64,000 nt of DNA, from positions 992,001 through 1,056,000 of the forward strand of contig NC_037315.1 of assembly GCF_000143535.2 (NCBI RefSeq). The letters are read 5' to 3'. The notes under the pieces were generated by a model that ran no database searches, was not told where the DNA came from, and saw only the letters and a list, made by a program, of their open reading frames with translations. The number at the start of each line of letters is the position of its first letter. Position 1 is the stretch's first letter. A program made the position numbers and the translations under genes. This document shows positions 1-64,000 of this stretch, piece by piece. The stretch is from Botrytis cinerea B05.10 (Eukaryota; Ascomycota; Leotiomycetes; Helotiales; Sclerotiniaceae).

Positions 1-2480
1 TCGGGAGTCAGTCAGTGAGTGAGTGAGTGAGTGAGTGAGGCTTTTCAGTTGGATTTGAATTTGGATTTGGATTTGACACAAGTGACTCGAGTAGATAGGT
101 ATCTAAGGTAGATAGGTATCTTCGCTACTCTTACTATCATATCCTTATCACAATAAGTATTTTTACCTATCCATCTATCTATCTGTCTGTCTGTCTATCT
201 GCGTCATGCTTTTTTTACACAGTAGTTTCAGTATCCGTTTATAAAGTGGAGGACGGGGATAGATACTAGATACGTAGTCAGGTACGTACGTAGATAGAGG
301 TCTTTTGCCCCTCTTTTAGGCTTTCATTTATTCATTCTTTCGGCTGTCAGGCTTTCCCCCTTGGCGGTTGGTTGGGCGTTGAGTGGAGGTTTTAGGGTTA
401 GTTTTGTTTTGTTTTATGCGTGGAGGGATGGGATGTCCTAGATAGATAGATAGATAGATGGTGGTAGTATGTGTGTGTATGCATATATATGTAGGTATGT
501 ATGTATAATTTGACGATGATGATGATGACGACGACGACGACAACAATGCTGATATGAATAGAGTGAACAGGGTAATGATATTCAGAATACTGATATGATA
601 TGATATGATATGATAGTTATCAAGCATACCAAGATATTCTCTCCCGTCTACCCCGTCTAGCCATCCATCCATCCATCCTCATCTCAACCAGATCGATTTG
701 CACAGTGTTGATTGAGCACTGATATCTATAGTTAATAGATATCTACAATACTAATGATAACTAACCAAAGATACTTTGCTGATCTGAGTGTGAGTTTGGG
801 TGAGGATCTCGACTGTCTGTGTGTGGGGGGATAATGTGAATGTGAATGTGAATATGATAACAATTTTTGCATAGGTAGGTACGTATATAGTGGTAATGAA
901 TATATAACTATGTTTTTTTTTATTGTGTGATACTTTGGAGTGATTTTTAGGTGTATACGATATGTGTGCATAGGTAGTTTTATTAACTAGCTTTGATCTT
1001 TGATCTTTGGGTTTATAAATTTGATCTTTATCAGAGCGTGAGAGTTTGATCTTGATCTTGATCTTGATTATGATCTTGATTTTGAGCTTGGACTCTGAAA
1101 GTTATGGCTTGTTTGTCTGTCTGCTTGCTTGCTTTCGTGGAGTTTGGTAGCATTGGATAAAGGAATACCTACAGACTTGGAGATGGTAAAGAAAGATATG
1201 CTTGCTTGGGTTCTTTCTGTCTGTTGGTTTTGCTGAATGCATATCGTATGAATGTGCGTATGGTATAGGGTCGTGTTTTATATGTGATGTGTAGGTAGTG
1301 CTAATATCCTTCTATCATATCCTCATATACGTATGTATTCATATACTCATAGTCAGTCTCAATCACATCCATCCTTTCACCATCAATCCCATAATCTCAT
1401 CCCGTCCCATACTCAACCGTTTCACCAATCCCTCACTCACCAACCCATTCGATTGTGTTGTCGTTGCATTGAAATTGTCACTGCAAACCCCAAGCACTGT
1501 TCCATTTCTGATACGTGAGTGGACTTCCCTAGACCCATTCCCTCGCTCCCTCCCTCCATCCATGGCTCCAGGAAAGATCTTTCAACCTATCAATGACGAA
1601 TGTCCAGGATGTGTTCGCGATGCTTGAAATACCGGTCACGGATCTTGCCTAGAATGGCTTGGGGAGAAGATATCTTGGACCCGAAAATGTCTTGGTGCTA
1701 AACTATTTATGGCATCAGGTGATGAGGGTTTTTCTGGACTTGCGCTGTGCTGTGTGTCGGTGGAGATGGAGTTGGAGGGGATTATGTAAGGTGGTTTGGG
1801 TTGGGTTGTGATTGGGTTTGGATGGATGGTTTGGATGGGAAGTTTGGTAAGCAGGTAGGTAAGTGGAAGGCAAGGAGGAAGGCAAGGAGGAAGGCAGGGA
1901 AGAAGGCCGGTGGGAAAGCAAGTGGAAGGCAAGGAAAGTAGAAAGGCAAAGCAGAAAGTAAGAAGGAAGGCAAGAAAACAAGAAAGTAAGAACGTAAGAA
2001 AGTAAGAAAGGGCAAGTCGTCCTCTTTCCTCTTTCCTCTTTCCTCGCCCTCGCCCTCGCCCTCGCCCTCGCCTCTTTTATTAGCCAGGCGACGTATTCAT
2101 GGAAAGTGGAAAGTGGAAAGTGGTACAACGGTGAAATCACGTTAAAGCATACGAGTACGCATGATGGAGAAAGAGAGAAGAGAACAAAGGGCTGCATGAT
2201 TAATGAAGTGGTGAGTGAGAGAATGAGAGAATGAATGAATGAATGAATGAAAGATTGAAAGAATGAAAGAATAAAAGAATCCAAAAAAATCAAAATCAGA
2301 TAAATTCGATGCCTCTGTTTTATGTGATATATTGATGAATATGATTGTGTACCTACAAATATCATACCAATCGATACATCCATCCATCGATATAGATCGT
2401 AGATACATCGTAGATACATATCAACGTAAACCTTTCACTCCCTCTTATTATTATTATTATTAATTGACAAAGGCATTGAT
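1..2480. repeat. Low-complexity intergenic DNA with many microsatellites
   Basis: No convincing gene was seen here. The stretch holds a series of short tandem repeats: (GAGT)n at about 16-38, CTAT/CTGT tetramers at 171-200, GATA at 441-460, a TGATA pentamer at 591-615, TTGATC hexamers at 1044-1080, purine-rich AAGGC-type repeats at 1865-2010 and CGCCCT hexamers at 2042-2073. A single telomere-like TTAGGGTTAG occurs near 393. Open frames here (for example 1715-2419 minus) are compositionally biased and match no family, so I treat them as chance products of the repeats. Confidence 0.7.
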
Positions 2481-2537
2481 TGACGCCCTTTGATTATTAT
2501 TTTTAATAACATTATTATTATTATTCAATCCATTCAG

Positions 2538-2836
2538 CATCATCATCATCATCTTCTTCTTCTTCTTCTTCTTCTTCATTATATCCTACGCCCTTCCGAG
2601 CCACCCAAACGAGGCCACGAATTCGTCCTACCATTTTTAACGTCTGCCATTAGTCTACGACTCTCGACTCTCGACTCTCCATTCCCTACCACCGCTTTTC
2701 GCTTTTTGCTTTTCGCTTTTTGTGCGTGCGTGCGGTTCTTACAGTCAGCAAACTCAAAACATCGAGACCCTTTCACCTCTTTTATACCTACACCACCATC
2801 AAGTCAAGTACTGCCACTGCCACTGCCACTGCCACT
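2538..2836. repeat. CAT/CTT and CACTGC microsatellites in the CK1 upstream region
   Basis: A (CAT)n tract followed directly by (CTT)n lies at 2538-2577, and a CACTGC hexamer is repeated about four times at 2810-2836. Both sit in a CT-rich plus-strand stretch that probably forms the promoter and 5' leader of the downstream casein kinase gene. Confidence 0.75.
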
Positions 2837-2947
2837 ACTTCTACTTCTTCAATTCTCTTCCCCCCTCCCTCCCTCCCTCCATTCTCCATTCTCCATCTTT
2901 TCATCCTCGCTCGGGTCACGATTGGATCACCAGAATCATTTTTCAAG

Positions 2948-3305
2948 GTATGCCACGCTTCTCGTTCCCCCCTCTGGCCGTATTGATTATTGGAACATCA
3001 CATCATCTGCGTGCATTTGATTTCACATTCATTTCCCATGCACTTACTTATTATCCTGCGTGATTGATTGATTGATTCACTGCGAGCGGATCATTCCATC
3101 ATTTTCCCATCCGGCTCGTGGCGGTACTCGCGTTAGCCGCTTCGTTTCCTTCGTTCCCTCCATCCTACGGTCCCAGTGGGAAAAACACTGCTACTTTTAT
3201 TACTCTCACACACACCGCTTCCCCTTCCTCACCTACAAAAATATCACACACACACACAACATACAACTCAAACCCCACAACTAATCTGACACGACTTCTT
3301 TCTAG
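2948..3305 (+). other. Candidate 5' leader intron of the casein kinase 1 gene
   Basis: A GTATGC donor at 2948 and a CTAATCTGAC branch region followed by TTCTTTCTAG ending at 3305 would remove 358 nt of leader upstream of the start codon at 3498. The leader is strongly CT-rich, as is common for highly expressed fungal genes. This is inferred from splice signals only. Confidence 0.4.
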
Positions 3306-3497
3306 TGTCGATTCTTCCAAATCCTTTCTCTCGACCCTTTCAACCGTGCCTCCCTCCCTCCGCAACCTTCTTCGCATCCATTAAATCTCGTCGGATCCTC
3401 GCCATCCATTCTCCATCTTCATCTCTCGATCGAATCCATCCTCCTCGACTCTGGTATCGGATTTCCCGATACACTGAGTCCATAGTTCAACTTCAAG

Positions 3498-4923
3498 ATG
3501 ACTACTATGGTGGGTGCTAAGCCAAAAACATCCCCTCTGGTTTATACTCCCATTTTCCAGCCCTTCATATACACATTCTTGTTGTTTTCTTCTTGTTCTT
3601 GTTCTGCTGCTGCTGCTCCTCTTGCAAATTCTATCGCTGCCGCTGGAAATTGACATTGGTGCATGTTTTAATCCCTCACCTGGGGATGTAAATATCACAC
3701 AGCCTCGTCTCAGTAGCGTGGCACATGCTCTTGCCCTTTTACCACTCCCATTAATTACATTACTCACATCGTCGTCATTACACAATGCTAACCTCTCATC
3801 TCTCTGTAGGATCTTCGCGTGGGTAATAAATACCGCATTGGTCGAAAGATCGGTAGTGGTTCCTTTGGTGATATCTACCTTGGTACCAACATCATCTCGG
3901 GTGAAGAGATTGCTATCAAGCTTGAGTCTGTCAAGGCTAAGCATCCTCAACTCGAATATGAGGCTCGTGTCTACAAATCCCTCGCCGGTGGTGTCGGTAT
4001 CCCTTTCGTTCGCTGGTTCGGTACCGAATGTGATTACAATGCTATGGTCCTTGACCTTCTCGGACCCAGTTTGGAGGATCTCTTCAACTTCTGCAACCGC
4101 AAGTTCTCCTTGAAGACTGTTCTTCTTCTCGCCGATCAACTCATCTCCCGTATCGAATACATCCACGCCAAATCCTTCATCCATCGTGATATCAAGCCTG
4201 ACAACTTCCTCATGGGCATTGGTAAGCGTGGTAACCAAGTCAACGTCATTGATTTTGGTTTGGCCAAGAAGTACAGAGACCCAAAGACTCACTTCCACAT
4301 CCCATACCGTGAGAACAAGAACTTGACTGGTACTGCTCGTTATGCCTCCATCAACACCCATCTTGGTGTCGGTATGTTCCCCCCCCCACCTTTTCTCTCC
4401 ACCTCCACTCGCAATGCTAATGTGTATTCTAGAGCAATCCCGTCGTGATGACATGGAATCCTTGGGATATGTCATGCTCTACTTCTGTCGTGGTTCCCTT
4501 CCATGGCAAGGTCTCAAGGCTGCTACCAAGAAGCAGAAGTATGACCGTATCATGGAGAAGAAGATGACTACCCCTACCGAAGTCCTTTGCCGTGGCTTCC
4601 CAAATGAGTTTGCCATCTACCTCAACTACACCCGTTCCCTCCGATTCGACGACAAGCCAGATTACTCTTACCTCCGAAAGATCTTCCGTGATCTCTTCGT
4701 TCGTGAAGGCTTCCAATATGACTATGTCTTCGACTGGACTGTCTACAAGTACCAAAAGAACGCTCAGCAACAACAACAGATCAAGCCACAAGATGGTGAC
4801 AAGACACCTGCTGAGGGTCAAGCCAGTGCTCAAGCAACTGCTGGAAACACTGCTGGTAGACAACGCAAGACTGTTACTCCAATTCAGCAACAGGGACAAG
4901 CTCCAGAAGGAACCGGTCACTAG
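3498..4923 (+). CDS. Casein kinase 1 (CK1/Hrr25-type Ser/Thr kinase)
   Basis: Exons 3498-3509, 3810-4371 and 4433-4923 encode 354 residues. The first coding exon is only 12 nt (MTTM). Its intron has donor GTGGGT and a GCTAAC branch before CTGTAG. The mature N terminus reads [20 protein letters not shown], the usual fungal CK1 form. Visible motifs are the glycine loop GSGSFGD (about residues 19-25), Lys41, HRDIKPDN with catalytic Asp131, DFG at about 152 and the CK1-specific [12 protein letters not shown] in place of an APE motif. The tail is Gln-rich and presumably disordered. Family knowledge: CK1 acts in vesicle traffic, DNA repair and cytokinesis, and phosphorylates FRQ in the fungal circadian clock. 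The stop codon overlaps a donor-like site, so a second C terminus is possible. Identity is certain; exon 1 rests on frame and family match. Confidence 0.97.
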
Positions 4924-5039
4924 TAAGTCTACCCACACTCTACTTGTCTCTTGCATAGAACTCTTTTGTTCTTCGCGTTTGGCTTCAATAGCGCTGGCCG
5001 CGAAGAGGACATTACGCTAATAGACGGCTGACGCTTTAG
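4923..5039 (+). other. Candidate intron starting within the CK1 stop codon
   Basis: A consensus GTAAGT donor begins at the G of the TAG stop (4923). Splicing to TTTAG at 5039, which has GCTAAT and CTGAC branch-like sequences 10-20 nt upstream, would change the end to GHYY and stop at 5046. Splicing to AATAG at 4991 would give a tail ending HYAGREEDITLIDG with stop at 5029-5031. Both keep the frame. No transcript evidence is available. Confidence 0.4.
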
Positions 5040-5046
5040 TTATTAA

Positions 5047-8000
5047 AATAGCCTCCGCTCTGCCGGCCCCCCTCCACCAGGCAATGGTCTTTGAAATCCT
5101 GGAATGAATGGTCTTTGGTAGACGTTTTTATTTTCGATACTCGACATTCGGCTACTGGAGACTGGATCAGTCCCACCAAATCAATATCGCTGACCATTAC
5201 AAGACTTGTTTATTGACACATTCTTGAATTTGGCTCGATCTCCACTCCAACAAATATCTCTTTTATGGACCGCTTTCTTTTTTCTTTCATGGATCGATTA
5301 CTGGCTTTCCTAATGGCTCGAGCACTTTGGTTTTCATCATGTCATATGACTCATTTGATTATTCCTTTGGGAATGATTGTTTGATGAGCAGCGTCATTGG
5401 AACTCCAAAATAATCGAACGGCACGTCGATGGCATAATTTCCCTTTTTTCGAAGTCTTCACACGACAACATCCAATCATCAGATGCAACACTTCGAAATA
5501 TATCTTTTTGTCATCTATCAAATCCGTCATGATCCCGAAACAAGCGAGTACAAGGCACATCAAGTCAAACATGCAACCATTCAATTTATTGCTTTGTATT
5601 GGCAAGCCCACTGTTTTCCTGAGATATTTTGTTCCGATGGATTTTATTCTTTTCTTTTCTGTATTCGTTGCTTTTCATTGAATGATATTCGGACTATGTG
5701 TGGTAGAGGGGATGAGGATGGAGGTGGTAATGAAGGGGTGATTGGCACTCGAAATACCAATCTGGAGGGATGTTGCATTTCTTTGACAACTTATCTTCGG
5801 GGACAATTTTGCAACAATCGAGATGAAATACTTTTTCAAACATCACGGAGTAACCACACATGGGAAATAGCAGCTTCTGGGGAGGTCTCTTTATTTGTTG
5901 ATTGACGTTTCATTTTACAAAGCTTAGTTGTGTTTCATGGTGAATGGATGGGTAGCTGATGTTGAGAGCAAGGCAAGGAGAAGTGAACTGATATGAAGTT
6001 CAGAAATTGTTTAAAGCTCACATACAAAGTTGCTGGTCGAAGATTATCAAAATGCCTATACATACACGCGCCTATACGTTGTGGAGGAACCGGACCTTGG
6101 TTAGGTACTTTTCATATTGTGGTAGAGGACGTATTTGCTATAGGTTATTAGAATAGTTGAATGAAACATGAAACCACTAAATTCAAGTCTAGAGAGTATA
6201 TTGATATGTGATTGTGTGATGATGATTCTGGAATATGATGCAAGGTTTAAGGTGTGGAGTGTTAGATGTGAGATGGTGTTCTAATTAGTCTTTTGAAACT
6301 GAGTTGATGTCTAGATGTGTGGTGTACATGTATATAGGTTGATTTCATTGATCTGAGAGCAACTTACCGGTCGAGAGAGGTAGTAGTAGGAGTAAATTCT
6401 TGATCGATTCAGTCTATAGAGGGAAGTATGAATATATGTGCATATGTATATTATTGAGGAAGCGAACTCGGACGAAAGGGGGGAGTAGTATTTAATTTGC
6501 AATTGTGGTTTAATATAGAATTGGAATTGGAATTGGAAAGTTTTGAGATATGATGGTAGGGAGGAGGGAGGAGGAAGGAGGGAGGAGGGAGGAGAAAGGG
6601 AGAAAGGGAGAAAGGGAGAAAGGGAGAGAAGAGTGGTTATGTTTATTTGTTTCTTTGCTTGTTTTGGATGAGTGTATCGATTGCACAGATCTAGAGGTGG
6701 AATGGAATGAAATGAAATAGAATGAAATAAAATATACTCAATTGAGAGAAAATTCTTACGGTGGATTTTATGATGTTGGGATGGAGAGATAAAGGGAGTT
6801 GGTAAAAGAAATAGGGGAGAAAAGAGAGAAAAGAAAGAAGAGATTTTTTTTTTTTTCTTGTCCGCGGAAGGGATTAATTGTATGTATGGTATGATGAATG
6901 GGCTGTGTTGCATGACTGTCTATTTAGTTAGTTATTAGTTAGTTAGTTAGTTAGCTAGATAGATAGTTAGTTAGATATTAGAGTTCTTTGATCTTTTGAT
7001 CTTTTGATATTTATAAGATGGGAGTAGGGGTATAGAGGGATGGGATTATATAAAGAAAGAAAGGTAGATAGATATGCTTGTTTTGGGAGGTCGCTGTGGG
7101 AAAAAAGACGCAGAGATGTGGTATCAGCTATTTCTGTCTGCTCATGGTGTAGGTATTTCTTCGGGCTTTTTCCTGTGTAGATTGGATTGGATTGGATATA
7201 TTATGTAACTTATGTTGGCTAGAAGGTGAGATGAGATGAGATGAGATGGGCGTGCATCTTTCTCTCTCTGTCGTGTTGTCTTTTCTAAAAAAATTTTTTA
7301 ATAAAAAACATTGGTGTTAGGTTGGATTTCTGATACACCATGCATCCTCTAATTGATATCTGATTTCACGTGTTTCCGCCGGCTCTTGGGAAGCGGAATC
7401 AAAAAAAATATATAATGGTATTATGTATAGTTGTTTAGTGCGTGCGCGTGTGGAAAATTGGGGATGGGAAATCATCAAGCTAAGGCTGTCAAGCGAGGGG
7501 GGGAGGGGGGTTGCCTCGTCTGCCAGGACCAATTGTCAAGCCAAGGTTCTTAATCTCATCAATTTTCGACGGCGTGATTATCGCGTAGGCCATTTTCGAT
7601 GCCGGAAATGTCTACTTGGTGCTTGGTTCTGTGTAGCGAAACTTTGCTTTGCTTCGGGTATTCTCTGAGGCTTGCAAAAGATAAACTGAGTTTCTGCATT
7701 AGAATGAAGCACTGCCGTTGTGCTGCAAATGATGGATCAAGACCTCTAAAGAATTTATTGCTCTACCGTAAACAGACGTTCTTACAACTTGTTAAACCCA
7801 GCAAACCCCTCAGGTTGAATGATAATCTATGTTAGCTTGCCAGATTAGAATTATCGTTACTCGGCCGAGCTCTAGACATTTGAGCTTGTATTTCCTTTCT
7901 AACTATAGTGATTTCGAAAAAGGAGTTAAGTTTACTTCGCTAGAGGAGTGTGGACTTGATATCAAAAGCCGCCGTCGAAGTGAATGCAATGAATGGCAAC

Positions 8001-8202
8001 ATACTAATTTACCTCATGTTGATTTGCAAGGCTGATAACTACCTCGAACAGACATAACCCACACAGCGAAGACTCACCTAGAACTTTTCGCATAATATAC
8101 AATTCTAGAGAAAGCAAAGCACGGCATCTTATTGTAATATGAAGGCATAAATACATCGGAAGCTGGCATCAGCATATACATTCGCACAGTAAAGATTGCA
8201 CG
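5047..8202. other. Intergenic region without a recognisable gene
   Basis: Nothing gene-like was supported. The 3' flank of casein kinase 1 is AT-rich. Repeats include GGGAGAAA-type purine runs at about 6565-6625, TTAG/TAGA tetramers at about 6928-6975, GATCTTTT copies near 6985-7010 and GAGAT pentamers at about 7229-7249. Short open frames in both strands show no family signature. Confidence 0.6.
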
Positions 8203-8924
8203 CTAAATCATATGCACTTCATCATCATCATCATCATTTCCCTTCGAGTCTGCGCCACGATTTCCTCCATTTAAAGTTGCTGTGCGTCCCTCAACACATA
8301 AACACATTCTTTCCATCTTATCACAGAGTTGTGATTCATCACGCATCAACTTCAATTTTCGACAGCCCTCACAATTCGATCTTGTCCTCGTGGATATAGG
8401 TCCCAAGTCCACCATTCCTCCTATCTCCTGTTTCACTACAACACAGACGTGTTAGTAAATACCCATGCCGAAAATTCACATGAAAATCAACAATAATACG
8501 CACACGGAGGGAGAGAAACCGAAGCCCTCCACTCGACACTCCGGATCTGTTCAGCAGAGAGATGCGCAAAACGTTTATTCATAGTCGAATCTGGCGCGAG
8601 ATGACCAAGCCCGAACAAAACCTCAGCAGCTGCGAGAACCCTCTTCTTTTTCATGCGATGCAGCCGCGATGAAACCTCTGGCTTGCCAATCAGGTACTCG
8701 AAGAATTCGCGTCTCCTGTCGACAAATTTCTTTTTGTTGCCGAGAAACGAATTTCTCGTTGCCGGCGCTGTGTGCGCAAAACCTTCTCGGAATGCGAGGA
8801 ATACTGCGAGACGTTCTAGGTGGATGCGAGGATTATGGTGGAAGGTGGGAAGTTGAAATTGAATACCATCGTCCATGACAGTGTCGGTCGAGGTCGCATC
8901 TGGAGATTCAGTCACTTCTGCCAT
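8203..8924 (-). CDS. Hypothetical protein, two exons, uncertain C terminus
   Basis: I do not recognise this protein. The start is the ATG at 8924 (MAEVTESPDATSTDTVMDDG); the open frame upstream of it has no better start. The first exon encodes about 140 residues with a basic, helix-rich middle (FLGNKKKFVDRRREFFEYLI and SRLHRMKKKRVLAAAEVLFG). An intron with a TTTACTAACACG branch and TTGTAG acceptor ending at 8436 is clear, but two donors lie 2 nt apart. The better one (GTGCGT, exon ending 8504) gives 217 residues with an Asp-rich tail ending at 8203. The weaker one (GTGTGC, exon ending 8506) gives 161 residues ending at 8369. Reading through gives a stop at 8487. No secretion signal or membrane segment is seen. 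It lies convergent to nothing obvious. Confidence 0.6.
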
Positions 8925-10394
8925 GATTTTTGTAGTAGATGGGATGAGGTTCGGAGGAGAGCGCCGAGATGAATAAGAGAATTGATGGAAAGAAGCCGTG
9001 CTGAAAGAATCCCTTAAGCAGTCTGTGACGCTACTGATGCAGTGAATATCAAGAGTATATGTCGTAATATCACTCGATCGAAAGTTTTCTAGATATTCAC
9101 CCAAGGCGGGATATGAGGGCAAAACCTTAAAGAATAGGCAATGTGTAGTATTGATACGCCAGGTTGAGTTGCTTTGTCAGGCCATATCGACAGTGTGAAG
9201 ATGAAACGATATACTATATGGTTGGTTGAAGGCTGTTGAGTGAAGATATACTTTCCGTCTTAGCTCATTACACCCACCCAACCATAATTGTCTAACTTTA
9301 GAAGGGAATACCCAAGTTGAAGATGCAGAAGCATTGTAGAATTGATTTGAGTCTCGGCTTGTCGCCGAAAGAATAGACTGAGTCGAGAGAATCGGTGTCG
9401 AATTGATGACTTCACTTTACCCCTTTACTTGACGGCAAAGATGAAACTCATATAGCACTTTCGTCGAGGTAGATAGAACTTTCTCTATCTCCTAGTTTCT
9501 GCCAGTATATCAGCTGCTAGGGCTTGGAGGACATATGGATAGTGATCCATTGCATCGATAATGATTAAGCGTGAAAGATTCCATATAGCGATATGCTATT
9601 ATGTGTATTGCCCTTAGTGTGTCAAAGGAGTCAAGTATTTGGATGTGGGGTATTCGACAAACATCTCAGGGGTATCGTCAAAGTTTCCCTCAATGTTAGC
9701 TGGGAGCAAAGGTGACAGTTGGGAATGAGCTGTGTTTCCAGGATGCGTGTGGGCTGAAGCTATTCCATGTTCTAAAATTCACAATCTTAATATATCACTC
9801 AAGCCTAAAGAGAGAATCTGGAAAATGGCCAGGCAAGTTAGGAAAATGTTCATCTGGACAGACGCGCTTGCGAACCATCTATCACAACAATGACACATAG
9901 TCAATCAGTCTTCATACACTATTCACGGAATGGGCATTGAAAAGGGAATGTGAAATCATCGTTGATTGATATAGCACAAGCTCCCTATCCATTGAGAATA
10001 TGTCGAGGCCCTCAAGAGACAATCCAAGTTCTCGCAACTCCAGGTCGTTCTATCATCGTAGAATATTCGTAGCATCGTCATTTCCTGCCTTTCATATCCA
10101 CCAATGGAGGTTTTTACGTTCGCGATCAATCATATCACAAACGACTCGTACACAAGAAAATAAATCAAATTTTATGAGGGAATCGTTTTTGATTTGATGC
10201 AAGATATCCGGATTTTCCCAAACGCCCCTCTGCTGCTTGTTGCATCGATCTTTCGCAAGGAATTTTGGGTGAGGTCCATCTTCTATCCATCAAATTGCGT
10301 ATCGAAAACTAGAACCATGTCTAAACCCTCATTGAGCCATTGCCATTAACCGAACAGACGAAGCCAAAAGAAAAGTAGCAAGAATATATCTGAT
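8925..10394. other. Intergenic region without a recognisable gene
   Basis: I see no supported gene. The plus-strand frames at 9712-9900 and 10000-10197 are short, lack family features and have no clear splice partners. Confidence 0.5.
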
Positions 10395-10972
10395 CTACTT
10401 TCTTCTGAACGAGCAGCCCTCAGTCAAACGAGCCTTACCACCTGTTGGTTGGCAGAGAACAGTTGAGCATCCAGCGCAGATGACAACGGTTTGGGCGTGG
10501 CTGAAGACGGTGGTGATGGTGAAACATCCTGGGCACTTAACATCCATGAAGAAGGATCTTGGGGCTGGGACAAGTTGCTATAGTGGCAAAAAAGATTAGC
10601 TTCTGCCAATTTTATATCGAGTCGAAAATTTAGTGAAAGGTGTTGTCGCATACCTTGAGCTTGTGCTTGCGTGCCTCAGCAGCTGGGGATGGGTTGAGGA
10701 GATCGATTGCGAGAACCTAAGGTGGCAAACTCTGATTAGCAATTGGCCTCATCAAATGTCAACCATCAAATTCCATCATCAATGCATCCATTCCAGCGAT
10801 TCGATCCAACCCAAGGGCGAACAAATAACATTTTCCAATCCATTTCAAGCTTGTTCTCCTCCTCGTGATTGTCGTGTGAATGTCGTGTGCCATTGTGCAA
10901 TTCCACCTCATGCCTTGAAGCCATAATCGATGCGTTGATGTGGGGATGATTGATTGAGTGATTCCTTACCAT
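10395..10972 (-). CDS. RPS27: 40S ribosomal protein S27 (eS27)
   Basis: Three exons (10972-10970, 10716-10654, 10577-10395) give 82 residues, the standard length. The assembled protein begins [20 protein letters not shown] and ends in SFRRK. It carries the C4 zinc finger of the family (CPGC and CAGC about 15 residues apart) followed by [14 protein letters not shown]. Exon 1 is the start codon alone: ATG is followed at once by donor GTAAGG. Intron 1 is 253 nt with branch TTGCTAATC and acceptor CTTAG; intron 2 is 76 nt (GTATGC to TATAG). eS27 is a structural protein of the small ribosomal subunit. The gene is divergent from PLP2, with 408 bp between start codons. Identity and exon structure are firm because every junction restores the conserved sequence. 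Confidence 0.96.
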
Positions 10973-11380
10973 CTTGACGTATTTTGATCGAAATTGTTAT
11001 TCGGATATTGGACTGACGGGTCTTTGTCGAAGTCTCGAGTTTTTTGGACGTAGAGGGCGAAGGTCAGTCTATTGTCGATGGGTCGAACTGGTAGGTATCA
11101 AGAGCGGAGAAAATTGAACCAATTCTAAAAACCCTAGAGTGTGCCAGATTTTTAACCGAGACGTATCACGTGCAGACGAAATTCGACCCGTTAAAGTAGC
11201 TCGTGCTTTTAAGTGGATCGGCTTTTGGGTCATCTTTGCTCCGACTACCCCTCCAATTGCTCAGAGCTAGCCCAGGCTGCAGATTGTGGATTCCACGTAC
11301 AATTGTCTTGGAGCAAATTTAGGTCAAGTATCATCATAATAATACAAGAATTCCTCAAATCTGCCTCAACTTTCACAATC
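10973..11380. promoter_or_regulatory. Divergent RPS27 / PLP2 promoter region
   Basis: The 408 bp between the two start codons hold a CCAAT box at 11119-11123, a telobox-like AAAAACCCTAG at 11127-11137 and a CACGTG E-box at 11167-11172. Teloboxes (Tbf1-type sites) are known in ribosomal protein promoters of several fungi; use of this one is inferred. Confidence 0.5.
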
Positions 11381-12154
11381 ATGGCAGCTCCCATGGATCA
11401 GAGAATCAATGTTCCTATAGATGATCCAAATGCCGATACAGAATGGAATGACATTTTGCGAGCCAAGGGTATCATTCCCGAGAAACCTCCTTCCCCCACG
11501 CCCCTTATCGAAGAGGCTATTCTCGAGGGACGTCGTCTTGCGCACGAAAACCGACTTGAAGGAAAGGATCTCGACGAACTAGATGCTCTTGAAGATGAAG
11601 AAGATGATGCCTTCCTCGAACAATATAAAAAACAACGAATGGCAGAATTGTCATCTATATCGAAGAAAGCCAAGCACGGCGCAGTATATCCTTTATCGAA
11701 GCCTGATTATCAGAGAGAGGTTACAGATGCAAGTCAAGACTCGCCAGTATTGGTCAATCTCACGAGTGGGCTGGGAACGAATGTGGAAAGTAGGGTCTTG
11801 ACTGAGTTGTGGAGGAGAGCAGCTGTTGAGTTTGGGGAAGTTAAGTTTTGCGAGATGAGGGGTGACATGGCTATTGAGGGGTATCCCGACAGAAATTGCC
11901 CTACAATACTGGTGTACAACAAAGGGGATATCGTGAAACAAGTGGTTACATTGATGACCATGGGAGGTGTGCGAGTAGGAATGGCAGAGATTGATAAGCT
12001 GCTGATTGAAATCGGAGCTATCAAGGATAACGACATGAGAGTTACGAAGCGGAGACGTGATGCAGAGGATGAAGAAGAAGAGCGTCAAGAGAAGGGCGGT
12101 ATTCGAGGTTCGAAGCTGCCCAATGTTGAGAGTGATGATGACGATGACTGGTAA
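11381..12154 (+). CDS. Phosducin-like protein 2 (thioredoxin-fold chaperonin cofactor)
   Basis: A single exon encodes 257 residues. The ATG at 11381 is chosen because MAAPMDQRINVPIDDPNADT is followed by EWNDILRAKGIIPEK, the typical N terminus of the PhLP2/VIAF family; the frame stays open upstream but without homology. An acidic, charged helical region (residues about 60-95, rich in Glu and Asp) precedes a thioredoxin-like domain containing PVLVNL, VKFCEM and NCPTILVY segments, then a Lys/Arg/Glu stretch and an Asp-rich end (SDDDDDW). Family knowledge: PhLP2 proteins assist the CCT chaperonin in folding actin, tubulin and cell-cycle proteins in the cytosol, and yeast PLP2 is essential. It lies divergent from RPS27, which links two protein-synthesis and folding genes to one promoter. 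Confidence 0.92.
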   Translation: MAAPMDQRINVPIDDPNADTEWNDILRAKGIIPEKPPSPTPLIEEAILEGRRLAHENRLEGKDLDELDALEDEEDDAFLEQYKKQRMAELSSISKKAKHGAVYPLSKPDYQREVTDASQDSPVLVNLTSGLGTNVESRVLTELWRRAAVEFGEVKFCEMRGDMAIEGYPDRNCPTILVYNKGDIVKQVVTLMTMGGVRVGMAEIDKLLIEIGAIKDNDMRVTKRRRDAEDEEEERQEKGGIRGSKLPNVESDDDDDW

Positions 12155-13039
12155 AAGGAGATCTGGAATCACACTGCATAGCATTTGGAGTTTTGGTGCA
12201 TATAGAAAGACAAAGGATCAAAACTTATCCTTATTTGCCGCAATTCACACGCACATCCCTATTTAATGGTCCACTAATTTGATGGGCCAATTCTTCGAGT
12301 GCAGTAACATGTCTTTCTTATTGTCTATTTACTTCCAATGGTGATTCTCCAAGTTGAGAGCCATAGCATGCGCTGTGTTTCGGTGTTGAATATACTCGCA
12401 AATTCGTCCAGTGCCAGTTTTCCAAACTCTTCTCTCGGCAAACCGGCCAACAAGCATCAACTAGGTCCACACCTACACGATAACACTCTCTTCAATAGGC
12501 CAAAGTGCTTCACAGGCAATTAGAAACTCGCCATCTCTCATCGAATTGTTTCCGAGTCCCACACCTTCGACTTAGGAAGCATGCTCGAGAATTCACAGAT
12601 ATATCGTCTCAAAGCCGGACAGGAGCTTGCCAAGATACTTCCAGTAGGGTGTCTACAGTGGGCAGGTATTTTTTTTAGACATTTCGGATTGAAAAGCCGC
12701 CTGATTGGAGGTGAAATCTTTGAATCATCACTCAGTCATTGCACTCTCAGAACTGTGCTCTTGGATGTCTCTTTTCTGGGTTTCAAATATACCCGTCCAT
12801 TTTCCAGACCTCTGGAGTAAACACTTCCACCGTGGCTTTCCTGTCTCCCCTTGGCGTGTACCCTGGTATGACATATCCATACACAATAGTAGGCTGACTG
12901 GTAATCGAAGTGCTTCTCATATGATCAATGCTCGTCATGCTGAAGGCATGTTCCTATCAGTGAATGATTTCCGGGAGCTATCGTGTCGAAGATGTCTGAG
13001 TTCGTCACACGCTGATTCAATCTCCTTACAAGCAATTTC
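12155..13039. other. Intergenic region without a recognisable gene
   Basis: This is the 3' flank of the phosducin-like gene and the 3' flank of the convergent secreted-protein gene. Short plus-strand frames at 12338-12523 and 12581-13160 have no family signature. Confidence 0.5.
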
Positions 13040-13567
13040 TCAGCTTACAGAGGTGGGTACTTTTCGTTGCTTCAAAATAGCATCATCCCATTCCTCTGGA
13101 AACACTCCTCGAAATGATCCATCAAGCTGCTTCAACCACCGGTACTCCACACCTTTATAGAGCTTTATTCCACCATGTTGATATCCAAATTCATTCTTCG
13201 AAATCGGCGTAATCCTCGCCGAATCAAACGTTCGAATGACATTGAATGACTGGTATTTGATTTCAAGGTTCTCGCTTTCAATTCCAACACATCCACTTTC
13301 GACTCGTGCAATGGCATTTTCGGGATTGCAGTCTTGCGAGGAATAAAAAACAACCACTGTATTATCGTCCGATGTCCCAGTATTCGTGACAAATGCCGAA
13401 CTGGCTTTTCTCGGAAAACGTGCCTGACATCCTCGACTTGTTGATCCGCTCCATGAACGCAAAGTTTCTTTACTGGCGCATCTGGACTCAGCATTGAATT
13501 GTATCCAATAAGCGGATGCAGATGCCATGAGAGAAAGTAACACGGGAATGTGAATTTGATACAACAT
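13040..13567 (-). CDS. Small secreted protein with four cysteines
   Basis: One exon encodes 175 residues from the ATG at 13567; the open frame extends six codons upstream but begins with TTG. The N terminus MLYQIHIPVLLSLMASASAY is a good signal peptide, with likely cleavage after ASA. The mature part has four cysteines (in ESRCAS, SRGCQA, SQDCNP and SGCVGI), enough for two disulfides, and no membrane segment. I do not recognise a named domain. Small, secreted, Cys-containing proteins of this size are common in plant-associated and saprotrophic ascomycetes and are often listed as effector candidates, but nothing here proves such a role. Alone in its neighbourhood. Confidence 0.75.
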   Translation of the reverse strand: MLYQIHIPVLLSLMASASAYWIQFNAESRCASKETLRSWSGSTSRGCQARFPRKASSAFVTNTGTSDDNTVVVFYSSQDCNPENAIARVESGCVGIESENLEIKYQSFNVIRTFDSARITPISKNEFGYQHGGIKLYKGVEYRWLKQLDGSFRGVFPEEWDDAILKQRKVPTSVS

Positions 13568-13780
13568 GTTGGTTAACCTTGCCAACCGTGAAGAACGATG
13601 AAAGACAATATATGGTTTTTCATGTTCGTCCTGGTCTCTATTATGAAGAATGAGCCTGTGTTAATAAGCTACACTAAGCTGTGCCAAGGTCAGCAAATGA
13701 GTGAGGTTTATGGTCAGCACTATTTCTGTCTTATGCGCGCGTGGATAATCTTCGTCATTACCTATATATTGAATGAGTAA

Positions 13781-14602
13781 TATGAAATTACGTTTCTATA
13801 ACATCGTGGGAAGCACAGCATAATTTGAGGTCAACACTTCTTTCTTTTAGGGATATAGTACATCGTGAAAAGTCATCAATTGCATAAGTGGCATGCCGAT
13901 TTATTTCGTGGAACATGAAGCTTTTGAAGAAAATGAGAGCTGGTGATGTTAATCCTTGTCTTTATAAATGGCTGCAATCCTATGGGATGAGAGTGGAGAT
14001 GGCTGCGAGTTGGGGGGCTTGGCGCATGATATCAAGGATTGAAGCGCTTCCCGGTGAGCCATGTTTAGAATACGCTAGGCTTGCAAGCAGCAAATATCTG
14101 CTGTGACACAGAAGACTATAGCATAAGTGGTAAAGTATTACCAGCGAGCATCTCAATCGTACTTCAACATCTAAAGGTTGTCAAATACAGCGCAATGATG
14201 TCAGACTGTGTAGATTCATTTGATTTGTATCGATATTTTCGAGTTACTCTCCAGAAAGAACTCAAGGTATTACTTTACTAGTAAGCCCTAGAAGTTCGAT
14301 CTGAACTATGTCCGTTACACCTGCTACTCCCTAGGACATCATTCTCTGTAAATGATCATTTCATTCAAGTTAAAATGAGAATGATAAAATGAGTCCAATA
14401 TTTCAACATCAACGCTCTTGGTATTGAGGTATTATTCTGACCCATGTACCATATCCCTCTCTCGCTCACCAGATTTACAAATACAACAGAGTGTAAACCC
14501 TATCCTACCATTTCATCAATTCTTCAGCCCAAGAAAAGACGACCAGCTCTCAGATTTCACAACAAGAGAGGCTGGATACTCGATCACAAGATCCCCTGCC
14601 GC
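13781..14602. other. Intergenic region without a recognisable gene
   Basis: No supported gene was seen on either strand. The plus-strand frames at 13888-14106, 14081-14281 and 14418-14612 are short and without recognisable features. Confidence 0.45.
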
Positions 14603-14749
14603 CTATAAATGATTCGTAATCGGCAAAGTCGGAACCCCCTTTCTTTTCGCCAATCTCCTCTTTAATGGCTTCCATGCACTATGGTAGACCAAAGCAGAAC
14701 CAAGCACAAGTACCAATAGTGCCAGAACGACTACAACAAATCCTTTCAT
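14603..14749 (-). CDS. 48-residue single-pass membrane microprotein (A3)
   Basis: The protein starts MKGFVVVVLALLVLVLGSAL. One hydrophobic helix covers residues 3-22 and is followed by a basic tail (KPLKRRLAKRKG) ending in LPITNHL. Support for a real gene comes from an excellent 5' leader intron (14819-14754: GTATGT donor, TACTAAC branch, AACAG acceptor) that ends 4 nt before the ATG. The positive-inside rule predicts a short luminal or outside N terminus and a cytosolic tail. The function is unknown and I recognise no family. It is the last of three similarly built microproteins on the minus strand within 2.3 kb. Confidence 0.6.
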   Translation of the reverse strand: MKGFVVVVLALLVLVLGSALVYHSAWKPLKRRLAKRKGVPTLPITNHL

Positions 14750-14753
14750 CTTT

Positions 14754-14819
14754 CTGTTGTTATGTTAGTAATGTATTGGACTTCGGCTTTTATTTATGGG
14801 AGAACATACTTGGTATTTA
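14754..14819 (-). other. 5' leader intron of microprotein A3
   Basis: 66 nt from GTATGT to AACAG on the minus strand, with TACTAAC about 11 nt before the acceptor. Removal leaves AAAG before the ATG. Confidence 0.7.
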
Positions 14820-15687
14820 TAACCCGATAATAAATTTTTGGTATCGGGTATCATTCCAATCGTTTTGAGGTGATTACAGAGGCAGGTAGATATTGTTGAC
14901 GATTGGTTCGAGAAAGGTCTTAACGTCGTGATGAACAGAGACTTAAGAAGACTTGCAGTGAATAATGTCTAGGTGTCTCAATTTTGAACTCTGGGAATCG
15001 TGGAATCTAATGTCTGTTGTAGTGAGGAAAAAGAGGGAAATTTTTGAAGAGTTGTATGTAGATCTTCGAACTCGAGTATGTTGTTCAAATAACGAGAAGC
15101 ATCGATCAGTATTGGTGAACACTGAAATCTCTCTGTGTACTTGTTGCGTGGCGTTTATGTAAAGTCCAGATTAGACCTTGGGCAATTTTAAGGAAGCTGG
15201 AGTCAAAGATAAGATTCCATCGTTAGTCTTTCGATGACTTCTTGTCGAGTCAAAAAAAGTCTATATCGGGAACAAATTCAGTCATACCTGTGACTCTCAA
15301 GACTCAGCACTATTGCTCGTATTCATTCACTCAAATATTAATCAAGGTAGGCAGTGTCTTAGAAAAATGACAGTACCATTTAGTATATCGGTCGTCGCTC
15401 ATATATATTTTGCAAATCACTTATTGTATCACGAATAAGTAGCCAATGATTTCCTCCTGCCAAGTTCAACGCCCTTAGTATACAGAAATGCTCTTTGACT
15501 GCAGATGATAACTCCCCTCAACTCTGATACCAAGGACTATGAAAGCCAGAAACGAAAAAAAAAACCTCCGGCTCTGTTAATTCTCGTCCCTCCATTCCTC
15601 CATCTCTCCATCGCTCCAACCCTTCCTCCGACCCCAGTGACCCATCACCTCTTAAAACTTTCAACCACCAAAGAATCCCTACGAACC

Positions 15688-15861
15688 TTAAGAGGGAGAA
15701 GTATACACAATTCTTGGAACCTGCTCTCGGGTCCTCTGCACTTCTGCGATTTCACTTTCTCGTTTCTTCTTAATCTGTCTCCAAACCGCAAAAGCGGCGA
15801 TACATAGGCCAATCATTGCAAGCGATGATAGAGCAACAATGGATACTGTCCCAAAAGGCAT
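15688..15861 (-). CDS. 57-residue single-pass membrane microprotein (A2)
   Basis: The start chosen is the ATG at 15861 (MPFGTVSIVALSSLAMIGLC). The frame continues upstream to an ATG at 16014, but that extension looks like leader sequence. Residues 5-27 form one hydrophobic segment that ends in AVW and runs directly into RQIKKKRE, a strong stop-transfer signal, followed by a charged tail ending in YTSPS. The build matches A1 (an aromatic Trp at the membrane edge, then KKK), which suggests that the two may be related. No enzyme motif is visible and the function is unknown. There is no intron evidence, so the gene call rests on architecture and on the two same-strand neighbours. Confidence 0.45.
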   Translation of the reverse strand: MPFGTVSIVALSSLAMIGLCIAAFAVWRQIKKKRESEIAEVQRTREQVPRIVYTSPS

Positions 15862-16733
15862 TTTTGACCGGTTGATGATGTGATGTTTTGCTGGTTTGAG
15901 GGTTAGAAGAGCTACGAGGTTCACAATATGTAATGGGTGCGAAAGGTAAAGAATGGAATGCTCACTCAGGATATGATGTGTATTGTATGATTTCACTACC
16001 AGAACTAGAGACAAACATGACTGACTGTACTGCGAATTGAAGTTCGGATATCTTGGAATGAATGGGAGGATCGGTATTGCGAGGATAATCAGCTGATGCG
16101 TAGTGATTTGAGAGTTGTAAAGATGAAGTTCCGCAAGGTGCTTTTTTTTTTTTTCGAAGGTAATAGCCCTAAAGGCGCCGGTGAAATTGGAATATCTATT
16201 GGATCGGATACGATCTTTGAGTATATTTGCAGTTTCTCTGCAGAGGATATCACCTTGATAAATCTAGCTACGGTAACAGACATAACTAATAATTTGACTC
16301 TTATCTTGACACGGATATGAATCAGTTATAGAAATTACTTTGAACGTATTATCGTCTCCAAATATTCACTCATTTCACTTTATCCACTACACCAATAGAA
16401 AATCAGGTAGACTTCAATCTGTTGTATTTGAACTCGAGTACAACAAACTATAAATCCAACCCTAGCACATAAACTTCAACGCATGTGAGTAGTTGATCTC
16501 TAACCCCTCGCTTAGAATCTTTCCATCCTTTCTATACCATCAACCCAACAGCAGACCAGACATAAAGACGATTCTCACTCCCCCTTCAATCCATCACTTC
16601 ATCCGTATCCTCCCACCCAATTCTTTCCTCCACTCCCTCTTCACTCCCCCTCCACCACCCCAGCATCCATCCACAATACTCAAGTAAACCATCCATTCCA
16701 TTCCATTCCATTCCACTCCCCCTCCAAACCCCA

Positions 16734-16856
16734 TCAACATCGCAATGATCCCGCAGCCACAAGCTTCTTCTTCTCACGAGTATGATACCAGGCAGCGCCA
16801 AAAAGAACAACAATTATTATCGCCGCTGATGCCATACCAATAGTAGCGTAGTTCAT
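16734..16856 (-). CDS. 40-residue single-pass membrane microprotein (A1)
   Basis: The protein starts MNYATIGMASAAIIIVVLFG. Residues 5-23 form a hydrophobic helix, followed by AAWYHTREKKKLVAAG and a C-terminal Cys. As in A2, a Trp marks the membrane boundary and is followed within a few residues by KKK. Short GTATG/TAG pairs occur in the leader (about 16926-16870), but none is a clear intron. The function is unknown. A chance frame cannot be excluded at this length; the repetition of the same design at 14.7 and 15.8 kb on the same strand is the main support. Confidence 0.4.
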   Translation of the reverse strand: MNYATIGMASAAIIIVVLFGAAWYHTREKKKLVAAGSLRC

Positions 16857-17094
16857 GTTCAATATAGTGCTATTCTCAGGCTAGAAATACTCGCATACTT
16901 GTCTACACATAAAGGAGACACATACCTAACGTACGTGTATGATGCGATAATATAAATGTGAAATCAAGTGTGTAAGCGACACGATGCGATGTAAACGTGC
17001 CGTAGAATAACATCTTCTCGCGTCGAAAGCGAACGGGTTAATGTTAAAGTGATCAATAAGGAGATTTCGTAATTGCTAGTAAAAGGATCCAGAT

Positions 17095-17095
<1 letters not shown>

Positions 17096-17127
<32 letters not shown>

Positions 17128-17133
17128 AATAAT
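17096..17133. repeat. (AAC)n/(AAT)n microsatellite
   Basis: About ten AAC units are followed by AAT units. On the minus strand this produces poly-Cys, poly-Leu or poly-Val in the three frames, which explains the odd open frame at 16964-17197. Confidence 0.9.
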
Positions 17134-18818
17134 AATAACAATGGATAAATCTCAATCGAAGAATCTGGTTTGAGCTCCAGAAAATAGTTGGAGCCAAGAT
17201 CTATCAAGTTTACTTCAAGGAGATTTTCAAGCTTCTCCAACTATATATTATATCATTAGATCACTTGAATGCTATTCCTCCGACTCGAAGTGACTCGAAG
17301 AACAATGTGGTCAGCCATACAAATGACTCTTGAACCACGATTTTTAAGTACTTATCCAGTCATTCATTGCATTCACTTTCCATATTGGGATGTGCGCTGA
17401 AAACGTTCTTTCACAGCTCATAGACTTGGAATCAAATCTGATCAAGACTCAGAGAAGCCTCTTCTGATCCCTCCAAATCTCTGCCATGAGAAGTTTCCCT
17501 AAGCCATACGAACACACTCCTAATCACACCTAGATATTTGCATCTAGGAGGGATAGAAGATACGGCTCTTTGGAAACACAGCACTCTTTTGTAAAAAAAA
17601 AAATAAAAAAAAATAAAAACCTCAAAACTGTGAATTTCTCACCGACTCAAGACCATGGATTTGTGATTCAATTTCTTGAAATAAAACTCCAATACTTCGA
17701 ATTCCACTCTAAGAATATCAACGCCGTAACTATCCAAGTCCAAATCCAATCCCAACCCTCGAATCAAACGACTTGCAAATCATATATGTGTTTCCCATAC
17801 CCTCCACGCGCTCTTCCCCAAAGATGCAAAATCCATCCCTCACCAAACCCCTTCCCCCAAAAAGAAATGGAAAAAAGAAAGAGCAAGCAAGAAGAAACTA
17901 TTCCCCAACTTTATACTCGCATATACATATACATACGTCACATACACACCTACACCTACACCTATACAGAAAGAACAAAACAACAATATCTATTCACCTC
18001 AAGCCATCAAATCCCAAAATTTCAAACTTCCAAACTTCCAAACTACATTACAATCATACTCATCATCACAACAACCGCCGCTACAACCCAAAATCCACGA
18101 GTTAAAAACGCAACGAGGTAGATAAATACCCAGGAAGGAAAATATACATCTTCTCTTTACTTTCATTCCTCTCTTTCTCTATATATAAATGAGAATATGA
18201 ATAAGAATTCATGAATATAAACCCCATCTCATCCTCAACACTCACTCACTCACCAATCTCTCAATAATAAGTTTGTATATACAAGAAACTTTATGACTTT
18301 CCCAACCTTTCTTATTCCTTTCCTAGTTTCGTGTAATGTATGCATATATGTATATATGATGTAATACCCATCCCATCTCATCTCATCTCATCTCATCCCA
18401 CCTGCATCTCTTTCCAAACGAAAGGAGAAGAAAAAAAAAAATCAAAAATCAAAATCAAAATCAGAATATTCTCCGCCAACATATATGTATGAAAACCCAA
18501 ACACCGTGCTAATATGAGGAAACAAACTCCAATTGCTGTATTCGTTCAAAGTATTCATTTCATTCTCGTAGTCTCTTGTATGTGTGTGTTGTGTGTGAGG
18601 TAGCGCTTGATAGAATCCGTGGTTGATGTGATGCAATACAACACAATGCGATGTAATGTAATGCTAGTGCGTTCTCAAACCGTTTGCAAACTCGCTGTCT
18701 CGTGGAAGATATTCCGCATCGGGAGGTATTCGACGAAATATACGTCTTCATTCCCACACACCAATTTCCATTCCCAATTCCCACTTCCCACTTCTCACTT
18801 CCTACACCCCCCTTCTCT
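17134..18818. other. Intergenic region without a recognisable gene
   Basis: I see no supported gene. The plus-strand frame at 17570-18121 is Lys/Thr/Tyr-biased and begins in an A-rich tract. ATCTC pentamers occur at about 18372-18398. This stretch probably includes the 3' flank of PEX4 (minus) and upstream DNA of microprotein A1. Confidence 0.5.
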
Positions 18819-19322
18819 CTAATCCAAACTCCCCTCAAACCTCTCCTCCGCACACCACCACCCAACCAGCGCCCTCGCACCCACCGTATCCCCCACCCCC
18901 CTCAACTTCGCAATATCCACATTCAACGGACTCGTCTCATCTCCGCCCCCGGCAACTAACGACGCAATCGATTCCAACGCGCCAACAACCCCCAAAACCG
19001 GCGTCCACTTATCGCCCAGCACATCCAGACAAATCTCGCCCGTCTCCCACTTCACATTCGGATGGCAGATTTTCGTCACGAATCGGATGATGGGAGCGCC
19101 GATGGGGTAGTTGGTGGGGAGCGCGATGGAGAGGAGCCAGCGACCGCCGAGGTAGCCGAGGGAGGGCGGGGAGGAGGCTGGACATTGCAGGATGGCGGAG
19201 AGGGAGAGGATGGAGGCCGGAGAGGGGGCCAGTGCTACGATACCCGTTTGGCTGGCCGAGGGAGGGGAGTGGTTGTAGGCGGAGAGTTCGGTGAGGATTC
19301 GCTTGGTGGGTGACCGAGACAT
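18819..19322 (-). CDS. PEX4: Peroxisomal ubiquitin-conjugating enzyme E2 (peroxin-4 type)
   Basis: One exon encodes 167 residues from the ATG at 19322 (MSRSPTKRILTELSAYNHSP); the longer open frame upstream is leader. The UBC fold is clear: WLLSIALPTNYPIGAPIIRF, then CHPNVKWETGEICLDVL with HPN at about 87-89 and the catalytic Cys98, then DKWTPVLGVV and SPLNVDIAKL. The short spacing and DKWTP segment fit Pex4/Ubc10 rather than general E2 enzymes. Family knowledge: Pex4 sits at the peroxisomal membrane through Pex22 and monoubiquitinates the import receptor Pex5 so that it can be recycled. The coding region is much more GC-rich than its flanks. The subfamily call is good but not certain. Confidence 0.85.
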   Translation of the reverse strand: MSRSPTKRILTELSAYNHSPPSASQTGIVALAPSPASILSLSAILQCPASSPPSLGYLGGRWLLSIALPTNYPIGAPIIRFVTKICHPNVKWETGEICLDVLGDKWTPVLGVVGALESIASLVAGGGDETSPLNVDIAKLRGVGDTVGARALVGWWCAEERFEGSLD

Positions 19323-19349
19323 GTTTGCGAGTGAGATGTGAGGAATGTG

Positions 19350-19384
19350 ATACGATACGATACGATACGACACGACACGACACG
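19350..19384. repeat. ACGAT/ACGAC pentamer repeat in the PEX4 leader
   Basis: Seven pentamer units (three or four ACGAT-like, then ACGAC-like) lie about 30 bp upstream of the PEX4 start codon, in the presumed 5' leader. Confidence 0.85.
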
Positions 19385-19509
19385 AGGCGATTCGTGTAAT
19401 ATAAAGCTCGAATGAAACCCCCAGTTTTCCGCAGGAAGAAGCACAGGAAAGAAGCCCGTGGTGATCCGAAGAAGAAAACAAAAGGTATAAAACCTATCCT
19501 CCCACAAGT

Positions 19510-20892
19510 ATCGTAATTATAAATCGATAGCGATAGACAAATCTAATATTCCTCGAAAACAAACACCGCACGGCCTTGGGAATTCTATCCAGGAGCCTTC
19601 CTTACAAACGTATGATAACAGTCAAAGAAAAGTATCGAGATCGAAATCGAAATCGATATCGTCGGGGTTTCGAAGATGCTATGCTATGCTATCTTTTACC
19701 AGCCACTCGAGGAAGCTTAACCTTGAAAGCAAGCAAGCAAGCACATCGTTTTTTTTTTAGTTGCCGAGGTCGAGATTAGAGAGGCTCGTGCACAAGGCAA
19801 TGAAAGGCTGAATTCTGAACTATCAAACTAGCTATCTGAAGACCATCTCCCCCTTTTAGCTCAGGAGTAAATTCGAAATGTGCATGTTCATTTGAAACAA
19901 AATAAGAAATAGAAGTCGAAAGAATGAGGCCAGTCTAGAATTTCGTAAACTGAAGGGATGAGAAATATGATGCTCTCGCTGACAGAAACATCATCAAAGA
20001 GTTGTAATCTTACATAGACATACCATAATCATACATATCATAAAATCATGTCACAATCCACATATCAAGACCTTATATTGCATAAAAGAATGTATATTTC
20101 TAATTTCAGTATATTCATTATGTTAGTCGCATCAACCATACTTTAGTATGAGTGCTCTCGCAGTCTACTGGCTACAGACATGCCACCCTTCCTCCATCCC
20201 ATCATTCCAATCTCTCATGAAGATGAAGATGAAGATGAGAAATATATTTCCTATCAGAGATAGATATTTGCGCCCCACACCAGCAGATGTAACCACTCCT
20301 TCCTTTAAATCCCTATTTGTAAAATTCCATGATTGAAATGAAATGTGATCTTCCTTCCCGCACGCCCGGGAAATAGAAGTCATTGAAGCAAAATCCAAAG
20401 CAAACACTAAATCATCTTCATGCTACCCCATACACCCCAGCTTTATCATTAAAATAAGAGAACGTTTCGAAACTAGCCGCCCACACATCTTGTCCTCAAT
20501 GCAAGAAGAGTCTTTCCAAATCCCGGAAAGAAATTTAGATGCGCATGTAGTAGTGTAAAGTTATTCATCTGTATCGCGCCTGTTCAAATCTGAAGAACGC
20601 CAAATTCTCGCTCAAAAGTGCAAAGTGCTCTGCCAAGGTGTAAACCAATGAAGCTCGAAAAAAGTAGGATACCAATCAAAGGTCGATTGATCCTTAAATG
20701 TGAATAGATACACATTATTCCCGCCCATGTTCAATCATTTGAATATCAATGAGGACAGGTTATCGTTCCAGTCATGTGTACCGAATTCGTGTCATAAGGT
20801 TGAATTCGATACTCCCGCACAAGTTGTAGAGCTGTGTGTAAGTGAAATGGTGAGTCGGGGACAAAAATTATATGGTACAGCACAATCAACAA
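19510..20892. other. Intergenic region without a recognisable gene
   Basis: Upstream DNA of PEX4 and the 3' flank of the large protein at 20893-23463. Frames at 20148-20407 depend on a GATGAA repeat at about 20219-20237 and lack a good start codon. Confidence 0.5.
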
Positions 20893-23463
20893 TCATGTTG
20901 ATTCTTTTGACTCCTTGGGCTTCCAGAATTGAATCATGCGGCTGATCCGTTTGCTCCTGCTTGCTTTATCTTTTCTCTCCAATTCGGGATTGCTGGGAGC
21001 ACGAGATTCAATGGATAACTTGCTTCTCTCCCCATGAGAACTGCTAATTAATCGTTGCAAGCTGGCCATGCTAGAGCGTTTGCGGGTTGGACCACTAGCA
21101 GATGAGACAGAAACCGAACGTTGACCATCGCGAAATACATAACCTGGATTCGCACCACTCTCCCTCGTCATGGTAGAATTGCTACTTGTTAGTGATGGAA
21201 CATCATCAACAGACATTCTCAATTCTGGTCCAGGTTCGCCAAGTAGTAAGGATTGGAAAGCATTTTCATCTGCAATCGACGATGGAGCCGTGGATATGCG
21301 TTGAGTATCATATGAAAATGGGGACCTGGGGGATGGAAACGAGGAGTGAGTGGTCGAGTGGGGACTGTTTTGGGTGAGATATGCAGGCTGTAGCGAAAAG
21401 GGATTGATCTCAACGGGCGCGAGATCTTTGGCAGGACGTGGTCGAAAAGGCGGAGTCGCTGTAGATTCCGAGGATTGTGCACCGGAATCGGGTCTGGGAG
21501 GAATAGAGTCATCTACAATTTCGATTGGGCTAATAGATTCTTCTTCCATTCTTGGTTCATCCTTTAAAGACATATTGGAGTGGCCAGATTTCAGGCTCGC
21601 ACTGTCCTTTTGGTTTACACTTGGTGTTTCGTCGAGAGGCCAATCCGTGTTCTTGTCGCTGTTGAATGCTTCCGCGTCAACAACCTTGATGTCGATGCCA
21701 AGGGCATTTTGATCATCATCCTCGGTTCTGGCCAAGGAATCTTTGTCGGAAGAAGCCTTGGTGTCCTCCCATTCATCATCTTCCTCGTCTTCTTCAAATA
21801 CATCAGCCATGGTGGAGCTGCTACCAAGACGATGTATGCCAAATCTATTTTCGAATGGAACCATCTCAGGAGCACTTTCAGCTCTTCGATGATAATGCAT
21901 ACCCGGTCCGATAAATCCACCCATGCCTGCCGCACTGTGCATTCGTCTCTTGGATGATGTCTTTTGTGACGATTCCCATTCGGCTCCGTAGGAGGAAGGG
22001 GTGTTGAATGGACCAAGAGCGGCATCTAGATCAATAATAGGACTCATGGCATCGTCGTCAGATGGGTAAGTCTGTCTTGGTTTCCATGACGCATAGTCTT
22101 GTGGCTCGGGAGCGGTGGGCTCTTCAGCATGAACAGGCAATGGCTGAATATCAACTGCCGCGGAGTCACTCATTGCCGAATAGGGACGCAAAGGAGGTGT
22201 CGCAGAACGGCGGCCTCCCTTTTTCTTCTGACCGCGACTGCGAGATTTCCTCGACAATATCGATCCTGCCCATGACTTGACTTTCTTTTGTTTCTTGCCA
22301 GATTTTCTTGAAATTGAAGACCTACGTGAACTTGAGGGTTCGATGGATGGCATGTAGTAAATATCATGGTCAAATCTGGGAGTTGCTGGCGAGCACACTG
22401 GCGCACTGGGTTCCGATCTATCCATAGAAGTTGAGCTAACAGGACGTGATCGGCTTGGCGAAGAATTACCAGATACGGGCTCGTGTCCGAAAAATGTCCA
22501 CTTCTTCCTAGGGCTTGGAGGGGCAACGGTCTGGATATCATCAAGTAGAGGCATAGATCCACGTCGCCTTGAAGATGGACAAGTCTCTGTTGATTGAGTT
22601 GTATCCTTGATCGGGTCCAAGATGGCATTGGCAGTTCTGGGTCGTGAATCTGCTCCTCGAATATTGGGCGATGGTAAGGCGAGAAGATCCTTATTTGGAG
22701 GAGTGAGATTAGCTGGTGGAGTTACAGTTCCTCCCGACACAACAGAGCTCAGGGAATTCGATACCGAGTGAGATGGTCGCATTGTGACTGTGCTAGATGT
22801 GTCACTAGACACGACGCTCACGGGCCGAGGAATGAATTCCACGTTATCCGAGAAACCAACGCGGGCACGATTGAAGGGTTTCATGGAAGAGACTTCGTCA
22901 TTGCTGGGAGATTTAGCGAGGCCAATTGCACCTTGTTGACTCTCATGACCAGATGGAGAATTTGGGGCGGATCCTCCTCGTGGCATTGCCGGTGGGTTTG
23001 GAGCGGTAGGGTTCAGAATCATCTTGATATCGTGTGCGGATACAGCAGCAGAACGTCTATGTGCATGTCCACGTCTTCCTGGATTAGGTGGAGGCAAAGC
23101 GTTTTCCACTTGAGTTGGACTTGTGCTCATCAATCCCGTATTCGAGCCTACCTTGCCATCTCCACCTATGAATTCACTCGTACCTCTGCGATGTCCAGCC
23201 GCTCTAGGAGAATTTGATAAATCAAAATTGGCGAAACATGGAGAGATTGGTGGAGAAAGCCCGGGGCTCGCGGGCGATGGAGTTGTCGAAGGATTGAAGG
23301 AGAAACTTGGCAATTCTGTAGGTATAGACATCGGGCGCCGACCTGTGGTTCTTGGGAATGTTGCTGAGATAGACGATGGAGAAGCTCGTGCAGGAAAGAC
23401 GAAGGTAGGCAGCTGTGAAGGGCTGCTAACCTCACTTTGTGTAGTTGTTGATATGGTAGCCAT
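20893..23463 (-). CDS. Large Ser/Pro-rich disordered protein ('cell wall proline-rich protein' type)
   Basis: One intronless exon encodes 856 residues from the ATG at 23463 (MATISTTTQSEVSSPSQLPT); an in-frame start ten codons upstream is also possible. The N-terminal segments RRPMSIPTELPSFSFNPS, GHRRGTSEFIGGDGK, GLMSTSPTQ and RRGHAHRRSAAVSAHDIKMI match a conserved fungal protein that is annotated in Aspergilli as cell wall proline-rich protein. That name is recalled and the role is unproven. No signal peptide or membrane segment is visible, so cytosolic location seems more likely than wall. A very basic patch (SRRSSISRKSGKKQKKVKSW) lies in the middle, an acidic DVFEEDEEDDEWED segment follows, and the C terminus is again basic (KRISRMIQFWKPKESK). 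Many SP and RxxS sites suggest regulation by phosphorylation. Confidence 0.85.
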   Translation of the reverse strand: MATISTTTQSEVSSPSQLPTFVFPARASPSSISATFPRTTGRRPMSIPTELPSFSFNPSTTPSPASPGLSPPISPCFANFDLSNSPRAAGHRRGTSEFIGGDGKVGSNTGLMSTSPTQVENALPPPNPGRRGHAHRRSAAVSAHDIKMILNPTAPNPPAMPRGGSAPNSPSGHESQQGAIGLAKSPSNDEVSSMKPFNRARVGFSDNVEFIPRPVSVVSSDTSSTVTMRPSHSVSNSLSSVVSGGTVTPPANLTPPNKDLLALPSPNIRGADSRPRTANAILDPIKDTTQSTETCPSSRRRGSMPLLDDIQTVAPPSPRKKWTFFGHEPVSGNSSPSRSRPVSSTSMDRSEPSAPVCSPATPRFDHDIYYMPSIEPSSSRRSSISRKSGKKQKKVKSWAGSILSRKSRSRGQKKKGGRRSATPPLRPYSAMSDSAAVDIQPLPVHAEEPTAPEPQDYASWKPRQTYPSDDDAMSPIIDLDAALGPFNTPSSYGAEWESSQKTSSKRRMHSAAGMGGFIGPGMHYHRRAESAPEMVPFENRFGIHRLGSSSTMADVFEEDEEDDEWEDTKASSDKDSLARTEDDDQNALGIDIKVVDAEAFNSDKNTDWPLDETPSVNQKDSASLKSGHSNMSLKDEPRMEEESISPIEIVDDSIPPRPDSGAQSSESTATPPFRPRPAKDLAPVEINPFSLQPAYLTQNSPHSTTHSSFPSPRSPFSYDTQRISTAPSSIADENAFQSLLLGEPGPELRMSVDDVPSLTSSNSTMTRESGANPGYVFRDGQRSVSVSSASGPTRKRSSMASLQRLISSSHGERSKLSIESRAPSNPELERKDKASRSKRISRMIQFWKPKESKEST

Positions 23464-24371
23464 GTTGCCTAAGATCGGATCGATAACCAACAACCGAACA
23501 AACCCTTAGAAGAATAGCATATGGTTAAAGTGAAAAGTAAAATGTTGTCGAAGAAGAAACCGCTCGCAGTTCCAAAAAAAATACAAGGCGAGATGTACGG
23601 GATTCGAAAGGAAGAATTATTCGATTCAAATCGTTCAATGGGAATGCGAGCGATAGACACAACGACAACGATCCAATCTGCGACCATGAATTAGCACACC
23701 CTCCCTTCAACCAACTCAAAATAAATAAATGCGAGAAGAGGCAATGGAAAGTCAATCGCAATGGTAGATGATGCATGCGATGATAAATTCTCGACATACA
23801 TTGGGAGGCAGCCAAGGTGAGAAGACTGTAGATATTGGGACAAATTGATTCTTGAAAATCGACAAATGGATGAATAAGTGACTTCGTAAATTCGCAAATG
23901 AGAAAGGAGTGATAAAATGTACGTTAGTATTAAAGGAATGGACGGTAGAGATCAGAAGCAAAGCCCTGGTGATATGGACATGCAACTGAATCTACTACCA
24001 AAAGAAAGAAGGAATTTTTGTTGGAGGGAAGAGGGTGGTGTGGTGGGTTGTTGACGAAGAGAGAGAGAGAGTGAGAGAGAGAGAGAGTTGTGTCCGAAAA
24101 GGTCGAAGGACTAATAAATTGAGTTTCTACAAAAGGACGGAGAGGTGGTATGTGAGTTCTGAGATTCGTCCCAAAGCTGGCGTTGCTAGTGAGAAAGGGC
24201 GCTAGAGCTTAGAGTGTTGGAAAAGTGGACCCGAGAAATTAGGACGAAGCTGGCGACCAAAATAAGAGAGATTGTGAGGGCGAGGGAGAGGGAGAGGGAG
24301 AGCAGATAAAATATAAAAGATGGATAATAAAAGTGCTTGTGCATGTATATGCATGGAAGAGAGACACCGAC

Positions 24372-24425
24372 GAGGGAGAGTGAGGTGGTGAGGGAGAGTG
24401 AGGTGGTGAGGGAGAGTGAAGTGGT
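24372..24425. repeat. Three tandem 18-bp units (GAGGGAGAGTGAGGTGGT)
   Basis: Units at 24372-24389, 24390-24407 and 24408-24425; the third has one change (AAGT for AGGT). They translate to a repeated LTTSLS frame on the minus strand. A separate (GA)n tract lies at about 24058-24088. Confidence 0.9.
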
Positions 24426-25884
24426 GAGCGAGAGCATGAGAGTCGAGTAGCAAGTGGAGGAAGAGAAGTACGTACCAGGTATCTCCAGCTAGGCCGGTGC
24501 TAGGTACCAGGTAGGTAAACTCTACAGAAGAAAGAAAAAAGAGAGAGGTAGGTGAGTGAAGGCAAGTAAAGGCAGCAAGTAAAGGCAAGTAAAGGCAAGT
24601 AGGTAAAGTCAAGCAAAGCAATCTTATTAATTTGGGGAATTGAATGTCATCAATCGTGTGTTTGGTCCGTATTTCACAGTGCAATTCACTCATGTCGGCA
24701 TCCAATGTCCAATGTCCCATGTCCCATGTCCCTTCTTCTGACAGTATCGTGTCCATCACCCAAGACGTAAGAAACAAATCTCACGTCGACGAGAGCCCCG
24801 ACAACATTTCTCATTGGAGAGCGCCCCCAGAGAAAATGGCATCATGACGATGGAGTGGTCGTTGTCACGATGCTATCGATGCTATCGATCGGTCTGCAAC
24901 ACAGACATCTTCACTTCCTTGGTAACCATCCCTCATCAATACACTACTCTACCGTACCACCCGACCTGGGTCGTAATCTTGGTCAAGTCTATTCAGAATT
25001 CAGATAGATCAGAAAAACAAGCGGAGAGAACGTGGATCTTTCCCGCCCGCTTGCCCAGGAACCATTTTTATAGATTCGTATCTCGAATCCAGGACAAATA
25101 ATACCACCGTGCAATACCACTCGCACTCCCACTCCCAATACCGATACCGTACGTACAAATACGTATACGACGCACAATGGATGCGGTGCACAGTAGCAAC
25201 CAGTAGTAACCCTTTCTCCAGACGCAGTGAGAGCCTTTCATCGGAAGTATATCTGAGACTTCGTTGTCCTGGAGAAATCATCACTTTAAAGTCCTTTCTT
25301 TTTTAACGTCCTCATTACGGGTTACATGTTGCACGGTGAGCACTCTATCTTGTACTCCATGTACACAACTAATAAAACCCACCATGGATGCGATAGTAGG
25401 CACAGTGAGAGTGTCCTAGGTAACATCGAAGCCAAAATTCCATATGGCAACAACCATCGAATAGCACCAAGTTTATGAATGGCGAAGGGGAGATTATGCA
25501 AGAAGACAAAATTGACAGCACATTTCACAATCGACAAACTGCCTCCCAGGGAGGGAGGGAGGTGTTGAACAAAGCGTCCAGCCACAGTCACTCACTAGGT
25601 CAGTAGCTAAGCAACGACTCATCGTTGGTGGATGGGCTAATCGAATGTAACTTTTGGTTATTACCCCATCGTAACCGCAACCGCAGCAGCTGACCATCAA
25701 GATTTCGTCTGATGAATGGAGCCACCGGTGGACTTCAGAAGAGATAAGATGAAGATGTACCTACACTGTGCTTTCTTTTGCGGGGGTGGTTGGACTTGGA
25801 AAAGTGCTCAGATGTCCTTCTAATGAGCCGTGGGCGAGTTAGCCGAAGCTTCAAAATGATAAAAATAGACTAATCCTAGCAAAA

Positions 25885-25924
25885 TGTTCCTGGTCGTTCC
25901 TGATCGTTCCTGGCTGTTCCTGAT
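25885..25924. repeat. Four tandem 10-bp units GTTCCTGRYY
   Basis: GTTCCTGGTC, GTTCCTGATC, GTTCCTGGCT and GTTCCTGATG follow one another, with a fifth separated GTTCCTGG at 25934-25941. The 10-bp period matches one turn of DNA. Confidence 0.9.
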
Positions 25925-28556
25925 GTCCAGGTAGTTCCTGGATAAACACGAGAGCATTGAGTATTGGTTGGTACAAAACTCAATCATCGTACTCGGTACC
26001 CTGGGCCATCTGGACGAAGGCAGGTATGCTCGGTATGGTAACCCTTACTAAAAATTCTGAATATTTGACTCTTGTTTCCCAGCATCATCTTATTCACACC
26101 GTAATAAACCTCCGACAATATATTATTATTATCAAATCTTAAGAATCGCGATACCAGACAGACCGGGTATGATGACGCTGAGTTTGCTACAGTTTTGTGT
26201 TTGGGAAAAGTAATTTTCCACACCTTGCCTAGGACCTGGGTATGTGTGTGTGTGTGTACATTGATCGAGTGATTGATTTCAATCTCGACCTCTGTTACCT
26301 TCAATGCCCTCATGTAAAGTGTTCCCAAAAAAGTATCACTGCAAATCCGCATGGAGTAAGTAGTATGAAATTCCAATTCAGTCTCTCTGAACCGCTGCAG
26401 CTTCTCTAACTTTTCCCGGGGTGGCCGAGGATGGCGCTGCCAAACGTATTAACACACAGCTTAAACTGCTTTGGAGGGAAGTTTTCCCTTACTTGCATTG
26501 TGCAGATATCGTTCTATGCTGAAGACAGGAATAATTCTATGCAGCTACTTGAGAAAGGATGCGTAAGATGTGCGTAAGATATGCATTTCCATGTGCATAA
26601 GAGTCCTTCTCGCTCGGCTACCATTGGATCGAATTTTAACTTCCTCCCGGTTGTTCTGCTTATCTTTTGACTACTGCAGTGTTGTGAAAAGTGGACATCT
26701 AGCCAGGCATCTTCTGCATAGTTGTCTCATTATCACTCGTGAGTTCCTGTGCAAGAAAAGAAGGAATCGGATAATTCGAACGCATTAGACATTTTGATTC
26801 ACATTAGCGCTCGCATCCAGTCTAGCATCTTCAATTAGTTCTTCGTGCGCAGTGCCTTATTCATCCATCGATTCTATCACTTACCTACCTAGGTGCTCCA
26901 AGTCTCACCCACGCCATCTTACTCATTATTCTGATTGACCATTATTTGACAAACTGACAGTCCCGAGTCATTTGATTAAAGGCTAATATGCCGTACAAAC
27001 TAATGACTTATCTACCCAAATCCAGTGACTTTACCCGAATTCTATGCACTAATCAAAGTTTTAGCTTTTAAGGGTCTTTCAGGGAACTCAATCCCATTTG
27101 AAATTCGGACCTGCAAAAATCTTGTGGCTAATGAGTGTATGAAATCGTGAGGATGGACAGGCTTAATCCTTCAGCCGCGTAAGGCGAGAGAACACATCAG
27201 ATGCTGTATGGAGAAGACAAGCATGGATTCCCAAGTTTCCCCATCAGCGTCATATTGATTTGTTCCTTTTGGAAGTTTTCGAATGAGACAAATGACACCA
27301 ATTCTCTCATCTCCCACCATTTTGCATACGAATAACTCCTGTCCCTCAAACCAACCTTAAATTCACAATAATCTCCAGCTCATCAAGGACCTGCGTCTTA
27401 TATTATACTTAATTTACCGCAACCAAACAAAAGTACACACCATAGAGATCGTTGGATCTCGGCTACTGATATGATTTGATTATTTATTCCTGACGGTCGG
27501 TTCACTCTGCCGTGTCCTCCCTAACCACGAACTAGATACCCTTCCGTCTTTTTAACCCCTCTCTCCCCAATCTTGGTAAAGGATAGTCACCAGATTATCC
27601 CACCTGTTTGTACTCCATTAGGAAATCGAGGAGGGATTCAAATTTGATTATTGCTGTACCAACAGCCAATTTTGAAGTACTGACCAGTTATCATCAATCA
27701 TTGATCACCATCCTTCTCACCCCCTACCCGAACTACCCTACCATTTCTCCATCTCTTGTTCGCCATGCATGCATCAATCTGGAATCGGAATTAGTGTAGC
27801 CTTTCTGCACCTCCATACCACAAGCTATCCTGGTTATGGTCAAGTACGTTTTAGATCCCCCAGCCCAAATCGCCAACCAGATCTCTCATTGGCCACCCTC
27901 GATTCTTGTGGTCGAGCCTCTTCCTGCGTCGTTTCTTGAACAGCTGCACACGCTGCAGCATGAACAGCCTCTTTTGAAGCCATACTCCGTACTTACGCCA
28001 TCGGATGGATTAGAGATAGCGGTCTGAACGAAAATCTGGAGGCACCGAAGCAAGTAACCGAAGCGTTGCTCTGTTCGGGTTAATTACGATCATTTTGCTT
28101 TTGATGATATCAGTCATGTATTAATGAAGAAGTGCAAGGATAAATCAAAGTTACCTCATCTACATTAAATTTTTATTCAGTATAATGAGATATTTCGCCG
28201 TTGTTCAAATCAGCGAAGGACTATCATGAAGATCCAATTTCGGTTCGTCAAATCGCCTTTCTTGGGCTGGGAATCACAATAAGCAAATATAAAACCTCGG
28301 TGAGGTTATTGAATAAGAGAGTAAGAGAAACATGTTGTTTTGGAAAATACGATTGATCGAGATGCAGCTCATCGTGCCTAATGTTTTACTTGCCATCCTA
28401 AACTAGAACGTCGTGAACCTCAAGCACCAAGGTAACAAAAAGATTGGGAGAATAATTATCACGTGAAATAAATGACTAAGCAAAATTCAATGATTTCACT
28501 TCCTCGCGTGGCGGTTACTCGACCAGAAAACAGAGAAACTGCATGACTCTCTCGAC

Positions 28557-31225
28557 ATGGGATATCAGACCCTCAATCTCTCGTGTCGACGAGTAATGAT
28601 CTCGAGTAGAGTTATTCATAATGTGGGTCGTTGCCCACGCCGACAAGGAATTGCCAAGCGCGCATTTTCTCTCACTGCCAAAGTTGGCGACGTCACAAAA
28701 GAAGACCACGAAGGTGGATTCAAAATATCTCGAGTTGGGTCAAATCGAAAGACGCTCGTAAGATCTATGTTTGAATCCTCCAAATATCATCCCTCTGTCT
28801 CTGGAGAGACGGTCGTTGGGGACCTGGTTGATGATATTAAATCAGACCTACAAAAGAACTTGGAGAGAGCGTCCCTCACAGGCGGGGGGCGATCTCGTAC
28901 GAGACAAATCCGTACTAATAGAGCCAACGATGATAGCTCTACTTCAATCGCCCCTAATATGGTTCTCGACCGGAAACCTTCTTCGCTGAGTCCCCGCCAA
29001 TTTAGCATCATCTCTCCGGATCCCAAGCGCACTGTAAGCTACATTGGTACTCTTATAATGCCACCATGACTCATATCATATAGACCAAAGAACAAGTTCT
29101 CCAGCTCATTTCTAATCGTGCTCGCATGACGAAAGCTCGATATCTTGCAGACCCCTCTCTGACTGCGCCCGAGGAAGCAGTCGTTATCCTAGCAACCCCA
29201 GCGTTTGCAAGTTGGCTTGAAGATGATGAGAATTTTATCAAACATGTCCTGGAATGCTTTACATATCATCATGTGGATGGCAAGCCGAATTACGTTGTTG
29301 TCGTTGGTGCTGTAATTGACGGGCTTGCACCTTCACCTGATGATATTCCCATAGCGGAGCGGGCTGGGCCACTCGAGGGCTTTTCATTCTTGCATGGTCT
29401 ACGCAGTCGAGTATTGAGGCCCGATAATGTGTGGAACCCCGAATCATTCAAAGATAACGCAAAGAATCCTGATAAATTGTCACATCTCATAATTTCGGGG
29501 AACAAATCGCAAAAACCTTGGGAGCTGGCATTATCTACTACGATAAGTCTACCTTTGGCAAATACTTTATTTGTGAACGGCAAGCATTCTACTCTTGAAA
29601 TAGCTAAATGGACTCGAAGAAATGAGGGTGAATATAAATGCATACAAAGAGAGCAAAAACAATATCAGCATATCAAAGCTTTTCATTATGAAAATACTAT
29701 GATTCCACCAATATTTGTACCAGCAGTTCCTCTCACTTTGCCTCGACCCATTGCAAATGGGTTAGGTAATATTGTTCGACAACTATCTTTTGGACCAGGA
29801 GATACAGATAACAGACCGGCTTCATCTGAATTGGAAACTCAGGTTACAAGATTTATGGAGTACAGTAATTTGCATACAAACATTGGAGTGTGGGCGTTGA
29901 TATACCGAAAGGAACTCCTGGACCCCAATCTCAAGGCTTCAACGCTTGAATCGGCAGAAGATCTCGTGTCGACTTGGAGCAATGATGATAAGAATCTAAG
30001 ATTTGTCGGGACCCAAATAGCTCTGGGAGCCATTCTTTGTCGCGTTGGTGAGTAACTTGCATTGAGTTTATCCGTTCTATTTCTCATCTAGCACACAACT
30101 GACTAAATCTTTTCAGTGAGCGGCGGTGGTGGTTGGGGCGCCAAACAAGGCCTCTTATCCTTGGATCCTCAAATGACATACGAAGATATTGTTTCGGCGT
30201 CCTTTGAGTATACTGATCAGTCAATGGAGAAAGCACAAGACTCGACACTAGGCAATCTCGCTCGACGAGGTGACCATATACAGTTCTTTACCATCAATCC
30301 CAATAAGTTGAAAGAACCCGAATCTCCAATGGACACTATAAAATCGAGTGAAACCATTGACGTGGATTCCATCGTCGATGACAAGGTAGCAAGAAAGAGA
30401 TTTATTACACAGGAACCAGAAAAGACCGAATTAAATCTCCGCGATGCCACAGACCTGAGTTGGTCTAGCAAAACTACATTTGGAGTGGTTCCTAGCACAA
30501 TCGACAAAATACCCAGCTATGACACCCACGACTCCTCAACTTCCTCTAACCAGACTTTGCCTTTTTTAACCTTCCGCAAAGGCGAATTTGGCGCAGTATC
30601 TGAGTCAGGAATCTACCTCCATTCTTCTCACCAAAAGCGAATAAGTGCCAAATCACACGAACTCATTAATACGAAAATCGATATGCCGTATTCATATATC
30701 TACCGTCATCAACCAGGCACATCACCGAAGCAGACTGTAGAATACAAAATGAGAATGAATTCTCTGTTTGGAAGATTTAGCTCCGATGCAAAAAACAACG
30801 AATCATTATTTGAAATGACGTCCCGATTCATCGTCACGACGGGCCGCGTTCCAACAAAAGAAGAACAAAAAGAACTACTGGAAAAATGTAATATTAATCC
30901 GAAAATCGAAGCGGCAAGGAAGAGAGGAGGAGTTAGTTATGCCCGCGTGCTTGTTTTGGAGGCGGAGAAGGAAATGAAAAATATGGTCCTGCAGGCTAGA
31001 CTCCTGTCGAGGGAAAATGGTATGGATGAAGCTTTTGAGAAGATCTTTCCCGAAGTAGAGGAACGGAAGGTGGTCAGGAAAAAGAGGGTCGGGCATACTA
31101 GGTGGCCGAGATTTGTTGGGGAGAAGGAAAGAAAAGAGGTTGAGGTTCGGAAGGTCAAAGTCTTTCCTACGGAGAAGAAATTTAGATTTCCGGTTGTGGG
31201 GGAGAGTGAGGGACCGAAGATTTAA
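28557..31225 (+). CDS. Probable mitochondrial protein, unassigned family
   Basis: Exons 28557-29033, 29084-30047 and 30117-31225 encode 849 residues. Junctions are clean (CACT/GTAAGC to ATATAG; GTTG/GTGAGT to TTTCAG with branch ACTGAC). The N terminus is rich in Arg and Ser with few acids (CRRVMISSRVIHNV and RRQGIAKRAFSLTA), consistent with a mitochondrial presequence. A central domain contains ELALSTTISLPLANTLFVNG, and a Gly-rich turn VSGGGGWGAKQGLLSLDPQ follows intron 2. The C terminus is Lys/Arg-rich, with RGGVSYARVLVLEAEKEMKN and KKRVGHTRWPRF, perhaps for RNA or ribosome binding. The Gly-rich segment recurs in a fungal family that I recall only loosely and under inconsistent names, so I give no name. 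A CACGTG E-box precedes it. Confidence 0.8.
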
Positions 31226-32921
31226 GGGGCGGAGAGAAAGTTCGGTTCGTACCCGCTGAGTCATTATTCGCAAGTCTATGGCCCTAGGAAGCTATAAAGG
31301 TTATATGAGGACTTACTCGGTATTTGAGACTAGACACCATGTATCATAAACTACAAAATAACTGTATAGTCAGGAACACAAATTATAAATGCCCTATGGG
31401 GAAATATAGCATGTAACGCGTATACATAGCATCTCCACAAAGCTCCAAGAAAATACTAGACATTTGAACGTTAAACTATATATTGACGAGAGAAAAGTCT
31501 TAGAATTTGATTAGGGAGAATATGTTAATGTGAATATAAATTATGATATGTACAATAAGGCTGCTACATTGAACTTCTGACCCTCGCTCTCGCTCTCGCT
31601 CTCCCTCCCCCCCAAAAATCAAAACAAAAACTCACTCGATACCAATCATCTACATCTGTACCCAGATCCGGATCCAACATATCCAGAATCACACAATGAA
31701 CACAACACCACACCTCATATCAACCAATTTTATCATTCATATATGTATATGTATATGTATATCTCCTTTCTCATTCATTTACAGATTCAAAAGCTTCACC
31801 TTGCAAGATGCATCTTGGATGAGTTTATTAGAGCTCGGTGTTTAGAGTTTGGGTTGTGGTTGTGGTTGTGGTGCATATCCATCTCATCTCATCTCATCTC
31901 ATCTTATTTTATTCTATTTTGTTTTGTCTTGTCTTGCTACAAGAAAAAAAGAAAAAAAGAAAGAGAGAGAGAGGGAGAGGGAAAGAGAGAACAACCCCCT
32001 CTCCCCTCCTCTTCAAACAGGTATCTTGTATCTTCCAGCGATAGCACATCAATTTACAGTCTACCTATCTATCTAGTCTAACAAATACACAATACATATA
32101 CACAATAATCCAAAAGCAGAAAAGGAGAAAAAAACATCAGAGCAAAAAAGAAAAAGGAGAAGAAGAAGAAGAAGAAGAAGAAGAAGAAGAAGAAGAAGAA
32201 GAAGAAGAAGAAGAAGAAGAAGAAGAAGAAGAAGAAGAAGAAGAAGAAGAAGAAGAAGAAGAAGAAGAAGAAGAAGAAGAAGAAGAAGAAGAAGACCTCA
32301 AGAAGCACACAAAATCATATACACAATCGCCGAATAAAACAGAACCGAAATAATCAATACACGGGCTCACAACAACGACATGAGGATGTAGCGAAGAAGG
32401 AGAATGTAGCCTTGCAGTGTGAATTTGAGGAATCGGCGTATACGATGGAAGTGAATGAGGGGTTACGTGAGTACGTCAATACTATAATGCGTAGAGTGAG
32501 CAAGTAGTGAATTTGATGGACGATGATTTCGTATGAAGACACATCCAATCGGTGAATTGGAGAAATATCCAATGAATAAATCAAAAATGAGAAGAATTGG
32601 CAAACATAATTTGAGTTGGAGGTACGAGTATGAGAGTACTCGTCTCGGCAGGAGGAGAATATTCTAAACGAAGGGGGAAATTTGTGGATTGCCGAGAATA
32701 CTTGGGAAAAGAAATGAGCAATCAAGAAACCATTTTTACTTAATCTAGAGGTACGAAGAAAACGAGAGATATATTCGATCATCTGTAGTACTAAATATGT
32801 ATGTATTGGTTGCTTTCATTCTATAAAGAAATTCCGATATACTTGCTGAACAATCTATTCCACGAGCGATTCATAGCTAAAATTGAATTCCCTCCTGCTC
32901 TTGCATTGCACAACACAAAAT
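31226..32921. other. Intergenic region with repeats, no recognisable gene
   Basis: Contains TATATG/TATGTA repeats near 31742-31762, TCTCA pentamers at about 31880-31905, GAGA-rich DNA at 31956-31990 and the long GAA tract listed separately. Probably 3' flanks of two convergent genes. Confidence 0.55.
32157..32295. repeat. Uninterrupted (GAA)n tract, about 46 copies
   Basis: 139 bp of perfect AGAAGA repeat, purine on the plus strand. It is the longest microsatellite in the window and gives poly-Phe and poly-Ser open frames on the minus strand. It lies downstream of the Yra1-like gene. Confidence 0.97.
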
Positions 32922-34444
32922 CTACTCAACCATTTCAATATCATCTCCAGTTTGATTGTGCTCTGTAGCTGCAACTGGGGCTTCATTCGCAGTGTCATTG
33001 ACATTATCCTCCTGTTTGGATCCATTTCCGAAATAATCGTCCATCTCGGCATCAAGTTCTTCTTGTGTTTTCTTTGGTCTGCTCTCTCTTGTAGGCCTCT
33101 CTCCTCCACGACCGGCATTGCGATCTCCTCTTTCTCTCCTTGCACCAGGTCTGCGACCATCTCTTCCTCGGCGTGGCAGAGGACTGCGCGAACGTCTCCT
33201 CCTGTCAGGTCGGTCTCCTCGGTCGCCCGGAACATATCGATCAACATTCTCAGGTGGCGGCTTGCTGACATCAGAATGCCTGATTGGAGGAGATAAAGAA
33301 CGAGAACGAGGAATAGTCATGCGATCGGCCAGGGAGCGACCTGATCTCGATGGTTCGTATTGATTTCTGCCTCCACGGCCTCTGGATGGACCGTCTGGGA
33401 CAGACCTCAAACGAATTGGTTGACCTAGAAAGTGTTAAAATAGTTATATATCTAGCATGAATATAGCTTTTACCATTGGCATTTGCCCCATCAAACTCCT
33501 CAATGGCTCTCTGCGCATCTCTTGGGTCCTCATAAGTTACATGAGCGACACCATTCGAACGTCCAGCTCGGTCATAATCAAGCTTCAAGAATGAAACACG
33601 ACCAATGCGCTCGAAAAGACCCTAAATCGTTCTTAGCAACAAAACTCTTTCTGTTCCTTTTCGTATCTCATACCTCCAATTCTTCTTCCGTCAAATCGTA
33701 ATGTACGTTCTCCACCCTAACCTTTCCACTGTTTCTATTTTGTGTTAGCACGAAACGCCGAACGGAAAAGAGCATATTGCATACATTGGTCTGTCATCTT
33801 CGTAGTTGCGTCTTTCCGGGCGATTCGAAGAACGGGCGTCTGAAAGATTTGTGAGCTAGGTGGTCGAGAAAGAACGGAAAGCATGGAAGTGATGCGTACT
33901 TCGATCATCGTATTTGTCATGTACCCATTCGCTAACACTGTTAGTTGATTCTCAATCCTATTGGGAAGGTTAAGACTTACGAGTCTATGTTTCTAGAATC
34001 ATCTCCTTGATATGGCTGCCAAAGGAGAGTAGGCGTGGGTTAGCTATATATTCTATTTACGTACTATCATGAACCATCGAGGCGTCATGCACTGATTGAA
34101 GCAGCGATGCGATCTGAGAACATTCGGGGAGGAATTAAGTATCTGATGATTGAGGAGGTGTATGCACCTAGAGCGGTGAAATGTTAGCAAATGGACTTGG
34201 GACTCGAGACTCGAGGGTCGTCGGAAAGTTTGTAGAGAGGTTCTTACCTTTCTTACACCATCACGAGGGTAGTCATTGCGATTGTTTCTGCGGCCTTGTC
34301 GACCTCGATTTCCACCATTTCTCTGCTGCTTGAAGATATCAGTACTATTTCGTATTGCAAGGCTGAGACAACATGTTCGAGGCGTCGGGTTTTGACAGGG
34401 CTTACCTGGCGATCACCACTAATTTCATCAAGGCTTTGATCCAT
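32922..34444 (-). CDS. Yra1/Mlo3-like RNA export adaptor (ALY/REF family, RRM)
   Basis: Eight exons: 34444-34406, 34328-34248, 34015-33981, 33931-33900, 33839-33785, 33734-33674, 33621-33474 and 33424-32922, giving 317 residues. The N terminus MDQSLDEISGDRQ is a UAP56-binding motif. RGG-type basic residues and SEWVHDKYDD follow. The RRM runs from KVRVENVHYDLTEEELEGLF (RNP2 VRVENV) through GRSNGVAHVTYEDPRDAQRA (RNP1) to IRLRSVPDGP. The Arg/Ser/Gly-rich region and the C-terminal KKTQEELDAEMDDYFG box complete the ALY/REF design. The family couples transcription and splicing to mRNA export by loading Mex67. Intron 2 (34247-34016) is 232 nt against 49-77 nt elsewhere and contains a candidate poison exon. 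Exon 2 has a CAGCAG tandem acceptor. Exon 4 could start 6 nt earlier. Confidence 0.9.
34065..34167 (-). other. Candidate poison exon within intron 2 of the Yra1-like gene
   Basis: A 103-nt cassette is bounded by CTCTAG (acceptor ending 34168, branch GCTAAC about 20 nt upstream) and a GTACGT donor at 34064. The downstream half-intron (34064-34016, 49 nt) has its own GCTAAC branch and GGCAG acceptor. If included, the frame continues as VHTPPQSSDT and stops at 34137-34135. The length is not a multiple of three. Upstream half-intron: 34247-34168, 80 nt. Confidence 0.65.
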
Positions 34445-34764
34445 TGTCAAGTTATGGGAACGAATATGAACTGAAAAAGGGCGGATTTTTTGATATATTG
34501 GCTTGTTTGAGGTGATTAACTCTCATGTACAATGTACAAAACATCCAAGGATTCTTCAATACGTCAACTTTTGTGAGTCGCGACGAGGATTCGACAAGTG
34601 GTCTGTGCACTTGGATCATGTGATAATTCACATGCATTGCATTGCAGCGCCGCAGCTAATCGCTATTCATTCCCTCTCCGAAATCGCAAACTTGTAATTC
34701 ACACAATCTAGATAACAGAATTCACAGATTCAGTCCCTCTTCTTCTTGCATCAAGCTTTTCAAA
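34445..34764. promoter_or_regulatory. Divergent promoter between Yra1-like and 6PGDH-like genes
   Basis: 320 bp separate the two start codons of oppositely oriented genes. No site was recognised with confidence; the segment holds both 5' leaders. Confidence 0.5.
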
Positions 34765-36137
34765 ATGTCACCACTTGCCACTGTCGGTATAATCTCCATC
34801 GGAGAAATGGGTATGGGTGTTGCAAAGTTGCTCATTGCCCATAATTATCGTGTTGTGACGAACATTGAGGGTCGAAGGTTGGTTGTATTATCTTCTATAA
34901 CTTATGTTATCCAGTAGCTGTTAAGAGGGGCTATGATTTCCAAGGGGAACTCATCATTAAACTGGCTCTGATTTCGAAAGAATGGACCAATCTAGCTTGA
35001 GATATGAACATTCTAAGCACAGTCAACTATCATGCTTGGAATGGATTTGGGAGGAGATTCATGACGAATAGGCCAATGTATATTCCGTTTCAAAAGTATT
35101 GAGACGAGAATCTAATGTAGCTTTTCAAACATCAAAGTTGATGGTTGTATATATACACATATGAAAATATCCGTTACTGTATCGTTATTCTACATCGAAC
35201 TCACCTTGTTTCACCTAGCCAAGATACCCATGATCGCGCCCAAAAATCCAAAATCGAACTTCTACCTACAGACACATCCCTAGTTTCGCAGTCGGACTAC
35301 ATTCTCTCGATTGTTCCACCTCGTGATGCACTACCACTGGCAATTCGGATCACCACCGCCTTTAACTCTCTCTCGCCACCGAAATCCTCCCCCCTCTTTT
35401 ATCTCGACCTAAACGCCATAGCTCCTGCTACTGCTCGCTCAGTCGCTTCTCATATTAGTACCACATCACCATCCATCAAATTTATCGATGGTGGAATCAT
35501 TGGTGGTGCACCCAAACTCAAAAATGATACCACTACTCCTAATACCACGGCATCCATTGATCCAGACCTAGAGCATGCTTGGAGCCGCCCTTCAATCCCC
35601 ATTTCTGGACCTCATGAACTTTCTAAAGCTCCTATATCTGGTGCCCATCTAGCAGATCTTTTGAATACCAATTATCTAGGCGAAGAAATCGGCAAGGCAT
35701 CAGGTCTTAAATGTTGTTTCGCTAGTACTACGAAAGGATTCACAGCCTTATGTATCCAAGCATTCACATCTGCTCAAAGACTGGGCGTCTTGGGAGAATT
35801 GGAGAAAGAAATGAGTGAAAGAGTACCTGGATTATGGAAGTCTGTGAATGGAGGAATCACAGGTATGCCACCAAAAGCCTATAGATGGGTACGAGAAATG
35901 GAGGAAATCGGAATTTGTCACGGGGAAACAGGATTCTCAGGTGGAGAGTCCACCGATGGAAAAGGAGAGGAAGGAAAAGGTATCTTTGGAGAAATTGCCG
36001 ACGTTTACCGAAGTGTCGCAGACGAAACAGTGCTTGGAGAGGAGAAAACCGAAAAGAGAAAAAGAGGAAAGACGGTAGAAGATGTCGCTCAATGTATGAC
36101 CGAGGGGCTAACAAGCAAGAGAGCAAAGAAGGAATAG
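34765..36137 (+). CDS. 6-phosphogluconate dehydrogenase-like NAD(P)-binding protein (DUF1932 type)
   Basis: Exons 34765-34877 and 35219-36137 encode 343 residues. The N terminus MSPLATVGIISIGEMGMGVA is a Rossmann dinucleotide-binding motif of the beta-hydroxyacid dehydrogenase type (G-x-M-G). The junction EGR|S-QDTHDRA restores the family sequence. SQSDYILSIVPPRDAL, FYLDLNAIAPATAR, FIDGGIIGGAPKL and IPISGPH follow, then GKASGLKCCFASTTKGFTAL with the conserved Lys of the C-terminal helical domain, and GMPPKAYRWVREMEEI near the end. The substrate is unknown; this subgroup is distinct from true pentose-phosphate 6PGDH. The intron is long (341 nt) and its donor GTTGGT is weak, so another splice form is possible. 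The C terminus is Lys/Arg-rich. Confidence 0.87.
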
Positions 36138-36981
36138 GTTCATTTACTCCTATTAAGAACTCTATTTCCCTCGACTTGGATTCGGTTTCATCTCGTCTCA
36201 TCCCGTGCATTGAATTTGCAGAGTAAGATTTAGAGTGAAGGAATAGACGGCACGTAGAATATTAGAAGGGATTACAATCCTTCGCGGAAATCCATCGATA
36301 CAACGTTAGATAACAAGTACAGTACCTATACATAGCCGATTAGAGACAAATGTAATTACATTACTTAAGAACACCTTTTTATTCAGCATTCATCCGAAAT
36401 GATACATTAGTCAGTCATAAGAGTAGAATGACCGCAAAGGAAAATATACATCGTTGATGTATGTAAAAGTTCCAAGTATGAATAATAATTTGCCATCGTT
36501 ATTGCGAATTCATCAAGATTCAATATAATCTTTCCCACATTCATTGTGAAGTCCTCGTCTTAGAGCACGGAATATCGAATTGGACGTTAATGAATTTTAT
36601 GTCATTATATGTAGGTATATCATTATGCTCCTATTTCTAATCCATTCGACTGATCCCATTCATCATCCCCAAATTCCTCATCTCCATAAACAAATAATAT
36701 CGTAGATACAAAGGCTTTGGATAGATATATAATAGTAGTAATACAAAAACAAAACAAAGGAAAGTAAAGAAAAGAAAACCCACACACACCCTCCAAACTA
36801 TCCAAAACTTTTCGCTCGCTCGCTGAACGCTATGATATGATCTCATTATCCTGTTTTGTAGCTACAAATACCCATCCCTCTTCAATATAGAAATATAAAA
36901 AAAACACCTCTTCTCCTTTCCCCAAACCTCCAATCTCCAGAAGATAAAACATCTCAAATAATCACCCCTCGACAAGCCCAC
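36138..36981. other. Intergenic region without a recognisable gene
   Basis: Convergent 3' flanks of the 6PGDH-like gene and the mucin-like gene. A 69-codon minus-strand frame at 36637-36846 is hydrophobic, but it lies in T-rich DNA just past the mucin stop and is probably 3' untranslated sequence. Confidence 0.5.
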
Positions 36982-39900
36982 TCACATCAACAACCCCAAA
37001 AGCACAAAAGAAACCTGTAAATACAGTAATCCCCATCCACCAATTCCCATTCCCATTCTCACACCCGCACTCTTCTTCTTCGCCGTCTCTGTTGCTCCTC
37101 CAGCACCCACAGTCATGGTCCCTACAACTACAATCCCCGTTCCTCCCGCCGCCAAACTCAATATATCTCCACCTTCCGTCACTGTCCCCCCGGCTGTAAG
37201 CGTTTGTCCTCCAATGACCAGACTGTTCAACGGAACTACGCTTTGCAAAGTAGCAGTACTAGTTACAAAACCACTGTTGGCATTGACCACCACCGCATTC
37301 CCGGTAGGTGACAAAGAAACCGTAGATCCATCAACCGTAATAACGGAACCTGGTTTCAGAGTTTGACTACCTATCACAACACCAGAAGCAGAATTTTTGG
37401 TGAAGGTCGAAGATCCAATTACCACGACGTTTGGAGGGAGAGAGATAGTACTACTAGGAGCAAGAGTAATAATAGTACTTCCTTGCGTGATCACACCTCC
37501 CGGAGTCAAAGTGGCGCTTCCAATGACGAAACCAGATTTAGTGAAATCGGCTGTTACACTAGATGTTCCGACGACAACGACACCGGGGAGGGGTTCAGTG
37601 GTGGTTGTCAAAACGGCCTTGGCACCATTGGATGGAGTGGGTGTGGGCGTAGTACTTGTGGTTACGCCATTGATGATGATTGCAGAGCCGGATGGAGCGA
37701 TCGAGATACGTTCACCGCTTACAGTGGCTTCGGAACCGGGTTTTATAGTTTGTGAACCGACTACGAAGTTGGAGCTTCCTTGACTGAGAGTTAGGGAATT
37801 GAATACAACGGGAGCAATAGTGGTTTGGCCCGGTGAAGGCTTAATGGTTGTAGGAGTTATAGTAGGGCTGGAAATTGCAGTGGTTATATCGGGATTGGTC
37901 TTTACGCTGGTGGGTGATGCTTGGATGCTGGAAATTATGGAATTGGTGTCGGATGCTAAGGGTGGTTTTTCTGTGCCGCCTGTTTGGATGCCAGGGTTAC
38001 TAGCTACGGGTTGGGTACCGATTGTATCACTCTTTCCAGTGGCTGGGAGAGCTGTACTTTTGTCACTCGGCAGTCCAACTGGAATTCCAATAGCAGGAGT
38101 AGTGGTTCCGGTATTTCCAGTAGATGAGGGTGGAAATGCAAGACTTCCAGTCGCGGTGTTAGTTGGATTGCTTATTGATGCTGTATCTGCTGCCTTCGTT
38201 CCAGGAATAGACACAGGATTTGTAGACACAGGGGGGGTTGCCGTCGATCCAGGAACTGTAGGTCCTAGTAGTGATGTGTTGGTAGTATTATCAGCTGGCT
38301 TAGTTCCAGGTAAAGATACAGGATTTGTTGTTACCGGTATTGATACATTACTTGTTGTTCCTGGTAGCGATACATTGCTGGTTGTTCCAGTTAGATCAGA
38401 TACAGGTGGTGATACAATCGATGGAGAGACTGTTGACCCTGTTGATGCCATATTGGTCGCAATATCAGTCGGCTTTGTTCCGGGTACAGACACGGGATTC
38501 GAAGTTGTTTGTGGATTCGAGATTGCTTTGGCAGTTTCAGTCTGAGCTTTAGTAGTTGGTGATGTTGTTGGGGCAATATTGGAAGTATCTCTGCTATTAC
38601 TAGTGTTTGAAGTCACAGGACTAGTCGTAGGCAAAACGGATGAGTCGGGTAACTTTGTAGTTATTGAATTTGAAGTAGCTGCATCAGGTAACTTGGTAGT
38701 TCCCGTATTAGTGGCAAGAGCGTCAGATGACTTCGTTGTAGCTGGTAAAACCGGTGTGCTACTTGCTAAGGTCGAGATAGGAGCATTGGACAATTTAGTG
38801 GTTGTTGGATTAGAAGTTGGAACATCAGGCGATTTGCTCGTGACTGGATTAGAAGTAGTTGAAATTGAAATGGATCCAGAAACGGTAGATCCTGATGGTG
38901 GGGTATTGGTTGTGGTATCGGCCGGCTTACTCCCTGGGATGGATACAGGATTTGTTGGATTGCTGGTTGCAGGAACCGATAAAGAGGTATCCGGAGACTT
39001 GCTAACCGGGCTATTTGTTTGAACAATGGTTTGGGAAACCGAATTAGACGCATCTGGCGATTTGCTAACTGGATTGGAAGTAATTGGGTTGGAAGTAACT
39101 GGATTGGATGTAGTAGGATTACTGTCAGATGTCTTGCTAGTAGTTTCAGCCACTTTTGAACTGGCAGAAACACTCGTCGAGACTGTAATACTAGTAGGTG
39201 AAACAGAGCTTGGTGTCTTCGAAGGGGAAAAGAATGAATCAAGGGTGATGGTATGTGGGCATACTGCTAAGACTTGACCGACAACCGAGAGGGTTGCCGT
39301 ACAACCTGAAATAACACTCGCATTCATGTCTGTTGATGATGGTTTGAAGATAGAGGTTTGAGTGGAAATTGTTTTCGTGCTTGATTCCCCTTGTGTCGAC
39401 GCAGATGTCTTTGAAGAGAGTGACTTTGATGGTTCTGATTTAGTACCTTGACTCGAAGTCTGAACCTTACTTGTAGGTAATGTAGTAGGTTCTGTTGCTT
39501 CCTTTACCGTTCCTGTTTTAGAAATAACCTCCGAAGTTGAAAGCTTAGTTGTATGAGAAGTAGTCGAGTGCTTCTCAGATAATGATATGATAGACGTGAG
39601 AGACGAATTTGAAGTCTTGGGCTTTTCACTTGTAATAGAAGAAGTTTCAACTGTAGTCTTACTGAGTAATGAAGAGAACGTATGAGAAGCTCTCTCAGTT
39701 GTTTTTATAGTCTCAGTCTTATCTGATCGATTGGATGAGGTAGTGCTGCTTGGATGGACTTCTGAGATATTAATCGATGTGGATACTCCCTCTACTGAAC
39801 TGCTTTGCTTTGAAGTTTCACTGACTGATGATTTAACACTAGTTGTAGCAGTTTCAAGTACTCGTGTAGAAGCAGTTTTTTCGGTGGTACTTGCAAGCCT

Positions 39901-41947
39901 TGACTGAGAAGTAGTTTCTGGTTTGACTGTGGTAGAATTCTCGGTAGTTTTGCTTGTGGCCTTTAACTCCGATGTGCTGCTTTGTCCTTGTACACTTGAG
40001 CTATGAGATTCAGTCTCTGGTTGCTTGATCGCAGACGAAGTTGGTCCTTGTGCACTCGAGCTATGAGATGTGGTCTGTGATTGTTTAATCGCAGATGAAG
40101 AGAGCAATTGTACACTCGAGCTGTGAGACGTGGTAGCGTCGGGAGCCGGGTTGAGAGTGCTCGACTCCTTTCCCGAAGATGACTCTTGAGTAGTCTGAGT
40201 TTGAGCCTTTGACGATACTATAGTTGGTTGAGATCCAGCAGTAGAAGAACTAGATTTTGACTCGTGAGTTGATTGAGATTGAGTCAATACCCCAGACGGT
40301 ACTGAGGTTGAGAGGCCTAGAACCGATGAAGCCGATATGCTTAACTCTGATTTGCTTTCTTGTGTTGTTTGAGCAGAAGAGACTTTTGAACTTGTAGAAG
40401 TTGAGAGAACCGATGCGTTTGGCGATAGGGGTAGACTTGATTTCGATTTGCTCTCGTGTATTGTCTGAATAGACGATCCAGATGTTTTGGAGGTCAAGAC
40501 AGCAGTCGTCGACACTTGCGCAGAAGATTTTAAACTGGATTCCGATTTAACTTCGCGTGTTGTTGGAACAGGGGAAGACTCAGGTGTCCTGGACGTCAAA
40601 ATAGTTGACGATACCTTTGAAGGCTTCGAGCTAATCTTCGATTTCGACTCACGTGTCGATTGAAAGGAAGTTTCAGATGCTTTTGAAAGAGAGCTAGATG
40701 TAGAAGTTACTGAAGATTGGGTTAAGCTACCTTCGGATTTGGACTCGTGTGTTGACTGTAGAGAAGATTCGGATGTTTTTGACGTCAAAATCCTTGATGA
40801 TCCGCTTGATGATATCAAGTTAGCATCTGAGCTAGATTTTGAATTTGAAGCAAGAGAAGCTGGAACAGTTGGCCCAGAGACTATTGTTCCCGAGGGAGAT
40901 GTTGAGATCACAGTCGTAGATGAAGCAGAATTGGAAGTCCTGGACGTGATAGACTCGCTCTTGGTGGCAGGACCAGTATTTGAAGATATAGAATCGGTAG
41001 TCTTAGGTGAACTAGAGATAAGTGAAGGCTCAGACTTTGATATATCAGTATGCACTGATGAGACAGATGAGCTGATACTCTTTGAGGAAGCAAGGATTGT
41101 TTTTGGGTCAGCTGATGGAACTGTCAGTGTGAAGGCTTGCGTTGTTGTAGTGCCACCAGGTAAAGTCGTCGAAGAAAGTGGCTTCGAAGATAACTCAGAT
41201 GTCTTTGCTAATGAAGATTCACCAGCTACACTTGAATGCGAAGCAGTGGATGCAGTAGAGACACTTGATGGCTGGGTTGGATTACTTTGTGTTTTTGACG
41301 CCACTAAACTTATTGGTTCAATTGACTTTGAGGTAATAGTACTGGAAGCGATCGCAGTATTTGGAATTTTACCGGAAGCTTCAATAGAAGTTTTCGAAGA
41401 CTCGAGTGGCACGGATGTTGAATGAGAACCAATAGAACTCGACTTGAGATCTGTGTTGGAGGCGGTAGTGTGTAGCGATTCTTTCAATGTGGATGACTCG
41501 GCCAAGGTTGTAAGGGTAGCCTTCTCAGAAGTGGATGCCTCAACGACAGCTTTATTATTATTTGGAAGTGATGTGGGTGTGTGGACGATAGTGACAGTGG
41601 TAGGACAAGCTTCTCTTGCAGCTATTAAGGGCTGGCCACTTGTTGAAGTGACTGTTGCCGTACAAGAGATAGACAATGTGCTGGATGAAATGAGTGTGGT
41701 GGTCGGAGACCCTTTTGATAATGTGGTAGAAGAAGTTGTATGCGACGATGAGGTTTCATTAGTATACCTTCGAACTACATCACCTAGAAGAAAAGAAGGT
41801 ATCAGCATATGTAACACTTAACGCCACAAGATGAACCAAACCCACAAATCAATATTGACTAGTCTTACCTTGGTCTAGTTTGGGAAAAGCGGTTACTGGA
41901 TGTAGAAGAGACAGGGTGCCTAGAAGAAGGACTGGCAAAACTTTCAT
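36982..41947 (-). CDS. Mucin-like Ser/Thr-rich surface protein, probably GPI-anchored
   Basis: Exons 41947-41869 and 41783-36982 encode 1,626 residues. Exon 1 supplies the signal peptide MKVLPVLLLGTLSLLHPVTA; the 85-nt intron joins FPKLDQ to GDVVRRYTNETSSS. Most of the protein is Ser/Thr/Pro-rich and would carry dense O-glycans. It holds about seven degenerate repeats centred on THESKSESS-like motifs, three HSSSVQ/SSAIKQ repeats and many SNPVTSNP/PGTKPADT repeats. Two short two-Cys modules (CTATV...GQ...CPTTVT near the N terminus and CTATLSVVGQVLAVCPHTIT around residue 850) are related. The C-terminal 300 residues contain four beta-repeat units of the form VVIGSQTLKPGSVITVDGST, widespread in fungal surface proteins. 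The extreme C terminus (GWGLLYLQVSFVLLGLLM) is a GPI-type hydrophobic tail. Likely a cell-wall or adhesin protein. Confidence 0.88.
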
Positions 41948-44813
41948 GGTGAAAACGGGACAATACGCCGGGCATCAACCCATTGACAAAGTCTTATGAG
42001 GACATAGAATTAAAAGAGACAAACGACGAGAGAAGGAGGAAAAGAACAAATTTGTAAGAGGAGGAGGTTCCTATATTCTTCTTGAAAGAAATGAAACCCT
42101 GGGGCTGAGTAGGATACTGCTCACCCACAAGCCTGCATCACGAAACAATCTCATGATGAAAATTGGAAATATATTAAACAGTTGGGTTTGTAAGTTAAGT
42201 CACTTGGTAGTCGAGAAAGTAACAAGTTAGATCCCCATCCCAAAAGTTACAAGGGAGGATTTTCCCCTTCGCCATGGAATGGAAGGCTGATCAACAAGAT
42301 CTCCATTAAATTGTTTGCTGATGCAAGAGTAGATGCTGTGCCTGACACTAATGAACTTGCATCGTAAATAGAGTGACTTGCTCAATTCGGCAACTTAAAT
42401 CCATGATCAGCAACATGCGTGGGCCAAATATAGAGCCTCCATCACTCGTAAACAAATGAGTGGAAGGAGCGGTAGCTTGAAGGATCAAGAAAGATCAAGG
42501 AAGGTCACGAAAGCGGCTGTGCCAGTTTGTGATGGGATGAATAAGACTCGCTTGAAATAAAACACAGTAATTTTAGTGGACACTTCAAATGTTCAATATA
42601 ACAGATGTGGCCCCCTGCAGAAAAAGATACACTGCGTAAAAGAAAACAATGAAGCACCCGAGGCACCTACATAGAACGATAGAAACCGTTTTCGATCAAC
42701 CTGGAGTATTAGTTAGGTGTGGGTGTAAGTGTGGGTGCAGCGCAGTGCAATATGTTGACTGCGCATTCTTCTCTCTTTTCCTCTCTCGCTCTCTTTCTCA
42801 GGATATTTTTGGAGGCGGAGATATTCTGAGGTCACATCGCTTCACATCGCTAGAAACCTGGAAGTAAGACGGATTTTCTAGAGATCTGGTAGATACACTT
42901 AAATGGGTACCCTCGTGCGATAATGTAATTATTAGATTGGCAGTACGACGAGAGGATCGGTAATGTAAGGCTTGGGTGGCAAATCTGGAAAGGTATAACA
43001 AACCCATCAGTTCCAGAAGTCTAAACGTTGCTGGAAGTGACGTGAGGAGGGTTCATTTTCCAAGCACGATGTCTGCTGTACTGGTGTGCCTCGTCGTATC
43101 ACACTGCCCAAACATATGTGAGAGAACTGGGAATCACCGGATGTTACAATAAAAGAAGGCTTATAGAACCAAAAGATCAAACACGGCTGCCTGTTACGTG
43201 CGCGTATGAACGAGTAGTCGCACGGAAGACTCGAATAAATTGGAGAACGGCCTTTTTGGGGGCTCTTTACGACGGTGATGATAATGATTATGATGATGGT
43301 GGTGGTGGTGGTGGTAGTGGGTAGTCTCGAGGTAGTGTAGCGTGCGTGTGCAGCCGTTTGTGAGAAGTCTTTTAGCCGCTTAGTATCTAGCGTATGATTA
43401 CTTAAGTTTAGGCTTTCTTTAAGTTGTACCTATCTAGTAATCTACTCAATCTACCCGAGCCTTTCATACTTCACAACACGATATATACATGTACATATAT
43501 ATGCCTTGATGATATATACATTTCAGAACCCCGGTTACTATCATAAGATTGGCCATCGTGTTCACTTAGAAGAGAGACAAATTGACCGGCTTTCACCGCG
43601 TCTCCGAATCCGACCACTCACTCCTACGCACATGTTAACAAACCCTTCCATCTTTTGTGAATCTCAATTACCACCAAAAAAAAACTAACCGTCTGACATT
43701 CTCACTCATCATTATCCCTATTCCACGTTTTCGTAAGGATTCAACCTCGATTAATTCGATCCTTTGGAAACAGGGGACCTGGGTTTTATGTGGAAATCAA
43801 ATGACACGAAGATATCGTTACATCGTCGCGGATTTGAAGAATCAACCCCTTGATATTTTTGACAAAAAAGAAGCGGAAGGGCAGGGTGTGAAATACTACT
43901 TTGAATTGCAGTATAGTATTGCATTATTCTTCACTTGAAAGTTTGAGAGCTTCATCGAGGATCTTGAATCCAGATTTAATGGATCAAATATCAATTAACT
44001 TGGTGGCCGTGTTATGAGAAAGAGAGCCTTGTTCTACTCCGGGTTTATGTTCCAAACACTCGATTGCAATCATTTTGCTACATTTCTCGCGATCCCTTAT
44101 AGACTTATAATAGAGTACAGTATGGGGACCTCGGAGATACAGTCAAGCTCCCTTGTCAAAGCTACACAAAGCAACACAAAGCTTCGTAGAGATCTTACTA
44201 GCACGGTACCTTTTGTTTTCGTCATCCATCTACCAAGCGGGGATAGATTTCGGCCCCAAGGTTATACAGACTGGTGGACCTATTGTCTTATGAATCTCCC
44301 GCTTCTACAAATCAGTGATCGAAGATTGGTTAGTCATATGCCACATATAGTTCATGACAGAGCCAAAGATGAATCCTTCTCATTAATTATGCTAACTAAC
44401 TAATCTCGCCCCTCTTTGTGTAGCACCATTCTAAGCTCTAGGCAAATTTGATAAAAGCTGTTTTTTTCCTCCTATCCATCCGCAGATCCTGGCAGTTGAA
44501 ATGATCTGACACATGAAATGGTAGTATGGTAGTATCATATAGGTGCCCGGTACGCACAGCACGTTTTTGGGATCCTCCAAGTTCTCGACCTTTCCTACGT
44601 ACACTACTTTTCCTTCAGACTTTCCCGTCTTGATGCAGATCTTGTCGGAAGTTTGTGTTCAAGTTACACCTCTTTCGTGCCGTTCGAACCCGTTTTCGTC
44701 TTTTCTCTTTTCTCTTTCTTGTCTTTCCTTACCAGCTATTGTGTCATAGCCAGCATGTTCTGTCCTTTCAACAATTATTAATCTTTTAAAACTTTCCTTG
44801 ATGATCTTTTCCA
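41948..44813. other. Intergenic region without a recognisable gene
   Basis: No supported gene. It holds the upstream regions of the divergent mucin-like and aspartic-protease-like genes. A (GGT)n tract lies at about 43293-43316. Confidence 0.55.
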
Positions 44814-47473
44814 ATGCCGATGTCTTCTTGGAGGTATCTGGCCTTTTTCCTATTGCCTATCCTCGGCCTTCTTGAACAGACTTTGGCTTCAGCAACTTCA
44901 GCAACCCCTGTTCCTCCTCTCACTGTCCTTCCAAGTGGTAATTGGTAAGTTTTTGTCGATCTTCAAGCGTCTATCTAAGCACGTCAATTGTTAACAATGT
45001 CATTAGGAATGGTATCGACGGGAATTGGTCAAGCTTTTGGCTTACAGTGGGAACACCTCCTCAACCTGTCTTGGTCTTCATATCAACAGCAAGCAATCAA
45101 CCCTGGGTCGTGTCACCAGACGGTTGTAGTCCATCAGACCCAGGAACATGTTATAGCTCGAGAGGTTTGAATTTTAATTCAAACTCGTCAGCCACATGGT
45201 GCGTAGACTGCATGGAATACTTTGTATAATCATGGCATTAATAAAAATTTAGGGTACCAAACACCATTAATCCCGGAGGCGAATTTGCTTTGGAAGTTGA
45301 GTCCAGTCTAGGCCTTACTGGCAATGGAGACTATGGCAACGATACCATTCTTTTGGGATCCCCGGGTAGTGGATCTCCCTCCCTCAGTTCACAAGTGCTC
45401 GCAACAATCGCGACCCATGACTTTTGGCTGGGTCTTTTTGGTCTTAATCCGGCACCCACAAATTTCTCGAGCAAAACTGAACCTGCCCCAAGTTATATGT
45501 CCAATCTCAAGTCTCAAGGCCATATTCCATCATTATCATATGGCTACACTGCAGGTGCTTACTATCGTAATGGTGGAGGAGCCAATGGTGGGGGAGTCTT
45601 AGGCAATCTTACTTTAGGTGGTTATGAAGAATCTCTCTTCGTACCAAATAATCTTACCGTCGATTTTGCCACTTCTGGCGATGACCTAACGATTGATGTC
45701 AATGCAATCACAGTTAAATCACCGGGAGGGACATCTCAAGTCGTATCATCGCCATCATCCTCTTTTCCAGCTTTTATTGATTCATCGGTCCCATACCTAT
45801 ATCTACCAACGAGTATATGCCAAAAGTTCGAAGAAGCTATTGGTATCTCCTACGATTCAGAATCGGAACTGTATTTACTGACTGACGCCCAACATACTGC
45901 ACTTGTTAACCGAAATGCTTCTGTTGTATTTACTCTCACAAATTCGACGTCCAAAGCCATGGTGAACATCACACTCCCATACGCTGCTTTTGATTGGTGG
46001 GCCGAGTATCCTCTTGTACAGAACAGCACCCGATATTTCCCTCTCAAACGAGCAACCGATAATTCTCAAATCACACTTGGACGAGCATTTCTCCAAGAGG
46101 CGTACCTGATTGCCGACTATGAACGTTCCCAATTCTCCATTCATCAACGCAACTGGACCACATTCTACCCCACCTCAAATCCAACTACAATCTTTCCCCT
46201 CAATAATCCCGCACCATTGTCTTCTTCAAAATCAAAAATTTCGACTCCTGTCATAGCAGCCATTGTACTCGCAATTCTTACTTCAATAGCTTTAACCCTC
46301 TGTCTAACAATTTTCATTCTTCACCGCGTACATCAGCGCAAACAAACTCCTGGACGGTCAAATACCGTTTCCACTTTCGCATCAACTTCTCGAAGCCTCT
46401 CGAAAAAAGAGTCATTTCGCTCTGCTCCTTCCTCTCCTTTACCTCTCCCCTTCATCTCCAGCAAAGATAAATCGGACAAAAAATCCAAACACGTCTCCAA
46501 TGCACCTTCAGAGCTAAGTTTCTTCGACAAGGGCACTAATTCTGTCCTTCTTACACCATCCAATCGCTCTTTAGTTTCTCTGAACATTGGTAAAGCTATC
46601 GGAAGCCCCAATCTCACACTAAACCCTCAATACAACAACTCCGGTGTTTCTATTTCCCGAAACCCCAGCCAAAGCAATGCAGCAGATACCGTTCTTAACA
46701 AAAATCTCAATTTGGTTCCTACCGAGCCTAAACCTGCATTCCATCTCGCAAGTCTTTCTACGCGTCGTAAAGAGCGTAAGAAGAAGAGAAAGGAAAAAGC
46801 TCAAGAGATTTATGAATTGAGTGGTGGTAGTGATGCTTTATGCTGGGCCGAAATGGATGAGATGGATGAAGAACTAGAGGAAATGGATATGGATAGTCGT
46901 GCAAGTAGTCCAGCTTTAAGCGCACTCAGTTTTGCAAGCGATGCCGCTCTCATCACATCTAATCCTGAGAAACCAAAACCATGGATGGATAACGATCGCG
47001 AAATTCGCGGGAGTGGAAGTATCATGAATATGGGCATGAATAGAGATAGTGGCATGGAACGTATGAACCGAATGGACAAAGAAGCAGAAGCATACCGAGA
47101 GCGAAGCGGTGGTCATAGTCATCCCGGGACAGGAAATGATACTGTGACGACAAACAACAGTCGTGGGAGAGAATCACACTTTACAAATACGACGATGGGA
47201 CTAGATACTCCGACCGATGGGGTTGGAACGGGGGGGACGTGGGAGTTTGAAAAGTATTTGGATGCTAGTAGATTACCTTGGGTACAGAGAGGAAGTGGTT
47301 TGGGCGTGGTAGTTGAACCTCCTTCGCCGGTAGCGCAGCCTGTTGCCGCGATGCCGGCGCTGAGGGAGGGAGCTCAGGCCCCGGGTAAGAAAGTGGAAAT
47401 TGTGAACGATTCGATGAAGAGTTCAGGACAGAAGAGAGAGAGTGAGAAGGGAGTTATTTGGGGAAGGTTCTAG
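44814..47473 (+). CDS. Membrane-anchored aspartic-protease-like protein with degenerate active site
   Basis: Exons 44814-44944, 45007-45198 and 45253-47473 encode 847 residues. A signal peptide (SWRYLAFFLLPILGLLEQTL, then ASA) leads into a peptidase A1 fold: NWSSFWLTVGTPPQPVLVFI, then STASNQPWV where DTGS is expected, so the first catalytic Asp is replaced by Ser. The second site reads AFIDSSVPYLYLP, with Asp kept but the Thr-Gly lost. About ten N-glycosylation sites are present. A transmembrane helix (STPVIAAIVLAILTSIALTL and following residues) lies near residue 430. The roughly 400-residue Ser/Arg-rich cytoplasmic tail includes a basic KERKKKRKEKAQEIYEL segment and an acidic DEMDEELEEMDMDS segment. 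Family knowledge: such proteins are common in ascomycetes. I infer a non-catalytic receptor or wall-sensor role. Confidence 0.85.
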
Positions 47474-48025
47474 AATCATTTTACTCGCCGACTTGTTTGA
47501 CCTCTGTGCCTGTGTTACCCTGTCGTAACATGGCACATTTTGTAAGTTACTATTTGGAAAGAAAAGATAAAAAGAAAGAAAGACCAGGATTTGTATGGAT
47601 TACGAATGGGAGGAATTTTATATATTCATGTATTTGCATATCATTATCATCCTACCGGAAATGTTGGGAGTCGGGATATAAACAGGATAAGGGATTAGGA
47701 AGACAGTTTCACGATTTGATACCATGGTTTGAAAAAAGAAAAGAGGTGGAAGGAAGGGGATTTCGTTACTTTTTCTTATGGATACATTGTTGAGCAATTG
47801 GATGGTACCTATTCAACGTATTTTTCGTGCCGGATAAAATGCGGTCTTCATTGTCTGAATATCTATGATACATTTTTCACCAACGTCTCTTATATATTGG
47901 GTCATAGTTGACTCTATCGTTTTCACGTGAGATTTCTCCCAAAATTTCATTAACGCACACACTTGTTTTCCGCAAGATAATCCGCTAATACGTATCTCCC
48001 CTAATCTCATCTCACAATTCATCCC
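47474..48025. other. Intergenic region without a recognisable gene
   Basis: Convergent 3' flanks of the protease-like gene and microprotein B6. A CACGTG site lies at 47924-47929. Confidence 0.5.
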
Positions 48026-48475
48026 TCATACCTCTCCATGCCCAGTATAAGGTGGCGGCGCCCCTAGCATCTCTACATCTCTATCCACCACCACATCAAA
48101 ATCATTGATCCCATTCCTCCCACCATTACCATTCATTCTCTCCATTCCATCTACTCCCTCCACCCTTTCTCCACCTTCAACAATACCCCTTCCTCCTCTC
48201 CCCCCAACCTCGCAATACCTCCCCATCCCCCCTCTTCTAAACGGTAAAGCACCTCTCAATCCTTTCCCCCGACTCCCAATACCGCCTCTTTGGAGAGGAA
48301 TCCTGGTTTTATTTTCTGACCCGTCGGCTCTTTGAGGGTTTAGATTTGCAGATGCCGTTCGTATTTCGGTACAGATTTGGTATTTACAGATAAGGAAGAA
48401 GCTGATGAGGAGGAGGAACAGAAGGAGAAAGATTGTGAGGAGGATATAGCCCATGATCGGGATGGCGGGGTCCAT
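48026..48475 (-). CDS. Single-pass membrane protein with Gly/Arg-rich tail and PPPY motif (B6)
   Basis: One exon encodes 149 residues from the ATG at 48475 (MDPAIPIMGYILLTIFLLLF). One strong hydrophobic segment covers about residues 8-30 and is followed by a tail rich in Gly and Arg (LQRGGIGSRGKGLRG, RGGRGIVEGGERVEG). The C terminus reads MLGAPPPYTGHGEV. PPPY is a binding site for WW domains such as those of Rsp5/Nedd4 ubiquitin ligases, so this could be an adaptor or a regulated membrane protein; that is inference. No named family recognised. It is one of six small membrane proteins encoded on this strand between 48.0 and 53.4 kb. Confidence 0.6.
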   Translation of the reverse strand: MDPAIPIMGYILLTIFLLLFLLLISFFLICKYQICTEIRTASANLNPQRADGSENKTRIPLQRGGIGSRGKGLRGALPFRRGGMGRYCEVGGRGGRGIVEGGERVEGVDGMERMNGNGGRNGINDFDVVVDRDVEMLGAPPPYTGHGEV

Positions 48476-48987
48476 GGTGGTGGAAGCGAGGAGAATATGG
48501 GGGGTGAAGATTTTGTTGATGATAAAGTGAGGTTGAGAGGATAGATGGTTAATGAGAATTTGTGACGATGAAGGGAAAGTGAGACTGTAGATGTGTCAAT
48601 CGTGAGAATTTGGTGAGAAAACAATACCACGTTCTGGCTACAAGTTTTCTGGCACAATTTTTTTTTTTTTTTGACTATGAGGATGTGAAGATTTGGTTCT
48701 TGATAGACTGGTTTGAAAAGGAAAGAAAAGTAGTACGAAGAATTCAGAAAAAGAACATGTTATTAAAGTAGAAAAGTCCTCAAGACACAAGATATTGACT
48801 CACTTATTCAAAGTCTCCTGCAGATCTGGAAATTCAAAAAGATCTTGTGTGTGATACGACTCTAGTAGATGAACATGTTTGGGTGGAGTGACCCGATGAT
48901 AGTTTTTGCAGTCATGGATTATGATTCGCATTCACAATCACACTCACGAATGAATCATCAAAGTCAAGTAGTCATCACTTGAATGGA

Positions 48988-49173
48988 TTAAAAAACTCTG
49001 AATGAGAAGAGATGCAGAATCTTCATTGTTGAAATTTCAGCAATCAAACACCATGCCCCTATAAAATTGAAGCCTATAGAACTCCAAATATTTGTCCGCA
49101 AATTTTGATTCTTCCCTTCCATCTCCATCCCGAAAATCAGCGCAGCATATATCAAGATCACCCAGCGAAACAT
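48988..49173 (-). CDS. Possible 61-residue protein with hydrophobic N terminus
   Basis: The frame starts MFRWVILIYAALIFGMEMEG, resembling a short signal peptide or anchor, followed by a mixed region ending in FSFRVF. There is no intron or other support. It lies on the same strand and in the same interval as the better-supported small membrane proteins, but a chance frame is quite possible. Confidence 0.2.
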   Translation of the reverse strand: MFRWVILIYAALIFGMEMEGKNQNLRTNIWSSIGFNFIGAWCLIAEISTMKILHLFSFRVF

Positions 49174-49271
49174 ATCATGCCAGTCGAATTTATCCTATTC
49201 CGAGATGCAGCTCAGGGAACTCACATATCAATCATATCCGTCGAGAAATTTGGGCTCAAGTAACAATTTAG

Positions 49272-49859
49272 CTATATGGAGGAGGAGGAAAGACCGTAAC
49301 TAGTGAGTCTCTCTCTAGAGTGACATCTTATTTCAGCGCATGGAGAAGGAAATACCGGGGCTGGATCAGAGAGAATGTATGTTATTGTTGTCGTAGGATT
49401 ACCGTGAAGTGCGGATTTTCTCTCGCCGCTAGTTTTTTCGATGAAGCCATTTGAAGCCAAACTAGATACTGAAGAGTGTTTTGGAGTAAGATTGACGAGC
49501 GGAGTGTTGGTTGTAGGCAGCTGATATGTTGTTGGATTTTTGCTGTTGTCCGAGATTTTGCACCACATTTTTGAAGTCCAATGCTTGATTGTGCGATTGA
49601 CATTTGCCAAAGAAATAGCAATAGCGTCTGAGACGAAGGTTATACCCAAGGCTGCTATGAAAAGAGGGACCACAGCGATAAACGTAATTGCGAACAAGAC
49701 CCAGCCGACAAGGCAACCCACAGCAAGCGGCCCATAAGCTGCAAGAAACAAAACCTTGTCGAAAACCATACGAACTAGCTGGTTTTGAGGCTTGTTCTCA
49801 GTAGCTTCGAAATAGACCATTATTTCCCCCAATATATCCATAGGATTATAAGACCGCAT
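49272..49859 (-). CDS. Membrane protein with long hydrophobic hairpin (B5)
   Basis: One exon encodes 195 residues from the ATG at 49859; the frame is open further upstream but starts with TTG. An N-terminal amphipathic segment (MDILGEIMVYFEATENKPQN) precedes an uninterrupted hydrophobic stretch at residues 36-76 (LFLAAYGPLAVGCLVGWVLF onward, with an internal VVPLF). The polar C-terminal half is Ser/Thr-rich (TPLVNLTPKHSSVSSLAS). The stretch is long for one helix and suggests a re-entrant hairpin or two tight helices, as in promethin/LDAF1 or oleosin-like lipid-droplet proteins. That assignment is a structural analogy only. It sits between microproteins B6 and B4 on the same strand. Confidence 0.6.
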   Translation of the reverse strand: MRSYNPMDILGEIMVYFEATENKPQNQLVRMVFDKVLFLAAYGPLAVGCLVGWVLFAITFIAVVPLFIAALGITFVSDAIAISLANVNRTIKHWTSKMWCKISDNSKNPTTYQLPTTNTPLVNLTPKHSSVSSLASNGFIEKTSGERKSALHGNPTTTITYILSDPAPVFPSPCAEIRCHSRERLTSYGLSSSSI

Positions 49860-50259
49860 ATTTGATGATTCGCAGAGTGTGATTGTAATGGTGGAAAGAG
49901 CTTTCAAGCTTGATTGAAGCCTTTCAAATCTCAACTTGCTTTCGAGATTCGTGATTCAAGTATAATGAGGCTGGTGTGGTTGAAGATACTTGCAAACTAC
50001 TACGCTTTCGAAATGCGACTGGAATCTTGAAGGTAGAGATATCGTATTAGGAAGCGTCAATCCAGCCAGTATAACGCGTATAATGATATAGCATGATGTC
50101 GTATATTCACTCGAGTCGTCGGTGAAGTCATACGGTATGGGCAGTTCAATAGCGATGAGCCAGAAAAGCCTTCTTTTCTAATTTCCTATGAAACAATTGC
50201 CTTTTCCCTCACTCCATAGTCGTAACTCTATAATCTTTCCCCTTACCCGTGAAGCCACA

Positions 50260-50508
50260 TCAATATTTTTCCGAATAAACATTCGGCGGTACACTGATCA
50301 TGGCAAACTCCTCTAGTCGACGTGCTCTCTCTTTTGCCTTTTCTTCCCTACTTATCTGAGCCTTTAGTTTTCTCTTCTTGAGACATCCATATCCGCAGCA
50401 GACGAATATCAATATAAACACCAGCACCGCCCCAGCTATGCAGAAAACTAGACCGTAAATGGAGCTGTTATCATGATTTGGATATGTGATAGATGTAGCG
50501 CTGTCCAT
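50260..50508 (-). CDS. 82-residue single-pass membrane microprotein with basic helix (B4)
   Basis: The start is the ATG at 50508 (MDSATSITYPNHDNSSIYGL). A polar N terminus with one N-glycosylation sequon (NSS) precedes a membrane helix at residues 18-38. CCGYGC and a strongly basic cytosolic helix follow (LKKRKLKAQISREEKAKERA, RRLEEF), ending in PPNVYSEKY. The Cys cluster at the membrane edge could be palmitoylated. A candidate leader intron (50569-50511, GTGCGT donor, TTTTCTAG acceptor) ends 2 nt before the ATG and supports a real transcript. The N-out, C-in topology follows the positive-inside rule. Family and function are unknown. Confidence 0.6.
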   Translation of the reverse strand: MDSATSITYPNHDNSSIYGLVFCIAGAVLVFILIFVCCGYGCLKKRKLKAQISREEKAKERARRLEEFAMISVPPNVYSEKY

Positions 50509-50510
50509 AT

Positions 50511-50569
50511 CTAGAAAACAATTCTCGAGATGAAGCTCTTCTAGAATCGTAAGTTACTCAAGTACGCAC
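50511..50569 (-). other. Candidate 5' leader intron of microprotein B4
   Basis: 59 nt on the minus strand from GTGCGT to TTTTCTAG. The branch site is not canonical. Only AT separates the acceptor from the start codon. Confidence 0.5.
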
Positions 50570-51502
50570 GAGATCTCTCGGGATCGCGGACTCCAAAGAG
50601 TAAGAAGGTGTAATGGCAATTTTAATGAATATAGCTACTAGCTTTAGAAGATAATGTAAAAGAACATACGAAAATACGATTTCTCAGTGCATTCAGATGG
50701 ATACATAACAGAAATCAGGCAAGAGATGGGAGGTTGGGGAAGCGAAAAGGGGTAGGCGGAAATGAAAAATGCGCTTTCCAAATTTGGGATGTTGGGGAGT
50801 TCACAAAAAACTTGACTTCACAATCTTCATGGGTCTTGGAAATTGAGGAATTAGTTAGATGCATAAATACATAAACTGGTGAGATTATGAGAAACTCAAG
50901 ATGGGATTATGAGATTCCGGTTCAAGTCAAGTCAAGTCCTCGACTGCCACATTCTTCCATTCCAGAAATACATTCCAACGCAACGGAACCGAAGAGAAAG
51001 GCCACACACGAATGAGTATCGATATTGAAGTGGTTGCTTCGTGATTCAACCTCTTTAAAACTATGAGGACTACTCTGAGCAGATAATCCTTAGGGTTTAG
51101 CGCATAAAAATCCACCGGATGAGAGTCTATGAATTGTCTTTATTCCTCGTTTGGAATTTGACTAACCTAAGGGAAAATTGAAAAATCGAGCAACTCTCGG
51201 AACGCCACAACTCATACCCTTGATTAATTTCGAACAATTATTCGTAGCTATCAATATTCTTAGGCCTAAAATGATATTTGAGATGACCTGATCTCTCATA
51301 CCATTAGTTCGAGCACCATTCTTACAATGCCCCCATGTTGCATTTCCAAAATACACATTGACCAAAAACCGTAAAGCAAAGAAAAAGTAGTCTTCATCAC
51401 AAGCACTATGATGACTCAACGCAGTAGTTCGCCAACTGACGCGTATCAAGATAATTCTTGCCCAAGAAAATTTGAGATAGATACAAGGGATCGATTCCAT
51501 AG
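50570..51502. other. Intergenic region without a recognisable gene
   Basis: Frames at 50927-51115 and 51162-51506 (minus) are short; the second overlaps the 3' side of microprotein B3. A telomere-like TTAGGGTTTAG occurs near 51092. Confidence 0.45.
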
Positions 51503-51658
51503 TCAAGAACCACCATCACCATCATCGGGACCGTAGTCACCGTCGCCACCGCCATACCCGCCACCGGCATTCCTATTGCTACAAAAATAGACAAGGAAGG
51601 ACATTAGAACAAAAAGTTCACCTGCGACTGCCAATTCAATGATGAGATTATTCTCCAT
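51503..51658 (-). CDS. 51-residue membrane microprotein with Gly/Asp-rich tail (B3)
   Basis: The start is the ATG at 51658 (MENNLIIELAVAGELFVLMS). A hydrophobic segment with two acidic residues covers about residues 5-26, then SNRNAGGGYGGGDGDYGPDD and a final Gly/Asp/Ser run. The tail is acidic and glycine-rich, unlike the basic tails of its neighbours. The frame is short and there is no intron support. It is retained because it shares orientation and layout with the other small membrane proteins here. Function unknown. Confidence 0.4.
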   Translation of the reverse strand: MENNLIIELAVAGELFVLMSFLVYFCSNRNAGGGYGGGDGDYGPDDGDGGS

Positions 51659-52579
51659 TTCGTATCTATGATGAATCACTGATTTCGGAACAGTTTTTGA
51701 ACAAAGCAGCTTCTCATAAACGTGTTGAAAGAAGATTGAGTTCTGTACTGCAAGATTGAAAAAACTGGGAGCTCGAGAGGTGCATTAATGATCAATATAC
51801 TCTACAATAACAATGACTCCTAACATATAAAAATGACTTATATTACTCATACTAATATTTCACAGGAAAATATTGATTGTGAGCCATTGCTCTTGATATA
51901 TCGCAGCAGAGGATTGTAAAGAAATACAATTTTGCTAGATCTGAGGGGCGTGTCGAAGTATTAAATGGAGAGCAAAAAGACATGGTTTTAGGATTTACAA
52001 TTGGTGCTAATGGATCTCCTAGAGCTTGGTTCGATGGATGAAAGAGAAGACCATTGATGAGCGGAGGTGATTATAGCTCTCACTATGAGGTATCTTAACA
52101 TTGTTTAAAAAGATTGACTGTGCTAGTCATTATGAAAAAGACCTGGGAGAAGACAACACAAAAGTCTCAACGGTTGATAGTAAGAAGCAATGCAAACATG
52201 TCTAATTCTGATGAACTATATAATCCCTAGAAAGTATTCCCCCTAGTCTAAGCGCCGTCCAAATCCAAATATCTACAAAATTTCTAGGAAGACCATCACT
52301 GAACATTTACACAAGTTTCTGCAACTACTGTGCGACGGAAAAAGAAACTTTAATTCCTGGCCCTCATGTCTCCTAGCCTCAGCTCTGTAATTCATAACCT
52401 CAACCTCGAAACTTGCGAAGATGACTGTGTCTACCACCATTGGTGATCAACGGCTGCGGACTCGATGAAATTGTGGAAATCAGGCTAACGTCAAGAATCA
52501 GATTTGATGACGAAGCAGCAGAGTTTTGGAAACCTGCTGCGGCAGATAAAGTACTCAAGGGTTCCACTGTAAAGGATGA
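51659..52579. other. Intergenic region without a recognisable gene
   Basis: AT-rich DNA between microproteins B3 and B2. I saw no supported feature on either strand. Confidence 0.5.
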
Positions 52580-52996
52580 TTAAATATCGATAGACGAAGC
52601 ACTACTAGTAGCTGCGATTGACAGCGATGGTATATCGGTTGATGTAGCTGTAGAAGCGGGAATGGTGACAGATTGACTATCTCGACTACCGAGTTTTGTC
52701 TCTGGAGTAAATGAACGATGCCTGTTTCGATGCTGAGACAATGTACCGCCATGAACATGAGACGGGTGAACTTGGAAGGATTCGCTTCTCTCAACACTAA
52801 CATGCGTAGTAATCGTCGTTTTTGAAGACATGCTTCTAGCATGAATGTTGTATGAATTCATGTCCGCCATTTCACGCTTTCCGGGGGGTCGATGTTGGCT
52901 ATGGGACTTGTGCAAAAGGATGAAAGCAGCAATGCCTCCTCCGCAGGCAATCAAGAATCCAAGGAATATTAGACCTTGTTTAGTGTTGTGATGCAT
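52580..52996 (-). CDS. Single-pass membrane protein with Ser/Thr/His-rich tail (B2)
   Basis: One exon encodes 138 residues from the ATG at 52996 (MHHNTKQGLIFLGFLIACGG). The membrane helix covers residues 8-28 and has a GGG in its middle; HKSHSQHRPPGKRE follows, then a polar Ser/Thr-rich tail (SSKTTITTHVSVERSESFQV) ending in ASSIDI. The start codon lies only 33 nt after the stop codon of B1 on the same strand, so both may sit on one transcript. No named family recognised. The tail would be cytosolic by the positive-inside rule. Confidence 0.55.
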   Translation of the reverse strand: MHHNTKQGLIFLGFLIACGGGIAAFILLHKSHSQHRPPGKREMADMNSYNIHARSMSSKTTITTHVSVERSESFQVHPSHVHGGTLSQHRNRHRSFTPETKLGSRDSQSVTIPASTATSTDIPSLSIAATSSASSIDI

Positions 52997-53029
52997 TTTT
53001 GAGGATTTTGAAAGGATAGCGTGATGATG

Positions 53030-53377
53030 TTATTTGCCTCCTTCAGAGCTGCTTGATATCTGATTTTGAGGGCGAGTGTGTGCTATGGGCGCTCGCCTTG
53101 GATGCCGAGTATATGTTGAACGAGCTCGCTTTATTTGTCGAGTGCGTGCGGGATGTGAACGCCCTGGTAACCGAGTATGTATTGAATGTGAGACTTTTGG
53201 CTGCCGAATGTGTGCTGGTCGAGGACGTCTTGGAAGTTGTCCTAATTCCAAAAGGTTTAGAATAGAGTTGTTATTGGTCTTACGAGGTTGGCGGAAAGAA
53301 CAGTAAAGAAGAATTGCGGCTACAAATATGAAGCAAGCGCCTGTGATTGCAAACACATTTTCTTTGCTGAATTCCAT
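53030..53377 (-). CDS. Single-pass membrane protein with five 11-residue Arg/His repeats (B1)
   Basis: One exon encodes 115 residues from the ATG at 53377 (MEFSKENVFAITGACFIFVA). The membrane helix covers residues 8-27, then SFRQPRKTNNN and a tail made of five tandem 11-residue repeats such as RPRPAHIRQPK, VSHSIHTRLPG, RSHPARTRQIK, RARSTYTRHPR and RAPIAHTRPQN. The core shared by the units is an aromatic or His residue, Thr/Ile and Arg, often followed by Pro. The tail is very basic (about a quarter Arg) and could bind acidic lipid, nucleic acid or an acidic partner. B2 begins 33 nt after its stop. Function unknown. Confidence 0.55.
   Translation of the reverse strand: MEFSKENVFAITGACFIFVAAILLYCSFRQPRKTNNNSILNLLELGQLPRRPRPAHIRQPKVSHSIHTRLPGRSHPARTRQIKRARSTYTRHPRRAPIAHTRPQNQISSSSEGGK
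53074..53238. repeat. Five tandem 33-bp units inside microprotein B1
   Basis: Units start at 53074, 53107, 53140, 53173 and 53206, each beginning GAGTRTGTG-like (GAATGTGTG in the last). Divergence between units is high while the 33-bp spacing is exact, which points to an old duplication kept in frame. Confidence 0.9.
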
Positions 53378-54390
53378 TTATTCATGACTGTTTTTGTTTT
53401 GAAATCAGCGAATGATCTTGTGATCAAGTGAATTTCTGGCAAGAAAGATGACTGCAACGGTATTGTATGGAGCTTGGAAGTGTGAGTGGGCGGGCTCGAA
53501 ATTTTCGGAAATGCGATTGATACAAAGATAAAGTATGGTCCCTAGTCGTTACTGTTCTATGTGAAAAGTGAGGTTTCTCGAAATAGAAAGAGCAAACGGT
53601 TAGAAGCAGATGTGCGCGGGCTTCATGCGGCATCAGAGGTTTGTACAATGATATAAGTAATGTGTTCTCAAACAACTGATGAACCATCATACCTGTGTTA
53701 TTCAGTGATATGTATATATTTCATACACATTCTGCTAAACTTATGGTAGCAAGCCTCACAGCTAGAAATCATTGGCCGCCAGAAACGAACAGAGTTCTTG
53801 CTTTGTCACAGCTTACAACTATATACCAACATAGACACTCTCTTTTGCCCTGCAACCATCATCTTTGATAGTAGGTGGGAAATGATACCAAGGAAAGAAT
53901 TCTCGGGCACAAGATCTCCAAGTGAAGCGGTCTCAAAGAAACGAAACGAGGAGAGAGGCGTATACGGACTACCCAAGTGAGTAGACCAACTGTATAAAGT
54001 TTTAAAGGTATTCCAAACTTTTGCGAATGCTTGCGGCAGGATTGGAAAATGAAAGGAAACTTCCAGTACCACAATACTGAGCATTTTCAGGAATAGTACA
54101 GTCGTAGACTACAGCTCAGCTTTGTGATGTCTCTTCTTGAAAAGAACGTAGAGATGAGAGGATTCTGATAAAAGCTGTACGCCAGCAAACTTCTCTGTAT
54201 CATTATTTGTCTTTACCATTATCCGCCGTGTCAAATCTTGTACCACTTTTCACTCTTATATTTGCTTGCATTGCCATGTTTCAAAATGTAATACTTGTTC
54301 AAATTTAAAAGAGTTAACCCAAATGAAGCAGCGCTACTAGTCATTATCATAATCGTCATAAAGCATTGTGTGCCACCCCCGTCAACATCA
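53378..54390. other. Intergenic region without a recognisable gene
   Basis: Upstream DNA of microprotein B1 and the 3' flank of the short-chain dehydrogenase gene. Short frames at 53424-53690 and 53806-54084 lack features. Confidence 0.5.
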
Positions 54391-55352
54391 CTACCATGGT
54401 AGTTGCAGAGGCGTAGGTAGACCCGTCCCGATTGTTACATCCGCGGTACCAATATCTCTAGGACCCCTTGGTGCCCAGTATTGACCCGACTTACTGATGT
54501 CTAGCTTTTCTGTCCATTCAACCAAGCTCCCCGCAGCTTCATCGGGTGTTACTGCTCCTCCATCGTCCCAATATTTATCAAAGCCCACTCCTTTTGTCAT
54601 CTCTGTTCGCATGAATCCAGGATGCAGAATCGATACAATTATTCCATGCTCCTTCAAATCTAGCGAAAGAAGCTTTCCAACCATGTTGAGAGCGGATTTT
54701 GAAGCGTGATGTCCATAATTACCGCCGCCTTCCTTCTCGTGCCGCAAAGTGATTGAGCCTGATTCAGAGGAGATAAGAAGGATTTTGGAACCTTTTGTGA
54801 TGTTTTTGGCGCGGAACAGAGATTGGACTATGAAGGGAGGAGAGATGGCCGATGTTGCTAGAAGATATAACGTCAGTCCACCCGGATGCGAGATTCGGCA
54901 TGATGAGGATGCTGTAAAGTACTTACTGTACATCTTTACTTGTTCATCCCATTTTGGACCATTGACAAAGTCTTCTGTGGCAAAATATCCAGCTGTAATA
55001 ATCTGAGATTCAATCAGTCACAAGGAGCTGCTGCGAAACGCCCTCAACATATTCGCCTTGTAATGAAACTGGGTTAAGTGAGCGGACATACAACGACATC
55101 AAATGCAACTCGTCCCCCCTCAACCATTCCACCACCCCCTCCGAGCATACCCAGCTGATTCACCAATTTTCTCCCTACACCTTCTTCTGCAACATCGATA
55201 TTGGGAATCCATACGATCTTTTCATTCAGATTGGATGGGCCTGTGGCAGCACGCGTGGTTCCATAAACGGTTGTTGAGTGTTGCGAAGCGTAATTGTTCG
55301 CAAGTGATGCACCTAAACCACGAGTGGCACCTACAATCAAGATGTTGGTCAT
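54391..55352 (-). CDS. Short-chain dehydrogenase/reductase-like protein
   Basis: Exons 55352-55092, 55002-54927 and 54857-54391 encode 267 residues. The N terminus MTNILIVGATRGLGASLANN has the GxxxGxG nucleotide-binding motif. Junctions restore AFDVV|IITAGYFATEDFVNG (the NAG-like segment, here ITAG) and KMY|TTSAISPPFIVQSL. The catalytic region reads KILLISSESGSITLRHEKEG, with the Ser, then NYGHHASKSALNM, where His stands at the position of the usual Tyr of YxxxK. HPGFMRTEMT follows. The NAD(P)-binding fold is therefore intact but the proton-donor Tyr is absent, so classical oxidoreductase activity is doubtful. Related fungal proteins with GHH at this site exist in my recollection. Donors are GTATGT and GTAAGT, acceptors CTCAG and TCTAG. 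Confidence 0.87.
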
Positions 55353-56818
55353 ATTGAACGATGAATTGTGGATGAGATTGAGATTGAGATTGAGATATTG
55401 AGAGGGGGTTTTTGTTCAGAATCACTAAATATTTCTAAGCTGCAGAGGTCTCCAGCAACTCAATGTATGCGAGCATGTACTTGGGACTGTTGACGTAGCC
55501 ATGACGTCTTTTTAGTGTTAGATGATGACAAACTTAGCGCCTTCAACCCCACGTCGACCAATTCAGGGTCTGGATCCAGGGTGAGGTGTGCTGCAAAATA
55601 CAGCGATGTAGCACTGAGAACACATACCGAATGGCTGGAGAACGATGCGATTTTTTCTTTATTCAAGTGCCAAGGGAGATTTCAAGTGGAGTGTCCTATC
55701 GTCTACTCACAGGGCCATTCATTGCCCAGGCACAAGATTAACGTGGAGAAAAAGACCCGTACCTAGTAGGTGATCTCATCATTCATGATATCAAGAATCA
55801 ACGTAAGCCCTGGGCCAACAGATGATTCCAATGCTGCTAGACGGTGCCATTAACTAGATCCTTTGACTGTTAGACTGGATTCGCCCAATAATGGTCTCGC
55901 ATCAACAGGTATCCCTTTTCTCCCTGGGAGAACAAGCAAAGGTGGGTGATAGTAGCTGATAACTAGGCACGTCGAAGAGAATCCCACGATGTGGCCCAGA
56001 AGCCCCGCAGGTTTGGAAGGAGTTTGGATCTACTGTTCCTAGACTTTATCCTACGACTATACAGACTAGATCACAGGGATTCGCAAGTCAGAGACTGAAG
56101 CTCCAGAGAAAGACGATAGTAGATGTAGAAATTCCAGCCTCCAGATTCTCGATCTTTGCCATCGAGTTTCAAGAATGGCATAGTGATTGCGAATATCGAG
56201 GACCCATAACATGCCCCTTATTGGCGTCTTCCTAACTTCTTCCATGAAGTCTTGGGCGGTTCAACGTAGAGTTGGTAACCTGAATACGAGTCTTGGTACA
56301 AATTAGCGGACTCGTTTGATGTAATTACATTGACATGGGATGAAACAAGGATGGATAATCGTTGAGAAGATCAATCGCAATTTCAAAAGCATACAGACTT
56401 TGGCGATTTACCCACAAATTCTCCAGTCTCTCAACCTATCACTTGGTGCCAAGATGTGGAAGAATCCCATAAATATCCTCCCTCGAATTCAAAGTTGCCC
56501 CCAACGGTGCTTACTCCATATGGCGCAGGAATACCAGCATTATCATCACAGCAGATTGGCTTACCACACTAAAGATTATCACATTATCACATCCACATGG
56601 CTATTTCCGATTATTCACTACCGTTCTAAGGTTCTAAGCAGCCAAGATCCAAATTTCCCCTTACTAACACTCTTCTTTTGTCCACCATGTTTATTTTATA
56701 TATCACGTCGCGTCCCCCTTCATCGTCTACGAGTTTCGAGTTCATGTGTATGCAATTTACGTCTCGATACATATCGCCTCTATAAGGGATCGCAAACACT
56801 CTCGTTGACACCCCCACC
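55353..56818. other. Intergenic region without a recognisable gene
   Basis: Divergent upstream region of the short-chain dehydrogenase and DUF5672 genes. The plus-strand frame at 56340-56879 overlaps the start of the DUF5672 gene in another frame and has no family features. Confidence 0.5.
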
Positions 56819-58109
56819 ATGGCGCCGGCACACGAATCGGGGTCGTTTCTATGGAATAGAAAGATGCACAGGAGTTTGATTTTCGCGACTTGTATTTTGT
56901 ATGTTCATTGTTTCTTGCACCGGAGGGGATTGCGCGCTCAGCGATAAGATCCAATCTTGTCTGGGGATTTTTGACCCATAATTTGATCCCCAGGAGTTTG
57001 GGAATCTCCGCTGTGTATCCAAGGTGCCACGCTAGACATTAATTCTAACTATTCGCAGAAGTTTGCTTATGTTAGTTTTCTACTATCAATACGACTTATC
57101 ATCAATATCGAAATTCCATCTGGACAAACTAACACCAGGAGGGTCGAGCGCGGTGGGCGATTCTGTAGCGCCAGAATCAAAGTCTTCAACTGCAAACCTA
57201 GAAGGAGATTTGGCCACCGGCAGTCCGAAAACTAGTATAGCTTCGACAGGCTCGAAGGGAGGTTCGACGAACACGAAAGTTGAATTGGACCAGACGCGGG
57301 TTGCTCTCCTTCTCGAAACTCGGCCCATACCTCATTTGCCCGCTCTTCTCGCACACTTTATATCCGTTTTACCCGCACCGTGGGTTTTCCGCTTCGTTGG
57401 AACCCCGGAAGCTAATGCATTGATTTCCTCTTCCTCGTCTCTATCCGGTCATGTCAAGACTGGAAAATTGGTCATTACCGAGCTCCCCGAGAAATACGCC
57501 ATCAAAGACCAGGAGACTATAAGCATGACTCTTACAGATTTGACCTTCTACAGAGACTTTCTCGCTCCTGCGGAATGGGTTCTGATGTTTCAAAGCGATT
57601 CAATGATATGCGCATCCTCTGAGTATAACATAGAAGACTGGATTTCCAAAGACTATTCCTGGGTCGGTGCCCCGTGGAATATGGCTGTAAAGGGTGGAAA
57701 TGGAGGGTTGAGTCTCAGGCATATCCCTCCCATCATTAAAATCCTCGAAAAAGAAGTTCGTAAGCCCGGTACTCCGTGGGAAGATCGTTGGATATGCGAT
57801 CGCCTCATAGAATCAGATGCTAGCAAAATGCCTGGACCAGACGTAGAAGTCAAATTCAGCGTGGAAAGCCAGTGGTACGAGAAGCCCTTTGGTTATCATC
57901 TAATAGGAAGTGGTAAATTCTTGGTGCCGGCCGTCTGGGATAATAAAGAGCGCAGAAAGCATATTTTGGAATATTGCCCGGAAGTCAAGATTGTGCTGGA
58001 TATGGATCTGATCAAAGAGACAGAGAAATTGACCAAGGAACTCGAGGAACTAAAATCTCCAAAGGCTGGCACGGAAAAAGAGAAAGGAAAGGAAGATGGG
58101 CCCAAGTAA
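56819..58109 (+). CDS. DUF5672 family protein, type II membrane, glycosyltransferase-like
   Basis: Exons 56819-56898 and 57059-58109 encode 376 residues. The intron (GTATGT donor, TTCTAAC branch, TTCGCAG acceptor) interrupts the membrane anchor: MHRSLIFATCIL joins SLLMLVFYYQYDLSS, giving a signal anchor at about residues 18-36 with a basic cytosolic N terminus. A Ser/Gly-rich stem follows, then the catalytic-like domain: RVALLLETRPIPHLPALLAH, WVLMFQSDSMICASSEYNIE (QSDS in the place of a DXD-like motif), YSWVGAPWN, GGNGGLSLRHIPPI, and GTPWEDRWICDRL. These are the hallmarks of DUF5672, presumed glycosyltransferases of the Golgi. The C terminus is Lys/Glu-rich (KLTKELEELKSPKAG). Substrate unknown. 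Confidence 0.88.
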
Positions 58110-58380
58110 ATCACATGGGAGGAAAAGAAGATGAATTTATAGAGCACATAGTAAATATATATAATACCCACGAATAATGACGTTGACATTGATAGACAAA
58201 TTAAAGACACAAATACAATTACGGATCTTTCTATTCGCACGAGAATGAAGAGACTATCATGACAGTCGTAGCTAGTTGACGAAGAGACTCTCACGCCAAC
58301 CAGTATAGATCTTTGCAGACAACACAATTCACAAATGGAAGCTTCCCGGATTGAATATTTATAGAGATTTTGACACAGAT

Positions 58381-58403
58381 ATATATTTATATATATATAT
58401 ATA
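58381..58403. repeat. (TA)n microsatellite
   Basis: A run of TA dinucleotides upstream of the AIM11-like gene, followed directly by GC-containing DNA. Confidence 0.85.
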
Positions 58404-58619
58404 GCCCGGCCAGGTCAACCGGAGAAACTCTAAAAGTTTAGGTTACAGCACTACAAATAACGCTGTAGAACGACGCTAAACCTTATTCGCGTAAGCACAA
58501 TTTTTCAGAACATGAAAAGCTTCCTTGAACCTATAAACGTTCTAGCTACAGCGATCGCATTCTAACACACCCGTTCATACTTTCGATCCGCAAGGAAAGC
58601 GTCCGCTCCGAATCCATCA

Positions 58620-59210
58620 ATGGCATTTGTCCAAGATCCCTCAACCATGGCCGAATCTCAACCCACATCCTCCTCTACAAACCCCCCACCAGCATCTCCC
58701 ACCACGGCAATAGATTCTTCACTTTTCTCACAACGATCGCGGCGTCAGTTTGGTCTATTCATGGGTGGGGCAGCGTTCGTTGGTCTTTCGGCTTTCGTCA
58801 CTCGCAGAGCACTCGTACGGAAATATAAGATGATGCTGCCAAAATTCTACACACCTAGCAATCGGGTTCATGAAGTGGATGGATCTATGGAGGCATTGGA
58901 AGCACTCAGTGTAGCGACTATAAATGTGGCCAGTATCAGCGTAATGCTCAGTGGAGGACTGCTATGGGCTTTCGACATTTCGACGGTCGCTGACCTGAGG
59001 CAAAGATATCGGGCAAAGATGGGATTGCTCGCTCAAGAAACAAACCCAGAGGACGAGAAACAGATGGAGGAGTGGGTAAATGCAATGATGGTCAGATTGA
59101 ATATCGATCCCAAGGAGTATTCTGCTGAGAAGGGCGAGAAGGGAGATAACACTCTCGGAGGGGCCGGTGAGCAGTTGGATGATGGGACGGAACAGTCTAA
59201 GAAACCATAG
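58620..59210 (+). CDS. AIM11: AIM11-like mitochondrial membrane protein
   Basis: One exon encodes 196 residues from the ATG at 58620; a second ATG nine codons on (MAESQPTSSS) could also serve. After a Ser/Pro-rich N terminus, RRQFGLFMGGAAFVGLSAFV forms membrane segment one, followed by TRRALVRKYKMMLPKFYTPS. ATINVASISVMLSGGLLWAF forms segment two and is followed by DISTVADLRQRYRAKMG. FYTPSNR and WAFDIS are typical of fungal AIM11 (altered inheritance of mitochondria 11). The protein ends in a charged tail with EEWVNAMMVRLNI. The molecular function in the family is not known. Confidence 0.85.
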   Translation: MAFVQDPSTMAESQPTSSSTNPPPASPTTAIDSSLFSQRSRRQFGLFMGGAAFVGLSAFVTRRALVRKYKMMLPKFYTPSNRVHEVDGSMEALEALSVATINVASISVMLSGGLLWAFDISTVADLRQRYRAKMGLLAQETNPEDEKQMEEWVNAMMVRLNIDPKEYSAEKGEKGDNTLGGAGEQLDDGTEQSKKP

Positions 59211-59722
59211 AGTCAGAACGGGTTCGGCGACCACAATACAATGGACATTGGTGGATGCTGAAATGACGGCAGGGAAACCCTTCAAAATAAAGGCAGCCAG
59301 TAAAGCACCAGAGAAAAACACCCCAGCTTAAACCAAGCACAGGCGGGGCTGAAACACATTTGCGGTAATTGGCGCGAATACATGAGAAACAACTTACTTT
59401 TTCCTATGCTTATTTTGCAAGCATTCCTTCGATATTTCTTTTGCCAGCGCTTTTTGCGGTGTAGGAGCTCCTCGCCCGAAATGGCTTTCATTGGGTCAGC
59501 AGAAAGATGCGGGTGAGCATCTCAGCCACATGCAAGGGCATACCCGTAATATGGGCACCTATATGAAGGTTACCTTTTATAGCACATGGCATTGAAATAT
59601 GACAAGTAATCAATACTGAATGATTCGCAAAACTTCGTCAAGAGATCATGTCGCTTCAATGTTCACCATACACTCCGCTTCACAAAGCTTGAGTTTCAGC
59701 ATTTCGCCTAGTAGCAGTTTCT

Positions 59723-61537
59723 ATGGATTGCAAAAGTCTAATACGTAGGTATGTTCTTGTAGCTCAGCCCTCAAAATGGGCCCAGCCAGGTCACCGAGTC
59801 GTTGTTCAGTCTCCGGTGCTAAACATTGCAAACGAGTCACTCATACCGGTGAGACGATTCGAAGGCAAAGATGAGAATTCGGTTTGTTTCATGCCCGTAC
59901 AAGATATCGAAAAGGATGGGAGTATTGCCTACAAAAACTTAGGGATTGCTATGGAGGCCACCCAGATGGATGCTCATGGCATGGCATGGATTCAAAGCGA
60001 CTCTGAATTCGACTACCAACCTGGTGACCGATTTTGGCTGTTCATTACTGCCAAAGGAGACGACTACGAAAATAATGTTCCTGTCATCAACCTACGAACT
60101 ATGGAAACAGGATCAGTACCTATTTCTCATGTATGTTGGTTTCCAAAGATGCGCGGACCCGGCAATGAAGTATGGACATTCGGGGGCAACATCAGAAAGC
60201 TCAAGCTCCATGGCAGAAATAATTTTACTCTCTGGATTTGGGGCATATGCCAATATTTGGACGGCCAGCCAGCAACGACTAGATATATTCAAGTACCCGA
60301 AAAGAATGTCGACACTGATGAACAACAGTGGTTGAAATCCTCCAACGCTGAGTCTCTATTTTCTCACATCTATAAGAGCATGACAAAAGATTGTCAGCAG
60401 ATAATTTCCCCAGTGCTGTCTCCGCTTCGAGCAACAAATTGCAGTATTTTACCAAAAGGCTTACACACACCACCAATTTCGCCATGTATGGGCCATCCCC
60501 GGCCATTGAATGAAGATACCAATTTTACACCAAGGCTAGCATCTACAGAGTTGAATTCTGCCTGGAAAAATATCATGAATCTCGCGTCTAAAGGAACACC
60601 AAGGCCCATTCGGAGTAGTCTCATACACCCGCAGAGAATCTTATCCTCACCTGATCGCAGGAAATTTCGTCGAACGGACGTTAATGATAGTCGGAGTGGT
60701 TTGGGTCATTTCGACAGCACTGCTAGATCATCCAACAGGTCTCCTTCTTTAACCATGGAGAATAGTAACTTTCGTGTTCCCAACGATGATTTAATGGAAT
60801 TATTGGCAGATCGAGATGGAGGAGGTATACGTTGCGCATTACGCCTCCTGGATTGGACTCGAAAGCAGGTCGAAGAGAGTCGAGCGAAAGACGCAGATCA
60901 TGCGAGACTTTCGGCCGCACACCCACTTCTTAGGAGCAACCCTACAATATTGTTCGAGAGATACCAGACGAAGAGAAACCTATCAGCTATCACAGAATTG
61001 TGCGATCGTGGGAAGGACGATTGCGAATGGTCACTCCGTTTTACTTCGAAGCATCATCATCCCGACCAAAAGAAATGCACCATAACGAAGAAAATTCGGG
61101 AGCACGAGCATTGCATCTCATCATTACGGCCACTTCCCAGCAGGGCAGGTCCCTGTCTTCTTATTGAAGGCGCACAGGAGCATCAATGTTGCACTTGGGA
61201 TGATAAAGACACGAAAGACTTGTCGGTTGCCGTGAAAGAATTCGATAATGTGAAAATTATGGAAGCTAAAGACAATTGCACGCTTAGTGATGAAAAGGGC
61301 ATTGAAATTCCAGATCAATTCATCGATGAGAGCAAGAAGATCAAGGAAGAGAAATGGATTCCTCCACATTTATTTGAAGAACTATATGATGGGGAAGGGA
61401 AATGGTTGCGAGATGAGCTTGATAAAGGAAATTTCCATGACGAAATTCTTGAATTAGAGAAGATGCAGGATGGTGAACAGGATCAAGGTCAAAATCAGGA
61501 GGAGCAGCATCCCGAGAATTGTCTTAGCTACATGTGA
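59723..61537 (+). CDS. Large hypothetical protein, unassigned
   Basis: One exon encodes 604 residues from the ATG at 59723 (MDCKSLIRRYVLVAQPSKWA). The N-terminal half (about 1-190) looks folded, with GIAMEATQMDAHGMAWIQSD, DYQPGDRFWLFITAKGDD, HVCWFPKMRGPGNEVWTFGG and a FTLWIWGICQYL segment, possibly beta-rich. The middle is disordered and Ser/Pro-rich (SPVLSPLRATNC, HTPPISPCMGHPRPL). The last third is charged, has scattered Cys/His residues (ELCDRGKDDCEW, HHHPDQKKC, EHQCCTW) and ends in an acidic Gln-rich stretch. No signal peptide or membrane segment is present. I do not recognise the family, and further upstream exons cannot be excluded. Confidence 0.65.
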   Translation: MDCKSLIRRYVLVAQPSKWAQPGHRVVVQSPVLNIANESLIPVRRFEGKDENSVCFMPVQDIEKDGSIAYKNLGIAMEATQMDAHGMAWIQSDSEFDYQPGDRFWLFITAKGDDYENNVPVINLRTMETGSVPISHVCWFPKMRGPGNEVWTFGGNIRKLKLHGRNNFTLWIWGICQYLDGQPATTRYIQVPEKNVDTDEQQWLKSSNAESLFSHIYKSMTKDCQQIISPVLSPLRATNCSILPKGLHTPPISPCMGHPRPLNEDTNFTPRLASTELNSAWKNIMNLASKGTPRPIRSSLIHPQRILSSPDRRKFRRTDVNDSRSGLGHFDSTARSSNRSPSLTMENSNFRVPNDDLMELLADRDGGGIRCALRLLDWTRKQVEESRAKDADHARLSAAHPLLRSNPTILFERYQTKRNLSAITELCDRGKDDCEWSLRFTSKHHHPDQKKCTITKKIREHEHCISSLRPLPSRAGPCLLIEGAQEHQCCTWDDKDTKDLSVAVKEFDNVKIMEAKDNCTLSDEKGIEIPDQFIDESKKIKEEKWIPPHLFEELYDGEGKWLRDELDKGNFHDEILELEKMQDGEQDQGQNQEEQHPENCLSYM

Positions 61538-62967
61538 TGGTTACTAAATTCTAAATAAGTATTAGCTTGCAAATAAATACGATATCGATACCCCATCATA
61601 CAGACTCATCATCATCAACCAGCACAGGAGCTTGTATATTTCTTCAGATATTGGAATAGTCTGTTGTATCAATACTCAAATCTAAACCATTATAGTTCCT
61701 AAATTCCCATTTCCATGTTCTCGGTCGTGATCTTCGAAGTTCTCACCGATGTCAGCTACCAATTATGACTAAAATCTAGAATCCTAGATATACAATAAAA
61801 CCTCGGAAAAACCTGCAAATTCTTTGCATTTCCTACTTACCGCGCCTACCTACCGGTGTCTATTTACCTATAGAAGCCTATGAAGCGCCCTATGTAAGAG
61901 GTGCTTAAGCCACCTGCACAATTCTAAAAAATTCTGCACCATGTTGCAATGATATCCGAGCGGTCTAGAAAATCCCAGCAGCAATCATACGGTCAGCGTG
62001 TTGGAATTTTTTGCCATGCGTGGCGAAACAACGAATTCAGCCGCAGGGCTTGCAGGTGTGTGCAGTGCGATATGCAGCGGCTTCCCGAAAGGATAACCGG
62101 GTTGCAGGCTTGATGGAGAGGAGATTGCGATGGGGAATTTGTTCGGATTGGGAGGTTTGCGTGGATTTGCAGGGGCGCGTCGAAATGTGCTTGTTTTCAG
62201 GGGGAGGGGAGAAGAGGAGAGAAGAGATGGATGGTTGGTTGGTTGGTTGTGTAAGGCAAGGTAAGGTAAGTGTGGAATCTAAAACTTGGGACTGGTTTGG
62301 GGAGCGGAGAGAGCGTAATTAGGGGTTTGGTGGAGCAGGGGGGGAAGGGAGACTAAGTGAGGGGTTGGAATTCTGGGACTTCTGGAAATTGGCGGGATAG
62401 CCGCCTGGAATTCGGAATTTGTTTTCCTGGGTCGTGGACTATACTATGCTTTTGGTGTCTAGCCGTCTAGCCTCCACCGGTTGGATTTCTGGGGAAGGGT
62501 CTTTTGGTGGGTGTTCTGGTCGGGGAATTGGAATGTCACTGTTGTGACTTGGTGGAAATTACGAAGATGTTGGTGCGAATGGGTGGTGTAGAGCTCCGGA
62601 TGTCTGGGTCCGGAGAACTCTTGGTTTATTTGGTGTGCGGAATTATTGGGCTTTTGGGCAGTACAAATAGTTAGACATTCTGATATGTGATGCACGAAGT
62701 GGAAGTCATTGCATGTGTAGGGATGTGAATGTGTAGATATAGATTCATTATCTTGTACATGTAAAATATTCCATTCCACTATCCCCCCAAAGAATAATCC
62801 TCTAATATGCTATTTCTACTGTCATGTCGCAGTTCTTGGTCGTAAATCTCCATTATCATTATCATAAACTATATCTCATCACAGAACGCCCAAATCTTGC
62901 CTTTCCTCATGATACTGTGTATGTTCACCCAGATTGCGCCTCTAGATCGCGCGTCTATCATCTAATA
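61538..62967. other. Intergenic region without a recognisable gene
   Basis: Convergent 3' flanks of two hypothetical genes. GGTT tetramers occur at about 62233-62248. Frames at 62011-62322 and 62459-62779 have no supporting features. Confidence 0.5.
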
Positions 62968-63915
62968 TTAGCCAAGAACGTAGGTTGTGTAACATGATTT
63001 TGGTGATTCTGGTAGATTGACATGGGAAGGAAAATTTTCACACATACCTGTCGCCGCTTCTGTCGACGTTTTGCCTGTACTTTGGGTTCTTTTGACCACT
63101 TTTCCTCCATGGTCGTAACTCACATCATTGGTAGTCGCTGCCTTCGTGCGATAGACCCCTCGCTCTCTATCTTCCTTCATCCTGAAATAGTCTCTATTCG
63201 ATGCATGATTCTGATTCCGAAGGTTTCTTGGCCCATAAAAATATGGATTTCGATAAAACTGCGGGCATACCGGCTTGCCGGGCTGTGCTGTCAAATGACA
63301 TTTTACAGGTATTTGATTTGCAGGAGGTATACATGCTCGCAGCGTTTTCTCGAGTCCGTTTGTGAGAAATGAACCTGGCGAAGAGTAATCCTGATCGGTG
63401 TCTATCTTGAAACAGAATTGGAAGTCGTGCCCGAGAGCTTCGGCGTAGATTTCGAGGTGATCGCATTCGTCTTCGGGGTAGAGAAGTTTTTGAAATAGAA
63501 TGGAGTAGTTGCAGCAACCTCCCACGTAGCCGAAGCAACGGTCTATTTCTGGCTGAGGGAGTGTTTCGACTTTGCCCGCCAACCTCTGAAATGAACCGAA
63601 TGCCAGGTAGAGAATTCCGAGGGCCTCATATACGTGGGATGACTTAACTCTAGAATCAATAGAAGCCAACTCCATGAGCTCATTGGTAATATCTGTGACC
63701 ATTACAATGGAAGCTGCTACAAAATCATACATTCTCTTCAACTCGTGGTTTGTGACTCCTTTCATTCTCCGATGATGCGAGAGGTAAACTTCTTCCCGAG
63801 ACTTCAACCCTCCAAGTAATGCGATGACTTCGGAACTAGAGCGAGGAATATATTCTGGGCATTCCCCAGTGATGACATTGTTTAGGAGACGCATGACATT
63901 CGTTATTGAAGACAT
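62968..63915 (-). CDS. Hypothetical protein, unassigned
   Basis: One exon encodes 315 residues from the ATG at 63915. Support for transcription comes from a clean leader intron (63973-63919) that ends 3 nt before the ATG. The N-terminal two thirds look helical and folded (SEVIALLGGLKSREEVYLSH, RMYDFVAASIVMVTDITNEL, YEALGILYLAFGSFQRLAGK, CFGYVGGCCNYSILFQKLLY). The C-terminal third is basic and polar. No signal peptide is visible. A GTATGTGTG donor-like sequence near 63049 could start a further intron, so the last 27 residues are uncertain. Family not recognised. Confidence 0.65.
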   Translation of the reverse strand: MSSITNVMRLLNNVITGECPEYIPRSSSEVIALLGGLKSREEVYLSHHRRMKGVTNHELKRMYDFVAASIVMVTDITNELMELASIDSRVKSSHVYEALGILYLAFGSFQRLAGKVETLPQPEIDRCFGYVGGCCNYSILFQKLLYPEDECDHLEIYAEALGHDFQFCFKIDTDQDYSSPGSFLTNGLEKTLRACIPPANQIPVKCHLTAQPGKPVCPQFYRNPYFYGPRNLRNQNHASNRDYFRMKEDRERGVYRTKAATTNDVSYDHGGKVVKRTQSTGKTSTEAATGMCENFPSHVNLPESPKSCYTTYVLG

Positions 63916-63918
63916 TTT

Positions 63919-63973
63919 CTAGAAGTTCGATTAGCATTCTTTCCTTCATGATGTATGGGAGCTTCAAGCTTAC
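63919..63973 (-). other. 5' leader intron of the hypothetical gene at 62968-63915
   Basis: 55 nt on the minus strand, with GTAAGC donor, TGCTAATC branch and CTTCTAG acceptor. AAA alone lies between the acceptor and the ATG. Confidence 0.7.
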
Positions 63974-64000
63974 CTCTCGATGCGTCGGACAGATTGTAGA

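Follow-up and report, generated by a model that had tools for sequence, protein, structure and literature searches.

The 64,000-nucleotide stretch of Botrytis cinerea B05.10 analysed here (the window; contig NC_037315.1, positions 992,001 to 1,056,000) carries on its minus strand, at 32922..34444, a Yra1/ALYREF-like gene, predicted to encode an RNA-export protein, with eight coding exons. The reading frame starts at 34444, its stop codon ends at 32922, and with intron 2 removed whole it encodes 317 aa. Our reconstruction was matched by a gene finder trained on 264 kb of the same genome, with intron 2 excluded from the splice models; 200 kb of this training sequence was centred on RRM genes, so that it is a non-random sample. 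The gene finder returned the same gene and the same 232-nt intron 2, and placed the acceptor of intron 1 3 nt further in. The protein has an RRM_1 match (3e-15) at residues 86-155 and a C-terminal FoP_duplication match (1.8e-07). Among the best 60 of 116 matches, chains of REF2 (RNA and export factor binding protein 2) cover residues 1-159 (1.3e-12), but they are outscored by one chain each of a poly(A)-binding protein and of nucleolin. A central RRM with REF-type flanks characterizes the Yra1/ALYREF (REF) family, and the protein has both. When the genome (42.63 Mb, 18 contigs) was searched with this protein, four of the nine matches lay at the locus and the other five, at best E 9.1e-6, were weak; the search revealed no further close copy of the gene.

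Exon 1 (34406..34444) opens with the ATG at 34444 and is followed by intron 1, whose two tandem acceptors are AAG, up to 34329 (77 nt), and CAG, up to 34326 (80 nt). The resulting proteins differ by a single glutamine where exon 2 begins, and the gene finder favours 34326. Exon 2 accordingly occupies 34248..34328 in the reconstruction, with a start at 34325 in the gene finder, and ends in phase 0 (AGA AAG). A divergent gene is predicted on the plus strand at 34765-36137, its later part matching DUF1932 (8.2e-21). It starts approximately 320 bp from the Yra1 start, and the two genes may therefore share a promoter region. An array of 49 AAG triplets lies at 32148-32295, about 630 bp past the Yra1 stop codon.

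The seven predicted introns measure 77, 232, 49, 60, 50, 52 and 49 nt, and intron 2 (34016..34247) is thus the long one, at 232 nt against 49-77 nt for the other six. In the productive form it is removed whole. It also holds two complete half-introns, each with a GCTAAC branch site. Half-intron 1 (34168..34247, 80 nt, score 24.45) runs from the donor AAG|GTAAGA through the branch TGCTAAC to the acceptor CTCTAG, which ends at 34168; half-intron 2 (34016..34064, 49 nt, score 19.54) runs from the donor ATA|GTACGT, with GTACGT beginning at 34064, through the branch AGCTAAC to the acceptor TGGCAG. Between them lies a 103-nt cassette (34065..34167), an exon with complete predicted splice signals on both flanks inside a larger intron, as a poison cassette would have. 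Exon 3 (33981..34015, 35 nt) can be joined to either exon 2 or the cassette. Inclusion adds ten residues, VHTPPQSSDT, and then an in-frame TAA at 34135..34137, ahead of the RRM. A preliminary description of this DNA had given the same intron lengths, half-introns, cassette coordinates and stop, and the rebuilt gene agrees with it on each. The cassette anatomy is thus well supported; its regulatory role is a prediction. Two variants of the cassette are apparent. A second inner donor, GTAAAT at 34060, overlaps GTACGT at 34064 and scores below it; the two give cassettes of 107 and 103 nt, respectively, with an identical stop. An acceptor CATCAG at 34143 could define a possible minor alternative exon of 78 nt (34065..34142), in frame and without a stop, that would add 26 residues.

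Site quality was expressed as percentiles of 115 introns of 150 nt or less from the same genome, which are predicted, not annotated. On this scale half-intron 1 ranks at the 80th percentile for its donor, the 98th for its branch, the 56th for its acceptor and the 93rd in total, and half-intron 2 at the 30th, 82nd, 23rd and 44th, respectively. The inner donor GTACGT is below average, being preceded by ATA, with no final G. Taken whole, intron 2 ranks at the 77th percentile in total site score. The yeast-type YRA1 intron is long and has a divergent branch site (PMC2911113), and neither TGCTAAC nor AGCTAAC, at the percentiles just given, is of this kind.

Fungal splicing has been proposed to proceed prevalently by intron definition (PMC3925392), and short introns dominate here, with 112 of 135 predicted introns at 113 nt or less and 121 of 135 below 232 nt. 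Given intron definition and half-intron sizes that are common in this genome, inclusion is predicted to be easy and skipping slower. A length-plus-site model, built from gene finder scores and not from kinetic measurement, favours inclusion over skipping by 7.9 bits, and the margin runs from 4.4 to 13.4 bits as the intron cost is varied. The path predicted to be the easy one for the spliceosome is hence the unproductive one.

If the cassette is included, translation ends after 50 residues, upstream of the RRM. The stop ends at coding nt 153 and the last junction is at nt 554, 401 nt away; a poison cassette should place its premature stop far ahead of the final exon junction, as this one does. 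The cassette's own 3' junction and five more junctions lie downstream of the stop. The genome contains matches to Upf1 (2.6e-73), Upf2 (5.7e-26), Upf3 (1.4e-28) and Mago (2.7e-19). Given this machinery and the distance from stop to last junction, inclusion would likely trigger nonsense-mediated decay (NMD) of the mRNA.

These observations suggest a model in which removal of the whole 232-nt intron would yield the 317-residue protein, whereas separate removal of the 80-nt and 49-nt half-introns would retain the cassette and yield a 50-residue product. The cassette-bearing mRNA would then be degraded by Upf1-Upf2-Upf3 together with the exon-junction machinery. In the last and least supported step, Yra1 bound to its own nascent RNA would promote inclusion and so close a feedback loop. 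On balance, we favour the reading that the stop-bearing cassette is a decay-coupled off-switch that caps the amount of Yra1 protein, and in view of the history of the family it is plausible that Yra1 itself is the regulator. The preliminary description had likewise read the exon as a poison cassette. Its anatomy, the rarity of the paired signals, truncation before the RRM and the matches to the NMD core and Mago speak for that reading; inclusion, decay and feedback are at the stage of prediction. A further version, which we consider rather unlikely, would make this export gene off by default: the cassette would be included unless the cell promotes the 232-nt skip, and the abundance of Yra1 would close the loop.

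Among the alternatives, splicing noise survives best, although we regard it as doubtful. In this case the inner sites would be used at times and the cassette-bearing RNA would be an unregulated by-product of a long intron, with no role in setting the Yra1 level. Skipped exons are rare in fungi, at a reported 3% of events (PMC3925392), and the cases of intron retention in yeast may be missplicing, as discussed in PMC2911113. A stop is also near-automatic in a non-coding cassette: 77% of shuffled cassettes carry one in frame, for which reason the stop alone is weak evidence. Against noise, accident would seldom yield paired signals of this quality, surplus Yra1 is reported to be harmful to yeast (PMC4818039) and unproductive intron-containing YRA1 RNA has been reported in three other fungi.

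It is less probable still that the inner sites match by chance and are never used, intron 2 being merely long. Intron 2 is one of 14 among the 135 predicted introns that reach at least 232 nt, of which those above 400 nt may be false. We estimated the chance expectation by exchanging the interior of the intron while its outer donor and the stretch from the outer branch to the acceptor stayed in place. Of 2000 dinucleotide shuffles, none equalled or exceeded the observed summed score of the best pair; of 2000 interiors taken from real non-coding DNA, 3 did. With splice models that left out the introns of this gene, 15 of 10000 shuffles did so, as did 35 of 11544 tiles of real non-coding DNA, which overlapped and came from both strands. 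These models were retrained on 109 introns from other genes, which had originally been found with this gene's other introns in training. Both halves reached at least their observed values in none of the four control sets, by a criterion that is post hoc and fitted to those values. In contrast, both halves exceed the lower quartile by chance quite commonly, in 382 of 2000 shuffles (19%) and 549 of 2000 real non-coding interiors (27%), which speaks for accident. Both exceed the median in 20 of 2000 and 39 of 2000, respectively, and the observed pair just misses this mark, half-intron 2 with its 19.54 lying slightly below the median of 19.82. The score of half-intron 1 was reached in only 4 of 2000 shuffles and that of half-intron 2 in 149 of 2000; the pair is rare because its first half is rare.

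A survey of long introns covered 14 of the 20 predicted introns above 150 nt, six longer than 400 nt being omitted as likely false. Among these 14 (150-400 nt), intron 2 alone has both halves above the lower quartile, and its best-pair sum of 44.0 is followed by a next best of 35.8. Extrapolation from 14 per 264 kb, itself a non-random sample, gives approximately 2300 such introns genome-wide, and roughly 3 to 7 equal sums may occur elsewhere in the genome by chance. The argument hence concerns this gene and not the uniqueness of the arrangement. The paired inner splice signals are rarer than chance gives, and the length-plus-site model, which favours inclusion, also speaks against sites that are never used.

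We consider it very improbable that the intron instead encodes protein isoforms, through an extension of exon 2 to 34065 (+61 residues) or through the 78-nt exon from 34142 (+26 residues). Each stretch is free of stops and divisible by three in length, with the 183 nt giving 378 aa and the 78 nt giving 343 aa. However, 8.4% of shuffles are equally open, the 183 nt have a lower coding score than any of 564 equally long coding pieces and rank at the 15th percentile among 295 open frames of non-coding DNA, and the added peptide is unlike the arginine/glycine/asparagine-rich exon 2. The 78-nt exon has a negative coding score, and both the extended exon 2 and the coding mini-exon were rejected on their low coding scores.

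Recursive splicing, in which a donor (AAG|GTGCAT) would be re-created once half-intron 1 is gone and the remainder would follow in a second step, is just as improbable. The cassette does begin with GTGCAT, recursive-splicing exons are known in vertebrates (PMC6224609), and stwintrons with exon skipping are reported in Aspergillus niger and Neurospora (PMC6616335). However, this donor is poor where it stands in the genome (TAG|GTGCAT): its score of 2.19 ranks at the 5th percentile of predicted donors. The outer donor, at the 80th percentile, is strong. A donor-interrupted stwintron, the one stwintron type tested, was rejected for lack of a good rebuilt donor.

Other candidates were set aside. 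For an RNA gene within the intron, Rfam gave no match up to E = 1 across 32800-34600; for an RNA-structure switch, the fold of the intron was not unusual (z 0.88; 165 of 200 shuffles fold at least as well); and for a mobile or duplicated intron, a search of the genome with the 232 nt led back to this locus alone. Splice-site accessibility within intron 2 was unremarkable, and pairing between the inner acceptor and inner donor regions was equalled by 7 of 100 controls. There are no direct repeats of at least 11 nt in 33981-34330, and a search for relatives in viral contigs gave no match. The 64 residues read through from the intron, used as a protein query in a design that detects only proteins of similar length, matched nothing either.

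A cassette that acts as a decay-coupled off-switch would find its closest counterparts in the YRA1 genes of Yarrowia lipolytica and Cryptococcus neoformans, which belong to the same gene family and whose unproductive RNA rises without NMD. In Yarrowia, the form retaining the 850-nt first intron goes up in NMD mutants (PMC2911113), and in Cryptococcus the intron-retaining YRA1 mRNA is up in a upf1 deletion (PMC5006051). In both, a whole intron is retained, whereas in Botrytis a cassette is predicted to be spliced in, and the NMD dependence reported for these two is predicted here. Saccharomyces cerevisiae YRA1 shares the gene family and intron-based control, the latter being predicted for Botrytis. 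However, the budding yeast branch site is divergent, and the exported YRA1 pre-mRNA evades NMD, its degradation depending instead on Edc3 (PMC2864733, PMC2911113). In Botrytis the branches are strong, and with the cassette included the RNA would become open to NMD. The preliminary description had contrasted the Botrytis gene with yeast as a different mechanism in the same family. The contrast needs softening, given that NMD-sensitive retention of a YRA1 intron is known in Yarrowia and Cryptococcus; a regulatory event of the cassette type would still be new.

In animals, SR genes use poison cassette exons, some of them ultraconserved, and the fungal SRSF5 orthologue is described in the same source with a retained intron and no poison cassette exon (PMC4379411). 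The likeness to Botrytis is a stop-containing cassette in a gene for an RNA-binding protein; the animal exons have been demonstrated in RNA, whereas the Botrytis cassette is predicted from sequence. A stop-containing exon is also present in another RNA-processing gene, Smndc1, for which an autoregulatory poison exon with cross-kingdom conservation and feedback is reported (PMC11357089). The rtnA gene of Aspergillus niger and Neurospora crassa (PMC6616335) resembles the present case in having small introns on both sides of a skippable exon; there, skipping is driven by a rebuilt donor, whereas here that donor is poor and the outer sites would act directly. A survey of splicing in Botrytis counts 7466 events, distributed over 3308 genes, among which exon skipping is the rarest type, and a term search of its main text gave no mention of Yra1 (PMC11857874). 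In a literature search covering titles and abstract openings, no cassette exon in a fungal YRA1 was described. A cassette exon in place of a retained intron is what would be new for fungal YRA1.

Budding yeast, Yarrowia and Cryptococcus, which are far apart, all have unproductive intron-containing YRA1 RNA. If the prediction for Botrytis is true, a poison cassette in a filamentous fungus fills the role that retained introns have for YRA1 in yeasts, and the regulated outcome would have been kept while the splicing event was swapped, as has been proposed for animal SR genes. The same cassette would then offer a clean test of exon skipping by a spliceosome that is thought to use intron definition.
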